Shown: positions 1 through 64,000 of the stretch, piece by piece | Numbering within the stretch: position 1 is the first letter of the stretch | Layout of the letters: every line of letters starts with the position of its first letter | The notes under the pieces: generated by a model | Told to the model about the DNA's origin: nothing | What the model saw: the letters and a program-made list of their open reading frames with translations, nothing else | Databases searched by the model: none | NCBI RefSeq assembly: GCF_014647595.1 | Contig: NZ_BMPM01000005.1 | Coordinates: forward strand, 62,001-126,000 | Direction of reading: 5' to 3' | Source: Paenarthrobacter histidinolovorans | GTDB lineage: Bacteria; Actinomycetota; Actinomycetes; Actinomycetales; Micrococcaceae | DNA: 64,000 nt | Program-made: the position numbers and the translations under genes

Positions 1-75
1 ACACGCAAGGGATGGGCTGAAACTTATAGCGCCAACGGGGAGTTGGTGTCGCGGCTCATGGAGAGCAAACGATGA
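1..75 (+). CDS. C-terminal end of an unidentified protein (cut by window edge)
   Basis: An open frame runs from the first base to a TGA at 73-75, giving only the last 24 residues, ending LMESKR. The stop overlaps the ATG of the next gene at 72 (ATGA), which indicates translational coupling and a shared transcript. Too little is visible to name the product. Confidence 0.6.
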   Translation, partial: TRKGWAETYSANGELVSRLMESKR

Positions 76-434
76 AGCGAGAACCCTCGGAAAAGGAACA
101 CGGCAGCAAGCCCCGGACGCAGATTTCGGTCCGAACGTACCTTATCTGCCTCGCGGTGCTCATAGCGTTGTCCTTCGGCGCCCCTGCAGTGGAGAAGCTC
201 CTGAGGCCCAGGGCTGAAAAAGTCTGCACCACCGAGGACGTGGTCATTTCCCATGAGAACCGAAGCCGCACCTCCTATAAGCTCGACACCTCGTGCGGGC
301 AACTCGTGGTGGACGACTCGATTGCCGAGGAAGCCAGCAGGACCATCGAAAGACACACAACCTACCGCATGGTTATCGCTTCAGGTCTCCTGGGCGAGTA
401 CCTGGTGGAGTTGCCAGTTAAAGTCCAGCCCTGA
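72..434 (+). CDS. Small single-pass membrane protein, function unknown
   Basis: 120 residues. A charged N-terminus is followed by one hydrophobic segment at about residues 21-40, then an outside-facing domain of about 75 residues with two cysteines (C52, C75) that could form a disulfide. The start overlaps the preceding stop by four bases, and it ends 12 bases before the histidine kinase gene, so it is probably cotranscribed with the two-component system and could be an accessory sensor or a component of the upstream gene's complex. I recognise no family. Confidence 0.6.
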   Translation: MKREPSEKEHGSKPRTQISVRTYLICLAVLIALSFGAPAVEKLLRPRAEKVCTTEDVVISHENRSRTSYKLDTSCGQLVVDDSIAEEASRTIERHTTYRMVIASGLLGEYLVELPVKVQP

Positions 435-446
435 CGGCACTGACAA

Positions 447-1613
447 ATGAGATGGCCTATGAAGCAACGACACCCGAGCACGACCCAAAGCGCTGATCCA
501 GATAACGTTCGCCTCTCCGTAGTCCGGGAAACGATCATTCCCGTTCTGCTGAACGGCCTGGTCGGCATCATCGTGGTGGCAGGGCTTTGGATCACCGTTG
601 TTCCGCCGGAATCACCGGGCAGGCTGTTCCAACTGGCTTTGGGGGGCCTTGTTGTCCTGGGGCTCTGCCTTCGGTCAAGGTTCCCCTGGCTAGCTGCCGC
701 GTGGACCGGCGTTGTGACGGCCGTTGGCTGGAGCTTGGGAATGACCGAGGATCCCTTTTTGGTGACAGGGCTCTGCCTGTACGTTGCCGCGGAACGATTC
801 GGGACGCGGCTTTTTCCTGCATGGCTGATCGTGCTGGAAATTCTTCTGTTTGCGTCCTTGCTTCTGGTCTCTGCGGAGGGCGCCGAAGCGAGCATCCGGG
901 GCATCATCCTGGGTGCCGTCATCATCGGGGCCGCATGGGTCTTGGGAATTCGCACCCAACGCATGCGTTACGAAACCGAGCGCAATGCCCGGGCGCAGGA
1001 ACGGCTTCGGCTGGCGCGGGATATCCACGACGTACTGTCCCACGCCCTGGGAGGGATTGGGGTGCGGGCCGGTGTCGTGGCCCATGTAAAGTCGTCCACC
1101 ACCGACGATCTGCGATCTGCGCTGCAGGGCATCGAGTCCGACGCCCGTGATGCGCTGGGCCAACTGCAGGTCTTGATGCGCCAGGAACGAACTGAAGCGG
1201 CTGATGACACTCCGCCGGGAAGCCTTCCGGAACTGGTGCAGGAGCTCTCGCAGCCGGCCATACGGGCAGGCATATCCGTCCTGATCGACGCCGACGAAAG
1301 TGCCCACGATCTCCCGGCCGCGCAGCGAACCACCGCGTATCGAATCATTCAGGAAGCCCTGACAAACGTGATCCGGCATTCCGCGGCTGAAACCTGCCGA
1401 ATCACTGTCAGGACGGAGGGCGGCGACCTGAAAATCAACATCCTCGACGACGGCCCGGGGGCGGCTTTGGCTTCCAAGAACGGTCACGGACTCACAGGAA
1501 TGCGTGAACGGGCTCAGTTATTGGGCGGGACCTTCGAAGCAGGACGGGACGTCAATGGTTACCGTGTGGCTGTTTCACTGCCAGGAACTGCGGGGAGGGC
1601 GCACACCCGATGA
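447..1613 (+). CDS. Two-component sensor histidine kinase, NarL/DesK type
   Basis: 388 residues. The N-terminal half (about 30-170) holds several transmembrane segments and no large extracellular sensor domain. The HisKA_3 dimerisation box ARDIHDVLSHAL places the phosphoacceptor at H194. A HATPase domain follows, with DDGPG and GHGLTGMRERAQLLGG ATP-lid motifs. It would phosphorylate the response regulator whose ATG overlaps its stop (ATGA, 1610-1613). Kinases with this membrane layout often sense envelope stress and control adjacent ABC-2 exporters, as here. The start could also be the ATG at 459. Confidence 0.93.
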   Translation: MRWPMKQRHPSTTQSADPDNVRLSVVRETIIPVLLNGLVGIIVVAGLWITVVPPESPGRLFQLALGGLVVLGLCLRSRFPWLAAAWTGVVTAVGWSLGMTEDPFLVTGLCLYVAAERFGTRLFPAWLIVLEILLFASLLLVSAEGAEASIRGIILGAVIIGAAWVLGIRTQRMRYETERNARAQERLRLARDIHDVLSHALGGIGVRAGVVAHVKSSTTDDLRSALQGIESDARDALGQLQVLMRQERTEAADDTPPGSLPELVQELSQPAIRAGISVLIDADESAHDLPAAQRTTAYRIIQEALTNVIRHSAAETCRITVRTEGGDLKINILDDGPGAALASKNGHGLTGMRERAQLLGGTFEAGRDVNGYRVAVSLPGTAGRAHTR

Positions 1614-2263
1614 ATGAAATCAGTGTGCTCATCGCAGACGACGATGCTCACATCAGGACGTCACTGCACCTCTTGATCGACGACGAGCCGGACATGACGG
1701 TGTCCGCCGTGGCTGCGGACGGCGCGGAAGCCGTGGAGTCCATCTTGGAGCATCAACCGGATGTGGCGCTCATGGATGTTCGAATGCCACGGATGACAGG
1801 CCTTGAAGCTGCAGGCATTCTGGCCTCCCGGAAATCCAGCACCCGGTTGGTCATGCTGACCACCTTCGATCTGGACGACTACGTCTACCAAGCACTCCGC
1901 CAGGGTGCCTCGGGGTTCCTGCTGAAGAACGCACCGCTGCCCGACATCCTCAAGGCAATCCGCACCGCGCATGAAGGTAACGCCCTCCTGGCTCCGGAGA
2001 TCACCCGCCGTCTCATAGACCGCTTCACCCTGCGCCCGGCCGCACACGACCGCATCAGCGAGCTGACAGTCCGCGAACGCGAAACCTTGACCCTCATCGG
2101 ACAAGGCGCCTCCAACAACGAGATCGCGGCAGCCCTGTTTCTCACGCGAACCACGGTGCGGACCTATGTGAGTAGAATCCTGACGAAACTGGACGCGCGG
2201 GACAGAGCCCAACTTGTTGTCATCGCCTACGAAGGCGGCCTTGTGGGTCCTACGCCCATCTAA
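1610..2263 (+). CDS. LuxR/NarL-family response regulator
   Basis: 217 residues. The receiver domain at about 1-120 has the acidic triad D10-D12, phosphoacceptor D56 in ALMDVRMP and the conserved lysine in GFLLKN. The C-terminal LuxR helix-turn-helix (about 147-210) has LTVRERETLTLI and EIAAALFLTRTTVRTYVSRI. It is translationally coupled to the kinase. Its likely targets include the ABC exporter that starts about 80 bases downstream. Confidence 0.95.
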   Translation: MNEISVLIADDDAHIRTSLHLLIDDEPDMTVSAVAADGAEAVESILEHQPDVALMDVRMPRMTGLEAAGILASRKSSTRLVMLTTFDLDDYVYQALRQGASGFLLKNAPLPDILKAIRTAHEGNALLAPEITRRLIDRFTLRPAAHDRISELTVRERETLTLIGQGASNNEIAAALFLTRTTVRTYVSRILTKLDARDRAQLVVIAYEGGLVGPTPI

Positions 2264-2345
2264 AGCCTTTCCCCGCCCAAGAGCGTGCCACGACTGTCAA
2301 CACCTGCAGACAGACAAGCGATGCTGGTCCGGATTGACTTGAGTT

Positions 2346-3167
2346 ATGCCAGTATCTTCCAGAGCGGCCCTTGATGTGCGGCCGGGGTTAAGAACCACCA
2401 TGGCCCGCGCTGTCAGGGCCGAGACCACCAAACTCCTGACACTGCGTCTTTGCCTCAACACCATGGCGGGAACGGTGCTGCTCACGGTGCTTCTTTCCTG
2501 GATACTGACCAAGCTGATCGACGCCGCCCATGCAGCGGGGAGGCCGGAGGAAGCAGCTGGCCTTGAGGGAGGCACGGCCTTTCTGGTCGTCCTTCACTAT
2601 GGACAAATAGGGGTCATCCTTCTTGCTGCGTGGTCGATGCACCAGGAATCGGACAGCGGCTCGCTTCGAAGCACCTTGATCAGCCTCCCGCAGCGCAGTG
2701 CCGTGTTGGCGGCCAAAGCGATCGTGATTGTCGTTGCCGTTTTCATCACGGCTGTCCTGAGCGTATTTGGGTCGGCAGGCATTCGTTGCGTGGTTATCGA
2801 CTGCACCGCCGAGAGCAGCCAGATAGCAGCAACTCCACAAGCGGCATCGGGAATCCTTTGGGGCGTGGTCCTTTACTGGATACTCATCGCCCTGTTCACC
2901 TACGCCTTGTCGGTGGTCCTTCGCAGCGGGTTGGCGGCCATGGGCACGGTCTTGGCGATGGCCCTCATTGTCTCCACCTACATGGTGAACATCACGCCCC
3001 TGGCCAAGTTCCTGCCGGATCAGGCGGGAGCCCAGCTCTACCAACTGCCACCTTCTGCGCCGGGCAATTTGGGACCTGCGACGGGCGGATTGGTCCTCGC
3101 GGTGTGGGTGGTCTCAGCGCTGATCGCTGCTCTTGTTCTGTTCCGCTGCCAACCAGTTCGCCGCTAA
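2346..3167 (+). CDS. ABC-2 type transporter permease subunit
   Basis: 273 residues, about six hydrophobic segments with the usual ABC-2 opening: a short cytosolic RAETTKLLTLR stretch before the first helix, then a QESDSGSLRSTLISLPQR coupling region. It is the first of two related permeases around one ATPase, so the exporter is probably a heterodimeric membrane pair. The exported substrate cannot be read from sequence. An in-frame ATG at 2400 (MARAVRAE) is an equally plausible start and would remove 18 residues. Confidence 0.85.
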   Translation: MPVSSRAALDVRPGLRTTMARAVRAETTKLLTLRLCLNTMAGTVLLTVLLSWILTKLIDAAHAAGRPEEAAGLEGGTAFLVVLHYGQIGVILLAAWSMHQESDSGSLRSTLISLPQRSAVLAAKAIVIVVAVFITAVLSVFGSAGIRCVVIDCTAESSQIAATPQAASGILWGVVLYWILIALFTYALSVVLRSGLAAMGTVLAMALIVSTYMVNITPLAKFLPDQAGAQLYQLPPSAPGNLGPATGGLVLAVWVVSALIAALVLFRCQPVRR

Positions 3168-3196
3168 GTGACATCGACTACCGAGGAGATCAGACA

Positions 3197-3913
3197 GTGA
3201 TCGAGATCAAGAGTTTGAGCAAGAAATACGGGCAGTCGGACGGAATCATCGACGTCTCACTGACGGCCGAGCCCGGGAAGGTCACCGCGTTTCTCGGCCC
3301 GAACGGGGCCGGCAAGTCGACCACTTTCCGTCTGCTTCTAGGCCTCGACCGGGCGGACAGCGGGTCCGCGCTCATCGAAGGAAAGCCTTACCGGGACCTC
3401 ATCGCCCCCCTCTGGACCGTTGGAGCTCAGTTCGATGGCTCAGGAGCCCACAAGGGTCGCACAGCCAAGGCCCATCTCACCTGGCTGGCTCAATCCAATG
3501 GCATTCCGCATTCGAGGATCGGTGAAGTCCTGGAGCTCGTCGGACTTTCGGACGCCGCCCGGAAGCGCGTGGGAGCGTACTCGCTGGGGATGGGTCAACG
3601 GCTGGGGATCGCCGCGGCCCTCCTCGGCGATCCACGCATTATTGTTCTGGATGAGCCGACCAACGGTTTGGATCCCGAAGGCATCCGCTGGATCCGGGGG
3701 CTTCTAAGAACCCTCGCGTCCAACGGCAAGACTGTCCTTATTTCCAGCCATCTCATAAATGAGGTCCAGCACGTCGCTGACCATATCGTCGTCATTTCCG
3801 GTGGCCGCATTGTCCAGTCCGGAAACGTCGATGATCTGGTAGCCGGTCACCATGACCTTGAGGCCGCCTACTTTGACTGGACCGGCAACGCAGCTAAGGG
3901 AAGCGCCGCATGA
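3197..3913 (+). CDS. ABC transporter ATP-binding protein
   Basis: 238 residues from a GTG with AGGAG about eight bases upstream. The open frame extends back into the permease gene, but that part is not protein-like. Walker A GPNGAGKST is at 34-42, the signature YSLGMGQR replaces the usual LSGGQ, and Walker B is IIVLDEPTNGLDPEG, followed by the H-loop in LISSHLINE. It powers export through the flanking permeases. The stop overlaps the next ATG (ATGA). This architecture is common for bacteriocin or antibiotic efflux and for two-component-controlled exporters. Confidence 0.93.
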   Translation: MIEIKSLSKKYGQSDGIIDVSLTAEPGKVTAFLGPNGAGKSTTFRLLLGLDRADSGSALIEGKPYRDLIAPLWTVGAQFDGSGAHKGRTAKAHLTWLAQSNGIPHSRIGEVLELVGLSDAARKRVGAYSLGMGQRLGIAAALLGDPRIIVLDEPTNGLDPEGIRWIRGLLRTLASNGKTVLISSHLINEVQHVADHIVVISGGRIVQSGNVDDLVAGHHDLEAAYFDWTGNAAKGSAA

Positions 3914-4707
3914 CTACACTCGTGGACACTGCCCGAAAGCCCAGTCTGTTCCGTGCCGAACTCACCAAACTCGTCACTTTAAGGTCCGTGTGGATCACTG
4001 CAGCCCTGACGTGGCTCATCGTCGTCCTCGTCGGGTGGTCCCAGGCGAGTCCGGTGGGGGAAGCGCTCCGAACCAATGACCCCGGTCTGGCCCCAGGGGC
4101 GAGTCCGGAGACGGTGGGCTTTGACTGGGTTGCGCTGGGACTGATTGGAATCATTGTTATCGGCGTCATTTCCGCATCGAGTGAGTACGTGTCGGGCCAA
4201 CTGCGGACCAGCCTGGTGGCCGCGCCGAACCGCGAGCGCCTGTACGTGGCAAAATGCACTGCGTTGACGGTGTTCGTCACGCTGCTGGGTCTGGTGACCA
4301 TCCCGCTGTTGAGCCTGCTGTCCCAATCCGGTCTCGGCGAAATTTCGGTCGTCAACGGGACCGTTCCGGCAAGCCTCGTTCTCCGTTGGGTTGGTGCCAT
4401 CGCTTTCTGGGATGCCATAGCCCTCATTGGGTTCGCGCTGGGCATCTTGCTCAAGCAGACGCTGATACCGCTATTTGCGCTGATTGTGGTGTCACAACTG
4501 TCGTTGATGTTGCTCTTGCTGACTCCGGCTTTTGCCTATCTGCCCACCGTGGCCGGGGTCCTGCTGTTCGATCCCGGCTTGGTGACGGCGTCTTACCCGG
4601 CTGCGGACCTGGGTACTCTCACCGCTGCGATAGTAACTTTCACCTGGACAGCAGGCCTCGTGGGTTTTGCAGGGTTCAGGTTCAGCACGCGGGACGCCCG
4701 CGGATAG
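3910..4707 (+). CDS. ABC-2 type transporter permease subunit
   Basis: 265 residues, about six membrane segments, opening with FRAELTKLVTLRSVW, the same cytosolic entry motif as the first permease in this operon. An SSEYVSGQLRTSLVAAP segment corresponds to the coupling region. It overlaps the ATPase gene by four bases and is the last gene before a hairpin terminator, closing the kinase-regulator-exporter unit. Confidence 0.9.
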   Translation: MTTLVDTARKPSLFRAELTKLVTLRSVWITAALTWLIVVLVGWSQASPVGEALRTNDPGLAPGASPETVGFDWVALGLIGIIVIGVISASSEYVSGQLRTSLVAAPNRERLYVAKCTALTVFVTLLGLVTIPLLSLLSQSGLGEISVVNGTVPASLVLRWVGAIAFWDAIALIGFALGILLKQTLIPLFALIVVSQLSLMLLLLTPAFAYLPTVAGVLLFDPGLVTASYPAADLGTLTAAIVTFTWTAGLVGFAGFRFSTRDARG

Positions 4708-4716
4708 CTGAACCAC

Positions 4717-4756
4717 GACGGCGGTCCTCACCTCAGACTAAGGCGGGACCGCCGTC
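4717..4756 (+). terminator. Hairpin terminator after the ABC exporter operon
   Basis: Perfect 11-bp inverted repeat GACGGCGGTCC (4717-4727) and its complement (4746-4756) with an 18-base loop, just after the last permease stop. No long T-run follows, as is usual for high-GC actinobacterial terminators. Confidence 0.6.
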
Positions 4757-4950
4757 GGGCTTGGCTCAGCGACGTACGAGGCCGGTTCTCACAGCGACTG
4801 AATATGTGCGGCTACGCGTATGTTCACCAACCTTATCGAATTGATCAGCTTGCTTACTAACGCATCCTTCCCTAGGCTGGAACAGGTCAGACAAACAACT
4901 CTCGCAGCAGCGGCACACGCCCAAAAAGCAGCCGAACAAGAGGAGGAACA

Positions 4951-5517
4951 ATGTCAGAACACAACATCGCAGGCAAGAAGGTCGCATTCCTTTTGACAGA
5001 CGGCGTGGAGCAGGTGGAACTCACCAGCCCGTGGCAAGCCATCAAGGACGCCGGAGGCGAGCCCACCCTGGTAGCCCTCGACAAAGGCAAGCTCCAGGGC
5101 TTCAACGGCGTGGAGAAGGGTGACACCTTCGACGTCGACCTCGCAGTTGCGGACGCCGACGCATCCAACTTCGACGCACTGGTCCTGCCCGGCGGCGTCG
5201 TCAACGCGGACAACCTCCGCGTGGACAAGGACGCCCAGAACTTCACGCGCTCCTTCTTTGAGCAGCACAAGCCAGTGGCATCGATCTGCCACGGACCGTG
5301 GATCCTCATCGAAGCCGGAGTGATCAAGGGCCGCAACGTCACCTCGTACCACACGCTCCAAACGGACCTGAAGAACGCGGGTGCCAACTGGAGCGATGAA
5401 GAAGTGGTGTGCGATCAGGGGCTGGTCACCAGCCGCAACCCGGACGACCTCCCGGCGTTCAACGCCAAGGTTGTTGAAGAGATCTCGGAAGGCCAGCACG
5501 CCGGCCAGACCGCATAG
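4951..5517 (+). CDS. DJ-1/PfpI family protein (class I glutamine amidotransferase-like)
   Basis: 188 residues, single domain, the usual length for PfpI/YhbO/YraA-type proteins. The nucleophile elbow SICHGPW gives C113-H114, with the conserved acid E20 in DGVEQVEL. Members are described as stress-protective deglycases, glyoxalases or, in archaea, proteases; which activity applies here cannot be told. GAGGA precedes the ATG. It stands alone between two hairpins, so it is probably monocistronic. Confidence 0.9.
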   Translation: MSEHNIAGKKVAFLLTDGVEQVELTSPWQAIKDAGGEPTLVALDKGKLQGFNGVEKGDTFDVDLAVADADASNFDALVLPGGVVNADNLRVDKDAQNFTRSFFEQHKPVASICHGPWILIEAGVIKGRNVTSYHTLQTDLKNAGANWSDEEVVCDQGLVTSRNPDDLPAFNAKVVEEISEGQHAGQTA

Positions 5518-5540
5518 CGGCCACCAGCGTCCTTAAGGCG

Positions 5541-5583
5541 AGTGCCGCCGTCGTACTTTCACAAGAAGTACGACGGCGGCACT
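5541..5583 (+). terminator. Strong 18-bp perfect hairpin after the DJ-1 gene
   Basis: AGTGCCGCCGTCGTACTT (5541-5558) is perfectly repeated in inverse at 5566-5583 around a seven-base loop, 24 bases after the stop, and is followed by TGCCGTTTTGC. It also marks the boundary between conserved genes and the accessory stretch. Confidence 0.7.
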
Positions 5584-5610
5584 TGCCGTTTTGCTGGCTG
5601 CGGCAAGTTC

Positions 5611-6093
5611 TCAATCGAGGCTAAGGATGCAGTGCTTTCCGGTGATTTGACCGACTACAACGAACTCAATTTGCAGCGTTTGGGCATTGGGTGGCGGTGC
5701 GGGAGTGTATATCCAGAGTGCATCCCACTCTGTGCCGCTACCTGCCATCTTGCCGCCCGCACGTCGGTACCCGGTACCAACATCGTCAGTGAGTTGGATG
5801 CCTATCTGGTCGAAGACAGCGATACTCGGCATCTGGGGAGGATGTACTTCCTGGCCAAAAACTTCCAGATCCTTGTCTCGTTCAGACCAATCCTGAAGGT
5901 CTCTTAAGAACTGGCTATCTCGAAGTTGGGTTTCGGTGCCGCGGATACCGTTTAGGTGCAGGTGGAGACTCTGTTCACCTGCCCTTTCTCCTACGTATCC
6001 GGGTGCCCTATCCAGGTTGATACCCGCGAAACGTACGTTGATCCCGTCGCTGTTCGCGATGACGAGGTCTGCCGGGGCAGAAATGATTTTCAT
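5611..6093 (-). CDS. Hypothetical protein, unknown family
   Basis: 160 residues from an ATG with GGGTGAG upstream. Predicted mostly beta and soluble, with no signal peptide. The C-terminal part (DDVGTGYRRAGGKMAGSGTE, then PAPPPNAQTLQIEF) resembles small hypothetical proteins scattered in actinobacterial genomes whose role is not known. The frame has no other strong evidence; it lies in a region with lower GC than the flanks. Confidence 0.5.
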   Translation of the reverse strand: MKIISAPADLVIANSDGINVRFAGINLDRAPGYVGERAGEQSLHLHLNGIRGTETQLRDSQFLRDLQDWSERDKDLEVFGQEVHPPQMPSIAVFDQIGIQLTDDVGTGYRRAGGKMAGSGTEWDALWIYTPAPPPNAQTLQIEFVVVGQITGKHCILSLD

Positions 6094-6389
6094 AGGCTCA
6101 CCCTAATCATCGTTACGCCTGTTGCCCGGGTGAGGGCCGTCCCGCAGGCCGATGGGCTTACCGAACACACGGTGCGTCAATTAGCGTTGCGAAAGTGCCA
6201 CCATTCAACACAGATGTTCATTGTTTGTCGTGGGGAGATTGTTTGTACCGCCATTGGAGGACCAAAATCTAGCAACGCAGTGAAAGCTCTGTCGCCAGCA
6301 GTGTCCCTCACAAGTCACAATGTCCGTTGAGGGATCCTTTACCGAACGCCCGAATCCATGGCATCGGATCTGGAAACGGGCACCACTGA
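6094..6389. other. Non-coding gap with one half of a direct repeat
   Basis: I see no convincing gene here. The only structure is an 18-base sequence, GGGATCCTTTACCGAACG, at 6331-6348, which recurs with one substitution at 7211-7228 on the far side of the next gene. Confidence 0.4.
6331..6348 (+). repeat. Direct repeat, copy 1 (GGGATCCTTTACCGRACG)
   Basis: Seventeen of eighteen bases match the copy at 7211-7228, in the same orientation and exactly 880 bases apart. The two copies bracket the hypothetical gene at 6390-7034. They may be the ends of an inserted segment or remains of a duplicated coding segment. Confidence 0.6.
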
Positions 6390-7034
6390 TCACGGCTCTG
6401 GGCGAGTTGAAGATACAAGGAATGGGTTAGTCAGAGCCCTAAGACTGTTGAGTGCTGCAATCTGTGGGTACTGATCCCTGTGAAATCGCCATCGATCATA
6501 GGCATTCCAGTAGCTCAGCGCCCTTTGAACTGTCAGGCTTATGAATGCCGGATTTTCCTTGGTGAATTGGACATAGGCCTGTTGGAGTTCGGGTCGCTCA
6601 GCTAGCGTCGTCCCAAAGAACTGCTTTAGATCGTTGCCGATTTCGATGACGTATTCACCGCAGAGCTGGACCACGAATGGAATCGTCCACGAGGCATTCG
6701 CTTCGAGGAGATCCCGGAGAGCCGCTTGGCGGATTCGTCCGTCACCGTGTCTGGACATCCAAGCTGCAAGGATGAGTAATTGCTCTGGTCCCAGATTTTG
6801 AGTGCGACTAACCTCCGGCCACTCGTAGTAGGTCCTGCACGGGATTTGAACCAACTCACCCGAGATGTGAATTTTGATGGGGGACGGAGACCGGCCGTTT
6901 GTGTCTTGGATGAGTCGCGACATAGTTGGATGGTGTGGACATGCCAGAGCACGGAGTGCTGCGTTGGCATCCGCGCGAAACTCCAAGGGCACGGCGCCGA
7001 GGAGAAGTGGATCCATTACGGACGACTCGTTCAT
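6390..7034 (-). CDS. Hypothetical protein, unknown family
   Basis: 214 residues from ATG 7034 (MNESSVMDPLLLG). The frame stays open to 7178, but the extra 48 residues are not protein-like and cross a repeat copy. Predicted largely alpha-helical, with WMSRHGDGRIRQAALRDLL and RWRFHRDQYPQIAALNSLRAL helices and no membrane segment or signal peptide. No catalytic motif is recognised. The start could also be the ATG at 7016 (MDPLLLG). Confidence 0.65.
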   Translation of the reverse strand: MNESSVMDPLLLGAVPLEFRADANAALRALACPHHPTMSRLIQDTNGRSPSPIKIHISGELVQIPCRTYYEWPEVSRTQNLGPEQLLILAAWMSRHGDGRIRQAALRDLLEANASWTIPFVVQLCGEYVIEIGNDLKQFFGTTLAERPELQQAYVQFTKENPAFISLTVQRALSYWNAYDRWRFHRDQYPQIAALNSLRALTNPFLVSSTRPEP

Positions 7035-7094
7035 TGGCTCATTAAAGCAGCGCCAAAACCCACAGCACCGAAGAGATGCCTTCGCCGTCACTAG

Positions 7095-7150
7095 TGTCCC
7101 ATTTCCTTTGGAATTGGGATCCGCAGGGGCGGGACGCACTCCCCCATCAT
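7095..7150 (+). repeat. Dispersed imperfect-palindrome repeat, copy A
   Basis: Core TGTCCCATTTCCTTTGGA followed by ATTGGGA and, about 25 bases on, ACTCCCCCATCATGG. Matches copies at 8546, 10069 and 12112 over about 50 bases with drift. It lies between two divergent hypothetical genes. Confidence 0.55.
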
Positions 7151-7158
7151 GGATTTGA

Positions 7159-7728
7159 TTGCTGGCTGGCGGCTTCATTCTGTCCTTGATGCCGCGCAGG
7201 TGCCCGCAAGGGGATCCTTTACCGGACGGCGCTCCACCCCATCTGCGATGGACCGGTTTCGTCTTTGCAGTCCCGTCTTCCGTATTTCACACTGGTCTCA
7301 TGCACCCATCGTGGACCCGGATACTTAAGCTTGGGCCACACTCATGGCTCGGGCTCGTTGGAGACGTCCTCTACATCGGTGATGACACGCGGCCTAAAAG
7401 GCAGCTCGATCTGGAGAACCCGATTGGGCTACTTCCGTGTCTGGAACGTCCTTACGAGGAAGTCCGAGCAGAACTTGAGGCGCGCGAGCTTGAGCTGTCC
7501 ATGGTGCCAGGAACACTGCTTTCAACAGTTCCGCTGGCAACAATTCCAGCGACAGCGGTGGCGACTCAGATGAACTATTGGACTTCCCTTTCCGTGCCCT
7601 GGCTCGCTTCACTTCCCGCCAGCGACGTCGACGACAACGTCATCATGGCTATCGAAGAGGCGCCTTGGGCCAGCCAGGCGAGCAGGCACGGCGTCCGTAG
7701 ACTTCGACGGAGTAGGAGTAGAACCTAG
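7159..7728 (+). CDS. Hypothetical protein, possibly partial
   Basis: Up to 189 residues from TTG 7159; the true start is unsure, and ATG 7303 (MHPSWTRILKL) is an alternative. The C-terminal part (YWTSLSVPWLASLP, then APWASQASRHGVRRLRR) resembles the tail of small helical proteins found in many actinobacteria beside other accessory genes; their function is unknown. The N-terminal part carries the second copy of the 18-base direct repeat. Downstream, the same frame continues after two stops into the broken segment at 7755-8004. Confidence 0.5.
   Translation: MLAGGFILSLMPRRCPQGDPLPDGAPPHLRWTGFVFAVPSSVFHTGLMHPSWTRILKLGPHSWLGLVGDVLYIGDDTRPKRQLDLENPIGLLPCLERPYEEVRAELEARELELSMVPGTLLSTVPLATIPATAVATQMNYWTSLSVPWLASLPASDVDDNVIMAIEEAPWASQASRHGVRRLRRSRSRT
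7211..7228 (+). repeat. Direct repeat, copy 2 (GGGATCCTTTACCGRACG)
   Basis: Same orientation as copy 1 at 6331-6348, one base different. It lies inside the putative N-terminal coding part of the neighbouring open frame. Confidence 0.6.
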
Positions 7729-7754
7729 TCAAGGTGGCCCGGGAGTCCTTCATA

Positions 7755-8004
7755 GACTGCCCACGAGCGAAAGTGGATCGGCTTACGGGCGGTGGCGAGA
7801 GCCGAGAATCTTCGCTCTGAGGCCTATGATCCCGTTACGTTGTCCTGCTTGCGGCTCATTCACAAATCCTATGTAAACGCCGCCGAGGACCCCGCTATGC
7901 GATAGGGCCCCTACGATGACTTTAAGGTGCACTTCTATCAGAACAAGGTCACGGGTGCCATTGACTACGGCTACGACTACAAGGCGGTGTTGAGATCACG
8001 GTGA
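7755..8004 (+). pseudogene. Broken coding remnant ending in a toxin-tail-like segment
   Basis: One frame reads as protein (KWIGLRAVARAENLRSEAYD, then LSCLRLIHKSYVN) but is broken by TAG at 7903-7905. It resumes as GPYDDFKVHFYQNKV and GAIDYGYDYKAVLRSR before a TGA at 8002-8004. That stop overlaps the GTG of the next gene (GTGA). A tyrosine- and aspartate-rich end fused by a four-base overlap to a small acidic gene is the usual layout of a polymorphic-toxin C-terminus with its immunity gene. No start codon or N-terminal body is present. Identification as a toxin is inference. Confidence 0.35.
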
Positions 8005-8414
8005 AGGTTATTTGTACAAAGATCCTTTCGATGGATGGGACGGAAACATACGATTCCAACCCCTCTATAACACTTGGCGCCGAGTATTTAGTGACCTCCT
8101 TGCTGGCTTACTCCAACAGGCCAACCCAGCTCCAGATCCTGACTGACGATGGGAACTCGCTTGTGTGGCACGACTCACGGTCTTTCGTCACTTCTGGTGG
8201 CTCGATACCGGACGGGTGGGAAGCGAGAATCAATGACGAGGGTACGCTCGAGTTGGCGCCGTCTAGTTGGTTTGTCGTTGGCCTTTGGGAAGACTATTAT
8301 GACGGCGACCCTGAAGCTGCACACGTAGTTGCCGCGGAACTAAACAAAATGTTCGCCCTTGAGCGAAACCCCGATTCCGCGCCGCCTAAAGAAGTTGGCC
8401 CTAGCTTCAACTAG
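8001..8414 (+). CDS. Small acidic protein, immunity-protein-like
   Basis: 137 residues from a GTG that overlaps the preceding broken frame's stop. Acidic, soluble, no signal peptide; the segment SWFVVGLWEDYYDGDPEAA is typical of aromatic, acidic immunity proteins. I cannot assign a named Imm family. It is followed at once by a hairpin. If the upstream remnant was a toxin tip, this would be its orphan immunity gene. Confident as a gene, uncertain in role. Confidence 0.6.
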   Translation: MKVICTKILSMDGTETYDSNPSITLGAEYLVTSLLAYSNRPTQLQILTDDGNSLVWHDSRSFVTSGGSIPDGWEARINDEGTLELAPSSWFVVGLWEDYYDGDPEAAHVVAAELNKMFALERNPDSAPPKEVGPSFN

Positions 8415-8442
8415 ATCTTCCTGACCCGCCGCTGTCCAAGTT

Positions 8443-8482
8443 AGGAGGCCGTCTATGCACTATCGCAGCATAGACGCCTCCT
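8443..8482 (+). terminator. Hairpin terminator after the immunity-like gene
   Basis: AGGAGGCCGTCTATGC at 8443-8458 pairs with GCATAGACGCCTCCT at 8468-8482, a 15-bp stem with one bulged C and a nine-base loop. Confidence 0.6.
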
Positions 8483-8545
8483 GACATTGAGGGCAGCCGG
8501 CTTCGGGAGATGACACCAGATGGTTGGAGGATCCGATCGGGGTGC

Positions 8546-8600
8546 CGTCCCACTTCCTTGGCAGTGGGACACCCTGACTGGGAGACTCCCCCACCCATGG
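8546..8600 (+). repeat. Dispersed imperfect-palindrome repeat, copy B
   Basis: The best-formed copy: GTCCCACT (8547-8554) and AGTGGGAC (8563-8570) make a perfect 8-bp stem around TCCTTGGC. It is followed by GACTGGGAGACTCCCCCA. It lies between the immunity-like gene and the 3' end of the next, opposing gene. Confidence 0.6.
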
Positions 8601-8667
8601 TCCTCGGGTCAGAACGGTGGGCCGGGCGAAAGCGACCGATGCTGCTGGCGGCTACTTCTATATGTCT

Positions 8668-9894
8668 CTATGTCCGGTCAGGCTTCGGCGGCGGCGCGAC
8701 GAGCATTCGGGTGAGTCGTTCGGGCATGACATCAGCGAACCGGCTCTCAGGGTGTCCCACGGCACCGGTGAGCTCGACAGGTACCCACTCGCCAGCTTCG
8801 GGCCATCGTTCAATGATCTCTTCCCGGCCAAGTGGCCCGTCACCGAATCGGTGCATGATGCCTTCGGGATATTTCTGAACAGCGCCTTGCAGGTGCGGTC
8901 GCACGAGGTCGGAGTACAGCGGCGAGAACCAGGCCATCCAGACCGGGTGGGGGCTCAATCCCAACCACTGGCCCCAAGCTTCCTTCTGGGAGTAAAGGCT
9001 GGGCTTGGACGCGTAGCACCACAACGATCTGCCGTTCCACCCCCATCCCGAGTCAACTTCGGCGGTGGCGTAGAAGCTGCGAAGCTCGATGGCCACGGCA
9101 ATGAAGAAGCGCTCCAAAGCTTCCCGCCACCGAGGATCCTCCAGCGCAAGCCGATGAATGCTGATCGAGACGACCTGCACGTCGCCCTTCCTGGTAGGGC
9201 GGTCCTGTTTCATATGACCGCCGAAAACACCTTTGAAGTAGGCGCCGGCGGTGGGAAAACTCCCGACGGTCGAAACGTCACAGTCCTCAGAAAAGAATTT
9301 CACGAAGGCCTGGTCGCCGTCACGGGCAAGGTTTCGTTGGAGCGGCTCGTAACTGCCAAACCGCTTCGGCAGCGCCTCCGGCAAGTACTGCCGGGCCAGA
9401 TCCAGGTACCGCTGTGGGAAGTCGTCCCGGACCTCGTCCATGAGGTGATACCAGCGGACCTCCACAATGTCGATCATGGTGTCGCGCTCCGGCCTGGCTG
9501 CCGCCCGGGTACTGGTCTTGGGCCAGATCTCTTCGGTCTGCAGATCCTGTGCCGCCCCGTTTCCCTCCTTGGCCAAGCGTTTGGCAAACCGGACAGCATG
9601 CGCGATGGACACCGGTTCGGCGCCTTCAACCAGGATGCTGTACATGACGCCGGCGCCAAGGACAGCAGCCGTAACCTCATGCGGAACGTCTTCGGGCTCG
9701 ACCAGGAACGGGCCTTCCAAAGTGAAACAATACGCGGCCCTCTTGCCCCGGAGGATGTGCCAGTTCTGCGGGCCATCACCACTTCCGCCGTCGGCGATTT
9801 CTTCCAGCTGCAAACCTATCGAAGCGTCCACGAGAGCAGTCAGAGCCTCGGCGTCAAGGGCTTCGGGCAGGTAGACAGCAAGGTCATATGACAT
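8668..9894 (-). CDS. Large hypothetical protein, unknown family
   Basis: 408 residues from ATG 9894 (MSYDLAVYLPE); a GTG at 9900 is also in frame. Soluble, no signal peptide or membrane segment, rich in tryptophan and aromatic residues in the second half (GWGWNGRSLWCY, EAWGQWLGLSPH). The opening MSYDLAVY is of the kind seen in immunity-type and small barrel proteins, but the length is far greater than for known immunity domains. No catalytic motif is recognised. Base composition and codon use look native, and the frame is clean. Confidence 0.75.
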   Translation of the reverse strand: MSYDLAVYLPEALDAEALTALVDASIGLQLEEIADGGSGDGPQNWHILRGKRAAYCFTLEGPFLVEPEDVPHEVTAAVLGAGVMYSILVEGAEPVSIAHAVRFAKRLAKEGNGAAQDLQTEEIWPKTSTRAAARPERDTMIDIVEVRWYHLMDEVRDDFPQRYLDLARQYLPEALPKRFGSYEPLQRNLARDGDQAFVKFFSEDCDVSTVGSFPTAGAYFKGVFGGHMKQDRPTRKGDVQVVSISIHRLALEDPRWREALERFFIAVAIELRSFYATAEVDSGWGWNGRSLWCYASKPSLYSQKEAWGQWLGLSPHPVWMAWFSPLYSDLVRPHLQGAVQKYPEGIMHRFGDGPLGREEIIERWPEAGEWVPVELTGAVGHPESRFADVMPERLTRMLVAPPPKPDRT

Positions 9895-10068
9895 GACCAC
9901 AGGCTAGATGTGTTCGCTCCTTCATCAAAACCTGCCCGATTATGTGTGGAGCGAAGTCGGTAATCGAAATGACACCGGCTTACTGACCGTCTTGAACAAA
10001 CGGTTTGGAGACATCCGCCTGGAGTCGGAACGCGTCGTTCGTGTCTTGGAGAATCGTCACGATGCAGG

Positions 10069-10120
10069 TGTTCCATTTCCTTGGGAGTGGGGCGGTGGCA
10101 GTATCGGTATCTCCCATGCT
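10069..10120 (+). repeat. Dispersed imperfect-palindrome repeat, copy C
   Basis: Core TGTTCCATTTCCTTGGGAG then TGGGG, followed by AGTATCGGTATCTCCCATGC. It lies just upstream of the truncated acyl-CoA dehydrogenase remnant, between it and the 5' end of the 408-residue protein. Confidence 0.5.
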
Positions 10121-10158
10121 GCCCGGGGGCTCCGCGTAGAGTCTGAGAATGAATCCTG

Positions 10159-10818
10159 TCGCTGGCGATCATCGTCGTTGAGAAGGGCACACCGGGCGTG
10201 GAGATCACCGGGATGATCGACACGATGGGCCATCTCGCCTCGAACTCGCCCATCGTCGAGTTCAGAGAGGTGCGCGTGCCGCTGTCGAACATGATCGGCA
10301 AACCGGGCGACGGCCTCCAGTTGGCGAAAGGGGCCTTCTCCTGGACCTCCTCGAGCATCTGGGCTGCAGCCGTCGGCAAAGTGCGCGCCGCGTTCGAGAT
10401 CGCATATAACTTCGTGAAGACGGAGAAACGGTCAGGCAGGGTTCCAGTGATCGAGCATCAGAACGCCGGCTATATGCTCGCCGACATCAAGACTCGGATC
10501 GAAGCGGCACGCTACTTCGCGTGGAAAGCGTCGGATCACTTCGACAAGACCGGGGGGTCTCGATCGCGAGCTGTCGAACATGGTGAAGATCTTTAACTCG
10601 GAACTATCAGTGCAGACGGTCTACGACGCGATGCGGCTTGTCGGTGTCGACTCGTACGGTGACCGTTCACCATTGGGCAAGGTCATGCAGGATGTTCTGT
10701 GCCTGCCGCTCTATGACGGCGGAAACATGGGGGGGTGCGTCGGCGGCACTTGCACGATCTTCTCCGTAACCCCGACTACGACCCCCTGGCGGCGTCCGAG
10801 AGCCGCCTCTCGGCTTGA
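10159..10818 (+). pseudogene. Truncated, frameshifted acyl-CoA dehydrogenase
   Basis: Assembled across three frames this gives about 220 residues matching the middle and C-terminal domains of acyl-CoA dehydrogenases (VVEKGTPGVEITGMIDTMGH; VEFREVRVPLSNMIGKPGDG; later FNSELSVQTVYDAMRLVGVD). The N-terminal domain is missing, with an in-frame stop at 10150. Two frame changes fall in runs of G: six Gs at 10552-10557 where five would keep frame, and seven at 10729-10735 where five would. The final frame ends at TGA 10816. Truncation shows it is dead even if one or both run-length changes were sequencing errors. Confidence 0.8.
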
Positions 10819-10856
10819 CCGGCCTGATTCATACCGCGTGACACGTGCCGTGCTCC

Positions 10857-10886
10857 GAGGCGGTACCGCGCCAGCGGTACCGCCTC
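10857..10886 (+). terminator. Perfect 13-bp hairpin after the dehydrogenase remnant
   Basis: GAGGCGGTACCGC at 10857-10869 and its exact complement at 10874-10886 around a four-base loop, 39 bases after the remnant's stop. It probably was the original terminator and came with the fragment. Confidence 0.65.
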
Positions 10887-10982
10887 TCCTCTTCGGACAA
10901 AATGGTGTCGTCGTCTTCTGTGGTCGCTTGGGCTCTTTCCTAATGGGTCATTGGCCCATTGCATCTCGGAGTGCCGCCGAGG

Positions 10983-11234
10983 CTACACTCCTGGAGGCTC
11001 GTTTCCCAGCAGTCGAATCATTCCATGCCCGTTTTCGTATGGAAACTCTGCATAAATAACGAACGTCCTGCCCGCGGAATGCTCGTTGGCCCACAGGAGC
11101 ACCTCAGCGATGTCTGTGACTTGGCTAAGTTTCCACTCTTCCGAAACACTCTGATCTGTCCAAAAATCAACTCGGTAACTTGGATTCCGATCGACTCGGT
11201 TTACATAACGCGGGTCAATAATTTGTGGTTTCAT
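10983..11234 (-). CDS. Small conserved hypothetical protein
   Basis: 83 residues. The pattern YRVDFW, then SEEWKLSQVTDIAEVLLWANEH, then AGRTFVIYAE and a closing RLLGNEP matches a small family of unknown function that recurs in Arthrobacter and Microbacterium genomes. Family recognition is from memory, not from a search. GGTGAGCAGCG precedes the ATG at a workable distance. Soluble, no cysteines. It starts only 19 bases downstream of the secreted-protein gene on the same strand and may be cotranscribed with it. Confidence 0.7.
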   Translation of the reverse strand: MKPQIIDPRYVNRVDRNPSYRVDFWTDQSVSEEWKLSQVTDIAEVLLWANEHSAGRTFVIYAEFPYENGHGMIRLLGNEPPGV

Positions 11235-11253
11235 CGCTGCTCACCAGTTAAGA

Positions 11254-11883
11254 CTAGATTGTCTTCCAGATAGTAACGGTCTGCGTGCCCACGGTCGACA
11301 TCTTTCCGCCGACCTCGAAGAACCAGGTAGACGTCGCCCTCCAGAAACCAGTTCCGCGCCCGGCGTTGCTCGGGACCGTGCTGTGACTGGGCTCCGGAAC
11401 ATACCACGTGACCTCCGGGCCGTTCACCATGACGGTTTGGGTCGCCGTGGCAGCACCACGATGCTGGAACACCACGTCAGTGTTCGTCGCCGAGTTCGAC
11501 GGTGCGAACGAGATGATGCCACTGACCCTCAAGTCAACGGAGGGAAGCCCTGTCCCGACGCACTTGATAACCGTCTTCGAGATGGCTCCCTCGGCCCCCT
11601 TGGAGTAGTGCGGGTATCTCACCGCGTTGTCCGCTTGTGTCCCTGCGCACGTCACTGCGTAACCCGTAGCACCACTCGCCCGCAAGGTAGTTGTGAAATT
11701 CCCGGAAGCATCCACGACCGTAGTGACCTCTTGGAGGGACTGAGGATCGTTCCTGAATGCCTCGCGCTGCAAGATTTGCTGGCTTTCCTGCTCCACAGGC
11801 GGCACCTCAGCAAATGCCGGAGTGGCGGTGCAGAGACCAATTGTCAAAATGACGGCGGCCAATAAAGATTTGAAAATTCTCAA
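11254..11883 (-). CDS. Secreted protein of unknown function
   Basis: 209 residues from a TTG at 11883 with GGGGGA upstream. This start is preferred over the ATG at 11958 because it places a clean Sec signal peptide at the N-terminus: RIFKSLLAAVILTIGLC, then an AFA cleavage site before EVPPVEQ. The mature part is beta-rich, with a single cysteine pair (VTCAGT, IKCVGTG) and many Thr/Val strands, suggesting an Ig-like or beta-sandwich fold. No lipobox or cell-wall anchor, so it is probably released. Lower GC than neighbours. Confidence 0.7.
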   Translation of the reverse strand: MRIFKSLLAAVILTIGLCTATPAFAEVPPVEQESQQILQREAFRNDPQSLQEVTTVVDASGNFTTTLRASGATGYAVTCAGTQADNAVRYPHYSKGAEGAISKTVIKCVGTGLPSVDLRVSGIISFAPSNSATNTDVVFQHRGAATATQTVMVNGPEVTWYVPEPSHSTVPSNAGRGTGFWRATSTWFFEVGGKMSTVGTQTVTIWKTI

Positions 11884-12541
11884 AATTCCCCCAAATAATT
11901 TAATCAGCTTTCCGCTGGAAAACCCATAGCCACACATCCAGCAATAATTGCAAGTCAAGTAAATCCATCAGAATTAGGGCAACGAGGTTACCCCCGTAAC
12001 CGGTTAGGCAGTTCCGTCGTCCGCCTCATCAAAGACCCTCGCAAATGGCAGGAAGCTCTCACCCACCGTCGTTGCCCCACGCTTTGACACGTCGCGGCCC
12101 TGTGCCAATGGAATCCCACTGCCTTGGAACCGGGACACTCTCGGTAGGACAGTTTCCACTCGCGCATTCAGTCGCTGGCGGCATTCCGGACGTGGCTGAT
12201 GCCGCGTCGAACCCTTGGTGGCATCCTCTAACGTGCATGCCGCGCAAACGGCTTTGGCCACTCACTCAGACGCGTTCCATGACCGATGACATCCACAGCA
12301 TCCGCGGAACATTTCCGTCCCGTATGTTGTGCCAAAACATCCCCTTCAAGCAGCTGTCACAAAACAACTTCCGGGACGGTTGGTTTAGGGCCCACAAAGA
12401 CCCACATCCATGCTGCACCCACAGGACGCGGCTGGTCACGGCCCGCACCCGTACAGGAACCAGCACCGGCCCCGCCGTCGCAATGTTGCGCACGTCACAC
12501 ATCGCACATACGCTGGGGTGCGCTGCAGCGTGGCAGCAAGG
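11884..12541. other. Non-coding accessory gap of about 650 bases
   Basis: I see no convincing gene. Short frames exist on both strands, but their translations are not protein-like; one minus-strand frame ending at 12004 closes with SFLPFARVFDEADDG and could be the tail of a lost gene. The stretch holds repeat copy D. Upstream of the secreted-protein gene, at about 11884-11960, it is AT-rich and may carry that gene's promoter. Confidence 0.4.
12112..12160 (+). repeat. Dispersed imperfect-palindrome repeat, copy D
   Basis: AATCCCACTGCCTTGGAAC then CGGGACACTCTCGGTAGGAC and TTTCCACTCG. It shares the CCTTGG centre with copies A-C and the TCGGTA tail with copy C. It is the most diverged copy. Confidence 0.45.
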
Positions 12542-12868
12542 ATGAAAGGCAGTTCATTGGCCAGCGACAAGCTCTCCGTAGTTGTTCGCGTCGACGTTGA
12601 CGGCGAACAGATCCAGATCGCAGCGACCGGGCGCGTGACCGCGGTGAGCCTTCAGGGGCTCTACCCCGTGGTTCAGCGAACCAAGAGCCTCGGCGGCGGC
12701 TTGGGCGTGGAGATGGACCTTTCGGAGGCGACAGTCGATGCAGATGCGCTGGACCAGCTGAAGATCTACGCTGAACTTCATGAGGTGCCTGTCCGCCTGA
12801 ACACGACGCCGCACAACGTAACCACGCTGCCGTCCCGGGAAGTCCTGACAACAAGCCAGGCAGCCTAA
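12542..12868 (+). CDS. Hypothetical protein with STAS-like pattern
   Basis: 108 residues from ATG 12542. The layout (GEQIQIAATGRVTAVSLQGL, then GVEMDLSEATVDADALDQL) is that of STAS/anti-anti-sigma-like folds: a strand, a helix, a strand ending in DLS, then a helix. The similarity is to the fold pattern only, and a conserved phosphoserine is not evident. It ends 11 bases before the next gene, whose ribosome site lies across its stop, so the two are probably cotranscribed. The start is unsure because the AAGG sits only one base before the ATG. Confidence 0.55.
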   Translation: MKGSSLASDKLSVVVRVDVDGEQIQIAATGRVTAVSLQGLYPVVQRTKSLGGGLGVEMDLSEATVDADALDQLKIYAELHEVPVRLNTTPHNVTTLPSREVLTTSQAA

Positions 12869-12879
12869 GAGGAGAACCA

Positions 12880-13431
12880 TTGCGCAAAGTAACCGCCGGA
12901 CTGTTCCATTCCGTGGATGGCGTGGTCCAGGACCCGTTCAAGTTCCAGTTCGACAGCTTCGACGAGGAGCTGGGCAAGGGACTCACCAAGATGATCAACA
13001 CCGTGGATACCGTGGTGTTGGGCCGGGTCAGCTACCAGGAGTGGGCCGGTTACTGGCCGAATGCCACCCAGGACGATGACTTTGCGGCATTCATCAATCC
13101 CGTCGAGAAGTTCGTAGCATCCCGGACGTTGTCAGAACCCCTTGAATGGCAGAACTCGCAGCTGATCAGCGGTTCGCTGGAGGACTTCATCACGGATCTC
13201 AAGAACCGCGACGGCGGCGAGATCGCCGTATGTGGGAGCATTTCGGTGGTTCGCCAACTGCTGTTCGCCGGCATCCTGGACGAGCTGACCCTGATGACGC
13301 ACCCGGTGGTGGCGGGCAGCGGCCGGCGCCTCTTCGAGGACGGCGATCCCCAGAACAGGCTCGTGCTGGAGGACCAATACGCCACCAGCAAGGGCAACGT
13401 TGTGAGCACCTACAGCCTCCGCAAGGACTAG
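12880..13431 (+). CDS. Dihydrofolate-reductase-fold protein (RibD C-terminal-like)
   Basis: 183 residues from a TTG with AGAGGAGA four bases upstream. The N-terminus RKVTAGLFHSVDGVVQDP is the typical opening of the YyaP/RibD C-terminal-like reductases, with DTVVLGRVSYQEW and the NADPH-loop-like GEIAVCGSISVVRQLL. These stand-alone proteins share the DHFR fold; their substrates are mostly unknown, and they are not the folate enzyme. A hairpin follows directly. Confidence 0.88.
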   Translation: MRKVTAGLFHSVDGVVQDPFKFQFDSFDEELGKGLTKMINTVDTVVLGRVSYQEWAGYWPNATQDDDFAAFINPVEKFVASRTLSEPLEWQNSQLISGSLEDFITDLKNRDGGEIAVCGSISVVRQLLFAGILDELTLMTHPVVAGSGRRLFEDGDPQNRLVLEDQYATSKGNVVSTYSLRKD

Positions 13432-13439
13432 AGAACGCT

Positions 13440-13467
13440 CGACGGCGGCAGCGGCCTGGCGCCGTCG
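13440..13467 (+). terminator. Hairpin between the convergent reductase and ArsR-type genes
   Basis: CGACGGCG at 13440-13447 and its complement at 13460-13467 with a 12-base loop, nine bases after one stop and 15 before the other, so it can serve both directions. Confidence 0.5.
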
Positions 13468-13481
13468 GCCCGCCTCAGCGC

Positions 13482-14435
13482 TCACCCCAGCAGCAACGCC
13501 GCGCCCAGCTCGCTCCGGAAGTACAGCACACTGTGGCCGTAGCGCGTGGAAGTCACTAGACCGGCATTCCTGAGCACCCTGAGATGCTGATTGACTGCGG
13601 ACGTGGTCACGCCAAAACGCACTCCAAGCTCGGTGGATGAGGCAGGGGCGGCGAGCGCAGTCAACAGGCTGGTCCGGACCTCCCCGAGCACCGCCACAAC
13701 AGCGGCTGGGCTCCTCACCTGCTCGGCCTCCCACATTGCTCCTTGACCGCGGGCAGGGTACATGAGCATCGGCGGGTCCCCGTGGTTCACGGGAGCTGAG
13801 GCCCTGCGGGTGAACATGGTGGGAACAAGGGTCAGCCCCAGCCCATCGGTCTTCTCGGTCCGCGACGCAGGGTTCTTCAATCGCACGGAGATGACCCGGC
13901 CGTCGAATTCCACAGCACCAGACAAATCGTTGAGCATCGTGAACAGGCCGCCGTGGGCAAGTTGCCGGCCGCGGTAGACGATGTCCGCTTCCAGGATGGT
14001 GCGCATGCGCAGCCAGTGCGGCGCGAAGCATGTGTCCCAAAAGTCCTTGAGGATCTGCACGAGGCGCTGGATCGCGGGGCCGACAGGGCCGGAAAAGACC
14101 GCCGGAACAGCACCGTGCACCCGGATGAGGTCGCCGTGAAACTGCTCGCTGGACATCCGCTCCAAAGCCGCGAACTCGTCGTCGATCCTGGTGAGAGGTG
14201 ACTCTGGCCGGGGGTTCAGGAAGTCCGGCGTCCAGAGCCGGTGGTCGACCAAGGCCAGTAAACCGTCCAGGTCCAGGCGGGAACGGGCCTCTTCCGTGCG
14301 ACGCAGCCACGGTAGTTGAAGTGGGTACTGGCTGGGATCGCGTATGGCCCGGAGGGAAAGTCCCAGTTCGCACATGGGCGAGATGCCGAAGCGCACACCG
14401 CCCAGATCTGCTCCGGACAATTCGTACTTCAACAT
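13482..14435 (-). CDS. ArsR-like winged-helix transcriptional regulator with DUF5937-type N-terminus
   Basis: 317 residues from ATG 14435 (MLKYELSGADLGGVRFG); upstream in-frame codons look spurious. The N-terminal 220 residues match the DUF5937-type domain seen in actinobacterial regulators (LGGVRFGISPMCELGLSLRA). The C-terminus is an ArsR-type HTH: SSTELGVRFGVTTSAVNQHLRVLRNAGLVTSTRYGHSVLYF. It is divergent from an MFS transporter 50 bases away and probably regulates it. No metal-binding cysteine motif is seen, so a small organic effector is more likely. Confidence 0.85.
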   Translation of the reverse strand: MLKYELSGADLGGVRFGISPMCELGLSLRAIRDPSQYPLQLPWLRRTEEARSRLDLDGLLALVDHRLWTPDFLNPRPESPLTRIDDEFAALERMSSEQFHGDLIRVHGAVPAVFSGPVGPAIQRLVQILKDFWDTCFAPHWLRMRTILEADIVYRGRQLAHGGLFTMLNDLSGAVEFDGRVISVRLKNPASRTEKTDGLGLTLVPTMFTRRASAPVNHGDPPMLMYPARGQGAMWEAEQVRSPAAVVAVLGEVRTSLLTALAAPASSTELGVRFGVTTSAVNQHLRVLRNAGLVTSTRYGHSVLYFRSELGAALLLG

Positions 14436-14485
14436 GAAGGATAACGCTACATCAATACCGGCCGTCATCGGTGGGTGGCAGAACT

Positions 14486-15751
14486 ATGTGTGTGACCAAA
14501 TCTCCCGCAGACACCACCGAGACTCCCCGGCACGGCCTCCGCGCCGCGCTTTCCGATCCCAGCCTCAAGATCCTCGCATCGGCCATCCTGGTCTCCACAG
14601 TGGGTCGCGGCATCTTCCTCACCCTGACAGTCCTCTACTTCAGCCGTTTCGTCGGGTTGAGTGCCGTGGAAATCGCCGTGATCCTCTCTGTTTCCAGCGG
14701 GCTCGGTGTCGCGACGTCCTACATTGGCGGCCGCCTGGCCGATCACTTCTCCGCGCGTCGGCTCCTGGTGGGGATGGTCGCTGTCCAAGGTCTCGCGATC
14801 GCAAGTTATACGTTCGCCGGGAACTTCGGCACCGCCGTCGTGATTGCCTGTATTACGGTAGGCGTGGACCGGGGCGCGAACGCCACACGCTCCGCGATCA
14901 TTGCCCGGGCCTTCGAAGGCCCCAACCGCGTCAACGCCCGCGCGGTCCTGCGCACCATCACAAACCTGGGCATCGCGGTGGGCGGCATGATCGCCGGACT
15001 GGCTTTGCTGGCCGGGACCGCCGACGCGTTCCGGGCAATGATGATCGGCGCCGGCGTGGTTTACGTCCTCAGCGCGTTGCAACTCCGCCGCCTTCCAGCA
15101 CGTGTTGACGCGCCGCGCCACGATCCCTCCCAGCCCGCTCCGAAGCGCGGCGTCTCCCCCTTCAGGGATCGCCGCTACGTTCTGTTGACTGTGCTGTCAG
15201 GAATCTTCGGCATGCAGTTCGGGCTGGCCGAGATGGGCGTCCCGCTATGGATTTCACAGGACACCAGCGCACCGGATGTGCTGATTTCCGTGGTCCTTGT
15301 TATCAACACTGTGTGCGTCATCCTCCTGCAAGTCCCTCTCTCCCGCGGTTCACACGATCCGGGCCGGGCAGGAAAGATCGTTATGACCGGTGGCGTGCTG
15401 ATGGCCGCGGCCTGCGCCCTCTACGCAATTTCGGGTGGAGTGCCGGTGGCCGCCGCCATTACGCTCCTGTGCGGTGCGGCTCTCCTGCACTCTTTGGCGG
15501 AAATCCTGTCACAAGCGGGAGCGTGGGGACTCAGCTTTGAACTCGCCAATCCCCTCCAGGCAGGCGCGTACCAAGGGATGTTCGGGATGGGATCGGCGCT
15601 CGGGGCCATGCTCGCACCGCTTGTGGTGACCGCTACCGTCGTCGAACATGGTGTCCCGGGTTGGGCCATATTGGGTGCGGTCTTCCTGGCATCGTCGGCC
15701 GGCGTCGCGCTGATAGCCCGGAAAGCCTCGACGACGGCGGTACTCGCCTGA
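14486..15751 (+). CDS. Major facilitator superfamily transporter
   Basis: 421 residues from ATG 14486; an in-frame GTG at 14471 would add five. About twelve membrane helices, with the A-motif variant GGRLADHFSARRLL between helices 2 and 3 (residues about 80-95) and RDRRYVLLT before the second six-helix half. Drug or small-molecule efflux is the usual role for this type next to such a regulator. The substrate cannot be read from the sequence. Confidence 0.9.
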   Translation: MCVTKSPADTTETPRHGLRAALSDPSLKILASAILVSTVGRGIFLTLTVLYFSRFVGLSAVEIAVILSVSSGLGVATSYIGGRLADHFSARRLLVGMVAVQGLAIASYTFAGNFGTAVVIACITVGVDRGANATRSAIIARAFEGPNRVNARAVLRTITNLGIAVGGMIAGLALLAGTADAFRAMMIGAGVVYVLSALQLRRLPARVDAPRHDPSQPAPKRGVSPFRDRRYVLLTVLSGIFGMQFGLAEMGVPLWISQDTSAPDVLISVVLVINTVCVILLQVPLSRGSHDPGRAGKIVMTGGVLMAAACALYAISGGVPVAAAITLLCGAALLHSLAEILSQAGAWGLSFELANPLQAGAYQGMFGMGSALGAMLAPLVVTATVVEHGVPGWAILGAVFLASSAGVALIARKASTTAVLA

Positions 15752-15893
15752 TCGGAGCAGGCGCGGCAAGCGGCCGCCCACTTGTCCCGGACTCCACCCC
15801 CGGGACGAGTCGGTGGCGAGCAACATCACCACGGAGTCGGAGGACTTGAGCCCACCATCCTGAAACCATGGAGACAACGAGTGAAAGGGAATC

Positions 15894-17045
15894 ATGGGGG
15901 AATGGGTGTGGCCGGCGTACGTGGGTGTGCTGGGAGGGGTGCTCCTCTTTGGCGTGTTCATGGTGCCTATCGTGGCGATCCAGTACAGGATGTACGGCCG
16001 GTTCACGTGGCGTCGATTCCTGGGTGCCGCAGGGCTGAGCGTCTACGGTGTTGCCCTGGTGGCCTACACGTTGCTGCCTCTGCCGGATCCCACCCTGTTG
16101 AAGTGCGGCCCAGGCGGAAGCACTTTCCAGCCGGTTCCCTTCCAATTCCTCGACGACATCCAACGTGAAACTTCGGGCCTGGGAATCACGGGAACCCTGA
16201 CCAGCCGCGCCACGCTGCAGGTTGTCTTCAACGTGGTGCTGTTCATCCCTTGGGGCGTGATCGCGCGGCGCTACCTTTCGTGGAACATCGCCGTATCCAC
16301 GCTGACCGGCGGCATCGTCTCGGGACTCATCGAGGCCACCCAATTCACCGGTTTATGGGGCATTTACGACTGCGCCTACCGTCTTGCCGACGTCGACGAT
16401 CTCATCACGAACACCCTTGGCGCTTTGATCGGCGCCGTTATTGCTCCTTTGGTCCTTTGGTTCATGCCGCAACGACGTGACCTCCGCGCGGCCCGTGGCC
16501 AGAGCCGCCCCGTCACCGTCCGGCGGCGCTGGCTTGGGATGATCATCGACTACGTGGCGCTGGTGTTCCTCGGCTTTGGCTTTGTTGTCGTTTACAGCGT
16601 GGGGCTGCTCGCGATCGGCGCGGATCTCCCCGCAGCAGACGACACCTTTTCCCTCGTCCTCATGCATCTCGTTCCCGGGTTCCTGGTGTTCTACCTGCCC
16701 GCACTTGTGGGTTCCGGCGCATCACTCGGCCAGCGCGCCGTGTGGCTGCAACCGTATTGGCCGGCCACCCGCCGTCGGGCATTGCTCCGGGCCAGCGCTA
16801 CCGGCGGGCTCTACGTCGTGTTGTCGTTCCTGGGCGATCTGATGCAGGCAACCGCGTTCGGTCCTCTCACCGGCCTCTTGCTCCTGGCCGCTTTCGTAGC
16901 GATTCCGCTCACTAAGTCGCGGGGACTTTCGGGCGTCCTAACCGGTGCACAGATGGTTGACTCACGTGAAATCGAACGACGCCGGGTGGCTGGCTTAGTG
17001 CCGGGACCGGCCTGGCGTTCGCAAACCACGACAGCAGCTGAGTGA
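15894..17045 (+). CDS. VanZ-RDD fusion membrane protein
   Basis: 383 residues. The N-terminal half is a VanZ-like domain: four to five helices, with NVVLFIPWGVIARR, SGLIEATQFTGLWGIYDCAYRLADVDDLITNTLGALIG as the signature region (D-x-D-D and N-T-x-G). After a basic linker (VTVRRRWLGMIIDY) an RDD-type domain of three helices follows. VanZ-like proteins are linked to teicoplanin tolerance in enterococci, but most homologues have no proven role. AGTGAAAGGGAATC precedes the ATG. Confidence 0.85.
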   Translation: MGEWVWPAYVGVLGGVLLFGVFMVPIVAIQYRMYGRFTWRRFLGAAGLSVYGVALVAYTLLPLPDPTLLKCGPGGSTFQPVPFQFLDDIQRETSGLGITGTLTSRATLQVVFNVVLFIPWGVIARRYLSWNIAVSTLTGGIVSGLIEATQFTGLWGIYDCAYRLADVDDLITNTLGALIGAVIAPLVLWFMPQRRDLRAARGQSRPVTVRRRWLGMIIDYVALVFLGFGFVVVYSVGLLAIGADLPAADDTFSLVLMHLVPGFLVFYLPALVGSGASLGQRAVWLQPYWPATRRRALLRASATGGLYVVLSFLGDLMQATAFGPLTGLLLLAAFVAIPLTKSRGLSGVLTGAQMVDSREIERRRVAGLVPGPAWRSQTTTAAE

Positions 17046-17057
17046 CGCGGGGTGCAT

Positions 17058-17097
17058 GTGGCCGGCTCGAGGGGGGGTCTGCTTTCGGGCCGGCCAC
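17058..17097 (+). terminator. Possible terminator after the VanZ-RDD gene
   Basis: GTGGCCGGC at 17058-17066 and GCCGGCCAC at 17089-17097 form a 9-bp stem with a 22-base loop, 13 bases after the stop. The rest of the gap to 17329 holds a 15-base palindrome at 17249-17263 (CACTAC-TTA-GTAGTG) and a long A/T run at 17303-17325, which may terminate the opposing gene. Confidence 0.45.
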
Positions 17098-17329
17098 ACT
17101 GTCCGCTCGGGCAAGCGGACGAGCGCACCCCCAAGGCCACTGACAACGAGCGGCCCAGGGTATTGCGCGTGACCGGCCGAGGAGGGGGTCTCAACACCTC
17201 ATAGGCCGTGGCTGCTGCTCTGCATCCGGAATGCGCTCGGCAACCTGTCACTACTTAGTAGTGGCGCCACCCGACGGAACGTGTCATGGTCCAGGTCAGT
17301 TTCTTTTTTTATTTTTTTGCGCCTGGTTG

Positions 17330-17773
17330 CTACTTTTTGCCGGCCTTCAGATCCGAGACAACTTTGGCAATACGTCGTGCGCGGGTCTCAGCGGTCTTGG
17401 CGTCCCCGATCGGTTCCACGTACCGCCGCTGGGCACTGTAGTTGAGCGTCCCGTAGAAGGCTTTCGCGTCAGGGTCCGCGTCCAAGGCTGCAGCGAGATC
17501 GTCCGGAACTTCCACGACGCGCGGCTGGGTGTCCACCTCGAGACCCACCTCCACCGTGTCACCAGCGGCAGCGCCGGTCAGCTCGCGGTTCGCCGAACTG
17601 ACGCCCACCATGTATTTCCCGCCCATCACCGCGATGCTGCTGCGGTAACTTTGGCCGTTGATGGTCACCACCACGGGAGGCTTTTTCCCGGCCCCAAGTG
17701 CATCCACGACGTCGGAGGGAACCTCGATGCCGGCTTTGTTGCCATCGCCCACGATGGTGGTTGTAAATTGCAT
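17330..17773 (-). CDS. DUF1905/YdeI (OmdA)-domain protein
   Basis: 147 residues. The N-terminal DUF1905 half (FTTTIVGDGNKAGIEVPSDV, INGQSYRSSIAVMGGKYMVGV) is followed by the YdeI/OmdA motif (PDDLAAALDADPDAKAFYGTLNYSAQRRYVEPIGDAKTAETRARRI). In other bacteria YdeI-type proteins have been linked to peptide or stress resistance, but the molecular function is not established. The ATG faces DUF2630 divergently across 95 bases. Confidence 0.88.
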   Translation of the reverse strand: MQFTTTIVGDGNKAGIEVPSDVVDALGAGKKPPVVVTINGQSYRSSIAVMGGKYMVGVSSANRELTGAAAGDTVEVGLEVDTQPRVVEVPDDLAAALDADPDAKAFYGTLNYSAQRRYVEPIGDAKTAETRARRIAKVVSDLKAGKK

Positions 17774-17868
17774 GACCCAAGTATGCCGCCAGGAACCAGT
17801 AGACGCACCCCACCGGCAAGACTAGGTTTCTTATAACGCCCGGAACAGCCACCCCAAGGAGAGAGACC

Positions 17869-18111
17869 ATGGACGAGCAGGACCTTCTGGAACGAATCCA
17901 GGCATTGGTGGAAGAGGAACATCATCTCCGCGACTCCGCAGGTTCAGAGACAGCCGGCGACGACAGCCGGGCACGCCTTGCCCACCTTGAAGCCCAGCTG
18001 GACCAGTGCTGGGATTTGTTGCGCCAGCGGCGTGCCAAGAAGGACGCCGGAGAGAACCCGGACGACGCCGAGGCCCGTCCTATCAGCGAAGTTGAGGGCT
18101 ATCGGCAGTAG
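17869..18111 (+). CDS. DUF2630 family small protein
   Basis: 80 residues, highly charged, with two predicted helices: DEQDLLERIQALVEEEHHLR and LAHLEAQLDQCWDLLRQRRA. This is the typical DUF2630 coiled-coil pattern, including the conserved CWDLLRQRRA. Role unknown. AAGGAGAG precedes the ATG at seven bases. Confidence 0.9.
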   Translation: MDEQDLLERIQALVEEEHHLRDSAGSETAGDDSRARLAHLEAQLDQCWDLLRQRRAKKDAGENPDDAEARPISEVEGYRQ

Positions 18112-18140
18112 CTTTACCCCTCAGAAACCGGCCCTGGAAT

Positions 18141-19283
18141 CTAGGCGCCTTCAAGTACCTGGCTGGTGGCCCACGCCAAGTACTTGGCGGCGTTGGCCAC
18201 TGCGTCCGCAACATCCGGAACGCCATCTTTGCGCTGTGCGACGTCCAGCAACTGTGCCGCCGCCACGATCCCGTGCTTCGCCAGGTCCTCGGGCGTCACA
18301 GTGATACGGCCGGCTACTGCGATCACCGGAATGCCATGGACGCTCGCGGCATCTGCCAACGCAATCGGCGCCTTGCCCGTGAGCGACTGCTCATCCATGG
18401 ACCCTTCACCGGTGATCACCAGATCGGCCTCACTCAAGTGCGAGGCGAGTCCAGTCAGCCCTGCCACCAGCGCGAAACCACCTTCCAGCGCGGCATCCGT
18501 GAATGCCAGGAACGACGCCGGGAACCCACCGGCCGCTCCGGCGCCCGGAACGTTCACGTCGCGCCCAGTGGTTTCCCGAAGGAGCGACGCCCAGTTGCGG
18601 AGTCCGGCGTCGAGCATTTCAACGGCGTCCTCATCCGCGCCCTTCTGCGGACCAAAAACATGCGCGGCGCCATCGGTCCCGTACAGCGGGTTTTGGACGT
18701 CGACGGCGATGCGGAACTTCACCGCCGACAGCCGGGGATCCAGCTCCGAGACATCCAAGGCTACGACGTCCGCGAGTGATCCGCCGCCCAGCGGCATCAC
18801 GTTCCCGGCCGCATCCAGGGGCTTGAGCCCCAGCGCGCGCAAGGCGCCGCTGCCGCCGTCGGACATTGCTGAGCCGCCAACGCCGAGCACGATCTCGGTG
18901 GCACCGGCGTCCAGGGCAGCAGCGATGAGCTGGCCACAACCGTAGCTATGGGCGCGCAGGGAATTCCCGGGAGTCGGCTCCATATGCGCCAAACCGGAAG
19001 CCATGGCTGTTTCGATGACGGCCGTGACGCCGCCGAAAGAGTCTTTGCGGATCGCCCAGGACGCACCCACCGGCTTGAGGATGGGTCCCACAACTGCGTT
19101 GTTGCGCTCCTCGTAACCAGCGGCAATGGCAGCATCCAGCGTGCCCTCACCGCCGTCTGCCACCGGGAACTGCGTGGTCACAGCATCCGGGTAGACGCGC
19201 AAGGCGCCCTCGGCCATGGCTGACGCGGCTTCGGCGGCGGTCAGGGATCCCTTGAACTTGTCCGGGGCGATGAGGATACGCAT
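18141..19283 (-). CDS. Glycerate kinase (GarK/GlxK family)
   Basis: 380 residues, the full family length. Phosphorylates D-glycerate with ATP, in glyoxylate and sugar-acid metabolism. Signature segments are IAPDKFKGSLTAAEAA at the N-terminus, GGEGTLDA, EIVLGVGGSAMSDGGSGALRALG in the middle and LVITGEGSMDEQSLTGKAP toward the end. It is followed on the same strand by a hydroxyacid dehydrogenase gene, upstream of it, which would reduce or oxidise related three-carbon acids. The link to the window's galactarate-type dehydratase at 61.8 kb is plausible since glycerate is a later product of that route. Confidence 0.95.
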   Translation of the reverse strand: MRILIAPDKFKGSLTAAEAASAMAEGALRVYPDAVTTQFPVADGGEGTLDAAIAAGYEERNNAVVGPILKPVGASWAIRKDSFGGVTAVIETAMASGLAHMEPTPGNSLRAHSYGCGQLIAAALDAGATEIVLGVGGSAMSDGGSGALRALGLKPLDAAGNVMPLGGGSLADVVALDVSELDPRLSAVKFRIAVDVQNPLYGTDGAAHVFGPQKGADEDAVEMLDAGLRNWASLLRETTGRDVNVPGAGAAGGFPASFLAFTDAALEGGFALVAGLTGLASHLSEADLVITGEGSMDEQSLTGKAPIALADAASVHGIPVIAVAGRITVTPEDLAKHGIVAAAQLLDVAQRKDGVPDVADAVANAAKYLAWATSQVLEGA

Positions 19284-19331
19284 GCGTCCATCTTGCCAGC
19301 TTTGCCCGGAAAGCGCTTGCCCGCCCGTAAC

Positions 19332-20294
19332 CTAGCCGCTGATAACCCTCACCGGAGCACCCTCCAGCCACGCCTTCACGTCCTCGAACGCCTCGCCGTA
19401 GAACTTCCGGTAGCTCTCATGCGTCACGTACCCAATGTGCGGTGTGAGGACAGTCCGCGGGGAATGCAGCAGCGCGTGCCCGGCAGGAAGGGGCTCTTCC
19501 TCGAAAACATCCAGGGCAGCCCCACGGATCCAGCCCTCCTCCAAGGCACGGATCAGGGCCACCTCGTCAACCAACGGGCCCCGGGCAGTGTTGACCAACA
19601 CCCCATCGGGACCCAGAAGGCGCAGTTCTTCGGAGCCCACAATGCCTTGGGTTCGCTCGGAGAGCCGCAGGTGCAGCGTCACGATGTCCGACTCACTGAA
19701 GAGTTCCTCTTTGCTGACCAGGCGGGCACCTGCTGCCTCGGCGGCCTCCGTGGTGAGGTTCTGGCTCCACGCGAGGACGTCCATGCCGAACGCTTGGGCG
19801 TACCCGGCCATGCGCTTGCCGATTTTCCCCAGGCCAACGATTCCGAGCGTCTTGCCTTCAAGTTCAAATCCGACGCCGGTCTGCCAGTCCCCCGCCCGCA
19901 GCGAGTTCTCCTCCACAGGCAGGTTCCGTGCGAAGGCGAGCAACAGGGCCCAGGTGAGCTCCGGCGCCGCGGCGGGTGATCCGCCCGTTCCGCACACCAC
20001 GATGCCCCGTTCCGTAGCGGCTTCGAGATCGATCGCCGCATTCGCCATGCCCGTAGTGACCAGGAGCTTCAAGTTGGGCAACGAATCCAGGACATTTTGT
20101 GGAAACCGGGTCCGCTCACGCATCGCCACAATGATGTCGAACGGCGTCAACGCAGCCACGGCTTGGTCCTCCGAAAGGAAAGGTGCGCTGAAGACGCTGA
20201 CCTTCACGCCGTCGTCGGGCAGTGAATCCCACGGTGCATAATCCCCGGAAACCTGCTGGTAATCATCAAGAATGGCTAAACGGAACTGGGTCAC
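19332..20294 (-). CDS. D-2-hydroxyacid dehydrogenase (NAD-binding)
   Basis: 320 residues from GTG 20294, chosen because GGGGAGGAG lies about six bases upstream; the frame is open further but unsupported. The Rossmann motif is GIVGLGKIGKRMAGYA. The catalytic elements are visible as NTARGPLVDE with its arginine, the glutamate in the following helix, and histidine in TPHIGYVTHE. The family includes phosphoglycerate, glyoxylate and hydroxypyruvate reductases; the exact substrate is not evident. It precedes glycerate kinase on the same strand with 48 bases between. Confidence 0.92.
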   Translation of the reverse strand: MTQFRLAILDDYQQVSGDYAPWDSLPDDGVKVSVFSAPFLSEDQAVAALTPFDIIVAMRERTRFPQNVLDSLPNLKLLVTTGMANAAIDLEAATERGIVVCGTGGSPAAAPELTWALLLAFARNLPVEENSLRAGDWQTGVGFELEGKTLGIVGLGKIGKRMAGYAQAFGMDVLAWSQNLTTEAAEAAGARLVSKEELFSESDIVTLHLRLSERTQGIVGSEELRLLGPDGVLVNTARGPLVDEVALIRALEEGWIRGAALDVFEEEPLPAGHALLHSPRTVLTPHIGYVTHESYRKFYGEAFEDVKAWLEGAPVRVISG

Positions 20295-20350
20295 GGCAAT
20301 CTCCTCCCCACAGCGGCTGGTGGTACTGAACACCATCTCACGTTAGGTTT

Positions 20351-22174
20351 TTGAGTGTGAGCCAAAATGTGACCTCCACCATGCCCAAGCCCGAGCACCC
20401 CCGCCCACAAATGGTCCGTGAGAACTGGATGAACCTCAACGGCACCTGGGGTTTTGAGATCGACGCCGGAGACTCCGGCGTCGATCGTGGGCTCACAACG
20501 CGCGAACTGAACAGCGAGATTCTGGTTCCTTTCGCGCCCGAGTCGGCACTTTCCGGGGTTGGGCACGTCGACTTCATGGAAGCCGTCTGGTACCGGCGAA
20601 CGGTCACCATCCCGCAGGAGTGGGCAGCGCACAATGTGCTCCTCCACTTCGGCGCTGTGGACCACGACGCAACTGTCTGGGTGAATGGAGTCGAGGTTGC
20701 GCGGCACCGGGGTGGTTTCACGCCGTTCACCGCCGACTTGGGCGGAGTAGTAGAGCCCGGCGCGGACGCAGTGATAGTGGTGCGCGCCCGGGACTCACGG
20801 CACGGGATGCAGGCACGCGGCAAGCAGGCAACCTGGTACAACAACACGCACTGCCAATACACGCGCACCACCGGAATCTGGCAGACCGTGTGGATGGAAG
20901 CCGTGCCCGAGGTCTACATAAAACGCCTCCGAATGACCCCCAACCTGGCCGACTCAAGCATCACCGTGGAAGTCCCGATCAGCCGGAACCGGCGCGGACA
21001 CACAGTCACGGCAGTTCTCAGCGATAAGGAAGAACTGCGGATTGAAGCGCAGGCCAAGGCGGACCTGGACCTCACACCATCGCTCCGGCTCACCATTCCC
21101 GCCGATGCACTGCGCCCATGGTCGCCGGAAGACCCGTTCCTTTACCACCTTGAAGTGAGCGTGCGGGACAGCGCCGGCGAGATTGTGGATTGCGTGAGCA
21201 GCTATGCCGCCATCCGCTCGATCGCCCTGGACGGCAAGGTTGTCCGCATCAACGGCAATGCGGTTTTCCAGCGGCTGGTCCTGGACCAGGGCTACTGGCC
21301 GGACTCCTTGATGACCGCACCCGATGAAGCCGCCTTGGTCAAGGACATCGAACTGTCCATGGCAGCCGGATTCAACGGTGCCCGATTGCACCAGAAGGTT
21401 TTCGAAGAACGATTCCTCTACCACGCGGACCGGCTGGGCTACCTGGTGTGGGGCGAATTCGGTGACTGGGGCGTGTCAGGCGGCGGCACCATCGGCCACA
21501 ACCAACAACCGACGGCCAGCTTCGTGGCGCAGTGGTTGGAAGTCCTGCAGCGCGATTACAACCACCCATCCATCGTCGGCTGGTGCCCCCTCAATGAAAC
21601 CCACCAGGTGCTGCACGACCGCCTCACCGTGCTGGACGACGTCACCCAGGCCATGTTCCTGGCCACCAAACTCGCCGACCCCACACGGCCCGTGATCGAC
21701 GCGTCCGGCTACTCCCACCGGATCCGGGAAACAGACATCTACGACTCCCACTCCTACGAACAAGACCCCGACCGTTTCCGCATGGAACAGCAGGGCCTTG
21801 CCGACGGAAAGCCGTACATCAACAAGAAGGCCGACGGCGAGGAGTATTCCGTGCCCTACGCCGGGCAGCCGTACTTCGTCTCCGAATTCGGCGGGATCTG
21901 GTGGAACGAGGCCGAAGCCCGGCAGGCAGCGGGGGCGGCAGGCACCGACGTCGAAAGTTCCTGGGGTTACGGCCAGCGGGTCAGCAGCGAGGAGGAGTTC
22001 TACACCCGCTTCGACGGGCTCTGTGGCGTCCTGCTGGAAAATCCGGACATGTTTGGTTACTGCTACACCCAGCTGACCGATGTGTTCCAGGAGAAGAACG
22101 GAATCTTCACCTTTGATCGCAGCCCCAAGTTCGATCTCGAGAGGATCCGGGCCAGCCAGCTCCGGAGGGGCTAG
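20351..22174 (+). CDS. Glycoside hydrolase family 2 protein
   Basis: 607 residues from TTG 20351; GTG 20357, GTG 20369 and ATG 20381 are in frame and the true start is probably one of them. A jelly-roll sugar-binding domain (about 15-180), an Ig-like domain and a TIM barrel follow in GH2 order. The acid/base is E416 in WCPLNETH and the nucleophile E512 in FVSEFGG. No signal peptide, so it works on imported oligosaccharides. Beta-galactosidase, mannosidase or glucuronidase activity is possible; the sequence does not decide. It is divergent from the hydroxyacid dehydrogenase. Confidence 0.93.
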   Translation: MSVSQNVTSTMPKPEHPRPQMVRENWMNLNGTWGFEIDAGDSGVDRGLTTRELNSEILVPFAPESALSGVGHVDFMEAVWYRRTVTIPQEWAAHNVLLHFGAVDHDATVWVNGVEVARHRGGFTPFTADLGGVVEPGADAVIVVRARDSRHGMQARGKQATWYNNTHCQYTRTTGIWQTVWMEAVPEVYIKRLRMTPNLADSSITVEVPISRNRRGHTVTAVLSDKEELRIEAQAKADLDLTPSLRLTIPADALRPWSPEDPFLYHLEVSVRDSAGEIVDCVSSYAAIRSIALDGKVVRINGNAVFQRLVLDQGYWPDSLMTAPDEAALVKDIELSMAAGFNGARLHQKVFEERFLYHADRLGYLVWGEFGDWGVSGGGTIGHNQQPTASFVAQWLEVLQRDYNHPSIVGWCPLNETHQVLHDRLTVLDDVTQAMFLATKLADPTRPVIDASGYSHRIRETDIYDSHSYEQDPDRFRMEQQGLADGKPYINKKADGEEYSVPYAGQPYFVSEFGGIWWNEAEARQAAGAAGTDVESSWGYGQRVSSEEEFYTRFDGLCGVLLENPDMFGYCYTQLTDVFQEKNGIFTFDRSPKFDLERIRASQLRRG

Positions 22175-22968
22175 ACCCACTGCCCCCGGCGGATCAGGAC
22201 TTCCTTGAGCAGATCCAGGCGGTCGGACACGATCCCGTCCACGCCAAGATCCAGGAGCCGCTCCATCTCGGCGGGATCGTTGATGGTCCACACATGCACC
22301 TGCCTGCCAACGCGGTGGGCACGGCGTATGAATCCAGCGGTCACTACCGGCAACCGCCCGTACCGGACAGGGACCTGAAAAACGTCGACGCCGGTCAACA
22401 ACCTGCGTGCCAAACCCGTCGGCAGCACGGGGCCAAGAAGGACAAACAACGCAGTCAATGAGCTCCCGGCAGAAGATGCCACCCGACGCGACAGCTTCGC
22501 CAAGACTGCCCTGCGCCGCCTGTCCGAGAAACTGGTGACCAGGACACGGTTGTGGACGCCGTGCCTTTCGATCGCCGAAGCCAGGGCAACAACCGAGTTC
22601 CAGTCTTTGACGTCAAGGTTCAAACGGGCATCCGGCAAAGACATCACCAGCTCATCAAAAGTTGGCACCGGCTCCACACCGCCGATCCGGGCCCGGGCCA
22701 CCTCCGCGGCGGTCAGCTCCGAAATCCTGCCGGTCGAGTCGGTGACCCGGTCCAAGGATGAGTCGTGGAAGACCAGCAGAACATCATCGGACGTGGTGTG
22801 GACATCCGTTTCCAGGTGCACGGTCCCGAGCTCCACGGCAGCCTTAAACGCCGCCATGGAATTCTCCAGCCCCTCCCGGGAAAAGCCGCGATGAGCCAAG
22901 GCCAAGGGTCCTGACGAACCGTCCTTGCGGAGGAAATAGGGCAGCGTCACACCCGTAGCGTAGCCCAT
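22171..22968 (-). CDS. Glycerophosphodiester phosphodiesterase
   Basis: 265 residues from ATG 22968; the open frame extends upstream but that part is arginine-rich shadow of the next gene. Hydrolyses glycerophosphodiesters to glycerol 3-phosphate and an alcohol. Metal and catalytic motifs are in order: LAHRGFSREGLENS, HLETDVHTTSDDVLLVFHD, RLNLDVK, then VDGIVSDRLDLL at the end. No signal peptide, so cytosolic. Its stop overlaps the convergent GH2 stop by four bases. Confidence 0.93.
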   Translation of the reverse strand: MGYATGVTLPYFLRKDGSSGPLALAHRGFSREGLENSMAAFKAAVELGTVHLETDVHTTSDDVLLVFHDSSLDRVTDSTGRISELTAAEVARARIGGVEPVPTFDELVMSLPDARLNLDVKDWNSVVALASAIERHGVHNRVLVTSFSDRRRRAVLAKLSRRVASSAGSSLTALFVLLGPVLPTGLARRLLTGVDVFQVPVRYGRLPVVTAGFIRRAHRVGRQVHVWTINDPAEMERLLDLGVDGIVSDRLDLLKEVLIRRGQWV

Positions 22969-22981
22969 CGCGAAAGTGGAG

Positions 22982-23251
22982 CTAGCCCTCCTGCTGGAGC
23001 GCCGCCGTCGTCTGCGGAACGATCTCCACGCCGTCGCTGATGTGGACGAGCGTCCGGCCGCGGCCGCCGTCGAGCTCCACCCACACGGCGGTGGCGTCGC
23101 CGGTGACGGCGTCAATCACACCCGCCGACTCGTACCCCGGTGTGAGCGTTACGCTGACGCGGTCGCCCTGGCGCAAGGAACGCCAGTGGTGATCCGGTTC
23201 GATGCGCCGCAGCGGCGCTGTGTTGAAATCGTTGATCCTGCGCTTGGCCAT
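22982..23251 (-). CDS. Small hypothetical protein
   Basis: 89 residues from ATG 23251, which has GGGGGA five bases upstream; the frame is open to 23281. Contains a strand-rich section (GDRVSVTLTPGYESAGVIDAV, AVWVELDGGRGRTLVHISD) of the kind seen in small beta-barrel or SH3-like proteins, with a basic N-terminus. It sits 13 bases upstream of the GDPD gene and is probably its operon partner. No known family is recognised. Confidence 0.75.
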   Translation of the reverse strand: MAKRRINDFNTAPLRRIEPDHHWRSLRQGDRVSVTLTPGYESAGVIDAVTGDATAVWVELDGGRGRTLVHISDGVEIVPQTTAALQQEG

Positions 23252-23384
23252 GATTCCCCCTGCATTTCGACTGGTAGACACGATGCGAACGGGTCCGTGG
23301 CTGGAAGCCTACGGGCGCAAGGTGAACGCCGGTTGTATGGAGGCTGGGAAGTCGGTGACAGCCCGAAACTGCAAGACTAGGGGC

Positions 23385-24251
23385 ATGACTGTGTTGATAG
23401 CCGGCTGCGGCGACCTTGGAACGGAAACCGGGCTTCGCTTCGCTGCGGCAGGCCACGAGGTTGTGGGCTTGCGCCGTTCCCCCGGGAAGCTGCCCCCCGA
23501 AATCCGTGGCGTGTACGCGGACCTCGCCACGGACGTGCCGGAATTGCCGGCAGATGTGGACATTGTGGTGGTGGCCGTCGCCGCCGACGCCTCCACAGAA
23601 GAGGCCTATCGCGCGGCCTACCTGAACGGCGTGAAGAACGTCCTGGACGCCCTCGAACGGCAATCCATTGAACCGCGGCGGATCCTCTTCGTCTCCTCCA
23701 CTGCCGTGTATAAGGATTCCGGCGGGGCTGTTGTGGACGAGACGACACCCACGGAACCCACGCGATTCAGCGGAAAGGTGCTGGCGGAGGCGGAGGAGCT
23801 GCTGTTCACCCGGACGCGCGGAACGGGCACCCAGCCAATCTCCCTCCGGCTCGGCGGGATCTACGGCCCGGGGCGCACCCGGCTGATCGACCAGGTCCGG
23901 AGCGGCACGGCTGTCATCCCCGCGCAGCCCCGGCACACCAACCGTGTCCACAGGGACGACGCTGCCGCCATGATCGTCCACCTCACCACCATGGAGGCCA
24001 CCCCGGACCAGGTCTACGTGGGTGTTGATGATCACGCCGCCGAAATGGGCGACGTCATGCGGTTCCTCGCGGCCGAACTGGACTGTCCGGAACCCCCGAC
24101 GGCGGCACCTGAGAGCGCGTCCGACGCCGGCCCCGGCGACAAGCGCTGCTCCAACAAACGGCTCCGGGCGACGGGTTTCGAGTTCACGTTCCCGAGCTAC
24201 AAAGAGGGGTACCGCGCGTTGCTTTCCGGCGAGGGCGTACGCCACCCGTGA
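23385..24251 (+). CDS. NAD-dependent epimerase/dehydratase (extended SDR) family protein
   Basis: 288 residues from ATG 23385; the open frame to 23202 is not protein-like. The nucleotide-binding motif is the shorter GCGDLGTETG, seen in the YeeZ-like SDRs, followed by LFVSSTAVYKDSGG. The usual YxxxK is not clearly present; a lysine occurs in RFSGKVLAEAE at the same place, with serine instead of tyrosine before it. The enzyme may thus be atypical or non-catalytic. It overlaps the next gene's GTG by four bases. Confidence 0.85.
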   Translation: MTVLIAGCGDLGTETGLRFAAAGHEVVGLRRSPGKLPPEIRGVYADLATDVPELPADVDIVVVAVAADASTEEAYRAAYLNGVKNVLDALERQSIEPRRILFVSSTAVYKDSGGAVVDETTPTEPTRFSGKVLAEAEELLFTRTRGTGTQPISLRLGGIYGPGRTRLIDQVRSGTAVIPAQPRHTNRVHRDDAAAMIVHLTTMEATPDQVYVGVDDHAAEMGDVMRFLAAELDCPEPPTAAPESASDAGPGDKRCSNKRLRATGFEFTFPSYKEGYRALLSGEGVRHP

Positions 24252-25174
24252 AGCGCGTGCTGCGTGCCACAGGAAAGCAGGGATGGGGGCTGGCCTACTT
24301 CGCAATGCAGGCGGTTGCCGGGCTGGCTTGGTGGACCCTGGTTTTCCTGCAGCCTTCGGTGCGCGCAGCCACCCTGGGCAGCCTCGACCCCATCGCTGTA
24401 GCCGCCCTCGACGTTCCCCTTTTCGTGCTCTGTTCGGCCCTCGCGGCTTGTGGCATCAGGGCCGCAGCCGTGGTGGCCACGGGCTGGACGGCCTTGGTGG
24501 CAGCCGCGCTGGCTGTCTACTCCACATTCACCACGGAAGCGGGCCTGGGCGTCCTGATGATGATTGCCGCCACGGCCTGCTCAGGCCTGGCGCTCTGCCT
24601 TGTCCTGCTGGGGCGGGTTCCCACGGACTGGATCATCCGCGGTCCCTTCGCGTTCCGTTCTGCTGCTTCGAGCCGCCCCGCGTCGGCCCACGTAAGTGCA
24701 ACCATCGGGCAAATGATCCTGTTCTGGGGCTTCTTCCTTGGTGCAGTCCCGCTGGTCATCTCGTGGCTGGAACGTCGCTGGATGGTGTACCTGCCCTTCC
24801 CGCAGTCTGTCGCCACCGCGGGCGCCGTGATCTTGATGCTGGCGAGCGTTCTTGGGGTTGCTTCCGCGGTGACCATGTCGTCCCGGGGCCGTGGCACACC
24901 GCTGCCATCGGCCATGCCCAACCACTTGGTCATCGCGGGGCCGTACAGGTGGGTTCGTAATCCGATGGCGGTCGCCGGCATCGCCCAAGGCGTGGGAGTG
25001 GGCCTCATCCTGGGGTCCTGGCTCGTGGTCGCCTACGCGATGATCGGCTCTTTGGTGTGGAACTACGCCGTTCGACCGCTCGAAGAAGCAGACCTCGAAA
25101 ACCGCTTTGGAGCCGAATTCCGCCGGTACCGTTCGTCAGTGAGCTGCTGGGTCCCGCGCGTCGGGCGGAACTAG
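24248..25174 (+). CDS. Isoprenylcysteine carboxyl methyltransferase-like membrane protein
   Basis: 308 residues from a GTG overlapping the previous stop. Seven or so membrane helices; the C-terminal part carries the ICMT/PEMT motif GPYRWVRNPMAVAGIAQG and the closing RPLEEADLENRFGAEFRRY, which form the SAM-binding site in this superfamily. In bacteria these proteins methylate lipid-like or small substrates; the target is not known. Coupling to the SDR gene suggests a shared pathway. Confidence 0.87.
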   Translation: MKRVLRATGKQGWGLAYFAMQAVAGLAWWTLVFLQPSVRAATLGSLDPIAVAALDVPLFVLCSALAACGIRAAAVVATGWTALVAAALAVYSTFTTEAGLGVLMMIAATACSGLALCLVLLGRVPTDWIIRGPFAFRSAASSRPASAHVSATIGQMILFWGFFLGAVPLVISWLERRWMVYLPFPQSVATAGAVILMLASVLGVASAVTMSSRGRGTPLPSAMPNHLVIAGPYRWVRNPMAVAGIAQGVGVGLILGSWLVVAYAMIGSLVWNYAVRPLEEADLENRFGAEFRRYRSSVSCWVPRVGRN

Positions 25175-25983
25175 ACCCGCTGCTCTGTCAGCTTCGCCTC
25201 GAGAACCTGGGCCACGCCGTCGTCGTCGAAATGCGGCGCCTGCTGGCCCGCGGCGAGGATGGCTTCCGGATGTCCGCTGGCCATGGCATAACCGTGGCCG
25301 GCCCAGCGCAGCATCTCAATGTCATTGGGCATGTCCCCGAACGCCACAACATCGGCGGCGTCGATCCCCAGCGACTCGGCGTACTTGGCCAGGGTGACGG
25401 CTTTGTTGATGCCCGGTACGGACATCTCCAGCATCGCGGTCCGCGGAGCTGAGTGCGTGGTGGACACGAGATGCGCAACAGCCGGCTGCACCTCTGCCAG
25501 GAACTCGTCAGGCGTCCCCTTGCGGGTGATGGCAAGGAACTTTACGACGGCGTCATCCGCCGTGAGCGTCTGGTCCAGCGGTTTGGGGGTGAACTCGGAA
25601 AGCAGTTCGCTGGTTTCGTTCTCGATGAAGCCCGGCTCCAACTGGAAGCCGGTGAGCGTCTCCACGGCGAACAGCGCGTCAGGCCTGATGGACTTGATGA
25701 TCCGGCGGGCCTCGAACACTGATTCAGCATCGAGGACGCACGAGGAAAGTGCCTGCTCCGTTTCCAAATCCCACACCACGGCACCGTTGGAACAGATCAC
25801 GATTCCACTGTGCCCCAACTGTTCCTGAAGCGGGTACAACCAGCGCGGTGGTCGACCCGTAACGAAGACGAGCTCCACTCCAGCATCGCGGCATGCTTGG
25901 AACGCCTTGATGGTCCGGTCGCTGATTTTTCCATCGTGACCGAGGATGGTGCCGTCAATATCGCTTGCTACGAGCCGCATCAT
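25171..25983 (-). CDS. Cof-type HAD-IIB phosphatase
   Basis: 270 residues. The HAD motif I is VASDIDGTILG with nucleophile and acid aspartates, motif II is FVTGRPPRW, and motif IV is VAFGDMPNDIEML. The large C2b cap between them assigns it to the Cof/YidA group, which dephosphorylates sugar phosphates and other small phosphates. The stop overlaps the stop of the convergent methyltransferase. A second ATG at 25980 is equally possible. Confidence 0.92.
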   Translation of the reverse strand: MMRLVASDIDGTILGHDGKISDRTIKAFQACRDAGVELVFVTGRPPRWLYPLQEQLGHSGIVICSNGAVVWDLETEQALSSCVLDAESVFEARRIIKSIRPDALFAVETLTGFQLEPGFIENETSELLSEFTPKPLDQTLTADDAVVKFLAITRKGTPDEFLAEVQPAVAHLVSTTHSAPRTAMLEMSVPGINKAVTLAKYAESLGIDAADVVAFGDMPNDIEMLRWAGHGYAMASGHPEAILAAGQQAPHFDDDGVAQVLEAKLTEQRV

Positions 25984-26065
25984 GCCAGTCTACGTTGGAG
26001 CGAAACAGGCGGCTGCGCACCGCAAAGCCTCCACATTTTCAAAACCGGGAGCATAGGCTGAGTTG

Positions 26066-27124
26066 ATGAGTGACAAGACCATGAGCGAAGAACACAGCAC
26101 ACGCGGCGCGTACGTCACCGGCGGTGAATTCACCCGCGACACCAACTACATCGAGGACCGCATCACCCGCGATGGTGCTGCCGGGCCAAACGGGGAAACC
26201 GGCTGGCCTGTGGAGCCGGGGCGCTACAGGCTGGTCGCGGCGCGCGCCTGCCCGTGGGCCAACCGCTCTGTGATCGTGCGGCGGCTGCTGGGACTTGAGG
26301 ATGTCATCAGCCTTGGCCAGCCCGGCCCCACCCACGATGCCCGCTCCTGGACCTTCGACCTTGATCCCGGCGGCAAAGACCCCGTGCTGGGGATCGAGCG
26401 CCTGCAGGAGGCCTTCTTCCGCCGTTTCCCGGACTACCCCCGCGGCATCACGGTCCCGGCCATCGTAGATATCCCCAGTGGGCAAGTAGTCACCAATAAC
26501 TACCCGCAGATCACGATCGACTTTTCCACTGAATGGACAGAATTCCACCGCCCGGGAGCACCGCAGCTGTACCCGGAGCACCTCCGCGAGGAAATCGACC
26601 AGGTCAACAAGCGCGTATTTACCGAGGTCAACAACGGCGTCTACCGGTGCGGGTTCGCAGGATCACAGGAAGCCTACGACGCCGCCTACACGCGCCTGTG
26701 GAATGCCTTGGACTGGTTGGAGGAACGGCTGTCAACGCAGCGTTACCTGGTGGGTGATTCCATCACCGAGGCTGACGTCCGGCTCTTCACCACCCTGGCG
26801 CGCTTCGACGCCGTCTATCACGGGCACTTCAAATGCAACCGGAACAAGCTCAGCGAAATGCCGGCGTTGTGGGGCTATGCAAGGGACCTGTTCCAGACAC
26901 CCGGCTTCGGGGACACCATCGACTTCGTCCAGATCAAGCAGCACTACTACATCGTCCACGAGGACATCAACCCCACGCAGATTGTGCCCGGGGGCCCTGA
27001 TCTTTCCGGCTGGCTCACGCCCCACGGACGGAAATCCCTGGGCGGCAGCCCGTTCGGGGACGGCACTCCCCCGGGGCCAGTGAAAGCCGGCGAAGAAGTA
27101 GCGCCGGGGCATGGCGCCGGCTAG
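26066..27124 (+). CDS. Xi-class-like glutathione S-transferase family protein (S-glutathionyl/mycothiyl hydroquinone reductase type)
   Basis: 352 residues from ATG 26066. The catalytic motif CPWANR gives C62, as in YqjG-type glutathionyl-hydroquinone reductases, followed by thioredoxin-fold and helical domains (YLVGDSITEADVRLFTTLARFD). Actinobacteria of this type use mycothiol rather than glutathione, so mycothiyl-hydroquinone reductase is the likely equivalent activity. The stretch VTNNYPQITIDF replaces the NNESSEIIRM of glutathione-using members, which would fit a different thiol. Stands alone. Confidence 0.9.
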   Translation: MSDKTMSEEHSTRGAYVTGGEFTRDTNYIEDRITRDGAAGPNGETGWPVEPGRYRLVAARACPWANRSVIVRRLLGLEDVISLGQPGPTHDARSWTFDLDPGGKDPVLGIERLQEAFFRRFPDYPRGITVPAIVDIPSGQVVTNNYPQITIDFSTEWTEFHRPGAPQLYPEHLREEIDQVNKRVFTEVNNGVYRCGFAGSQEAYDAAYTRLWNALDWLEERLSTQRYLVGDSITEADVRLFTTLARFDAVYHGHFKCNRNKLSEMPALWGYARDLFQTPGFGDTIDFVQIKQHYYIVHEDINPTQIVPGGPDLSGWLTPHGRKSLGGSPFGDGTPPGPVKAGEEVAPGHGAG

Positions 27125-27137
27125 CCACTTCTGCGTG

Positions 27138-28073
27138 TCACGCCGTCCCGTGGTTAAGCTCGGCGCGCGTTGGCGGGTTGGCGCCGGCGCGTGAAACGGT
27201 CACCGCGGCCGCGCGTGCTGCGTGGTCCATGATTGCGGCGAGCGTTTCGGCGGGCAGTGCCCTCAGTGCCTCGCGGTTCTGAGCCCCGTCCAGCCCGTGA
27301 TCCACAATCGCGGACAGCAGCCCTGCCATGAACGAGTCCCCGGCGCCCACGGTGTCCACCACGTCCACAGTCGGAGCGGGAACCTCGGTTTCACCCGCCC
27401 GGGTAATGCCCCACGGCCCACGTGAACCGCGCGTCACCACCACCAGGGCCGGCCCTTCGTCGCCGCCCAGGGACAGCCAGCGACGCGCGGACTCGGTTGG
27501 ATCGACGCCGGGATACAACCATTCAAGGTCCTCGTCCGAGGCCTTCACGACGTCGGCCAGCGCCACGAAGCGCTCAGCTTGCGTCCGCGCGTACTCAACA
27601 TCCGTGATGATGCTTGGGCGGCAGTTGGGATCGTAGCTGATGGTGCTGTTCGGGTGGGCATGCTCGACGGCGGCAAGAACCTCCGCCGCGCCGGGCTCCA
27701 GGAAGGTGGCTATGGAGCCGGTGTGCAGCAAGGTGGCACCCTGCAGCATGAGGGGCAGCCGCCCGGCGAGTCCGGGCAACTCCCAGGTGAGGTCGAAAGC
27801 GTAGGTGGCTGCGCCGTCGTCGTCTATTTGCGCGGTGGCCACGCTGGTTGCTTTGTCATCGGGCGGAACCGGGACCATCACGGAGCTCGAGCGCAGATGC
27901 GCTGCGACGGAGTCTCCGTAGGCGTCCTTGCCGTAGCGGCCGATGAACTGCACCGGGTGGTCCAACCTTGCCAAGCCCACGGCAACGTTGAGCGGGCTGC
28001 CGCCAACGTGGGCCTCAATTCCAGAGGAGCGTTGGACGACGTCTACCAGGGCCTCACCAATGACAGTCAGCAT
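27138..28073 (-). CDS. PfkB-family carbohydrate kinase (fructokinase-like)
   Basis: 311 residues. N-terminal GGSPLNVAVGLARL and the C-terminal DTVGAGDSFMAGLL, with the catalytic aspartate, are the two PfkB signatures. Substrate is most likely fructose or a related ketose, judged from length and pattern (fructokinase/ribokinase group). Convergent with the GST gene with 13 bases between, and 40 bases downstream of an esterase gene on the same strand. Confidence 0.92.
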   Translation of the reverse strand: MLTVIGEALVDVVQRSSGIEAHVGGSPLNVAVGLARLDHPVQFIGRYGKDAYGDSVAAHLRSSSVMVPVPPDDKATSVATAQIDDDGAATYAFDLTWELPGLAGRLPLMLQGATLLHTGSIATFLEPGAAEVLAAVEHAHPNSTISYDPNCRPSIITDVEYARTQAERFVALADVVKASDEDLEWLYPGVDPTESARRWLSLGGDEGPALVVVTRGSRGPWGITRAGETEVPAPTVDVVDTVGAGDSFMAGLLSAIVDHGLDGAQNREALRALPAETLAAIMDHAARAAAVTVSRAGANPPTRAELNHGTA

Positions 28074-28113
28074 GGGTCAACTCTGCCAGAGGACAACTGC
28101 CGCAGCCCAACAA

Positions 28114-28935
28114 TTACGACAACAGTCGCTGCACCAACTCGCGGCACTTCTTGTACGCGACCGCCTTGGGGTCAATGAGGTCGAAGTGGTCGCCCGGAAC
28201 CCGCAGCAACTGGGCCGAACTCCCCGCTGCCGTGGCCGCGGCAACGTAGGCCTCGGACTGGCTTGCAGGAACGTCCTCGTCTTCCGTGGCGTGCACGGCG
28301 TAGACGGGGACGTCAATCGGCAGGGAACTCATGGGGTCAGCGTATTTATGCCGTTTGGGGAATCTTGCCGAATCCCCGCCCATGAGGTTGCAGACAGCGC
28401 CGTTGCTGAGGTTCAGCTTCTCGGCTGCCGCAAGGTTCAGCAGGCCTGATTGGCTCACCACTCCCGTCAGGTGCACGGCATTGTCCTCCGGTGCCCTCTG
28501 GAGCTGACGGTCGGCGTCGGGGGCGCCGATGTCCGAGAGGCGGTGCCTGCCCGCAGCCCATACCGCGAGGTGGCCGCCGGCCGAGTGGCCGAGTGCCACC
28601 ACTTTGCCGAGCTGGAGGTCGTGGTCCCCGGCTATCTGCGAGAGGTGGTCGATGCCGGCGAGGATGTCCTCGAATGTATGGGGCCAACCACCGCCGTTCC
28701 CGGCACGCCGGTATTCGAGGTTCCAGGCGGTGATTCCATGCGCTGCGAGGTCCCGCGCCAGCGGTTCGCCGAGCTCCGCACCGTATTGCGAGCGCCAGTA
28801 TCCGCCATGGATTACAACGGCTATTCCACCGGCCACAGCTGATGCGCCGCGATGGTTTCCGTTGTTCGGTTCAGGTATGAAGAGTTCGCCCCACTGACTG
28901 GGGTGTTCGCCGTAGCTGTACTTGTGCCGCAACAT
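28114..28935 (-). CDS. Alpha/beta-hydrolase, BD-FAE/kynurenine-formamidase-like esterase
   Basis: 273 residues from ATG 28935, preceded at seven bases by AAAGGAGGG; the frame further upstream lacks support. The oxyanion motif HGGYWRS, nucleophile elbow GHSAGGHLAVW and a late catalytic pair (TEDEDVPASQSE and GDHFDLIDP) are in order for the family. Small-ester or arylformamide hydrolysis is likely; no tryptophan-catabolic genes are adjacent. Confidence 0.9.
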   Translation of the reverse strand: MLRHKYSYGEHPSQWGELFIPEPNNGNHRGASAVAGGIAVVIHGGYWRSQYGAELGEPLARDLAAHGITAWNLEYRRAGNGGGWPHTFEDILAGIDHLSQIAGDHDLQLGKVVALGHSAGGHLAVWAAGRHRLSDIGAPDADRQLQRAPEDNAVHLTGVVSQSGLLNLAAAEKLNLSNGAVCNLMGGDSARFPKRHKYADPMSSLPIDVPVYAVHATEDEDVPASQSEAYVAAATAAGSSAQLLRVPGDHFDLIDPKAVAYKKCRELVQRLLS

Positions 28936-29045
28936 TGCGCCCTCCTTTGTACTGAGCCTATCGTGACGGTTCCGTAGTTTGGCTAGAGGCACCCCGACGG
29001 CGGGTGGCCCGGTTCACTGTCGCAGCCGCCACGTAAGCTGGGGGC

Positions 29046-30152
29046 ATGGCAAGCAATTGGGACAGCCTGGACCAGGCCCAGCGGGATGCAGTGGATGCGA
29101 ATGTGGCTCTCTATGAGCGTGTCCGCCCTGCTCTGAAGCGGGTCACACGGGACGTGCTGCTGACCCTGCGGGACATGTTGAACGACGCCGAAGTCACCCC
29201 TTTGTTCGTCACCGGCCGGACCAAGACCGTTGAGTCGTTCCGCGAAAAGATTTCCCGCACGGATGATCCCTTGGAGCCGGGTGGGCCACGGGTGCTCAAG
29301 TTCCCGGACCCTTTCCGCACGTTGAACGACATGGTCGGCATCCGGGTGATCACCAAGCTCCCGGCGGAAAACGCCGCCGTGGCCAACATCATCAAGCGGC
29401 AGCGGCAGCTCTTCGACTGCCGTGGCGACCGCGAGAAGGACATCGGTTCCATCGAATCCGGGACCTACGGGTACTCCAGCCGGCACCTCATCCTGCGCAC
29501 CATCCAGAATGAAACCGTCAAGGAGTACCAGCACGTCTTCAACCCGGACATGCCCGCCAACGGCAGCTATTTCTTTGAATGCCAGATCCGCACAGTTTTT
29601 GCGCATGCCTGGAGCGAGATCGAGCACGACATCCGTTTCAAGGCGGAGGACCCGCGCGCATGGACGCCGCATTTCGACCGGCAGTTCACGGCAACGGCCG
29701 CCATGCTGGAAACCGTGGAGAGCGCCTTTGCCGATCTCCACGAACGGTACGAGGAAGTCCGCGGCTACTGGGACCTGGAGGGCGAGGGCGGCTCACCGTT
29801 GACTCCCAACCGGGTTCGTGACGTCTGGCGTACGCTCCTGCCGCACGTTGACCGTAAAGTTGATGACGACTGGGGATGGGCCGCCGAGCTGCTGGCTGCC
29901 CACGGACTCACCAAGACCGTGGAGCTGGCCGGGCTTCTCAGCGCCAACCGGATCACCGAGGTCCGCAAGGCCCTGGACCATCGCTACTCACCCGGCCCTG
30001 ACCGCCTCCTGGACGACCTCCTGCTGTGGCAGTACGGAACCGAACACATCGATCTCACTGCTGAGGCGCCCGACGCCGTTCCGCACCCGCGGCGCGACAG
30101 CCTCCAGCGGCGTCTTAAGCAGATTGAGCGCTACCGCCAGACTGCACTGTAA
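29046..30152 (+). CDS. RelA/SpoT synthetase-domain protein without hydrolase domain
   Basis: 368 residues. The synthetase fold spans about 30-210: GRTKTVESFREK with K60, FRTLNDMVGIRVITK with metal-binding D95, GYSSRHLIL and ECQIRTVFAHAWSEIEHDI with E178. There is no HD hydrolase domain and no TGS or ACT region. A C-terminal extension of about 150 residues (from about 220) is helical and unlike small alarmone synthetases, which are about 200-250 residues. Some motif positions differ from RelA, so pyrophosphotransfer from ATP to GDP/GTP is plausible but another nucleotidyl activity is possible. Confidence 0.85.
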   Translation: MASNWDSLDQAQRDAVDANVALYERVRPALKRVTRDVLLTLRDMLNDAEVTPLFVTGRTKTVESFREKISRTDDPLEPGGPRVLKFPDPFRTLNDMVGIRVITKLPAENAAVANIIKRQRQLFDCRGDREKDIGSIESGTYGYSSRHLILRTIQNETVKEYQHVFNPDMPANGSYFFECQIRTVFAHAWSEIEHDIRFKAEDPRAWTPHFDRQFTATAAMLETVESAFADLHERYEEVRGYWDLEGEGGSPLTPNRVRDVWRTLLPHVDRKVDDDWGWAAELLAAHGLTKTVELAGLLSANRITEVRKALDHRYSPGPDRLLDDLLLWQYGTEHIDLTAEAPDAVPHPRRDSLQRRLKQIERYRQTAL

Positions 30153-30174
30153 GAAACCTGCCCTGTAAGGACCC

Positions 30175-31671
30175 ATGACTCCCGAGCAACTCATGTCACT
30201 GCGGGCGACCTTCCGCTCGCCCCGCCGGCTGCTGACGGAGTCCCTCGCGGGTCTCGTGGTGGCCTTGGCTTTGATCCCGGAAGCGATCGCATTCTCGGTA
30301 ATCGCCGGAGTGGATCCCCGTATCGGCCTGTTCGCGTCGTTCACCATGGGCGTGGTGACGGCGCTGGTGGGTGGCCGCCCGGCCATGATTTCCGCCGCGA
30401 CGGGAGCCGTGGCGTTGGTGATCGCCCCCGTCATGAAGGAGCACGGCCTCGACTACCTGATCGCCACGATCATCCTGGCGGGCGTCTTCCAGATCATCCT
30501 GGCCGTCCTCGGAGTGACGCGTTTGATGCGGTTCATTCCCCGCTCGGTGATGATCGGCTTCGTCAACGCCCTGGCCATCCTGGTTTTCATGTCCCAGATG
30601 CCCGAACTCTTCAACGTGCCGTGGATGGTCTATCCGATTGTCATTGTCGGTTTGGTGATCGTGTTCGGGCTGCCGCGGCTGACCACTGCCATTCCTGCAC
30701 CCTTGGTGGCGATCGTAGCCATCACACTGGTGACGGCCCTGGGCAACATCGACGTTCCCACCGTCAGCGACAAAGGCGAGCTTCCGGACAGCCTGCCCGG
30801 CTTCTTCCTGCCCAACGTTCCACTGAACCTGGAGACGTTCCAGATCATTGCGCCGTTTGCCCTCTCCATGGCGCTGGTGGGTCTGCTGGAATCCCTCATG
30901 ACCGCCAAACTGGTAGACGACATCACGGACACGCGTTCCAACAAAACCCGGGTGTCGTGGGGGCAGGGCGTGGCCAACATCGTCACCGGTTTCCTGGGTG
31001 GCCTGGGTGGTTGCGCGGTGATCGGGCAGACCATGATCAACGTGAAGGGATCAGGTGCCCGGAGCCGGCTCTCGACCTTCCTGGCCGGCGTGTTCCTGCT
31101 GATCCTGGTGGTTGTGCTCGGTGACATCGTTGGCATGATTCCGATGGCAGCTTTGGTGGCCGTGATGATCTTCGTTTCACTGATCACGTTCGACTGGCAC
31201 TCCGTTCGGCCCTCAACGTTGAAGCGGCTGCCCAAGTCCGAGACCGCCGTCATGATCCTTACCGTTGCCGCCGTGGTGGCGACGCACAATCTGGCGGTGG
31301 GTGTCGGCGTCGGCGTCCTGGCCGCCATGGTGCTGTTCGCCCGGCGGGTGGCGCATTTCGCTACGGTGGAACGGACTGAACTGGAGCTGAACGGCGAGAG
31401 GGTTGCGACGTACACGGTGGATGGTGAGCTGTTCTTCGCTTCCTCCAACGATCTGTATACGCAGTTCGACTACGCAAAGGATTCCTCAGACGGCATAGAT
31501 CGAGTGGTCATAGATCTCCATGGCTCGCATATTTGGGATGCTTCCTCCGTATCGGTGCTGGATTCGGTGACGGAGAAGTACCGGAACCATGGCCGCGAGG
31601 TGGAGTTCATCGGGCTGAATGAGGCCAGCGTCCGCATGCGTGAGCGCCTGGCAGGGAAGCTCAACCCCTAA
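30175..31671 (+). CDS. SulP-family inorganic anion transporter
   Basis: 498 residues. About twelve to fourteen membrane helices (residues 20-400), with ALIPEAIAFSVIAGVDPRIGL at the first helix pair matching the SulP signature, then a cytosolic STAS domain (about 410-490: VYTVDGELFFASSND, VVIDLHGSHIWDASSVSVLD). Transports sulfate or bicarbonate and related anions; which one is not evident. Starts 23 bases after the RelA/SpoT-like gene. Confidence 0.95.
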   Translation: MTPEQLMSLRATFRSPRRLLTESLAGLVVALALIPEAIAFSVIAGVDPRIGLFASFTMGVVTALVGGRPAMISAATGAVALVIAPVMKEHGLDYLIATIILAGVFQIILAVLGVTRLMRFIPRSVMIGFVNALAILVFMSQMPELFNVPWMVYPIVIVGLVIVFGLPRLTTAIPAPLVAIVAITLVTALGNIDVPTVSDKGELPDSLPGFFLPNVPLNLETFQIIAPFALSMALVGLLESLMTAKLVDDITDTRSNKTRVSWGQGVANIVTGFLGGLGGCAVIGQTMINVKGSGARSRLSTFLAGVFLLILVVVLGDIVGMIPMAALVAVMIFVSLITFDWHSVRPSTLKRLPKSETAVMILTVAAVVATHNLAVGVGVGVLAAMVLFARRVAHFATVERTELELNGERVATYTVDGELFFASSNDLYTQFDYAKDSSDGIDRVVIDLHGSHIWDASSVSVLDSVTEKYRNHGREVEFIGLNEASVRMRERLAGKLNP

Positions 31672-31823
31672 CCCGACTGAGTCGCAGTTCAGGTCGTTCC
31701 CAGCGCTCAAAACGGCCTTAACTGCTACTTAGTTGGGTGGGGAAACAGCGGTCATCTGACATATACGCCTGCCTGCAAGTAAAGAATTCGTTGTGGTTGC
31801 CGGCCGGATGTGAGCATGGATGA

Positions 31824-32819
31824 ATGCTTGAGGCAACCAATAACGCACCAGACTCTGAACAAAAAGCCGCGCCTGTGAATGCCGCCCTCGCCGCTGAGGC
31901 AAGGATTGCGCGGATCGCGGTCACGGTGTTCCCACTCCTCGTTGTGGCTGCCGGCGTCCTTGGCTTCCTCGTCCCGGACCTCTTCAAGCCCATGGGCGTC
32001 TCAGTTCCCTATTTGCTGGGGGTCATCATGTTCTGCATGGGCCTGACCTTGACCCCTCCGGACTTCGCGTCAGTAGCACGGCGTCCGTGGGCGGTAGCGC
32101 TGGGTATCGTGGCACATTACGTGATCATGCCCGGCGCCGGCTGGCTCATTGCCGTGCTGCTGCAACTGCCTCCTGAACTGGCAGTGGGGCTCATCCTGGT
32201 GGGCTGCGCACCGTCAGGTACGGCCTCCAACGTGATGGCGTTCCTGGCCAAGGGCGATGTTGCACTGTCTGTTGCTGTCGCGTCCGTTTCCACGTTGATC
32301 GCGCCTCTGGTGACGCCGGCCTTGACGCTGTTCCTCGCCGGTTCGTTCCTCCACATCGACGCCGGGGCCATGGTCCTGGACATCGTCAAGACGGTGCTGC
32401 TTCCCGTCATCGCCGGCCTCCTGGCGAGGTTGTTCCTCTCGAAGCTCGTCGCGAAGGTGCTTCCGGCACTTCCGTGGGCATCCGCCGTCGTGATTTCGCT
32501 GATCGTCGCGATCGTGGTGGCAGGCAGTGCCAGCAAGATCGTGGCCGCAGGCGGCATCGTGTTCCTTGCTGTGGTTCTCCACAATGGCTTCGGCCTGGGC
32601 CTCGGCTACCTGGCCGGCAAACTCGGCCGTCTGGATGACAAGGCGCGCCGTGCGTTGGCGTTCGAGGTCGGCATGCAGAACTCTGGCCTGGCCGCCACCC
32701 TGGCCACCGCGCACTTCGGTGCGCTGGCTGCGCTGCCGTCCGCCGTGTTCTCGCTGTGGCACAACGTTTCCGGCGCGATCGTTGCGGCCTGGCTGGCGCG
32801 CCGCCCGCTGAAGGACTGA
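31824..32819 (+). CDS. Bile acid:sodium symporter family (BASS) transporter
   Basis: 331 residues. Nine to ten membrane helices with the BASS pattern: GVIMFCMGLTLTPPDFASVA, then GCAPSGTASNVMAFLAKGDVAL as the substrate- and sodium-binding crossover motif, and FEVGMQNSGLAATLATAHF in the second repeat. Family members move organic acids such as pantothenate, pyruvate or bile acids with sodium. The substrate here is unknown. It stands alone, about 150 bases after the SulP gene. Confidence 0.93.
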   Translation: MLEATNNAPDSEQKAAPVNAALAAEARIARIAVTVFPLLVVAAGVLGFLVPDLFKPMGVSVPYLLGVIMFCMGLTLTPPDFASVARRPWAVALGIVAHYVIMPGAGWLIAVLLQLPPELAVGLILVGCAPSGTASNVMAFLAKGDVALSVAVASVSTLIAPLVTPALTLFLAGSFLHIDAGAMVLDIVKTVLLPVIAGLLARLFLSKLVAKVLPALPWASAVVISLIVAIVVAGSASKIVAAGGIVFLAVVLHNGFGLGLGYLAGKLGRLDDKARRALAFEVGMQNSGLAATLATAHFGALAALPSAVFSLWHNVSGAIVAAWLARRPLKD

Positions 32820-32869
32820 CATTGGCCGGGGGTCTTGACGCCGCACTTGCATTTTGCAAGTATGGCCGC

Positions 32870-33274
32870 ATGAGCCTCTTTATTACCTGCCCCGTTGAGA
32901 GCGTTGAGCGTTCGACCGCCTTCTATACCGCCCTCGGTTGGACTCTCAACACCGAGATGTCCGATCACAACGTGTCATGTTTCGCGATCGCGCCCGAGCA
33001 GTACGTCATGCTCGGCAGCCGCGAAATGTACGCCAGCGTGGGGGGCGCCGAAGAACTGGTCGGCGGACCCGATACTCCCTCGAAGGTCACGGTCTCGTTC
33101 GACCTCGGCAGCCGCGAGGCGGTAGACGAACTCACAGAACGCGCCGGCGCCGCCGGTGGGCGGATCGGCGACACCGACGACTACCCCTTCATGTACCAGC
33201 GCCAATTCGACGACCCCGATGGCTACCACTACTCACCGTTCTGGATGAAGCCGGACACCGATCCGACCGCGTGA
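32870..33274 (+). CDS. VOC family protein (glyoxalase/bleomycin-resistance-like)
   Basis: 134 residues from ATG 32870; the open frame goes back into the preceding gene without support. One vicinal-oxygen-chelate domain with the paired motif: VESVERSTAFYTALGW at the start and RQFDDPDGYHYSPFWM at the end. The stop overlaps the next GTG by four bases. The function may be detoxification, and its link to an HxlR regulator suggests control by a small reactive compound. Confidence 0.88.
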   Translation: MSLFITCPVESVERSTAFYTALGWTLNTEMSDHNVSCFAIAPEQYVMLGSREMYASVGGAEELVGGPDTPSKVTVSFDLGSREAVDELTERAGAAGGRIGDTDDYPFMYQRQFDDPDGYHYSPFWMKPDTDPTA

Positions 33275-33567
33275 GCAACCTCGCCGCGGCCCTCGACGTC
33301 GTCGGCTCACGGTGGGCTCTGCTCATCGTGGAACGGCTGCTCGACGGGCCACAGCGCTACGGCGATCTGCAGCGGGACCTCGGAGTGCCGACCAACATGC
33401 TCGCGACGCGCCTGCGCGAGCTCGAAGCCGCCGGGGTACTGTCCCGCCTGCCCCTGCGCCACAACACCCGCGCCTACGCGCTGACCGACAGGGGGCGGGC
33501 CCTGGGCGAAGCGATCAACGCGCTGGCCCGTTGGGGCGAGGACTTGCCTGGGAACGACGCGGACTAG
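33271..33567 (+). CDS. HxlR-family transcriptional regulator
   Basis: 98 residues from GTG 33271, overlapping the VOC gene. The longer open frame that starts at 32938 is a shadow over the VOC gene and lacks protein character. HxlR winged helix: VGSRWALLIVERLLDGPQRYGDLQRDLG, then NMLATRLRELEAAGVLSR and a wing with YALTDRGRALGEAI. No conserved N-terminal cysteine, so it is probably not redox-sensing like HypR or YodB. Probably autoregulates the VOC-HxlR pair. Confidence 0.9.
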   Translation: MSNLAAALDVVGSRWALLIVERLLDGPQRYGDLQRDLGVPTNMLATRLRELEAAGVLSRLPLRHNTRAYALTDRGRALGEAINALARWGEDLPGNDAD

Positions 33568-33624
33568 CGGTGCCGCGCCGTTGCGAACATCCTGGTTTTC
33601 AGCACCAGGGCTGAGATCCTGCCG

Positions 33625-34680
33625 TTACGGAGCCGCCGTCGTGGTGCCGTCTGTCGTGGTGCCGTCCGTCGTGGTGCCGTCCGTCGTGGTGCCGCGACGG
33701 TGCAGCTTCCACGGAGAGGCGACCCGGACGCCGTCGGCAGGGGCTGTTCCCTCCAAACGGTCAAGCAGCATCCGGACCACCTTCTCGAAAATGGGATCAG
33801 GCCCCACAGTGGTCAGCGCCGGATCGAACTCCTGCCCTTCGGTAGAGTTCCCCACCCCGACGATCTGCACGTCCTCGGGCACGCGGAGTCCCAGCCTGAA
33901 AGCTGCCCGTATGGCCTGGAGCGCTTCCATGTCGTCGGTGCAGAGGATGGCGGTGGGGCGGACGGGCAGCTGCAGCAATTCAAGCGCCGACTGATACGCC
34001 TCGGCCGGGCGGTGATGCGATGTCCTGATGAGGGACTGATCGAGTGGAATGCCGGCGTTATCAAGCCCCTTGGCGTAGGCAGCGAAGCGACTCTTGGGCC
34101 GGTCGGGGGAATCGGACCGGCGAATACACGCGATCCTTCGATGCGACGCAGTGAGGAACTCCATGCAGTCGGCCAGCCCGGCCTCGGTTTCGGGGGCAAG
34201 GACATCAAACCCGGCAGGATTCATGGTTTCCGAAATCACCACCTGGGCTACGCCACGGCGAGCAAGTTCGGTGACGGTTTCGTCCTCCGTTTTCGCTTCC
34301 GGGAAATAGCCGATGATGACACCGTCCGCACCACCGGACATCATGAACTTCCGCCAGTCCTCGCCCAGGAGGATCACCGGCTGGTAGCCGCGCTCCGGAA
34401 GAATGTTCGCCGCCGCAGTGGCCAACGCCCGGTCCCACGGCCACTCGAGGTTTCCAATCGCGACGGCCACCACGTCAGTTTTGCCCCTCCGCATCCCGCG
34501 CGCGGCCTGGTTGGGAACGTAGCCCAACTCCTTCACGGCCGACAGGACGCGGTCCTGGGTCGGCTGGCTGATCCGGGTGGTACCGCCGTGACGGCCGGAA
34601 AGCACGTAAGAGACGGTTGTAAGCGATACGCCCGCTGCCGTAGCAACATCCCGGATGGTGGGCTTGAATCCCTTGCTCAC
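33625..34680 (-). CDS. LacI-family transcriptional regulator of the alditol oxidase gene
   Basis: 351 residues from GTG 34680 with CAGGAG upstream. The LacI HTH is at 8-30 (TIRDVATAAGVSLTTVSYVLSG), with hinge RVLSAVKELGYVPNQAAR, then a periplasmic-binding-type sensor domain to about 330. The last 20 residues are a low-complexity tail of TTDGT repeats encoded by a 15-base tandem repeat. It faces alditol oxidase across an operator that overlaps the promoter, so repression relieved by a polyol or sugar is likely. Confidence 0.93.
   Translation of the reverse strand: MSKGFKPTIRDVATAAGVSLTTVSYVLSGRHGGTTRISQPTQDRVLSAVKELGYVPNQAARGMRRGKTDVVAVAIGNLEWPWDRALATAAANILPERGYQPVILLGEDWRKFMMSGGADGVIIGYFPEAKTEDETVTELARRGVAQVVISETMNPAGFDVLAPETEAGLADCMEFLTASHRRIACIRRSDSPDRPKSRFAAYAKGLDNAGIPLDQSLIRTSHHRPAEAYQSALELLQLPVRPTAILCTDDMEALQAIRAAFRLGLRVPEDVQIVGVGNSTEGQEFDPALTTVGPDPIFEKVVRMLLDRLEGTAPADGVRVASPWKLHRRGTTTDGTTTDGTTTDGTTTAAP
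33641..33693 (-). repeat. 15-bp tandem repeat in the LacI gene 3' end
   Basis: Three full units (33641-33655, 33656-33670, 33671-33685) of GTGGTGCCGTCYGTC plus eight bases of a fourth, in frame and encoding a TTDGT tail. One Y site varies. A length change by slippage would keep the frame. Confidence 0.85.
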
Positions 34681-34738
34681 AGCGGCTCCTGACAGACGAT
34701 TGATTCTTGAACTCTATCTTCACCAAGGTGGACTCCCC

Positions 34739-34767
34739 TTGACGCACTTAGTTGTGAACGTTAACAA
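34739..34767 (+). promoter_or_regulatory. Promoter and overlapping LacI operator for the alditol oxidase
   Basis: TTGACG at 34739-34744 and TAACAA at 34762-34767 are spaced by 17 bases. The dyad TTGTGAACGTTAACAA at 34752-34767 is a 14-of-16 palindrome with a central CG, the usual LacI/GalR operator shape. It covers the -10 element, so binding would block transcription. Confidence 0.7.
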
Positions 34768-34805
34768 TTGCGGGAGCCAACAAGTATTCAAAAGGGAAGA
34801 ATTCA

Positions 34806-36053
34806 ATGAAGAACTGGGCAGGAAACCTTGAGTATTCGTCCGCGGGCATCCAGCGCCCCGCCTCGGTTGATGAGCTGCGTGAGCTCGTGGCACAGGCGAC
34901 ACAAATCAAGGCCCTTGGTTCCCGGCATTCGTTCAATACGGTCGCGGACACCCCTGGAACCCACGTCCTTTTGGATGCCCTCCCCCAGGAAATCGTCCTC
35001 GACCGCGAAAAGGGCACGGTAAAGGTCAGCGGTGGCATCAGCTACGGTGCCTTGGGCCGCTCGCTTGAAGAGCAGGGTTACGCCATCCACAACCTCGCCT
35101 CCCTGCCCCACATCTCCGTTGCGGGCGCCATCCAAACCGGCACCCACGGCAGTGGAGTCAACAACCCCTCCCTGGCTGCCGCCGTCGTAAGTGTCGACCT
35201 TGTGCGCGCCTCAGGCGAGCTGGTCACCCTCACCGCCGACGACGACGAATTCCTCGCCAGCGTGGTTGGCGTGGGAGCCCTTGGCATTGTGACAGGACTG
35301 GAGCTTGCCGTCCGGCCCAGCTACGAGGTCCGGCAACGCGTGCTCACCGATCTGTCCTGGGATGCGGCGTTGGCGAATTTCGAAACCATCGCTTCCAGTG
35401 CCTACAGCGTCAGTTTCTTCACGAACTACACGGGCGACACCATCGCGCAGGTCTGGGTCAAGGCCTTGGACACCGAAGCTCCCCTGACGGACTTGTTCGG
35501 TGCGACACCGGCGACGGCTGCCCTGCATCCACTGCCGGACATGTCAGCCGAGAACTGCACCGAGCAACTGGACGTCGCCGGCAAGTGGTTGGACCGTTTG
35601 CCGCACTTCCGCCACGAATTCACCCCGAGCAACGGAGAGGAGCTGCAGAGCGAATTCCTCCTCCCCCTGGAACATGCACCAGCCGCTTTGGACGCCGTTC
35701 GAGGCCTCGCGGACAAGCTGGCACCGCTGCTGTTCATCTCCGAAATCCGCACGATCGCTGCCGACGACTTCTGGCTCAGCCCGTTCTACCACCAGCAAAG
35801 CGTGGCCCTGCACTTCACCTGGAAGCCGATGCAGCCCGACGTCGAGGCCGTACTCCCTGAGCTCGAAGCAGCCCTGCGTCCATTTGGTGCACGGCCGCAC
35901 TGGGGCAAGCTCTTCACACCCGGCGAGTACGACTTCCCGGCCCTTTACCCGCGGTTCGAGGACTTCCGGGCACTGGTCAAGGCCAACGATCCCACGGGCA
36001 AGTTCCGGAATGCCTTGCTGGACAGCGTGCTGGGCGTGACTGTTACGTCATAG
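34806..36053 (+). CDS. Alditol oxidase (FAD-linked, AldO type)
   Basis: 415 residues. The VAO-type FAD domain has GSRHSFN, where H41 matches the covalent FAD histidine of Streptomyces AldO, followed by SLPHISVAGAIQTGTHGSG. The C-terminal D-arabinono-lactone-oxidase domain includes HWGKLF and a closing YPRFEDFRALVKANDPTGKFRN. Such enzymes oxidise the terminal carbon of xylitol, sorbitol or similar alditols to aldoses, with hydrogen peroxide as product. GGGAAGAATTCA precedes the ATG. The last 11 bases overlap the convergent cutC gene. Confidence 0.93.
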   Translation: MKNWAGNLEYSSAGIQRPASVDELRELVAQATQIKALGSRHSFNTVADTPGTHVLLDALPQEIVLDREKGTVKVSGGISYGALGRSLEEQGYAIHNLASLPHISVAGAIQTGTHGSGVNNPSLAAAVVSVDLVRASGELVTLTADDDEFLASVVGVGALGIVTGLELAVRPSYEVRQRVLTDLSWDAALANFETIASSAYSVSFFTNYTGDTIAQVWVKALDTEAPLTDLFGATPATAALHPLPDMSAENCTEQLDVAGKWLDRLPHFRHEFTPSNGEELQSEFLLPLEHAPAALDAVRGLADKLAPLLFISEIRTIAADDFWLSPFYHQQSVALHFTWKPMQPDVEAVLPELEAALRPFGARPHWGKLFTPGEYDFPALYPRFEDFRALVKANDPTGKFRNALLDSVLGVTVTS

Positions 36054-36753
36054 CTTGTCGGGCCGCGGCCACAATCCCGGGGTCTGTGGCGTCGAGTTCC
36101 TGCGCCCCGCCACCGGGGCCTGCAGGGTAGGGGTCGTCGTAACTTGTACGCGCCGAGAGGTGCACGGCCGCAACTCCTGCCTCCACGAGCGCGGGGATGT
36201 CTTCAACGCGCACGCCTCCGCCGGCCATGATCTGCACGCCGATCGGCGCCGTGCGGACCATGTCCGCCAGCATTTCCAGTCCGTGGATGCTCCGAACCGC
36301 GCCGCCGGACGTGAGAACACGGCCCACACCGGTCCCTTCCAGCGCGGCAAGTTCGGCCAAGGCGTCCCGGCTTGCGTCCAGGGCGCGGTGGAACGTCACG
36401 GGGAGCTCTCCAGCGGCGTCGACGAACCGGCCCAGCGCCGCGAGATCAATCCGGCCATCGGGAGTGAGTGCACCCACCACCACGCCGCCCACTCCGGAAT
36501 CCCTGACAGCGGCGATGTCCGCGCACATGGTGCGGACGTCGTCGTCGGAATAGACGTAGCCGCCGCCCCGGTTCCTTACCAACACGTGGACGAAGCCCGC
36601 CGGGGCGGCGTCGACGGCCAACCGCACGGTGCCCATGGACGGTGTCAGGCCACCAACACCCAAGGCAGTGCAAAGCTCCACCCGGGTGGCCCCGCCCTCC
36701 AACGCTGAACGCACCCCTGCAACGTCCTGGACCGCAATCTCAAGATCGATCAT
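36043..36753 (-). CDS. cutC: CutC family protein (copper homeostasis annotation)
   Basis: 236 residues, a single TIM barrel. N-terminus IDLEIAVQDVAGVRSALEGGATRVELCTALGVGGLTPS and later HRALDASRDALAEL and GRVLTSGG are family signatures. The name comes from an old copper-tolerance link in E. coli, since questioned; the biochemical role is open, though the fold and context would fit a sugar-metabolic enzyme. It is the last gene of the fucosidase operon, overlapping the MlrC-type gene by one base. No metal-binding cysteine motif. Confidence 0.93.
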   Translation of the reverse strand: MIDLEIAVQDVAGVRSALEGGATRVELCTALGVGGLTPSMGTVRLAVDAAPAGFVHVLVRNRGGGYVYSDDDVRTMCADIAAVRDSGVGGVVVGALTPDGRIDLAALGRFVDAAGELPVTFHRALDASRDALAELAALEGTGVGRVLTSGGAVRSIHGLEMLADMVRTAPIGVQIMAGGGVRVEDIPALVEAGVAAVHLSARTSYDDPYPAGPGGGAQELDATDPGIVAAARQAMT

Positions 36754-38321
36754 CAGCGGCGGTGCACCACGGCCGACAAAGCCGGTTGGGTGTCTGTGTC
36801 GGTGAAGGGGAAGACGCCGTCGGCCAAGTGGGAGTGGCCGAGTCGGAGCAGGTCCTGGTCCACCCCTCCCGGAGTAAGGGCGAGTTTCCAGCCTGCAGCG
36901 GCGTCGTAGAGTTCCGGTTCCAGGTAGCCGATCTTGACCACGAAGATGTCGAACGACGCCGGGTCCAGGCCGAGCTTGGTGAAGTCGCCGATGTGGTGGA
37001 ACGGCTTGCGGCGTTCGGTCAGGATGGCGAACACGTTGCCTGATTGGACCACTGCCTGGGTGCCGGCTACGGGATCCCCTTCAGTGATGGAGAAGACCGT
37101 GCCCTGAAGCCGGACCGGACCGTGCGCGTTGGCGTCCACACGGGCTCCGGCTTCAACGTCGATTTCACCTCCGACGCCGGCGGCCACGGCGGCGTCCACC
37201 GCACCGGCGTCGAAAATGGATGCGTGCACCAGGCGGAAAGGACCGGCCGCGAGTTCCGGGCTGGTGACAAGTTGCTGAAGGGTCCAGGTGACATCGCCGG
37301 CGCCGCCGGCCGTGGGGTTGTCGCCGGTGTCCGAGAGGAAGTACGGGCGCGGCGCCTCCGGGTCGAGAGCCGCAGCGAGCCCATCGGCCAACGTGGCGGT
37401 TTCGGCCACGAATTCGAACTCGTGGCGCGCGTCCCAGTACAACCGGGCGAGGCGTTCAGCTTCTCGGCCGATGAGTTCTTCGTCATCGCCAGTGACCACT
37501 ACGTATGCCTGGCAGCGCGGCTCGTCGGCCCACGCGTAGCCCACCCAAATGGCGGCATCGACGACGCCGTCCAGGGCGGCTACCTGTGGAACTTCTGCAT
37601 AGATGCTGCGCGCCGGCTCGATGCGGGTGCTGGTCTTTTCACCCGGCAACAGCACCGGAACGGGCACCCATGCCTTGGCCGGACGTCGAGCCTGCACGTC
37701 AGCCCCGGTTGAGGCCCGCAAACGCGTCAGCAGGTTGAAGACCGCGCGTTCCTTGGTGTTCATGGCGTCCTCGTGGGGGGCCATCCGGTAGCACGTGATC
37801 AGGTCCACCGCGCTGAGCAGTTCGAAGGAGACGTTGCCGTGGAGGTCCATGGATGTGGAAACCAGCGTGTCATCGCCCAATGCGTCCCGGACGTGGCGGG
37901 CAAGGTCGCCTTCGGCGTCCTCCATTCCCACCACGCTCATGGCGCCGTGGATGTCCAGGTAGAAGGCGTCGAAGGGACCCTCTCGATGGATACTGTCAAT
38001 GATCTCGTCGCGGAAGGCAGCATAGAGTTCAGGATCCACTGCACCGCCGGGCAACGATCGCGCGTGCATCAGGGGCACCCAGTCGGCGGCCTCGCCCAGG
38101 TCCCTGCCTTCGTCCAGGAACGGGTAGTACGCCCTGAGCGTCCCGCCACGACGAACCGTGAAGGCCTCGGTCCCGCTGATGTGGGGTGAAAAAGTGCTTG
38201 ATTCTATGGAGATCCCGGCAATGCCGATCCTTGGCCGGGCCAGGCCGCCGCTGTGGAGCGGAGCCAGCGCCGGGCACCAGACTTCGGACTGTTCGGGCGC
38301 TGTGTGTGAAAGAGACGTCAT
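36753..38321 (-). CDS. M81-family metallopeptidase (MlrC-like)
   Basis: 522 residues. N-terminal domain (RIGIAGISIESSTFSPH, DAFYLDIHGAMSVVGMEDAEGDL, STSMDLHGNVS) with metal-binding D, H and E residues, and a C-terminal MlrC domain (FLSDTGDNPTAGGAGDVTW, VKIGYLEPELYDAAAGW). The founding member cleaves linear microcystin peptides in sphingomonads, but most relatives occur in sugar or amino acid clusters with unknown substrates, as here. It overlaps sulfatase by four bases and CutC by one. Confidence 0.88.
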   Translation of the reverse strand: MTSLSHTAPEQSEVWCPALAPLHSGGLARPRIGIAGISIESSTFSPHISGTEAFTVRRGGTLRAYYPFLDEGRDLGEAADWVPLMHARSLPGGAVDPELYAAFRDEIIDSIHREGPFDAFYLDIHGAMSVVGMEDAEGDLARHVRDALGDDTLVSTSMDLHGNVSFELLSAVDLITCYRMAPHEDAMNTKERAVFNLLTRLRASTGADVQARRPAKAWVPVPVLLPGEKTSTRIEPARSIYAEVPQVAALDGVVDAAIWVGYAWADEPRCQAYVVVTGDDEELIGREAERLARLYWDARHEFEFVAETATLADGLAAALDPEAPRPYFLSDTGDNPTAGGAGDVTWTLQQLVTSPELAAGPFRLVHASIFDAGAVDAAVAAGVGGEIDVEAGARVDANAHGPVRLQGTVFSITEGDPVAGTQAVVQSGNVFAILTERRKPFHHIGDFTKLGLDPASFDIFVVKIGYLEPELYDAAAGWKLALTPGGVDQDLLRLGHSHLADGVFPFTDTDTQPALSAVVHRR

Positions 38322-39805
38322 CGTGTTCCTCTTGTGAATCCAGTGCGTTGTTCAAACGTGTCGATCATGGCGTGCGCATCAGTGGTCCGTTTCGACCAAA
38401 TATTGTCCGACTCGACCGGGTCAGTGGACAGGTCAAAAAGCTGCCCGGGGCCTCGTCCGGTATCGTCCGGCTGGCCCTGCGGAGCCGAAAATCCACCCGA
38501 GCCCGTGCCGTAAATGGCTTTGATTGGGCCGTTTCGGAGCACCAGGGTGCCGTCGAACGCCTGGTGTCCCAAGAGCCGGTCCGGCTCCGCACACTGTTCC
38601 CCGGTGAGCAAAGCTGCGAACGACTCGCCGTCGTCGTGGTCGGCCGGCGATCCGCCAGCGTCACCGGAGGCAGAGCGTTCGACGGCGGTGCCCGCGGCAC
38701 TCTCCGTTACGTCCCGTACGGTGGCGCGAATGTCCAGGAGACTCACGAGCGAGTCACAGACACCGGCGGAGGAGCCCGCCCCGGCAACGATGAGCGGGAC
38801 CCGGTGCCCGGCTTCCCAAGCATCAGCCTTCTGACCCCGCCACGGGCCATTGGGGAGATGCGCTGTCAGCCCGCCGTCGGCGTCGAGCATGTCCTCTGTA
38901 AACATGGTGGGTGCGCCGTTGTCGCTGGTGAAGACCACAAGAGTTCGCTCCAGCTCGTCCCCCAGCGCTTCCATCAAGCGCCCGACCATCCAGTCCACCA
39001 AAAACACCGCGTCCCCACGCTGACCGGCAGCCGTAGAGCCGTGCACGAAAGCGGGCGGTACGCAGGGGCGGTGGGGTGCAGCCGTGGCGATATAGGCGAA
39101 AAACTCCTGGCCGGCGCGTCGTTGTTCCCCGATCCATGCAACAGCCTGCTCTGTGACAGTGGTGTCCACTGCGTCATCCCGCCAGCCCTGCGCGGCCAGG
39201 CCTGGCCGTTGCGAGGAGACCAGGTCCGTCTTTTCCACCAACGGCGCGCCGACGGCGTGGTCCTGATCCAGGAAGCAATACGGCGGCATATCCAGGGACC
39301 CCGCAATACCGAAGAAACGGTCAAAGCCCAAAGCTGTTGGGCCCCCGGTGAACGGCGCCGAGTAGTCGATACCACGACCACTGCCCTGCATGTCCGGTAC
39401 GAAACCTTCGGTGAAGGCATCCGGAGTACTGCCATCCAACCAGGTCCATCCCAGGCCCAAGTGCCATTTGCCGAAGGCCCCTGTGCTGTAGCCTCGGTCC
39501 CTCAGGTCACGGGCCAGAGTGGGAGCATCGCGGGCAATGATCGCGGGATCGGCACCACCCAGAACGCCGCTCTTGAGCGGGCTCCGCCAGGGGTAGTCTC
39601 CGGTGAGCAGGGAGTACCGGCTGGGCGTACACACGGCGGAGGAGGCATGGGCGTCGGTAAAACGCATCCCCCGGCGGGCCAGTTCATCGATGTTGGGCGT
39701 GTGGATCTGCGTAGCTCCCTGGCAGGACAGGTCGCCCCATCCGAGGTCATCAGACAGGATGACCACCACATTGGGACGTCGCTGGCCGGAGGATGTGGCA
39801 TCCAT
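38318..39805 (-). CDS. Sulfatase (arylsulfatase/choline-sulfatase superfamily, FGly type)
   Basis: 495 residues. The C59-T-P-S-R motif is the formylglycine site, modified by a sulfatase-modifying factor encoded elsewhere. The metal site includes the DD of VVILSDDLGWGDLSC near the N-terminus and a later FTSDNGAPT. No signal peptide, so it acts in the cytosol on imported substrates, which fits its place with permease, fucosidase and sugar kinase genes. The likely reaction is removal of a sulfate ester from a sugar. It ends by overlapping the MlrC-type gene by four bases and starts adjacent to the ROK kinase. Confidence 0.93.
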   Translation of the reverse strand: MDATSSGQRRPNVVVILSDDLGWGDLSCQGATQIHTPNIDELARRGMRFTDAHASSAVCTPSRYSLLTGDYPWRSPLKSGVLGGADPAIIARDAPTLARDLRDRGYSTGAFGKWHLGLGWTWLDGSTPDAFTEGFVPDMQGSGRGIDYSAPFTGGPTALGFDRFFGIAGSLDMPPYCFLDQDHAVGAPLVEKTDLVSSQRPGLAAQGWRDDAVDTTVTEQAVAWIGEQRRAGQEFFAYIATAAPHRPCVPPAFVHGSTAAGQRGDAVFLVDWMVGRLMEALGDELERTLVVFTSDNGAPTMFTEDMLDADGGLTAHLPNGPWRGQKADAWEAGHRVPLIVAGAGSSAGVCDSLVSLLDIRATVRDVTESAAGTAVERSASGDAGGSPADHDDGESFAALLTGEQCAEPDRLLGHQAFDGTLVLRNGPIKAIYGTGSGGFSAPQGQPDDTGRGPGQLFDLSTDPVESDNIWSKRTTDAHAMIDTFEQRTGFTRGTR

Positions 39806-40681
39806 CTAGGCTCCCATCCGCTCGACCAAGGACACTCCGCCGGGTACGTCGCCCGACAACAGGTCCGCCGCATATGCCGCAGCCCCGATGAAGCCGGCGT
39901 CCGGTCCAAGTTGGGCCAACCGCACCGGCGGGGTCTGTTCACGGCCGCGCTCAGCCAAAAGCGCCGCAAGCCTCTGCTCCGTGGGTTCCGTCAACGCGGC
40001 ACCAACTGCGCTGACACCGCCTCCGAGCAGGAACAGGTCCGGGTCCAGCAGCATGGCCACCTGGCTAAGGCCATAGCCCAACCAGTGGCCCAATTCAGCG
40101 AAGTCTTCCCCGGTGGCCGCAGGATGACCCAAGGCGGTTCCGCTGGCATAGCGGTCCAGGCAACCCCGGCTCCCGCAGCCGCACGGGCGGCCATCGGGGA
40201 CAACCGTCATGTGTCCTGCCTCCCCGGCCCATCCATGCGCCCCGGAAACAAGCTGGCCGTTGACCAGCAAGCCACCGCCGATGCCCGTGCCCACGGTCAG
40301 CATGGCCACGTTGTCCACACCCCGCGCCGCACCGAACCGGAACTCCGCCCACAGTGCGGCGTTGGCATCGTTGAGCACGACGGCGCGAACGTCCGCGCGT
40401 TCCTCGATCCAGTCAGCGAGCCGCGCCTCTTTGAGCGCAAGGTTTGCCGCATTGGCGACGCTGCGATGGTCGGTGGAAACATAACCGGGGACGGCGACGC
40501 CCACTGTTGTTCCGCCGTCGGCGTCCAACTCCCCCAGCAACTGCGCCACCGCGGCGGCAATACCCAGGGCCCCTTCGGGTGTTGCGAGCTGTTCGCGGGC
40601 AAGGATGTTTCCTTTGGAGTCGATCACACCGGCAGCGATTTTGGTCCCGCCGATGTCGATGCCCACCAGCCGCTGGCTCAT
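39806..40681 (-). CDS. ROK-family sugar kinase
   Basis: 291 residues. The ATP motif VGIDIGGTKIAAGVID opens the protein, followed by TVGTGIGGGLLVNGQL, a zinc-binding GHMTVVPDGRPCGCGSRGCLDRY, and GGGVSAVG. There is no HTH, so it is a kinase, not a regulator. It would phosphorylate the sugar released by the operon's fucosidase and sulfatase. Glucose, mannose, N-acetylglucosamine and allose are the known ROK substrates; the specificity is unproven. Overlaps GH29 by four bases. Confidence 0.92.
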   Translation of the reverse strand: MSQRLVGIDIGGTKIAAGVIDSKGNILAREQLATPEGALGIAAAVAQLLGELDADGGTTVGVAVPGYVSTDHRSVANAANLALKEARLADWIEERADVRAVVLNDANAALWAEFRFGAARGVDNVAMLTVGTGIGGGLLVNGQLVSGAHGWAGEAGHMTVVPDGRPCGCGSRGCLDRYASGTALGHPAATGEDFAELGHWLGYGLSQVAMLLDPDLFLLGGGVSAVGAALTEPTEQRLAALLAERGREQTPPVRLAQLGPDAGFIGAAAYAADLLSGDVPGGVSLVERMGA

Positions 40682-42012
40682 ACGGGGTGCCCCGGGGCGT
40701 CTGTGTGCGGAATGGCGAAAACAGCCACAGCCGAGTCCTTCAAGGTTTCCGGGATGACGAACTTGTCGCCCGCTTCACCTGCCCCAAGCCAGCGCCCTCC
40801 GGTGGTGGGAAGCGGAGCCGCCGGGAGTTCCGCGGCGGGATCCATCACCATCACATAGGTGGCGTGTTGGTCAACGGTCAGCGCGAGATCGTCCCGTCCG
40901 CCCAGGTCACCAACGAAAGGACGCGTACCGTAGATCGCTTCGCCGTTGACGTCCATCCAGGAACCCAGGCCTTCCAGCCTGTCACGGTAGATGGCGGGAA
41001 CCGTGCCATCAGCATTGAGCCCGATATTCAGCAGCAAGTTGCCGTTGCGGGACACCACAGACACCAGATGGCGGACAATCTCTGCGACGCTGAGGACATC
41101 GGCTTCAGTTTCGTTTCGGTTGACGCCAAAGGAGCGCCCCAAGCCCCGGCATGACTCCCAATCCTTGTCGGACAGTGAACCGATATCGCTGTATTCGCGC
41201 GTCAGATACCCGTGCGAGGGTACGCCCCAGCGATCGTTGACGATGCCCTCCGGCACTGTGGCGAGGTACTTGCGGAACAATGCGGCGACGCCGAAATCCG
41301 CGGCCGACTTGCCGGCGTCGGGCCATTCGATGTCGTTCCACAGGATGTCCGGGGCAAACCTGTCCACCAGTTCACTGACCTGATGGAAGGCGTAGCGGGC
41401 GAACTCCTCGTCGTTCCGGCGCAACCGGAAAACATCGGGATCGGAGTTGATGGGACGCAGATCGCTCACGTGCCAGTCCAACGCGCCGGAGAAGTAAGCC
41501 CCGAACTTCAGTCCGGCGTCGCGTGCTGCCGTTGCGAATTCCGCCAACAGGTCACGGCCCGGGCCACGCCGGACACTGTTGAAACCCGTCGTCTCCGTAC
41601 CCCACAGGCAGAAACCGTCGTGGTGCTTTGCCGTGGGCACAACGTAGCGAGCACCTGCCCGGCGAAACAGCTCAACACACTCGGAGGCGTCGAAAGACTC
41701 CGCCGTCCACAACTCCGCAAGATCCTCATAGCTGGTCCCGGATCCGAACGTCTCGCGTTGGTAGGCCTGGGCGCTGCTGCCGGAAATCCGAACCGTGTTG
41801 CCGTACCACTCGGCATATTTGTGGTCCCTGTAGGCGTCCTCCACAGGGGTGGGCGCATTACCTGTCTCGGCAAACGCGGGCACCGAATAGAGGCCCCAAT
41901 GGACAAAGATTCCGAATTTGGCGTCCTTAAGCCACTGCGGGAACGTCCAATCAGGGTATTCCGGTGCTTCCGCGCCGAAGTCGGGACCGACTCGGTCCTC
42001 AAAATAGAACAT
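40678..42012 (-). CDS. Alpha-L-fucosidase, GH29
   Basis: 444 residues from ATG 42012 (MFYFEDRVGP), with AAGG six bases upstream; TTG 42018 is an alternative. The TIM barrel shows AKFGIFVHWGLYSVPAF, YVVPTAKHHDGFCLW and the nucleophile motif APDILWNDIEWPDAGK with the WND aspartate. A C-terminal Ig-like domain follows, ending in a beta-rich tail. No signal peptide, so the enzyme is intracellular, on imported fucosides. The shorter C-terminus and context with a sulfatase suggest a sulfated or substituted fucoside. Confidence 0.92.
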   Translation of the reverse strand: MFYFEDRVGPDFGAEAPEYPDWTFPQWLKDAKFGIFVHWGLYSVPAFAETGNAPTPVEDAYRDHKYAEWYGNTVRISGSSAQAYQRETFGSGTSYEDLAELWTAESFDASECVELFRRAGARYVVPTAKHHDGFCLWGTETTGFNSVRRGPGRDLLAEFATAARDAGLKFGAYFSGALDWHVSDLRPINSDPDVFRLRRNDEEFARYAFHQVSELVDRFAPDILWNDIEWPDAGKSAADFGVAALFRKYLATVPEGIVNDRWGVPSHGYLTREYSDIGSLSDKDWESCRGLGRSFGVNRNETEADVLSVAEIVRHLVSVVSRNGNLLLNIGLNADGTVPAIYRDRLEGLGSWMDVNGEAIYGTRPFVGDLGGRDDLALTVDQHATYVMVMDPAAELPAAPLPTTGGRWLGAGEAGDKFVIPETLKDSAVAVFAIPHTDAPGHPV

Positions 42013-42042
42013 GTTCAACCTTGGAGGTAGAAGGAGTGCGGG

Positions 42043-42939
42043 CTAGCGGCCGGCCAAGCCGACTGTTGCGATGCCCTTGACCAGGTGCTTTTGGAGTGCG
42101 ACCACCAGCAGCAACGTGGGCAGGATGGCAATGACCGACGCTGCCATGACCAAATTCCAGGAGCTGCCGTGCTCGCCGAAGAAGGTCTGAAGACCCAGTG
42201 AGACGTTGCCAAGCTCATTGACGTCGTTGACCACAATCAGGGGCCACAGGAAGCTGTTCCAGAACGTGATGAACGTCCACACCGCCAATACCGCCAGCGA
42301 GGGCTTGGCCAGCGGCAGGATGATCCGGCTGAAGGTGCGCCATTGGCTGCATCCGTCCATCCTGGATGCCTCCACCAGCTCATACGGGATGTTCACGAAG
42401 AATTGGCGCAGCAGGAAGGCGCCGAAAGCGCCGAATGCCCAGGGCAGGATCAAAGCCTGCCACGTATTGATCCAGCCCAGCTTCTGCATGAGCAGGAACA
42501 TCGGAATGACAAGGACTTCCTGCGGGATCATCATGGTTGCCAGGTAGAGGAGCATGAATTTGTCGCGCCCACGCCAGCGGAGGATGCCGAAGCTGTAAGC
42601 CGCCAACGCGGACACTGCCACCACGATGACCGTGCCGATGATCGAGACCACCAGGCCGTTGAAGATGAAACGCAGGAATGGTGTGTACTCGAACACCTCC
42701 ACAAAGTTCTGCCACCGGAACTCCGCCCCGAACAGTGATGGCGGCTGGGCGAAGATTTCGCCGTTGGATTTGAAAGCGGAGAAGAACGTGAAGACGATCG
42801 GGAAGAGGAAGAGCAGGACCACCCCGGCCATCAGTACTTCGCTGACCAGTCTGAAAGGGCGGAACCGCGCTTTGGCATTCTTGCCGGGACGTTCTGCCGA
42901 AACAGCGGACGCCCGCGACGTTGTCTGGTTACTGGTCAT
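42043..42939 (-). CDS. Carbohydrate ABC transporter permease (MalG type)
   Basis: 298 residues, six membrane helices. The EAA loop is EASRMDGCSQWRTFSRIILPLAKP, the usual contact to the ATPase. It overlaps the other permease gene by 11 bases. No ATPase gene is present in the operon; such carbohydrate importers commonly share one MsiK-type ATPase encoded elsewhere. Confidence 0.95.
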   Translation of the reverse strand: MTSNQTTSRASAVSAERPGKNAKARFRPFRLVSEVLMAGVVLLFLFPIVFTFFSAFKSNGEIFAQPPSLFGAEFRWQNFVEVFEYTPFLRFIFNGLVVSIIGTVIVVAVSALAAYSFGILRWRGRDKFMLLYLATMMIPQEVLVIPMFLLMQKLGWINTWQALILPWAFGAFGAFLLRQFFVNIPYELVEASRMDGCSQWRTFSRIILPLAKPSLAVLAVWTFITFWNSFLWPLIVVNDVNELGNVSLGLQTFFGEHGSSWNLVMAASVIAILPTLLLVVALQKHLVKGIATVGLAGR

Positions 42940-43864
42940 AGTGGACCCATTTCTTTTGTCCCAGCCACTGGATCATTGTGACTACAAGAATCAAGGCGAA
43001 GAGGATGATGGCGGGCGCCGCTGCGGCACCAAGCTCGCCACCCTGGAAGGCCGTTTGGTAGACGTTCATGACCACTGTGACTGTTGACGTGCCCGGACCG
43101 CCTGCAGTGAGGACGAACGGTTCGGAAAACATCTGGAACGCCGAGATCATGGTCACTGTGGAGGCGAAGAAGATAGCCGGGGTCAGGAGGGGCAGCTTGA
43201 TCTTCAACAGCGCAGTGAGGCCCGATGCGCCGTCGAGCATGGAGGCGTCAAGAACGTCCTGCGGCAGTTGATCAATGGCGGCCGAGAAGATGAGCATGTT
43301 GTAGCCGAAGCCCTGCCACAGGATGACGACGACGACGGCGAGCATCGCCGTGCTGCTGTCGCCGAGCAGGTTGGGCATGTGGATGCCGAACATGGACTGC
43401 AGCGTTGAGTCCAGGATGCCGTCCGGCTGGTAGATCAGTTTCCAGATGACAGCCGTAGCCACGGACGGCGTCACCACCGGAAGGAAGAACAGGACCCGGT
43501 ACAACTTGGAGAACCGGCTGGTCGAAACCCAAAATGCCGTGGCTATGGTCAGAACCAGGTTGAGAGGCACCACGATGATGGTGAACAACAACGTGTTGAT
43601 GAGTGCTGCCGGGAATTGGCTTCCTGCCGCAAACAGATCCTTGTAGTTGTCCAGGCCAGCGAAGGTGACGTCACCATACGTAGGCCAATTGAAGAAGCTC
43701 GTGGCAATGGCCAGGAGCGTGGGCAGAAGGATGAAGAGCGTCATCCCCACGGCACTGGGGGTCAAAAAGCCCAGTGCCGCGCGGGAATCCGTCTTCTTCT
43801 TCCGTTGCACGCTCACCGGCTCCGGCGCTGGGCGCCGCGGCGGTGAAGCAATGGTGGCCGTCAA
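42929..43864 (-). CDS. Carbohydrate ABC transporter permease (MalF type)
   Basis: 311 residues with six helices after a charged N-terminus (VQRKKKTDSRAALGFLTPS). The EAA loop is DASMLDGASGLTALLKIKLPLLTP. It pairs with the MalG-type permease next to it, downstream of the solute-binding lipoprotein. It starts 49 bases after that gene. Confidence 0.95.
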   Translation of the reverse strand: MTATIASPPRRPAPEPVSVQRKKKTDSRAALGFLTPSAVGMTLFILLPTLLAIATSFFNWPTYGDVTFAGLDNYKDLFAAGSQFPAALINTLLFTIIVVPLNLVLTIATAFWVSTSRFSKLYRVLFFLPVVTPSVATAVIWKLIYQPDGILDSTLQSMFGIHMPNLLGDSSTAMLAVVVVILWQGFGYNMLIFSAAIDQLPQDVLDASMLDGASGLTALLKIKLPLLTPAIFFASTVTMISAFQMFSEPFVLTAGGPGTSTVTVVMNVYQTAFQGGELGAAAAPAIILFALILVVTMIQWLGQKKWVHYDQ

Positions 43865-43913
43865 GGTGATGCCTTTCTCGTCGGGCTCAGGGGTTCGGAA
43901 GAAACAGCGGACG

Positions 43914-45206
43914 CTACTTGGCGCCGCTCTCCTGGACGTTCTTGAGGGCTTCCTCCGGGGAGACCTTGTCCGTATAGGCCTGCTGGAACTGCTGGGCCAT
44001 CAGCTTGGTGACCTTGTCCCAGTTGTCGGTGCTGATGAATGGCACGGCCTTTTCCGAGGAAGCCTTCACTACTGCAGCCACCTGGTCCGAATAGCCCGGA
44101 TTGGTGGGGTCGATGTCGGTCTTCAGCCCCTGGATGAAGGCATCCGTGGCGGCCAACCGGGCAGGCTGATTGCCCGCTTTGGCGGAGGCGGCCTGTGACG
44201 CGGCGTCCGTCAGTACGCCAATGGCCTTGGCTGCGGCTTCCTTGTTCTTGCACGTCTTGGAGATGCCGAAGCCCGAGTTGGCTGAGAATGTACCGCCACC
44301 GTTCGTGCCCTGCGGCAGCGCCACCACTCCCACCTTGAAGCCGGCAGCGTCGGTGACGTTGCTCTTGATGTTCCACGTGCCATCCACAGCCATGGCCGTG
44401 TTGCCGGCAACAAACTGCTGTTCGCCCCAGGCAACGTCCGAGGAACTGGCGGGAACGGAGCTGATCTTCTCGTGCGTTGCCAGGCCGGAGTACCAGCCGA
44501 AGGCGTCGGTGACCTTTCCGTCATTCAGCTGCAGGGCGCCGTCGTCGGAAACCGGGCGGGCGCCGTTAAAGGCCAGCAGCTGGGAGTACATGTGGAGGTC
44601 CGAGAAAGACTCGCCGAAAGCGGGCTTACCCATGGAGGCTGAGACCTTTTTGCCCGCAGCGATGAATTCGTTAGTGGTCCAGCCGCTCTTGGGCTCGTCA
44701 ACACCAGCGGCCTTGAAAGCATCCTTGTTGTAATACATGACCATGGTGGAAAGGCCGTAGGGAAGTGCGTACTGCTTGTCCGAAGACTGCAAAGCCTTGA
44801 GTGCGCCGGGGCTCCACTCATCGGCCTTGAAGCCGGCGGCTTCGGCCAACGGGCCTTCCATGGGCTCCATGGCTTTGGCGAAAGCGGGAAGGCGCAAGGA
44901 CTGCATGCTCACGATGCAGGGCGCAGTACCGCCGGCAAGCTGGGACTGCAGCTTGGTGAAGTAATCGGCGAAGGGGGCGGTGGTCAGGTTTACCTTGATG
45001 TTCGGGTACTTTTCTGTGACCTGCGCGGCCAGTTCCTTCCAGGTTTTGTTGCCCTCTTCACCCTGGGACCAGAAGGACCAGTCGAGCGTGACGTCCGCGC
45101 TGGATGCGTCGGAGGAACCGGAGGTGCTGGAGGAACCGCAAGCAGCGGCGCCGAACATGACGGCGGTGCTGGCGACGACTGCGGCTAGCTTCGTTGCTAA
45201 TTTCAT
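43914..45206 (-). CDS. Sugar ABC transporter substrate-binding lipoprotein
   Basis: 430 residues from ATG 45206, with AAGGACG upstream; the frame further upstream is unsupported. A lipoprotein signal peptide ends in the lipobox FGAAACGSS, giving acylated C23. The mature part is a family-1 type periplasmic-binding fold (MalE-like), with NVTDAAGFKVGVVALPQGTN and later segments. It binds the oligosaccharide that the permeases take in. First gene of the operon, facing the ROK regulator. Long serine-rich linker after the lipobox (GSSSTSGSSDASSADV). Confidence 0.94.
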   Translation of the reverse strand: MKLATKLAAVVASTAVMFGAAACGSSSTSGSSDASSADVTLDWSFWSQGEEGNKTWKELAAQVTEKYPNIKVNLTTAPFADYFTKLQSQLAGGTAPCIVSMQSLRLPAFAKAMEPMEGPLAEAAGFKADEWSPGALKALQSSDKQYALPYGLSTMVMYYNKDAFKAAGVDEPKSGWTTNEFIAAGKKVSASMGKPAFGESFSDLHMYSQLLAFNGARPVSDDGALQLNDGKVTDAFGWYSGLATHEKISSVPASSSDVAWGEQQFVAGNTAMAVDGTWNIKSNVTDAAGFKVGVVALPQGTNGGGTFSANSGFGISKTCKNKEAAAKAIGVLTDAASQAASAKAGNQPARLAATDAFIQGLKTDIDPTNPGYSDQVAAVVKASSEKAVPFISTDNWDKVTKLMAQQFQQAYTDKVSPEEALKNVQESGAK

Positions 45207-45255
45207 TCTTCGTCCTTCTGATTTTGGTGGAGGGTGCAAGAACCCGGTCCTATAA

Positions 45256-45275
45256 TTAATTCGGTACCGAATTAA
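45256..45275. promoter_or_regulatory. 20-bp perfect palindrome, probable ROK repressor operator
   Basis: TTAATTCGGT and its exact complement, with no spacer, lie between the divergent solute-binding and ROK regulator genes, 50 bases from each start. ROK (NagC/Mlc/XylR) repressors bind AT-rich dyads of this kind. A TATAAT at 45251-45256 overlaps the palindrome's edge on the plus strand, so regulation of the plus-strand gene is likely as well. Confidence 0.75.
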
Positions 45276-45325
45276 CTACGGTCCGGTTAGACTATGCGGA
45301 CGCTCCGGCCGGAGTCAAGAGAGAG

Positions 45326-46510
45326 GTGCTTCACATTTCGAACACTCGCCAACGTCCCCGTCCGACCCCTGCCAGTGAAGTCATCAGCCGCGCCGAGATC
45401 CTTGGACTGCTCGCTGAAAGGGGCCCGCTCAGCCGCGGTGAGATCGCCAAGCAACTCGGCCTCGGAGCTGCCACGGTCACAGCCCAGGTACGAAACCTGA
45501 TGGCTGAGGGCATGGTCCGCGACCTCCCGGCCGGCCAAAGCGCCGGAGCCGGACGGCCCAAGGTGCCGGTCCAGCTCGTGCCGGACGCCGCCGTTGTTAT
45601 CGGGCTGGGCATCACACCCCGCAGCGTGGTTGTGGTGTCCATGCTGCTGGACGGTGAGATCCTGGCGTCAGACGTCGTCCCCTTCAACCCTGATAAGGAG
45701 CCCGTGGGCCAGCTGGCCGCTGTGGTGACGAGGCAGATGCAAGACATGGCGCACCCCGGCCGCACCGTCGCAGTAGGCATCTCGGTCTCTGGCGCTGTGG
45801 ACGAGAACTCCTCTACAGTGATCATTTCCGCCACGCTCAATTGGGAGAACTTCGACCTCGGCCAACAGCTGCAGCAGGCACTGGACCTGCCCGTCTTCGT
45901 TTCCAACGATCTCTTTGCCTTGGCCACCCGGGAGATAAGTTTCGGCCTGGGCCGCCGGCACGACGACTTCCTGCTGTTGGGACTCGGGCCCGGCGTGGGC
46001 ATGGGTATCGTGAACCGCAGGTCGGTCTTCTACGGTCCCGGCGGCGCCTCCACCGAATTTGGCCACATGTCTGTGGATCCCGAGGGGCCGCGCTGCGTCT
46101 GTGGAAACCGAGGATGCCTTCAGGTCTACGCGGGGCTCAAGGAACTGCTCGCGGCAGCACCCGATCCCACCCCGGAAACGACGCTGGACGATCTTTCGGC
46201 CCGGGCCAGCGTTCCAGGCTCCCCCGCGAGTTCTTACTTGGACCGGACGGGGCGGATGCTGGGCCGTTCCCTCGGCGGCACGGTGAACCTGCTCGGCATC
46301 TCCACCATCATCGTCACAGGTGAGACGACGGCCTTGTGGGAACACCTCCGCAACGGCTTTGAGCAAGGGCTGCAGGAGACTGTGCTGCGCTTCCACCACC
46401 CCCTGACCATCACAGTCCGGGAGTGGACCGAAGCCGAAGGTGCCATCGGGGCGGCGGGCATGGCCCTGCACAATGCCGTGGTGCTGAACCGGTCAGACCC
46501 GGCGTCGTAG
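45326..46510 (+). CDS. ROK-family transcriptional repressor
   Basis: 394 residues from GTG 45326. The N-terminal HTH (LLAERGPLSRGEIAKQLGLGAATVTAQVRNLMAEG, residues about 28-62) is fused to the ROK sugar-binding domain, with VGISVSGAVDE, LGLGPGVGMGIV, and a zinc motif CVCGNRGCLQVY. It probably represses the divergent fucosidase/sulfatase operon and itself, with a sugar as inducer. A hairpin follows 21 bases after the stop. Confidence 0.93.
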   Translation: MLHISNTRQRPRPTPASEVISRAEILGLLAERGPLSRGEIAKQLGLGAATVTAQVRNLMAEGMVRDLPAGQSAGAGRPKVPVQLVPDAAVVIGLGITPRSVVVVSMLLDGEILASDVVPFNPDKEPVGQLAAVVTRQMQDMAHPGRTVAVGISVSGAVDENSSTVIISATLNWENFDLGQQLQQALDLPVFVSNDLFALATREISFGLGRRHDDFLLLGLGPGVGMGIVNRRSVFYGPGGASTEFGHMSVDPEGPRCVCGNRGCLQVYAGLKELLAAAPDPTPETTLDDLSARASVPGSPASSYLDRTGRMLGRSLGGTVNLLGISTIIVTGETTALWEHLRNGFEQGLQETVLRFHHPLTITVREWTEAEGAIGAAGMALHNAVVLNRSDPAS

Positions 46511-46531
46511 AAGCGATTCCATCGCTACCGG

Positions 46532-46562
46532 CGCTCCCCCGCCGGTCAGCGACGGGGGAGCG
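46532..46562. terminator. Bidirectional hairpin between ROK regulator and biotin carboxylase genes
   Basis: CGCTCCCCCG at 46532-46541 and its exact complement at 46553-46562 with an 11-base loop, between two convergent stops. Confidence 0.7.
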
Positions 46563-46590
46563 ACAGACAGCGCGGGAACGCGGGGAATCG

Positions 46591-48354
46591 CTACTCGATG
46601 TGGGCAAGCACTGCGCCGGCGGTGACCACTCCGCCAGGTGCGGAGAGCACTTCCGAGAGGGTGCCCGCACGGTGTGCCGGGACCTGGGTTTCCATCTTCA
46701 TGGCTTCCAGAACCACAAGCGGGTCACCGGCAGCTACCTCAGCGCCGGGCTCCACGAGCCACTTGACCACCGTGCCGGACATGCTGGAAACGAGCGCGGA
46801 GTCGGCGGGCGAATCATTGGCACCGATGACAGAACCCGGCGCATCGGTCAGCCCGGCGACGGCGGGGAGGCCCTGTCCGGAGCGCGCCCAGCCGTCCAGC
46901 AGGTCGGCAGGCAGTCCCACGGCAAGTCGCTTGCCATCGACGTCCACGGTGATGGTCCGGCGTTCTCCGTTCGGAGCCACCGCGCTGTAGTCGGGGTCCA
47001 CGGGGATCTGGTCGGCGAAATCGGTCTCGATCCAACGGGTGTGCACCCGGAGTCCGGCCACCGAGGTGAAGTCGTCAGCCTCCAGGACCGCCCGGTGGAA
47101 GGGCAGCACCGTGGCCAGGCCTGTGATGCTGAATTCAGCGAGGGCCCTCCGAGCGCGGCGAAGTGCCTGCTGCCGGTCTGCCCCTGAGACGATCAGTTTC
47201 GCCAAGAGGGAATCGAACTGCGGCGGAACGTTGGACCCTGCGCGGACCCCGGTATCCACCCGGATCCCCGGTCCTGTGGGCACCTCGAAGAGCGCCACTG
47301 TGCCCGGCGAGGGCAGAAATCCACGGCCCACGTCTTCGGCGTTGATCCGGAATTCGAAGGAGTGCCCCTTGGCGACGGGGTCCTCGGACACACTCAGAGG
47401 AAGCCCGGCCGCCACGCGGAACTGCTCCTGCACGAGGTCGATCCCCGCGGTTTCCTCGGTGATGGGATGCTCCACCTGGAGTCGGGTATTGACCTCCAGG
47501 AACGCCACGGCGCCGTCCGCGGAAACCAGGAACTCCACCGTGCCGGCACCGTAGTAGCCGGCTTCGCGGATGATCGCCTTGGAGCCGTCGTGGATTTTCT
47601 GCCGCTGCGCATCACTGAGGAAGGGCGCGGGTGCCTCTTCCACGAGCTTTTGGTGGCGACGCTGGAGGGAGCAGTCGCGGGTACCAACCACAATGACATT
47701 GCCCAGCTTGTCCGCGATGATCTGCGCTTCCACGTGCCGGGGCCGGTCCAGGTACTGCTCCACGAAGCACTCACCACGACCGAATGCGGCGACGGCCTCA
47801 CGGACTGCTGAGTCGAAGGCTTCTTCCACTTCAGCGAGCTCGCGGACTACCTTGAGTCCTCGTCCGCCGCCACCGAAAGCAGCCTTGATGGCCATCGGAA
47901 GTCCGTGTTCCTCGGCAAAAACGCGTGCTTCTGCCGCAGAGGACACCGGTCCTTCGCTGCCTGCGACCAACGGCGCACCCGCCCGCACGGCGATTTCACG
48001 GGCAGTAATCTTGTTGCCCAACTGACGGATCGACTCCGGCGAGGGACCGATCCACTCCAGTCCGGCGTCGATCACTGCCTGTGCGAAGTCCGCGTTTTCG
48101 GAGAGGAAGCCGTATCCGGGGTGGACGGCGTCTGCGCCGGACTGGGCCGCAATGCCGAGCAGCTTCCCAATGCTCAGGTAGGTGTCAGCGGGGCTGTTTC
48201 CGTCCAGGCTGTAGGCTTCGTCGGCTAGGCTAACATGCATGGCGTCGGCGTCGATGTCGGCGTAGACCGCCACCGACGAAATGCCGGCGTCATCGCAGGC
48301 TCGGGCGACGCGGACGGCGATTTCGCCGCGGTTCGCGATCAGGACCTTACGCAT
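46591..48354 (-). CDS. Biotin carboxylase with C-terminal biotin carrier domain
   Basis: 587 residues from ATG 48354 ([17 protein letters not shown]); the frame continues upstream but is unsupported. ATP-grasp carboxylase ([29 protein letters not shown]) with biotinyl lysine K553 in LEAMKME at the end. Provides carboxyl-biotin; the matching carboxyltransferase is not obvious here. In this operon it accompanies PxpA and PxpBC, genes commonly found beside an AccC in actinobacteria, suggesting a biotin-dependent step linked to 5-oxoproline or urea-type metabolism. This last point is inference. Confidence 0.93.
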
Positions 48355-48361
48355 CAAATAC

Positions 48362-50011
48362 TCACTTCTCTGGGGTTTTGCTGAAGTCTGGGGAATCGTG
48401 GATGAACCGGAATCGGATCCGTCCGCCGATGGGGACCTGTGCAGCGCGGTCCAGGTGCTCGTCACGCACCACGCCGATCACGGGATAGCCTCCGGTGATC
48501 GGATGGTCCGCCAGAAACAGGACAGGGAGTCCGGCGGGTGGAATCTGGAGCGCACCCGCCATGGTGCCCTCGCTGGGAAGCTCGCCTTCGCGGATCCGCT
48601 TCAACGGGGTGCCGTCCAGTCGCATGCCCACACGGTTGGACTGCGGTGTAACCAGCCAGTCCTGGCTCGTGAGGGAGTCCAGCGCTGCCTGGTCGAACCA
48701 GTCGGCGCGTGGGCCGGGCACGACGTCCAGCACCGTGACGTCCTCCCCTGGAAATCCGGGCTGCAATTCAGGGCTGCCCACCGCGGTCGATTCGGTGGCG
48801 TCACCGGCAGGGAGCTCTTGGCCGATGACCAGCGGGGCAGGCCCAATGCCGGACATCGTGTCGGCCGAACGGCTCCCCAGTACCTCTGGTACATCCACTC
48901 CGCCACGCATCGCCACATAGTTCCGGAAACCCGACTCGGGAGCGCCCAAGGTGAGGGCCTCACCGTCGAGCAGTGCGAAAGGTGCAGCCATGGGGACGGT
49001 CCGCCGGGAGCCCGGCTGGGGTTCGCCGCCGTCATCGTCGGAATCGACCCACGACGGCGACTGGATGGTTAGCGTCGTCGGCGCACCGGTAACGGCAATC
49101 ACCTGGTCGCCCACGGCTTCCACAGTCAGGCCGCCATTGACGGTCTCGATGGCCGCCGCCGAAGCGCTGTTTCCCACCAGGCGGTTGGCCCTTCGGAGCG
49201 ACGCCCTGTCCAAGGCACCGGCTGCGGAGACGCCGAGCGGGCCGAATCCGCGACGGCCGAGATCCTCTATGAGGCTCTGGGCACCTGGGTTGAGAATCCG
49301 CAGGCCCGGTCCCGTGTGGTGGTCCGGATCAGTCTGGGAATCTTGGGCTGCCGCGGTAACAACCTCGCGGACAGCCCGGTACTGGACCCGATCACCGGGC
49401 CTCACCAGGGCTGGCTGCGCGCGGTCCAGATCCCACATCCTGGCTCCGGTCCGGCCAATCAGCTGCCACCCACCTGGTGATCGACGCGGGTACACGGCGG
49501 AGTACTGTCCACCGAGGGCCACCGATCCTGCGGGGACTGCAGTGCGCGGGGACGAGCGTCGAGGAACCGTTAGGGCTTCGTTTTCGCCCACCATGTACCC
49601 AAACCCGGGTGCGAAGCCCGCGAAAGCAACGGTCCAGATCTGGCCCGTGTGGGCCGCAATGACGCCGTCCATGCTCAGTCCGGTCAGCTCCGCGACGTCG
49701 GCGAGGTCGTCGCCGTCGTACACGGTATCGATGACCACCAGCCCGGAGTCAGTGACCTCCGGAATGGTGAGTTCCAACTCGAGCAGCTGGGCGCCGATGG
49801 CGCGGGTGGCCGCTGCGGACTCGCCCACCACCATGACTGTTTCAGCTGCGGCGAGTACGTCCACCTGGCCCGGAAGCGGGGACTTGTACAGCATGTCCTG
49901 GAGGGCAAGGACATCCTGCAGCCCGTCCAGCTCGGCCAGGACAGCGCGGGTCCCAACGGGCCGGACGGAGAGTACTTTTTTCGCGGTGGTGGTGTGCATT
50001 GCGGTTTCCAT
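48362..50011 (-). CDS. 5-oxoprolinase PxpB-PxpC fusion (KipI-KipA)
   Basis: 549 residues. Residues 1-220 are the KipI/PxpB part ([43 protein letters not shown]) and 250-545 the KipA/PxpC part ([41 protein letters not shown]), joined by a linker. With PxpA they form the bacterial ATP-dependent 5-oxoprolinase, opening 5-oxoproline to glutamate. The KipA domain also occurs in urea amidolyases with a biotin-dependent carboxylase; the biotin carboxylase next door is notable for that reason. ATG 49999 is an alternative start. Confidence 0.92.
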
Positions 50012-50017
50012 GACTTG

Positions 50018-51367
50018 TTACACTGCCGGCTGGGACTGCGCCGCCTGCAACAAGCGCTCTTCCTCTTCAGGCTCCGGATCGCGACCCAGGAGCATGCCCA
50101 CGATGGTGACAACGGATGCCACCAGTATGTAAACAGCAATCAGGTACCAGCCGTGATTCGCCGCACCGTAGAGCGCTGTGAAAATGATGGGCGCAACCGC
50201 TCCACCAATCACACCGGCCAAGGTGTAAGCCAGCGAACTGCCCGCATAACGGAGCCTCGCCGGGAACTGCTCGGTGATGAAAGCAGCCTGGGGACCGTAC
50301 ATGAAGGCGTGCAATGCCAGGCCAATGATGGTGCCGATGGTCAGCATGAGCACGGACCTGCCTTGGATCATCAGGAAGAACAGCGGGATGAACGCAGCGG
50401 TAGCGGCTGCGGCGATGCCGTAAACCCAACGACGGTTGAAGCGGTCAGTCAGGGCGCCGGCCAGCGGGATCAGGAAGAGCTGGAAAGCTGAGCCGATCAG
50501 GATGGCGGACAGCACGTTGCCTGTGGTCATGCCCAATTCCTTGGTGGCGTACACGGCAACGAACACGGTAAAGAGGGCGTAAAGGATGTCGGGGCAAACC
50601 CGGGAGAGGGCGGCTGCCACCAGGGCCTTGGGCTGCTGGGTGAAGACTTCCTTGATGGGGGCCTTGGGGCGATCGCCTTGGGCCTGGATGGCTTTGAACA
50701 CCGGTGTTTCTTCGAGCTTGAGGCGGATGACCAGGCCGAACACCACAAGGAGTGCGGAGGCGAGGAAGGCTACGCGCCAACCCCAGGAGAGGAAAGCGTC
50801 GTTGCTCAGGGTTGCAGCAAGAATTGCGAGGACGCCGTTGGCCATGAGGTTGCCTGCGGGCGGGCCGATCTGAGCTGCCGAGGACCAGAATCCGCGCTTG
50901 TTGGGATCGCCGAATTCGCTGGACAGCAGTACCGCTCCTCCCCACTCACCACCTACACCGATGCCCTGGGCGAGCCGCAGGAGGACCAGGATGGTGGGAG
51001 CCGCAACACCGATCACGGAGTAATCGGGCAGCGCACCGATGAGGACTGTGGCCACGCCAATCAGGACCAAGGTGAATACGAGGACGTACTTGCGCCCGAC
51101 CTTGTCGCCGAGACGGCCGAAGATGACACCACCGATCGGTCGTGCAAGGTAACCGACGGCAAACGCCGAGAAGGAGAGGAGCAGCGCAACAAATTCGTCG
51201 TTGCCCGGGAAGAAGATCTTCGGGAACACCAGGGCCGAAGCCACGGAGTAGATGGCAAAGTCGTAGTACTCCAGCGAGGTGCCGGTCAAGCTGGCTATGT
51301 ACGCCTTGAGTGCGCCGGGCGGTGGCTTCCTTGTCACTGCCTTGGATGCGTTGTTGGTGCTGGTCAT
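50018..51367 (-). CDS. MHS-family MFS transporter (metabolite:H+ symporter)
   Basis: 449 residues, twelve membrane helices. The MHS signature is SLTGTSLEYYDFAIYSVASALVF at the start, with FGRLGDKVGRKYVLVFTL (A-motif) after helix 2 and RLAQGIGVGGEWGGAVLL in helix 4. MHS proteins carry organic acids such as shikimate or 2-oxoglutarate, and osmolytes. Here 5-oxoproline or a related acid is the likely cargo, given operon neighbours. It starts 48 bases after pxpA and ends seven before the fusion gene. Confidence 0.93.
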   Translation of the reverse strand: MTSTNNASKAVTRKPPPGALKAYIASLTGTSLEYYDFAIYSVASALVFPKIFFPGNDEFVALLLSFSAFAVGYLARPIGGVIFGRLGDKVGRKYVLVFTLVLIGVATVLIGALPDYSVIGVAAPTILVLLRLAQGIGVGGEWGGAVLLSSEFGDPNKRGFWSSAAQIGPPAGNLMANGVLAILAATLSNDAFLSWGWRVAFLASALLVVFGLVIRLKLEETPVFKAIQAQGDRPKAPIKEVFTQQPKALVAAALSRVCPDILYALFTVFVAVYATKELGMTTGNVLSAILIGSAFQLFLIPLAGALTDRFNRRWVYGIAAAATAAFIPLFFLMIQGRSVLMLTIGTIIGLALHAFMYGPQAAFITEQFPARLRYAGSSLAYTLAGVIGGAVAPIIFTALYGAANHGWYLIAVYILVASVVTIVGMLLGRDPEPEEEERLLQAAQSQPAV

Positions 51368-51414
51368 GATGTCCTCCGGGGGGATGAGGGATGGTGCGGG
51401 GCGCCCGGGACGGG

Positions 51415-52173
51415 CTAGAGGAACGAGCCGACGGGAACGCCGGCCTCGCCCAGTGCGGACTTCACTGCGGTGGCCATTGCCACGGCACCGGGTGAGTCAC
51501 CATGTACGCAGATGCTCTCCGCGCGGAGTTTCAGGATGGAGCCGTCGATGGTCCTGACGGATTGCTCAGTAGCCATCCGAAGGACGTGTTCGGCCACTTC
51601 GGCCGGATCATGCAGTACGGCACCCGGCTGGGACCGGGCAACGAGGGTTCCGTCAGGGTTGTAAGCGCGGTCAGCAAACGCTTCGGACACGCCCCTAAGG
51701 CCTGCCTCCTCAGCCAGACGCAGGACCTCCGAGCCGGGAAGGCCGAGAATCGGGAGGTTGGGGTCCACCGATTTCACAGCTTCCACTACGGCGCGGGCCT
51801 GGTCAGTGTGCTTGACGATCGCGTTGTAGAGGCCGCCATGCGGTTTCACGTACTGAACGCGGGCACCGGAAACAGCGGCCAGCGCCTGCAGCGCACCTAT
51901 CTGGTACACGACGTCGTCTGCCAACTCCAAGGGGTCAACATCCATGAAGCGGCGGCCGAATCCAGCGAGGTCGCGGTAGCCGACATGGGCGCCAATAACG
52001 ACGCCGGCCTCAACCGCCTTTGCGCACGTGCTGCGGATGACGCTGGGGTCGCCGGCGTGGAATCCACAAGCAACGTTGGCACTGGAGACGGACTCAAACA
52101 TGGCAGCGTCGTCGCCGAGCGTCCAGCGCCCGAAGGACTCGCCGACGTCGCTGTTCAGATCGATGGTTGCCAT
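51415..52173 (-). CDS. pxpA: 5-oxoprolinase subunit PxpA (LamB/YcsF family)
   Basis: 252 residues. N-terminus [21 protein letters not shown] with the conserved N-x-D-x-G-E, [32 protein letters not shown] and [12 protein letters not shown], all LamB/YcsF signatures. The protein is the third component of the ATP-dependent 5-oxoprolinase. First gene of the minus-strand operon, facing the GntR regulator. Confidence 0.93.
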
Positions 52174-52223
52174 GGTGTGATCCCTGCCTCGTGATGTGCG
52201 TTACATCCAGCATGCACCAATCT

Positions 52224-52246
52224 GCTGGATTGTTCAACAATCCAGC
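52224..52246. promoter_or_regulatory. 23-bp perfect dyad, probable GntR/FCD operator
   Basis: GCTGGATTGTT at 52224-52234 and its exact complement at 52236-52246 around a single C, between pxpA and the GntR gene. FCD-type GntR proteins bind such short-spaced dyads. It sits 50 bases from pxpA and 36 from the regulator start. Confidence 0.75.
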
Positions 52247-52282
52247 GATCCGAATTTTCGGCAATCGTGTAATTTTGGAGTC

Positions 52283-52981
52283 ATGGCCAGTGCAGATCAG
52301 GAATTAGGCGAACACGCTGGCTTTGATGGTGCACGGGCGCGGATGCGCCTCAGGGTCCCATCCGTGGCGGAGCGCGTTGCCGAGGAACTCCGCTACCAAC
52401 TGGCTGAGGGCTTTCTGGTTCCCGGCGCCAAACTCACCGAGGCCACCATTGCCGAGGATCTTGGCGTCTCCCGCAACACGGTCCGGGAGGCCTTCGCCGA
52501 GCTCGCAGCTGAGCGGCTGCTCCTCCGCCAACCCAACAAGGGCGTGTTCGTAGCCACGCTCGAGGCCGGCGACATCCACGATGTCTACACGGTCCGTCGG
52601 GCCATCGAGGTCAGCTCCATCCGCGCAGGCGGTTCACCGGAGCGCGTGGCCGCCGTCAGGGCCGCCGTCGACGAGGGAAAACGGGCCGCAGCCGCCAATG
52701 ACAACGAAGGTCTGGGCAGCGCCAACCAGCATTTCCACGGGGCAATCGTCGCCCTGGCCGAGAGCAACCGGCTGAACACGATCATGGCTCAGATCCTGGC
52801 CGAGATGCGGCTCTATTTCCATAAGGCCACTTTGAACGCGCACTTCTACAGCGATTGGCTGAAGGAAAATGAGCAGATCTGCTCAGCTCTGGAAGCCGGT
52901 GAACTGGAACGTGCGGGGGACTTGCTCCTGGCCTATCTCAACCGTTCAGAACAGCAGCAGGCTGCCATCCACGGCGAGTAA
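52283..52981 (+). CDS. GntR-family regulator (FCD domain)
   Basis: 232 residues from ATG 52283 with TTTTGGAG upstream; the longer frame is unsupported. Winged HTH at about 20-85 (VAERVAEELRYQLAEGFLVPGAKLTEATIAEDLGVSRNTVREAFAEL), then an FCD sensor domain (DVYTVRRAIEVSSIRAGG, NQHFHGAIVALAESNRLN, with metal-binding D and H residues). It probably represses the divergent pxpA operon and itself until its organic-acid inducer appears. Confidence 0.93.
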   Translation: MASADQELGEHAGFDGARARMRLRVPSVAERVAEELRYQLAEGFLVPGAKLTEATIAEDLGVSRNTVREAFAELAAERLLLRQPNKGVFVATLEAGDIHDVYTVRRAIEVSSIRAGGSPERVAAVRAAVDEGKRAAAANDNEGLGSANQHFHGAIVALAESNRLNTIMAQILAEMRLYFHKATLNAHFYSDWLKENEQICSALEAGELERAGDLLLAYLNRSEQQQAAIHGE

Positions 52982-53096
52982 GCCCGGACCAGGCCGCGCT
53001 CCTCCCCGGTTGCCTCACTCGAAAGAGCAAAAAAACCAGCGATCTGGCGGCAAAATCCGGCACACCCACCCACCAACTGGGCAGGAGCGTCACCGG

Positions 53097-53822
53097 TCAG
53101 CGTTTGCCCTTCTTGCGTGAGCCCTTGCCGCGGCCCTTGTCCGGGTTCGGGGCGTAGCGTTGGGCAACCGCGGGCTTCTTGGGGCCGCCGCCGCGACGAT
53201 CCGGCTTGGGTGCTTTCTTGGGCTTTTCCTGTTGGGCGGATGGCTGGCGCGAGCTCTGCGCTGTGCGGCCACGCACGATTCCAATGAACTCCTCGATCAC
53301 CGGTGAATCCGTTCCCACCGGCCACGCCAAGCCGATCTGCGTACCCGGAGCGCCCGTCAAGCGCCGCATAACAGTGTCTTTGGCGTTCAAATGCCTGGCG
53401 ACCGACATGGGCATTATCACCAGTCCCGCACCGGAAGCGACCACCTGGAGGGCCATGTCCGGGCCGCCCATCTCCGCTATGTCAAGGAAGTTCTCCTCGG
53501 CCAGGTCATCCAGCGCCACTTCCTCGAACACCGAGATTTCATGGCCTTTGGGCGCCACGACCACCGGCTGCTCTTCATACAAAGGGATGACGTTCAAGCC
53601 CTCGCGGTCCACGGGCAACCGGACAAAGCTGAGGTCCGCTGAACCGTCACGCAGCACCGAAAGCTGGGCGTCGTCGTCGGACATGAACGAGTGCAACGGA
53701 AAGCCCGGCATCCGCTCTTCCCACCGGCGGATCCATTTCCCGGGAGTAACGCCCGCCACATAGGCGAAGCGAAGCCCGGGTTGGGACTCGGAGGTTTCGG
53801 CGGAATCTTCAGCATCTGGCAC
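53097..53822 (-). CDS. LysR-type substrate-binding domain protein lacking the HTH
   Basis: 241 residues from GTG 53822, 33 bases from the divergent DUF5997 gene; frames further upstream overlap that gene and read as shadow. The effector-binding fold of LysR regulators covers about residues 14-190 (GLRFAYVAGVTPGKWIRRW, SDDDAQLSVLRDGSADLSFVRLPV, VASGAGLVIMPMSVARHL), but there is no winged helix. Instead a lysine- and arginine-rich tail (KKAPKPDRRGGGPKKPAVAQ, ending GSRKKGKR) closes it, which could bind nucleic acid. This HTH-less protein beside DUF5997 recurs in actinobacteria. Confidence 0.8.
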   Translation of the reverse strand: MPDAEDSAETSESQPGLRFAYVAGVTPGKWIRRWEERMPGFPLHSFMSDDDAQLSVLRDGSADLSFVRLPVDREGLNVIPLYEEQPVVVAPKGHEISVFEEVALDDLAEENFLDIAEMGGPDMALQVVASGAGLVIMPMSVARHLNAKDTVMRRLTGAPGTQIGLAWPVGTDSPVIEEFIGIVRGRTAQSSRQPSAQQEKPKKAPKPDRRGGGPKKPAVAQRYAPNPDKGRGKGSRKKGKR

Positions 53823-53855
53823 ACACTCACAGTACCGGCCAGATACCCTTGAAGC

Positions 53856-54305
53856 ATGACGTCCTCGAACTCCCAGTCCATGAAGCCGGCAACAGTCGCC
53901 AAGAAACTCGGCATCTACCTGCCCGCGACACCCCAGGAATTCCAGGATTCGTCCATCACCCGCGAGGAATTCGCCGAACTCCAGGCGAACCCGCCGGAGT
54001 GGCTCGCCGAGCTCCGCCGCAACGGCCCGCACCCGCGCCCCGTCGTGGCACAGAAACTTAACGTCTCCATCAGCGGCCTGGCCCGCGGCGGCGTTGAGGA
54101 CGCACTCACGACGGCGGAAATCACCGAGCTGCTGCAGGCTCCCCCGCAGTGGTTGGTCACCGAGCGCGCCACCCACGCCGCCGTCCGCTCAGAGGCGCAG
54201 CGTGTGAAGGAAGAGGCTGCCAGGAAGGCCGCCACCAAGGAAGCCCGGGACAACGCTGCCGCAAAGCGCGACGCTCCCAAGACTTCCAAGCGCGATCACG
54301 CCTAG
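53856..54305 (+). CDS. DUF5997 family protein
   Basis: 149 residues, no membrane segment. Two similar halves are visible: VAKKLGIYLPATPQEFQ with LQANPPEWLAELRR, and VAQKLNVSISGLARGGVEDA with LQAPPQWLVTER. Each looks like a short HTH-like unit followed by a PPxWL motif, so the protein may be an internal duplication. The last 25 residues are charged and alanine-rich. Divergent from the HTH-less LysR-like gene; a joint regulator role is a hypothesis. Followed by a terminator hairpin. Confidence 0.85.
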   Translation: MTSSNSQSMKPATVAKKLGIYLPATPQEFQDSSITREEFAELQANPPEWLAELRRNGPHPRPVVAQKLNVSISGLARGGVEDALTTAEITELLQAPPQWLVTERATHAAVRSEAQRVKEEAARKAATKEARDNAAAKRDAPKTSKRDHA

Positions 54306-54320
54306 TTTTCTGAAGGTTGT

Positions 54321-54345
54321 GGCCGGGGACCGATGGTCTCCGGCC
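54321..54345. terminator. Hairpin between convergent DUF5997 and VOC genes
   Basis: GGCCGGGGACC at 54321-54331 pairs with GGTCTCCGGCC at 54335-54345 with one G-U-type mismatch and a three-base loop, followed by CCTTTTAAG. Confidence 0.6.
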
Positions 54346-54360
54346 GCATCCTTTTAAGCT

Positions 54361-54741
54361 CTAATCCTGGTGAAGTTGGACGAAGTTGCCGCAACCGTCG
54401 TCGAAAACTGCGCTGATTCCTGACGGATCCTCAGCCGGCTCGCCCTTGAAAGTCACGCCCGCAGCCAACAAACGCTGGTACTCGGCCTGTACATCCGGAA
54501 CGCCCAGGACGACCGCAGGCATCCCTGCCTCATAGACGGCGTTCATGTAGTTCGCGCCGATGGGGTTGTCGCTGGGTTCCAGCAGCAGCCCGGTTGCATT
54601 GTTGTCCGCACCGGGGTTCTTGATGATGAAAAGGTTGTACTCCGGCATGGCCATCAGGGTCTCAAACCCCAGTGTCTCCGTGTAAAACGCGTGAGCTGCT
54701 GCCGGGTCCTTGACGTGGATGCTGCACATTTTCAGTCTCAT
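54361..54741 (-). CDS. VOC family protein
   Basis: 126 residues from ATG 54741; the longer frame overlaps noncoding sequence. Single glyoxalase-fold module with KMCSIHVKDPAAAHAFYTETLGF, LLLEPSDNPIG, and GISAVFDDGCGNFVQLHQ at the end, where metal ligands usually sit. Glyoxalase, dioxygenase or resistance function cannot be told apart. Confidence 0.88.
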   Translation of the reverse strand: MRLKMCSIHVKDPAAAHAFYTETLGFETLMAMPEYNLFIIKNPGADNNATGLLLEPSDNPIGANYMNAVYEAGMPAVVLGVPDVQAEYQRLLAAGVTFKGEPAEDPSGISAVFDDGCGNFVQLHQD

Positions 54742-54845
54742 GGTGAACAGGCTACGCCGTGGGTACGACAGGATGAGCCCTCGCGCCCACTCACGCGCTG
54801 GCGCATACTGAATAAATAGCAGCGAAGTCGCCTGGAGGTGGTCCG

Positions 54846-55400
54846 ATGCCCGCCATGATGCTCCTGTGGGGCGTTGCCTTGGTTCTTGCAACTGCGGCAA
54901 CCACATACGTCCTGCACAAGAAACTCACGCATGGACGCGGCCCGGAGCCGGACGGGCTTTTTTGGGACGTGTTCGCCGGGCTTGTGGTCATAGTGCCCGC
55001 TGTTTTGGTGCCGTCAGTGCAGTGGCCGCCGGCCGGGATCATCATGGTTTTCGTGTGCTTTGCAACCGCTGCGACCACCTTCGCCGGCGCCAGCAAAGTG
55101 GAACGGGCCCACGCAGCTGAGCCCCGCCGTCGTGCCGGGTTTGCTGACGATGTGGCCCGCCACCAAAGCATCCTGGCGCAGTGGAGCCGCTACGAACTGG
55201 ATCCCGGCCGTGCCATCGACTTTCCGGCCATGACAGATGTGCGGACACAGGAGACAGCTGCGTTGACCAGGGCCATGCGAGAGGCCGAGTATTGCCGGGT
55301 GACTGCCGGCACCGACTATCGCGCCGCCGTCGAGCGTCTGGCGGATGCCCTCATGGCAGCCGAACGCGCCGCGGGAGTCCCCCTCCCCGCGCCGAGGTGA
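54846..55400 (+). CDS. Small membrane protein, function unknown
   Basis: 184 residues from ATG 54846 with CTGGAGGTGG upstream. Membrane segments: one at 3-22 and two short-spaced at about 38-80 (DVFAGLVVIVPAVLVPSV, GIIMVFVCFATAATTF). The C-terminal 95 residues are cytosolic and helical (VARHQSILAQWSRYELDPGRAIDFPAMTDV). That last pattern recurs in actinobacterial membrane proteins of unknown role. Stands alone. Confidence 0.75.
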   Translation: MPAMMLLWGVALVLATAATTYVLHKKLTHGRGPEPDGLFWDVFAGLVVIVPAVLVPSVQWPPAGIIMVFVCFATAATTFAGASKVERAHAAEPRRRAGFADDVARHQSILAQWSRYELDPGRAIDFPAMTDVRTQETAALTRAMREAEYCRVTAGTDYRAAVERLADALMAAERAAGVPLPAPR

Positions 55401-55458
55401 CGCTTAATACCAATCCCGCCGAGCACCGCTGTCACTAAGCGCCAACCGGACAGGGACG

Positions 55459-56961
55459 CTAGAGAACCTTGCCCTTGAAGAACTCGGGCCGCAGCCGGTA
55501 CATCACCAGCATCACCACCACGCCCAGCAGGATCACACCCATCCCCAGAACGAACACCAGGCCTACCCCGCCAACGGACGAGCCCGAACCATACTCGGGA
55601 TCCATCGAGTCCATTGCCGTCTTCACGAACATCACCAGCAGGATCACGCCGCCCAGCAACGGTGCCAGGAATTTGAAGAAAAATGCCCGGACACCGCTGA
55701 AGGCTGAAGCGCGGAAGAACCAAACACAGGCCAGAGCTGTGATGCCGTAGTAGAAGCAGATCATCATGCCAAGGGCGGTGATGGTGTCCCACAGCGCATT
55801 CTCGGACACCGTACGGGTGATCACATAGAACGCGGCTGCCGCGATGGCCGCGGCGATGGTGGCAAAGCTCGGCGACTTGAACGTGGGACTGATCTTCCCA
55901 AAGCGGGGCGATATGGCGCGGTAGTGGCCCATGGCCAGCATGGTGCGCGCGGGCGACACGAACGTTGACTGCAAGGACGCGGCGGAGCTGCTCAGGATGG
56001 CCAGCGACATGAGGATCGCGAACGGACCCATCACCGGACCCGCCAGGACAGCGAAGATGCTGGACTGGTTCTCCGGGTTGCCGGCACCCAGACCGGTCTC
56101 GCCCACACCCGCGAAGGACAGGGTGGCCAGCGCAACAGTCATGTAGATGATCACGATGACCAGCACGGTGATGGTCGCGGCACGGCCCGGAGTCTTCTCC
56201 GGATTCTTCGTCTCCTCATTCATGGTCAGGGTGACGTCCCAGCCCCAGTAAATGAAGATCGAGAGCGAGACACCCGCAGCGAATGACGAGAACGAATCGA
56301 CGGCAAAGGGGTTGAACCAGTCAGGCGAAATGGCTGTGGCATCGAAGGCTGTGCCGTTGGCTACATGCACGAACGCCGAGACCGCGAACCAGCCAAGAAC
56401 CAACAGCTGGAAGGCAACCAGGACGTACTGGACGCCCTTGGTGGTCTCCATGCCGCGGTACGAGATCCAGCACGCTCCGGCGATGAACACCAGCGTGGTG
56501 GCTATGTTCAGCGGCAGGATCTTGCTCAAATCTGCAAGCGATGGGTTGCTGAAGATCTGCCCGAGCATCAGGTAGAAGAAGTCAACGGCAACAGCCGCCA
56601 GATTGGACAGCACAATGATGGTGGCCGCGATCAGCCCCCAGCCGCCCATCCATCCGATCCACGGACCAAACGCCCGCGTCGCCCACGTGAAGGAGGTACC
56701 GGCGTCGGGCATTGCGTTGTTCAGTTCGCGGTAGCCGAGCGCCACCAGCAGCATGGGGATGAAGCCCACCAGGAAGATGGCGGGAAGGTGCACACCAACT
56801 TCGGACACGGTGGGACCCAGGGCGGCGGTCAACGTGTACGCGGGCGCAATGCAGGAAACACCGATCACGACGGCGCCAATCAGGCCCACCGATCCGGCTT
56901 TCAGTCCCTTTTCACTCAGGGTTGATTCTTTCGACTGGACCGTCTTTGGTGCAGTAGACAT
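55459..56961 (-). CDS. APC-superfamily amino acid/polyamine permease
   Basis: 500 residues, twelve or so membrane helices. SVGLIGAVVIGVSCIAPAYTLTAALG at helix 1 is the unwound substrate site; MPDAGTSFTWATRAFGPWIGWMGGW is the usual APC motif after helix 2. The position beside a putrescine oxidase and a stress protein, both on the same strand, suggests putrescine or a related amine as cargo. Ribosome site GAGAGG precedes the ATG at seven bases. The gene ends 55 bases before convergent sequence with no clear hairpin. Confidence 0.93.
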   Translation of the reverse strand: MSTAPKTVQSKESTLSEKGLKAGSVGLIGAVVIGVSCIAPAYTLTAALGPTVSEVGVHLPAIFLVGFIPMLLVALGYRELNNAMPDAGTSFTWATRAFGPWIGWMGGWGLIAATIIVLSNLAAVAVDFFYLMLGQIFSNPSLADLSKILPLNIATTLVFIAGACWISYRGMETTKGVQYVLVAFQLLVLGWFAVSAFVHVANGTAFDATAISPDWFNPFAVDSFSSFAAGVSLSIFIYWGWDVTLTMNEETKNPEKTPGRAATITVLVIVIIYMTVALATLSFAGVGETGLGAGNPENQSSIFAVLAGPVMGPFAILMSLAILSSSAASLQSTFVSPARTMLAMGHYRAISPRFGKISPTFKSPSFATIAAAIAAAAFYVITRTVSENALWDTITALGMMICFYYGITALACVWFFRASAFSGVRAFFFKFLAPLLGGVILLVMFVKTAMDSMDPEYGSGSSVGGVGLVFVLGMGVILLGVVVMLVMYRLRPEFFKGKVL

Positions 56962-56984
56962 GGGTATTGCCTCTCAGGCGATTG

Positions 56985-57851
56985 CTAGGAGCTTTGGCGC
57001 GTGTAATCGCGGGGGACCACGATCATGGGAACGGGAAGGGCGCGCAGGATCCGGTTGGCGGTGCTGCCAAGGAACGTGGCGCGGTGCTGGGCCAGGCGGC
57101 TGGAGCCGATCAGCAGGATTTCGCCGTCTTCCCAGTCGAGCCGGTCCACGGCTTCTTCGATGGTGCGGCCCTGCGCCACGACGATTTCGGGCTCGGGCAG
57201 CGGCGCGTCCGGGGTTGAATTTCCGACGGCGGCAAGCCGGTCGGCGGCGTGCATCCAGGCGGCATCGGCCAGCGTCAGCGAGTTGCCGCCGTCGAGGGCC
57301 AACAGGGAAACGAGCCGAAGCGGCAGGTGCCGGTCGCGTGCGGACTCGACGGCGACGTCGAGCAGTTCGTCTGCGCCGGGGCGCGTCCCGAAACCGCAGC
57401 TGAGCCGGGTGATCGCGTCCGTCCGCTGGTAGCCGTGGGGTGCCAGGGCCACCGGGACAGGCGACGAATGGAGCAGCGAACCCGCGACGGAACCAATGGT
57501 GAACCGTTTGAACAGGCCACCGTTCGTGGCACCGATGACCAAGGCAGCCGCATCCAGCTCCACGGCCGCGTCAATCAGCGCCTGGGCCTCGGAATCGCCG
57601 CGGCGGATGTGTCCGCGCGCTGTGATGTCGTCCGGGACCAATGCAAGGCCCTCATCCAACCAGCGTTGGGCTTGCTGGTTGAGGATGTCGTCGTAGCCGG
57701 CTTCGGGTGGGTACACGGCGTTGAACGGGGAGTCCTCCGGGATCACCAGGACCAGGTCCAGGCTGACGTCCTGGTTCCGGGCCAAGGCGACGGCAAGGTG
57801 AACGGCGTCGTGCCCCCTTGCGTTGGCGGTGTAACCAACTACGTAGCGCAT
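56985..57851 (-). CDS. Tandem universal stress protein (two UspA domains)
   Basis: 288 residues with two UspA folds (about 1-145 and 150-285). The first has VVGYTANARGHDAVHLAVALA and the ATP-type GATNGGLFKRFTIGSVAGSLLHSSPVPVALAP; the second has IGSSRLAQHRATFLGSTANRILRALPVPMIVVP, close to the G-2x-G-9x-G-S/T nucleotide motif. It sits between the permease and putrescine oxidase genes, and such tandem Usp genes often accompany transporters in actinobacteria. May modulate transporter activity; unproven. Confidence 0.9.
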   Translation of the reverse strand: MRYVVGYTANARGHDAVHLAVALARNQDVSLDLVLVIPEDSPFNAVYPPEAGYDDILNQQAQRWLDEGLALVPDDITARGHIRRGDSEAQALIDAAVELDAAALVIGATNGGLFKRFTIGSVAGSLLHSSPVPVALAPHGYQRTDAITRLSCGFGTRPGADELLDVAVESARDRHLPLRLVSLLALDGGNSLTLADAAWMHAADRLAAVGNSTPDAPLPEPEIVVAQGRTIEEAVDRLDWEDGEILLIGSSRLAQHRATFLGSTANRILRALPVPMIVVPRDYTRQSS

Positions 57852-57882
57852 GGTGGTCCCTTTCAGTTCTTAAACAGTGCAG

Positions 57883-57920
57883 CCGGCAGGCCGGGAAACG
57901 GTGCTCCCCCGGCCTGCCGG
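57883..57920 (-). terminator. Perfect 13-bp hairpin after the putrescine oxidase gene
   Basis: CCGGCAGGCCGGG at 57883-57895 and its exact complement at 57908-57920 with a 12-base loop, 17 bases after the oxidase stop. If it terminates, the Usp and permease genes need their own promoter or read-through. Confidence 0.65.
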
Positions 57921-57936
57921 TGTGGTTTCACAACGA

Positions 57937-59310
57937 TCAGACTGCTACCGAAGCCAGTTTGTTGGCTTCGACGATCCGCGCGGCGGTCGCCTGGCCCATG
58001 CGGACCGCGCCGTCAACGTGCTGGTAGCCCTCGGCCGCGAGGTCCGAAGAGGACCAGTAGATCGGGCCGACGTTCGCGTGCTGGTCCTTGCCGTAGCGGT
58101 GCAGGCCCCCGAGGTCGTAGCTGGAAGCGTATGCGCCGCGGGTCCATTCTTCGGATCCCCAGTCGGACTCGTAGTAGACCTCGGGCGTGAGTGCCTTGTC
58201 GCCCAGGAATCCGGCAATGGACTCGAGGATGGCCTTCTTGCGGTCTTCGGCGCTGAGTTCGAACACGGCGTCGGCCTTTTCGTCGGACACGAAGCCCACC
58301 AGGGTTCCGCGGGTGTCGCCGTGGTTGGTGTTGTCGTAGACCTCCTGGACCAGCGCGCCGGCGCTGAAACCCGTGCCGGAGAGTCCGTCTTCGCGCCAGA
58401 ACGGTGTGTCGTACACAGCGTGGACCTTGATGACCAGGCCCAGCGACTGGTGCTGGTGCATCTGGTGTTGGCGGCGCGGAAGCGGCGGGTCGAAGGAGAC
58501 CCGCGAGTACAGGTTCGGCGGAACGGCCATGATCACGTAGCGGGCGTTGACGGTTGCCTGCTCGGAAACAACGGTCACGCCGTTGTCGTCCCACTTGATG
58601 GTCCGCACCGGGCTGTTAAGCACGACGTCGGAACCCAGCTCTGCTGCCTGCAGCAGCGAAACCTGCTGCATGCCGCCGATCACGCGCTTGTCCAGGATGA
58701 AGTCTTCATCGGTGAGGTGCGTGAACGAACCGGCAGACGCGGCCATCAGGACCGCCTGCAGGGCCGAGAAGGCGTGGGCGGGCTTGGTGAGCATGCCGCC
58801 GGCGATGAAGAGGCCGATGTTGTTGCAGGCTTCTTCATCGTTGGAGTTCTGGCGGAGCCAGTGATGGAAGGAGATGGTGTCCAGCTCGCGTGCCTTGGGG
58901 TGTGCCCAGGGCTCGGTGGGGCCGATCTCTGCCGCGAGTTCGTCCAGGATGGCGACGAGCTTGTCCATTTCGGCCTTGGTGGTCTCGTTAACCGGGAAGG
59001 TGTCGCCGGTGTACTGCGTGCGCTTGCCGTCTGCGCCGATGTAGACGGATTCGCCATCGCGGTAGCGCGGGTACATTTTCAGGCCGAGCTCGTCCAGCAG
59101 GTCCATGAGGGCTGTCTGGTCCGGCGAAACCCACTGGCCACCGATCTCCAGCATGGCGCCGTCGATGGTGTCGGTCCAGGTGCGGCCGCCCACACGGTCG
59201 CGTGCTTCGAGCACTGCGACGCTGAGTCCGGCTTTCTTCAATTCGCGTGCCGCCGTCAACCCTGACGGTCCGGCACCGACGATTACAACGTCGCGATCAA
59301 GATTCTGCAT
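57937..59310 (-). CDS. puo: Putrescine oxidase (flavin monoamine oxidase)
   Basis: 457 residues from ATG 59310 with AGAGGAC upstream; the frame continues upstream through the operator and is not coding there. FAD site VVIVGAGPSGLTAARELKKAG, then VGGRTWTDTIDGAMLEIGGQWVSPDQTAL, close to known putrescine oxidases of Kocuria and Rhodococcus. The C-terminal FAD segment is VDGAVRMGQATAARI. Oxidises putrescine to 4-aminobutanal with hydrogen peroxide and ammonia as by-products. It is divergent from a TetR regulator, with an 11-bp dyad between. Confidence 0.93.
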   Translation of the reverse strand: MQNLDRDVVIVGAGPSGLTAARELKKAGLSVAVLEARDRVGGRTWTDTIDGAMLEIGGQWVSPDQTALMDLLDELGLKMYPRYRDGESVYIGADGKRTQYTGDTFPVNETTKAEMDKLVAILDELAAEIGPTEPWAHPKARELDTISFHHWLRQNSNDEEACNNIGLFIAGGMLTKPAHAFSALQAVLMAASAGSFTHLTDEDFILDKRVIGGMQQVSLLQAAELGSDVVLNSPVRTIKWDDNGVTVVSEQATVNARYVIMAVPPNLYSRVSFDPPLPRRQHQMHQHQSLGLVIKVHAVYDTPFWREDGLSGTGFSAGALVQEVYDNTNHGDTRGTLVGFVSDEKADAVFELSAEDRKKAILESIAGFLGDKALTPEVYYESDWGSEEWTRGAYASSYDLGGLHRYGKDQHANVGPIYWSSSDLAAEGYQHVDGAVRMGQATAARIVEANKLASVAV

Positions 59311-59347
59311 GATGTCCTCTCCGTGGCCGTCCGTTGGTGGCTGACCA

Positions 59348-59370
59348 ATAAATGAATGGCATTCATTTAT
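59348..59370. promoter_or_regulatory. 23-bp perfect dyad, probable TetR operator of the putrescine locus
   Basis: ATAAATGAATG at 59348-59358 and its exact complement at 59360-59370 around a single G. It lies 38 bases from the puo start and 81 from the TetR start, at the likely minus-strand promoter (TATAAA reads within it on that strand). Confidence 0.75.
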
Positions 59371-59450
59371 ATCCATAGTAGCGGCTGTGTGCGCGGCTGT
59401 GAAGAGCCGATGGAATAATGCTGGGGACACAGGCAGCAGAAAGGCTCCCG

Positions 59451-60125
59451 ATGCCCGCACCAACCCCCGCCCCTTCCGCCAGCCCGGTCCGCCGCCGCGC
59501 CGGCCGACCTACAGCGGCGATCCTGGACCAGGACGGCATCACGACGGCGGCACTTGAGCTGATCAGCAGCAAGGGTTACGACGGACTCACCATGGCGGCG
59601 TTGGCCCGCACCCTGGGAGTAGCCCCCTCTGCCCTGTACAACCACGTCTCTTCCAAGGACGACGTGCTTGTCCTTCTCGAGGACCATCTGGCGGCGATGG
59701 TTGACGTGTCGGCTTTCGGATCCGAGCCTTGGGAAGAGGCCGTGCGCAAGTGGGCATGGTCCTACCGCGATGTGTTCTCGGAGCACACCCCCCTGATTCC
59801 GATCATCGCCGTCCTGCCCGTAGCCAACGCACCCAAGACGCTCGCCATGTACGAGGCCGTGACTGCCGGTTTCCGCGATGCGGGCTTCCCGGAGGAGAAG
59901 ATCATCTCCGCGATTGTGGCCATTGAGGCGTTCGTCTTCGGAGCCGCTTACGACGTCACCGCGCCTGCGGACATCTTCGACGCCGGCACGCTCGCCGATC
60001 AGGTCCCCAACTTCACGGCCGCCGTGGACCGGTTGGCCCTGGAACAGCACGAGCGGCCAACCGACGTTGCCTTTAGCTTGGGACTTGAGGCATTGATTAC
60101 GGGGTTCGGGGCGCTGCGGGGGTAG
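59451..60125 (+). CDS. TetR-family transcriptional regulator
   Basis: 224 residues from ATG 59451, which has GAAAGG six bases upstream; ATG 59418 is also in frame. HTH at about 28-72 (ILDQDGITTAALELISSKGYDGLTMAALARTLGVAPSALYNHVSSKDDVL) with the C-terminal TetR-C domain. It probably represses putrescine oxidase until putrescine or its aldehyde binds. A proline-rich stretch (PTPAPSASP) precedes the HTH. Confidence 0.93.
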   Translation: MPAPTPAPSASPVRRRAGRPTAAILDQDGITTAALELISSKGYDGLTMAALARTLGVAPSALYNHVSSKDDVLVLLEDHLAAMVDVSAFGSEPWEEAVRKWAWSYRDVFSEHTPLIPIIAVLPVANAPKTLAMYEAVTAGFRDAGFPEEKIISAIVAIEAFVFGAAYDVTAPADIFDAGTLADQVPNFTAAVDRLALEQHERPTDVAFSLGLEALITGFGALRG

Positions 60126-60160
60126 GGCATCTGACACTCGGAGCTTCTTAATGCCAAGTT

Positions 60161-60178
60161 AGTGCATTATGCTGCACT
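60161..60178 (+). promoter_or_regulatory. Dyad at the XRE-cupin start, probable autoregulatory operator
   Basis: AGTGCA at 60161-60166 and TGCACT at 60173-60178 with a six-base spacer that reads TTATGC, a possible -10. It lies directly upstream of ATG 60180 and would block transcription or translation of the regulator when bound. Confidence 0.6.
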
Positions 60179-60179
60179 T

Positions 60180-60785
60180 ATGGAAGACAGTGCAGAGGCT
60201 TTGGCGCGCGCGATTGGCCTGCGGGTAAAACAGGAACGTAAAGGCAGGGACTGGACCCTCGACCAGCTTGCGTCCATGGCCGGCGTTAGCCGCAGGATGC
60301 TGGTGAGCGTCGAACAAGGCGGGGTGAATCCCAGCATAGGAACCCTCCTGCGGCTCAGCGATGCCCTTGGCGTTGGCTTGCCCGCGCTGGTGGAGCCGCC
60401 CGCTCCCCGCACAGCGAAGATCACTCGCGCAGGCGACGGCGCAGCCCTGTGGAACGGTCCACTGGGCGGCCGTGGTGTCCTTGTGGCCGGCACCGAGTCT
60501 CCCGACGTCGTCGAGCTTTGGGACTGGACCCTGGCTCCCGGAGAACTTCACGAGAGCGAAGCGCATTCAGCCGGTACCCGCGAGCTGCTGCAGGTCCTGG
60601 AGGGCGCGCTGACAGTGATGGTCGAATCCGAGAGTTACGAACTCGGAAGCGGCGACGCCCTGACGTTCCGCAGCGATGTCGCACACTCCTACGCCAATCC
60701 CGGCGGGCAGGCTACCCGATTCTCCCTCGCCGTTTTTGAACCGGGCGTTGGAGCAGGACATCGAACGGAAAACCCCGGTGCGTAA
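60180..60785 (+). CDS. XRE-family regulator with cupin sensor domain
   Basis: 201 residues from ATG 60180; GTG 60162 is in frame but lies inside the dyad. HTH_3 motif at about 11-66 (LRVKQERKGRDWTLDQLASMAGVSRRMLVSVEQGGVNPSIGTLLRLSDALGV), then a C-terminal cupin at about 95-190 (ELLQVLEGALTVMVESESYELGSGDALTFRSDVAHSY). Its stop overlaps the start of the exporter by eight bases, so the regulator and transporter form an operon. The cupin may bind an amino acid or a metal-bound ligand. Confidence 0.92.
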   Translation: MEDSAEALARAIGLRVKQERKGRDWTLDQLASMAGVSRRMLVSVEQGGVNPSIGTLLRLSDALGVGLPALVEPPAPRTAKITRAGDGAALWNGPLGGRGVLVAGTESPDVVELWDWTLAPGELHESEAHSAGTRELLQVLEGALTVMVESESYELGSGDALTFRSDVAHSYANPGGQATRFSLAVFEPGVGAGHRTENPGA

Positions 60786-61686
60786 GACTTTGACCCGAAC
60801 CCTCACAGCCGCTCCCCCTTGGTCGATGGCCGTCGCAGCAATGATGGCCATCCAACTCTCCAACGCCCTGTCGGTGACTGTTATCGGGCAGGTCGGCCCT
60901 GCAGGCACTGCTTGGCTTCGCATGTGCTTCGGAGTCTTCTTCCTGTGGATGATCAGTCGCCCGGCGATCCGTTCGCTGCGCCGCCGCGACCTGCCTGCTT
61001 TGATCGCCCTGGGTGTCGTGACAGGCTTCATGACCACCTTCTTCCTTGCCGCCGTCGAGCGCATCCCGCTGGGAACCGCCGTCGCCATTGAATTCCTTGG
61101 CCCCCTCACGGTGGCCGGAATCATGAACAAACGCCGGAAGGCGTTAATTTGGCCACTCCTTGCCTTTATTGGCGTCGTGCTTCTAACGGAGCCGTGGCAC
61201 GGCATCATTGACCTGGTCGGAGTGGGCTTCGCCCTGGCCGCGGGAGCCTGCTGGGGCCTGTACAACGTACTCACCCAGCATGTAGGAGACCGATTCTCCG
61301 GCATCAGCGGCCTGTCACTCACAATTCCCATTGCAGCGCTTGCCACCATGCCGTTCGGATTGCCGCAGGTACTGGGTGGATCACTTGAGTGGTGGGTGCT
61401 GCCACTGGCGGCCGGGATAGCCCTGGTTACCCCAGTGATCGCGTTCGGCCTCGAAATGCTGGCGCTGCGGCGCATGACCCACACGGCCTTTGGAACACTG
61501 CTTTCGATCGAGCCCGCATTCGGTGTTCTCATCGGACTACTGGTCCTCGCCCAGCAGCCGACGCTCATGCAGGTAGCAGGAATAGCCCTGGTGGTTGTTG
61601 CCGGGACAGCCGCGCAGCGAGGGGGAAACCGGACACCGGAACCCGTGGTGACAACGGATGTGCCGGCGTCACCAGCGGCTTCCTAA
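60778..61686 (+). CDS. EamA/DMT-family exporter
   Basis: 302 residues from GTG 60778 (VRKTLTRTLTAAPPWS); the longer frame is the shadow of the upstream gene. Ten membrane helices in two EamA repeats, with AIEFLGPLTVAG and FGTLLSIEPAFGVLIGLLVL at corresponding positions. DMT exporters of this length often export amino acids or metabolites such as threonine or homoserine. Regulated through the coupled XRE-cupin gene. Cargo unknown. Confidence 0.92.
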   Translation: MRKTLTRTLTAAPPWSMAVAAMMAIQLSNALSVTVIGQVGPAGTAWLRMCFGVFFLWMISRPAIRSLRRRDLPALIALGVVTGFMTTFFLAAVERIPLGTAVAIEFLGPLTVAGIMNKRRKALIWPLLAFIGVVLLTEPWHGIIDLVGVGFALAAGACWGLYNVLTQHVGDRFSGISGLSLTIPIAALATMPFGLPQVLGGSLEWWVLPLAAGIALVTPVIAFGLEMLALRRMTHTAFGTLLSIEPAFGVLIGLLVLAQQPTLMQVAGIALVVVAGTAAQRGGNRTPEPVVTTDVPASPAAS

Positions 61687-61698
61687 TAACACCCAACT

Positions 61699-61731
61699 CT
61701 TGTAATACAAGTGCCCTGCTTGTATCTTAAG
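61699..61731. promoter_or_regulatory. GntR-type operator region for the dehydratase-regulator unit
   Basis: CTTGTA-A-TACAAG at 61699-61711 is a perfect 6-bp dyad, and CTTGTATCTTAAG at 61719-61731 is an imperfect second copy, 20 bases on (two helical turns). FadR/UxuR-type GntR proteins bind dyads of this kind. They lie 37-69 bases upstream of the GTG start. Confidence 0.65.
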
Positions 61732-61767
61732 TAGCAGGCAAGGATGCCCCGCCCCTTAGGAGACCCA

Positions 61768-62895
61768 GTGAGTACCGTAGACCTCATCCGCCACGTCAAA
61801 CTGTCCACGGCGCGACTGCCGCTCAGCGTGCCCATCAGCGACGCCAAAGTCTTCACCGGCAGGCAGAAGCCGATGACGGAGGTAGTGTTCCTCTTCGCCG
61901 AAATCACGACGGAACAGGGTCACAGCGGCGTGGGCTTCAGCTACTCCAAGCGCGCCGGCGGCCCTGCGCAGTACGCCCACGCCAAGGAAGTTGCCGAAGG
62001 CATCATCGGCGAGGACCCCAACGACATCGGCAAGATCTACACCAAGCTCCTCTGGGCCGGCGCCTCTGTGGGCCGCTCGGGTGTGGCTACGCAGGCCCTG
62101 GCGGCCATCGACATCGCCCTCTACGACCTCAAAGCCAAGCGCGCCGGACTCCCCCTCGCCAAGTTGCTGGGTTCCTACCGCGACTCGGTCCAGACCTACA
62201 ACACCTCCGGCGGCTTCCTCAACGCCACCCTGGACGAGGTCAAGGAACGCGCCACGCAGTCAATCGACGACGGCATCGGGGGCGTCAAGATCAAAGTGGG
62301 CCTGCCCGACTCCAAAGAAGACCTGCGCCGCGTGGCGGGAGTACGCGAGCACATCGGCTGGGACGTCCCGCTCATGGTCGACGCCAACCAGCAATGGGAC
62401 CGCGCAACCGCGCTCCGCATGGGCCGCCAACTCGAGGAATTCAACCTGATCTGGATCGAAGAACCACTGGACGCCTACGACTTCGAAGGCCACGCGCACC
62501 TGGCCCAGGTGCTGGACACGCCCATCGCCACAGGTGAGATGCTCGCATCCGTCGCCGAACACAAGGGCCTCATCAACGCCAACAGCTGCGACATCATCCA
62601 GCCGGATGCCCCACGCGTCGGCGGCATTACCCAGTTCATTCGCCTCGCGGCCCTGGCGGATGAACGGGGCCTGGGCCTTGCCCCGCACTTCGCCATGGAA
62701 ATCCACCTTCACCTGGCCGCCGCATACCCGCGCGAGCCGTGGGTGGAGCACTTCGACTGGCTGGACCCGCTGTTCGAGGAACGGCTGGAGACGAAGAACG
62801 GCCGCATGATCGTCCCGGACCGCCCCGGACTCGGCGTCACTTTGAGCGGTCAGGCCCGGGCATGGACCACCGAATCCGTGGAGTTCGGCGCGTAA
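61768..62895 (+). CDS. Mandelate racemase/muconate-lactonising-superfamily sugar-acid dehydratase (L-talarate/galactarate dehydratase-like)
   Basis: 375 residues from GTG 61768, preceded at six bases by TTAGGAGA; an ATG at 61744 is in frame but lacks this. Enolase-superfamily barrel with KIKVG as the general base lysine pair, metal ligands in DANQQWD, WIEEPLDAYD and TGEMLASV, and HFAMEIHLH carrying the late histidine. N-terminal capping domain includes SDAKVFTGRQKPMTEV. The overall pattern is close to talarate/galactarate dehydratase; the precise sugar acid is a guess. Followed at ten bases by its regulator. Confidence 0.9.
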   Translation: MSTVDLIRHVKLSTARLPLSVPISDAKVFTGRQKPMTEVVFLFAEITTEQGHSGVGFSYSKRAGGPAQYAHAKEVAEGIIGEDPNDIGKIYTKLLWAGASVGRSGVATQALAAIDIALYDLKAKRAGLPLAKLLGSYRDSVQTYNTSGGFLNATLDEVKERATQSIDDGIGGVKIKVGLPDSKEDLRRVAGVREHIGWDVPLMVDANQQWDRATALRMGRQLEEFNLIWIEEPLDAYDFEGHAHLAQVLDTPIATGEMLASVAEHKGLINANSCDIIQPDAPRVGGITQFIRLAALADERGLGLAPHFAMEIHLHLAAAYPREPWVEHFDWLDPLFEERLETKNGRMIVPDRPGLGVTLSGQARAWTTESVEFGA

Positions 62896-62905
62896 TCTGG
62901 AACCC

Positions 62906-63604
62906 ATGAGCCGAAACCTGACCGCGGATCTCGCCGCCGACCTCCGCAACCGCATCGTCGACGGCGTCATCCAACCGGGCGAGAAGCTCCCCAGCGAGAA
63001 CACGCTCATCGGCGAGTTCGGGGTGAGCAGAACCGTGGTCCGCTCCGCATTGACGCGCTTGCAGGCCGAGGGACTCGTGGAAACCGAACGTGGGCGGGGC
63101 AGCTTTGCGCTGACTCCGCCCGCCGACGGCCCGACCCAAGCCCCGGGCACCCGGCCGGTGTCCAGCACGGAGGAACGGCTGCAGATGCTGGACTTCCGGA
63201 TCGGCGTCGAAACAGAGGCAGCTGCCCTTGCTGCCCGGAACCACAGCGAACGCCAGCTCAAGGCCATTCACGGTGCCTTGGAACAGTTCACTGCGAATGT
63301 CGCACATCCGGCGCACGCCATGAAGGCTGATTTCGAGTTTCACCGGGCCGTGGCTGCGGCGTCCGGCAATCCCTTTTATACGGACTGCATCACCGCCCTC
63401 GGCCAAACCATGATCACCATGCCCCGCCCACGTCTCGTAGCCGGCGATGACCAGGAAACCCGCGACCGCTTCGATCACGTGATCCACGAGCATTCCTCTA
63501 TATACGCAGCAATCGCGGACGGCGATCCCGTGGCTGCCGCGGCAGCCATGCGCCTTCACCTCAGCAACTCACGACGCCGGCTCGCGGGTTCCGCACGCAG
63601 CTGA
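62906..63604 (+). CDS. GntR-family regulator (FCD domain)
   Basis: 232 residues. HTH at about 5-70 (LAADLRNRIVDGVIQPGEKLPSENTLIGEFGVSRTVVRSALTRLQAEGLVETERGRGSF) and FCD sensor (MLDFRIGVETEAAALAARN, MKADFEFHRAVAAASGNPFYTDC, DHVIHEHSSIYAAIADGD) with metal-binding D/H residues. It starts ten bases after the sugar-acid dehydratase gene and is probably cotranscribed with it. Likely represses its own unit through the dyads at 61.7 kb, with the sugar acid as inducer. Confidence 0.92.
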   Translation: MSRNLTADLAADLRNRIVDGVIQPGEKLPSENTLIGEFGVSRTVVRSALTRLQAEGLVETERGRGSFALTPPADGPTQAPGTRPVSSTEERLQMLDFRIGVETEAAALAARNHSERQLKAIHGALEQFTANVAHPAHAMKADFEFHRAVAAASGNPFYTDCITALGQTMITMPRPRLVAGDDQETRDRFDHVIHEHSSIYAAIADGDPVAAAAAMRLHLSNSRRRLAGSARS

Positions 63605-63636
63605 GCGTTCCGCACTTCCCACTGCGAACACAACAA

Positions 63637-63668
63637 AAAGAGCCCCGGTCCTAAGACAGGGGCTCTTT
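63637..63668. terminator. Bidirectional terminator between GntR gene and tRNA
   Basis: AAAGAGCCCC at 63637-63646 and GGGGCTCTTT at 63659-63668 with a 12-base loop; on the minus strand it is followed by a short U-run (TTTTTG), so it is best placed to end the tRNA transcript. Confidence 0.8.
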
Positions 63669-63677
63669 CGATTGCGT

Positions 63678-63759
63678 GCGCGAGGGGGGATTTGAACCCC
63701 CACACCCTTTCGGATACTGGCACCTGAAGCCAGCGCGTCTGCCGTTCCGCCACTCGCGC
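63678..63759 (-). tRNA. tRNA-Leu(CAG)
   Basis: 82 bases on the minus strand. The 7-bp acceptor stem GCGCGAG closes with CTCGCGC at the other end. A long variable arm follows the anticodon stem (CTGGC/GCCAG) as expected of class II tRNAs, and the T-arm reads GGGGGTTCAAATCCCCC. The seven-base loop TTCAGGT places anticodon CAG at 63724-63726. No CCA is encoded. Confidence 0.95.
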
Positions 63760-64000
63760 GCAACTTCTTTTTCCGGACTTGGCTGGTCTCCCAGCTTCGT
63801 TTCCTTCAAAAGCAGCGAGATCAAGCATAACGGACATCCGGAGCAAAACACCAATCGGGCCGGGAGGCGTCCTTCAGAACGGCGACGTACCCCTGAAAAC
63901 CGCAGAAATTCCAAGGATTCGAACCCCCCGGGACCCCCGCCAGCAAGGGCCGCCGCCGAACTTTTCCGTGGCGCAAGGCGTTGTGGATTAAGGTCATTCC
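63760..64000. other. Gap at the window end, no gene seen
   Basis: Contains the likely tRNA promoter region upstream of 63759 on the minus strand. Open frames on both strands are short and not protein-like. Confidence 0.4.

Follow-up and report, generated by a model that had tools for sequence, protein, structure and literature searches.

Published accounts hold that PxpABC need only ATP. PxpB and PxpC are assumed in print to phosphorylate 5-oxoproline with it, while elsewhere ATP hydrolysis is shown, and the activation of 5-oxoproline by these two proteins is itself stated as an assumption. In C. glutamicum, PxpTABC is under the control of PxpR, a 5-oxoproline sensor, and this control responds to 5-oxoproline (PMC13274462). 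A six-gene operon of S. aureus carries pxpB, pxpC and pxpA together with accB and accC, and its authors assign accBC to fatty acid synthesis (PMC11315280). Urea amidolyase/urea carboxylase (K. lactis, 5i8i and 3va7) has a KipA-KipI type carboxyltransferase with a biotin carboxylase (BC) and a biotin carboxyl carrier domain (BCCP), and its general base is Lys1605 (PMC5770610). Finally, the title of PDB entry 9YX5 names a mycobacterial (M. smegmatis) long chain acyl-CoA carboxylase complex "with MSMEG_0435-MSMEG_0436 bound"; it indicates binding only, and neither the role nor the substrate of these two proteins. No proposal of biotin-dependent 5-oxoproline cleavage was found in the open-licence PMC literature, a scope that excludes the 2017 paper naming PxpABC and any paper on 9yx5.

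The locus described here lies in a window (the whole 64,000-nucleotide stretch of Paenarthrobacter histidinolovorans DNA that was analysed). It shares with C. glutamicum the PxpA, PxpB and PxpC domains and a divergent GntR regulator, but here PxpB and PxpC are fused and the operon has its own BC-BCCP. With moderate confidence, we read it as an operon for 5-oxoproline catabolism that specifies a biotin-dependent 5-oxoprolinase, in which the lactam would be carboxylated on the fusion and hydrolysed on PxpA.

Organization of the operon and its likely substrate

The operon is on the minus strand and comprises, in order, pxpA (51415..52173), an MFS transporter gene (50018..51367), the gene for a PxpB-PxpC (KipI-KipA) fusion of 549 aa that is the proposed carboxyltransferase (48362..50011), and the gene for BC-BCCP, an AccA-type biotin carboxylase fused to a carrier domain (46591..~48354). 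The intergenic gaps are 47 bp, 6 bp and, taking the likely BC start, 7 bp. As listed, the BC reading frame begins at GTG 48465, has 624 aa and overlaps the fusion gene; the likely start is ATG 48354 (587 aa), because homology to solved AccA3 begins there. PxpA (LamB/YcsF) is a predicted lactam ring hydrolase that matches PF03746 (345.7 bits) and NF003814 (380.8 bits against a cut-off of 226) and has solved homologues (1v6t, 2dfa, 2xu2, 1xw8).

The MFS transporter is metabolite:H+ symporter-like (PF07690, PF00083; 388 bits against TIGR00883, below its cut-off of 443) and is a candidate importer, presumably of 5-oxoproline. It differs from the NRAMP-like PxpT of C. glutamicum (PMC13274462), and among the best 80 of 595 matching stretches its slot is filled by NRAMP-like, other MFS, or DUF969/DUF979 genes. 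This transporter gene was absent from the preliminary description of the operon.

Divergent from pxpA is a PxpR-like GntR-FCD regulator gene (52283..52981, plus strand; PF00392, PF07729), listed as a reading frame from 52196 and with a likely start at ATG 52283. A 13-bp PxpR-type operator core, ATTGTTCAACAAT (52229..52241), matches the core of the C. glutamicum PxpR site exactly, and its centre is 62 bp before the pxpA start codon, compared with 65 bp in C. glutamicum (PMC13274462). It is the sole exact copy in the 4.65-Mb genome, where the reversed control gave 0. An exact operator palindrome is present in 55 of the best 80 of 595 stretches, three of the 55 having no BC, and the reversed pattern occurs in none of the 80. 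A pyroglutamyl peptidase (Pcp) gene is found in the operon of 4 of these best 80, and also at L055. The operator, the GntR gene, PxpA and the Pcp genes of some relatives make 5-oxoproline the likely substrate.

The biotin carboxylase and its linkage to PxpB-PxpC

The domains of BC-BCCP (PF00289, PF02786, PF02785, PF00364) and a LEAMKMET motif that aligns with the same motif of AccA3 predict a BC domain joined to a biotinylated BCCP; the lysine expected to carry biotin is K590 of the 624-aa reading frame (46696..46698, minus strand). The closest solved sequence is the acyl-CoA carboxylase alpha3 subunit (AccA3), collinear from residue 2, the AccA3 of 9yx5 being the top match, and identity to the genome's own AccA3-like protein is 55.6%. 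TIGR02712, the full-length urea carboxylase profile, scores 519.1 bits, far under its cut-off of 1303.85.

The genome encodes four BCs: that of the window, an AccA3-like protein, an MCC alpha subunit and pyruvate carboxylase. No AccD-type carboxyltransferase partner lies near the window's BC. The operon has no PF01039 gene, and the two in the genome are at other places, one next to MCC alpha and the other at a distance of about 9 kb from the gene for the AccA3-like protein. The other BCs and both PF01039 carboxyltransferases appear paired, which leaves the fusion as the sole evident partner of the window's BC.

A BC gene is directly downstream of the fusion gene, on the same strand, in 73 of the best 80 of 595 loci, which are from Actinomycetota and Proteobacteria. 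With the Pfam and NCBIfam domains and the gaps of 6-47 bp, this linkage confirms an operon of PxpA, a PxpB-PxpC fusion and BC, as the preliminary description had it. Seven fused loci among these best 80 lack BC (two of them at contig ends), and one BC-less locus, L071, 70% identical to the window, still has the operator; in a family sample, the 1.5-kb flank is without a BC at 7 of 30 loci. These absences would fit an adjacency due to chance or to shared regulation only, with no biochemical link. Such a reading is highly improbable, given the same-strand linkage and the fact that the pairing turns up again where the gene order is unrelated and the BC belongs to another lineage, as well as on plasmids of Rhizobium and of a haloarchaeon. 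The order is PxpB-PxpC-BCCP-BC-hydro-lyase-PxpA in L147, L149 and L151, and PxpA-BC-PxpB-PxpC in L183 and L184; Rhizobium plasmids pair BC with PxpB/PxpC in two further orders, and a haloarchaeal plasmid has yet another, with BC on the opposite strand beside PxpB/PxpC. With the pattern used, no BCCP motif was found in the five urea carboxylase-like (UC-like) BC-linked loci. A small phylum sample of 25 loci included four of the urea carboxylase type and two cut by contig ends; among the remaining 19, BC is within 4 kb in 7, including L156, where it is divergently oriented and separated from the cluster by 1.6 kb, and there is none in 12. Beside these 25, 15 further loci were hand-picked from earlier listings and are non-random.

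Phylogenetic reconstruction (78 rows with a BC domain of at least 300 aa; a quick tree without bootstrap) places the window's BC outside the housekeeping AccA3 lineage. It falls within a branch of 14 pxp-linked BCs (SH-aLRT 97), and 17 AccA3-like proteins form a branch of their own (SH-aLRT 98) that contains none of the 34 fused-operon BC-BCCPs and no other pxp-linked BC. These 17 rows are the genome's own protein and 16 others chosen for a length of roughly 600 aa or above and taken as 2-kb stretches, with gene neighbourhoods known for a minority of them at most. As the tree is drawn, the pxp BCs do not form a single clade, since the AccA3-like branch sits in their midst; those from split operons occupy a different region of the tree. 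Fusion and BC distances correlate (r = 0.835, 72 of the best 80 of 595 loci; none of 2000 permutations as high), a correlation that shared species ancestry also produces. For the PxpC tree, 80 of 136 rows were kept after manual thinning of the fused rows and removal of one row shorter than 180 aa.

The PxpB-PxpC fusion

Both domains of the fusion exceed their Pfam cut-offs (PF02682, aa 15-202; PF02626, aa 259-535), as does the fusion that of TIGR00724 (245 against 230.2). It falls below the NCBIfam equivalog cut-offs for PxpB (TIGR00370, 123.8 against 145.55) and PxpC (NF045499, 171.8 against 500), and therefore is a variant rather than a standard PxpB/PxpC equivalog. An AlphaFold model from a 65-row alignment (pLDDT 90.9; a single-sequence model with pLDDT 33 was discarded) predicts a KipA/KipI-type carboxyltransferase fold. 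The model matches 3mml_A (Z 40.0), TTHA0988 (Z 39.3), E. coli YbgJK (Z 36.2) and, through the PxpC half only, K. lactis urea amidolyase (Z 34.1); that half matches urea carboxylase and urea amidolyase with Z 25.3 and 34.1 over 301 residues. Weaker matches (Z below about 13, the arginine repressor among them) were disregarded.

In an alignment of 135 PxpB-type domains, Arg151 of the fusion (49559..49561, minus strand) stands at the place of Lys1605, a position found by counting in the 5i8i alignment, with the PxpB half aligned to urea carboxylase by sequence only. The residue is Lys in all 10 urea carboxylase rows and in a small BC-linked clade (L150, L152, L159, L183, L184), and Arg in the remaining rows. 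Lysine at this site was considered as a marker of BC linkage and dropped, BC-linked rows having either residue. The replacement means that carboxyl transfer by the fusion cannot exactly copy urea carboxylase.

The preliminary description had suggested a urea or amide system with an activity different from 5-oxoproline breakdown. Carboxylation of another lactam, ureide or amide, with 5-oxoproline at most a side substrate, would suit the fold shared by the PxpC half and urea carboxylase, and also the annotation of related plasmid records as urea amidolyase family. It is nevertheless quite unlikely. The operator of a 5-oxoproline sensor and the PxpA and Pcp neighbours favour 5-oxoproline, the urea carboxylase lysine is replaced, TIGR02712 gives the fusion 148.1 bits against 1303.85, and no allophanate hydrolase is among the six proteins scanned by profiles at the locus. 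The window thus differs from urea amidolyase (PMC5770610) in its separate BC-BCCP, in PxpA taking the place of allophanate hydrolase, and at Arg151.

The comparison of PxpC residues with urea carboxylase that the preliminary description called for finds many in common and none that tells BC-linked from BC-free PxpBC. Across BC-linked, BC-free and urea carboxylase rows, 34 PxpC and 10 PxpB positions are conserved; a further 11 and 19, Lys included, are conserved but differ in residue from urea carboxylase. At thresholds of 85% and 75%, no alignment column separates the BC-linked PxpB/PxpC (88 rows) from the BC-free (23 rows, two cut by a contig end) in a scan that excluded five divergent BC-free, three accBC-type and six UC-like rows. 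Sequence alone therefore does not show that the fusion uses carboxybiotin.

BC-free operons with identical conserved residues would also be expected if the fusion phosphorylated 5-oxoproline with ATP, BC-BCCP being the alpha subunit of an accessory acyl-CoA or keto-acid carboxylase for glutamate carbon use or growth support. This alternative matches the published view of PxpABC. Growth of C. glutamicum on 5-oxoproline requires pxpTABC, with no BC gene named and the word "carboxylase" absent from the main text of that report (PMC13274462), and in S. aureus accBC are filed under fatty acid synthesis (PMC11315280). We regard it as unlikely, although less so than the other-substrate reading: the operon contains no PF01039-type carboxyltransferase and the genome no unpaired one, the BC lineage tracks the fusion, and solved homologues bind an AccA3-containing carboxylase (9yx5). 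Those proteins, MSMEG_0435 and MSMEG_0436, are PxpC and PxpB homologues at 46% identity and are unfused; the loci closest to them in our set (L163, L165) have neither PxpA nor BC in 12 kb.

Proposed route of 5-oxoproline cleavage

That the fusion carboxylates with the adjacent BC, as the preliminary description held, stands in a modified form. The linkage in several gene orders, the distinct BC lineage, the lack of a free PF01039 protein and the 9yx5 title make the fusion probably a carboxyltransferase, but the general base Lys is Arg. The pairing of BC with PxpB-PxpC in many bacteria and one archaeon suggests that the ring may be opened by attachment of CO2 and not by phosphorylation. In the biotin-dependent route that we favour, 5-oxoproline would be imported by the MFS protein, and the GntR regulator would leave its operator upon binding it. 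The BC domain would carboxylate the biotin of BCCP using ATP and bicarbonate, and the fusion would pass the carboxyl group on to the lactam, with the ring nitrogen as the simplest acceptor. PxpA, provided that it accepts the carboxylated form, would hydrolyse the activated ring, and the resulting N-carboxyglutamate would lose CO2 to give glutamate.

Such a route would follow a carboxylase-plus-hydrolase logic like that of urea amidolyase, explaining the carboxyltransferase homology of PxpC, and predicts that growth on pyroglutamate needs biotin and bicarbonate, which can be tested. The accBC-like genes of pxp operons in S. aureus, Rhizobium and the haloarchaeon would also be reassigned, serving the scavenging of nitrogen and carbon instead of fatty acid synthesis; the available part of the S. 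aureus report describes no PxpB/PxpC fusion and lists the genes without their complete order (PMC11315280).

A broader reading, doubtful at present, is that PxpABC are biotin-dependent in general, PxpB/PxpC being a 5-oxoproline carboxyltransferase and BC-less operons relying on the cell's housekeeping biotin carboxylase and carrier, of which the AccA3-bearing mycobacterial complex may be an example. PxpC genomes without any BC were sought as a disproof; 20 of 21 have one and the exception is 62% complete, a count that is uninformative because BC is near-universal. Under this broader reading, it would be biotin carboxylase that accounts for the ATP requirement of 5-oxoprolinase.

Operon layout and putative substrate

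The preliminary description of a 5-oxoprolinase operon with a PxpB-PxpC fusion and a biotin carboxylase was borne out. The genes lie on the minus strand in the transcription order pxpA (51415-52173), an MFS transporter (50018-51367), the 549-residue PxpB-PxpC (KipI-KipA) fusion (48362-50011), and a biotin carboxylase with a biotin carboxyl carrier domain (BC-BCCP, 46591-48354). The genes are separated by 47, 6 and 7 bp, and a GntR-FCD gene is transcribed divergently from the operon. GTG 48465 is a possible start of the BC ORF; similarity to solved AccA3, the acyl-CoA carboxylase alpha3 subunit, begins at ATG 48354. Among the best 80 of 595 matching stretches, the fusion has its closest named relatives in Paenarthrobacter and Arthrobacter. 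A ROK-family regulator (45326-46510) adjoins what we take to be a sugar ABC transporter and a glycoside hydrolase-like ORF (40678-45239), all unconnected with the Pxp operon.

A PxpR-type operator core, ATTGTTCAACAAT, is present at 52229-52241, its center 62 bp upstream of pxpA. In the description of the C. glutamicum 5-oxoproline sensor PxpR, the same core is backed by reporter mutations and lies 65 bp before pxpT (PMC13274462). The 4.65-Mb genome has a single copy of the core and none of a reversed control pattern. The exact palindrome ATTGTTNAACAAT was found in 55 of the best 80 of 595 stretches (reversed pattern, 0/80; chance expectation, about 0.003 sites in 1.15 Mb), in each case with a copy less than 400 bp upstream of an operon gene. 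Eleven of the remaining 25 have an upstream copy with 1-2 mismatches, and 14, some with short upstream sequence, have no operator copy. Six loci (L076, L078, L079, L082, L083 and L090) carry a second copy, no more than 160 bp from a gene for an NRAMP-like transporter; next to that gene, in the vicinity of the Pxp operon, is a "putative hydro-lyase" gene. These copies suggest a wider 5-oxoproline regulon. Pyroglutamyl peptidase, which liberates 5-oxoproline, is encoded within the operon in 4 of these 80 loci and in locus L055, and PxpA was found in 78 of the 80.

The transporter slot varies, holding MFS, NRAMP-like or DUF969/DUF979 genes (window 50018-51367; L097, L125, L134). Because it is filled differently among loci, DUF969/DUF979 and the window MFS protein are candidate 5-oxoproline importers. 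The genome has two more PxpA loci, without this operator and without BC in the stretches examined. At one, L015 on contig C7 (6200-7770), a short PxpC-like ORF comes after PxpA and no PxpB was found across the 14-kb stretch; this copy may be decayed or divergent. Two Tsukamurella loci (L052, L110) have fused PxpBC, an MFS gene, a GntR gene and the exact operator, with neither PxpA nor BC nearby.

Linkage and history of the biotin carboxylase

In 73 of the best 80 of 595 stretches, a selection in which close relatives are over-represented, BC lies downstream of the fusion and on its strand (median gap, 55 bp between match edges). It is absent from seven, of which L087 and L105 stop at a contig edge. 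In a family-level sample with 1.5-kb flanks, BC was found in 23 of 30 loci, counting the window's own, in one case as a divergent match only. Annotated BC adjoins the fusion in five of seven plasmid records; the Arthrobacter record is unannotated, its BC being detected by tblastn, and the Tsukamurella record has none. On a Klebsiella plasmid (L053), a complete GntR/NRAMP/PxpA/hydro-lyase/PxpBC/BC cassette is flanked by two IS1 transposase genes. Unfused PxpB and PxpC are likewise accompanied by BC, with the BCCP-like protein encoded by a small gene of its own, in differently ordered clusters at L147, L149 and L151, and also on two Rhizobium plasmids and one Haladaptatus plasmid; Paenibacillus and Salinivibrio plasmids lack BC. 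Counting against the biotin-dependent reading given below, no BC lies within 4 kb of 12 of the 19 Pxp loci that were usable in a phylum sample. The linkage itself is visible in databases, and an accBC-pxp linkage in S. aureus is already in print (PMC11315280).

A quick maximum-likelihood tree of 78 BC domains (SH-aLRT values, no bootstrap) places the fused-type BC-BCCPs and 17 AccA3-like proteins on one common stem (99). The AccA3-like proteins form their own branch (98), which contains no pxp-linked BC and is surrounded by several branches of pxp BCs. On an 80-row PxpC tree the BC label requires 11 changes, below every one of 500 shuffles (mean 26.8). Because BC-linked groups occupy three separated parts of the PxpC tree, and split-operon BCs fall in another part of the BC tree, BC has, judging from these sequences, probably joined PxpB/PxpC more than once. 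We regard this repeated joining as the strongest indication that the two function as partners.

The genome encodes four BCs (the window's, an AccA3-like protein, MCC alpha and pyruvate carboxylase, the MCC and pyruvate carboxylase labels being based on size and neighbors) and two PF01039 (classical family) carboxyltransferases. One adjoins MCC alpha; the other is inferred to pair with the AccA3-like BC, whose gene is about 9 kb away. This leaves the fusion as the only evident carboxyltransferase partner of the window's BC in the genome.

A proposed biotin-dependent 5-oxoprolinase

Our best reading, which we consider fairly probable, is that the operon encodes a biotin-dependent 5-oxoprolinase. 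Conversion of 5-oxoproline to glutamate is described as uphill (Keq ~0.035) and so needs ATP coupling. Carboxybiotin would supply this coupling for ring opening, as in urea amidolyase; 5-oxoproline would be carboxylated on nitrogen and then hydrolyzed by PxpA. We found no proposal of a biotin-dependent role for BC in 5-oxoproline breakdown in the open-licence PMC literature. Against our reading, printed accounts describe ATP-dependent phosphorylation by PxpB/PxpC as assumed, and also describe ATP hydrolysis by the pair.

The preliminary description held that the fusion could carboxylate a substrate with the adjacent biotin enzyme, an activity different from plain 5-oxoproline hydrolysis. Our reading shares the carboxylation step, and the residue comparison with urea carboxylase counts against it. 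Urea carboxylase Lys1605, its likely general base according to PMC5770610, aligns with Arg151 of the fusion. The position is Lys in 10/10 urea carboxylase rows, Arg in 91/96 and Lys in 5/96 BC-linked rows, and Arg in 24/25 BC-free rows (one gap); four rows cut by contig ends have three Arg and one Lys. At the thresholds used, no position separates 88 BC-linked from 23 BC-free PxpB/PxpC rows, so that carboxybiotin is used by both kinds or by neither, and in the latter case BC serves another task. In one deep PxpB/PxpC clade (L150, L152, L159, L183, L184), whose members have PxpA and BC as neighbors, the urea carboxylase Lys is retained, and the substrate may differ.

Structural matches and the M. 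smegmatis complex

The structure model of the fusion (pLDDT 90.9) matches KipA/KipI proteins, and its PxpC half also matches the carboxyltransferase of urea carboxylase. The hits are 3mml_A (Z 40.0, 287 residues, 1.8 A), 3oep (Z 39.3, 476 residues, 2.6 A) and 5i8i_B (Z 34.1, 301 residues, 2.3 A). PDB entry 9yx5 is titled as an M. smegmatis long chain acyl-CoA carboxylase complex with MSMEG_0435-MSMEG_0436 bound. For the window's BC the top match is the AccA3 sequence of this entry, which also supplies the top sequence matches for both fusion halves. In the set, the loci closest to MSMEG_0435 are L163 and L165 (79 and 84% identical); neither has a neighboring BC, consistent with AccA3 being borrowed. 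Two loci from relatives in the same taxonomic class as the window's organism, L148 and L157, contain urea carboxylase-type carboxyltransferase ORFs of 705 and 793 aa, measured from stop to stop. These ORFs come without an EAMKM-type motif or a BC match in the 12-kb stretches examined, and they too may borrow a housekeeping BC-BCCP.
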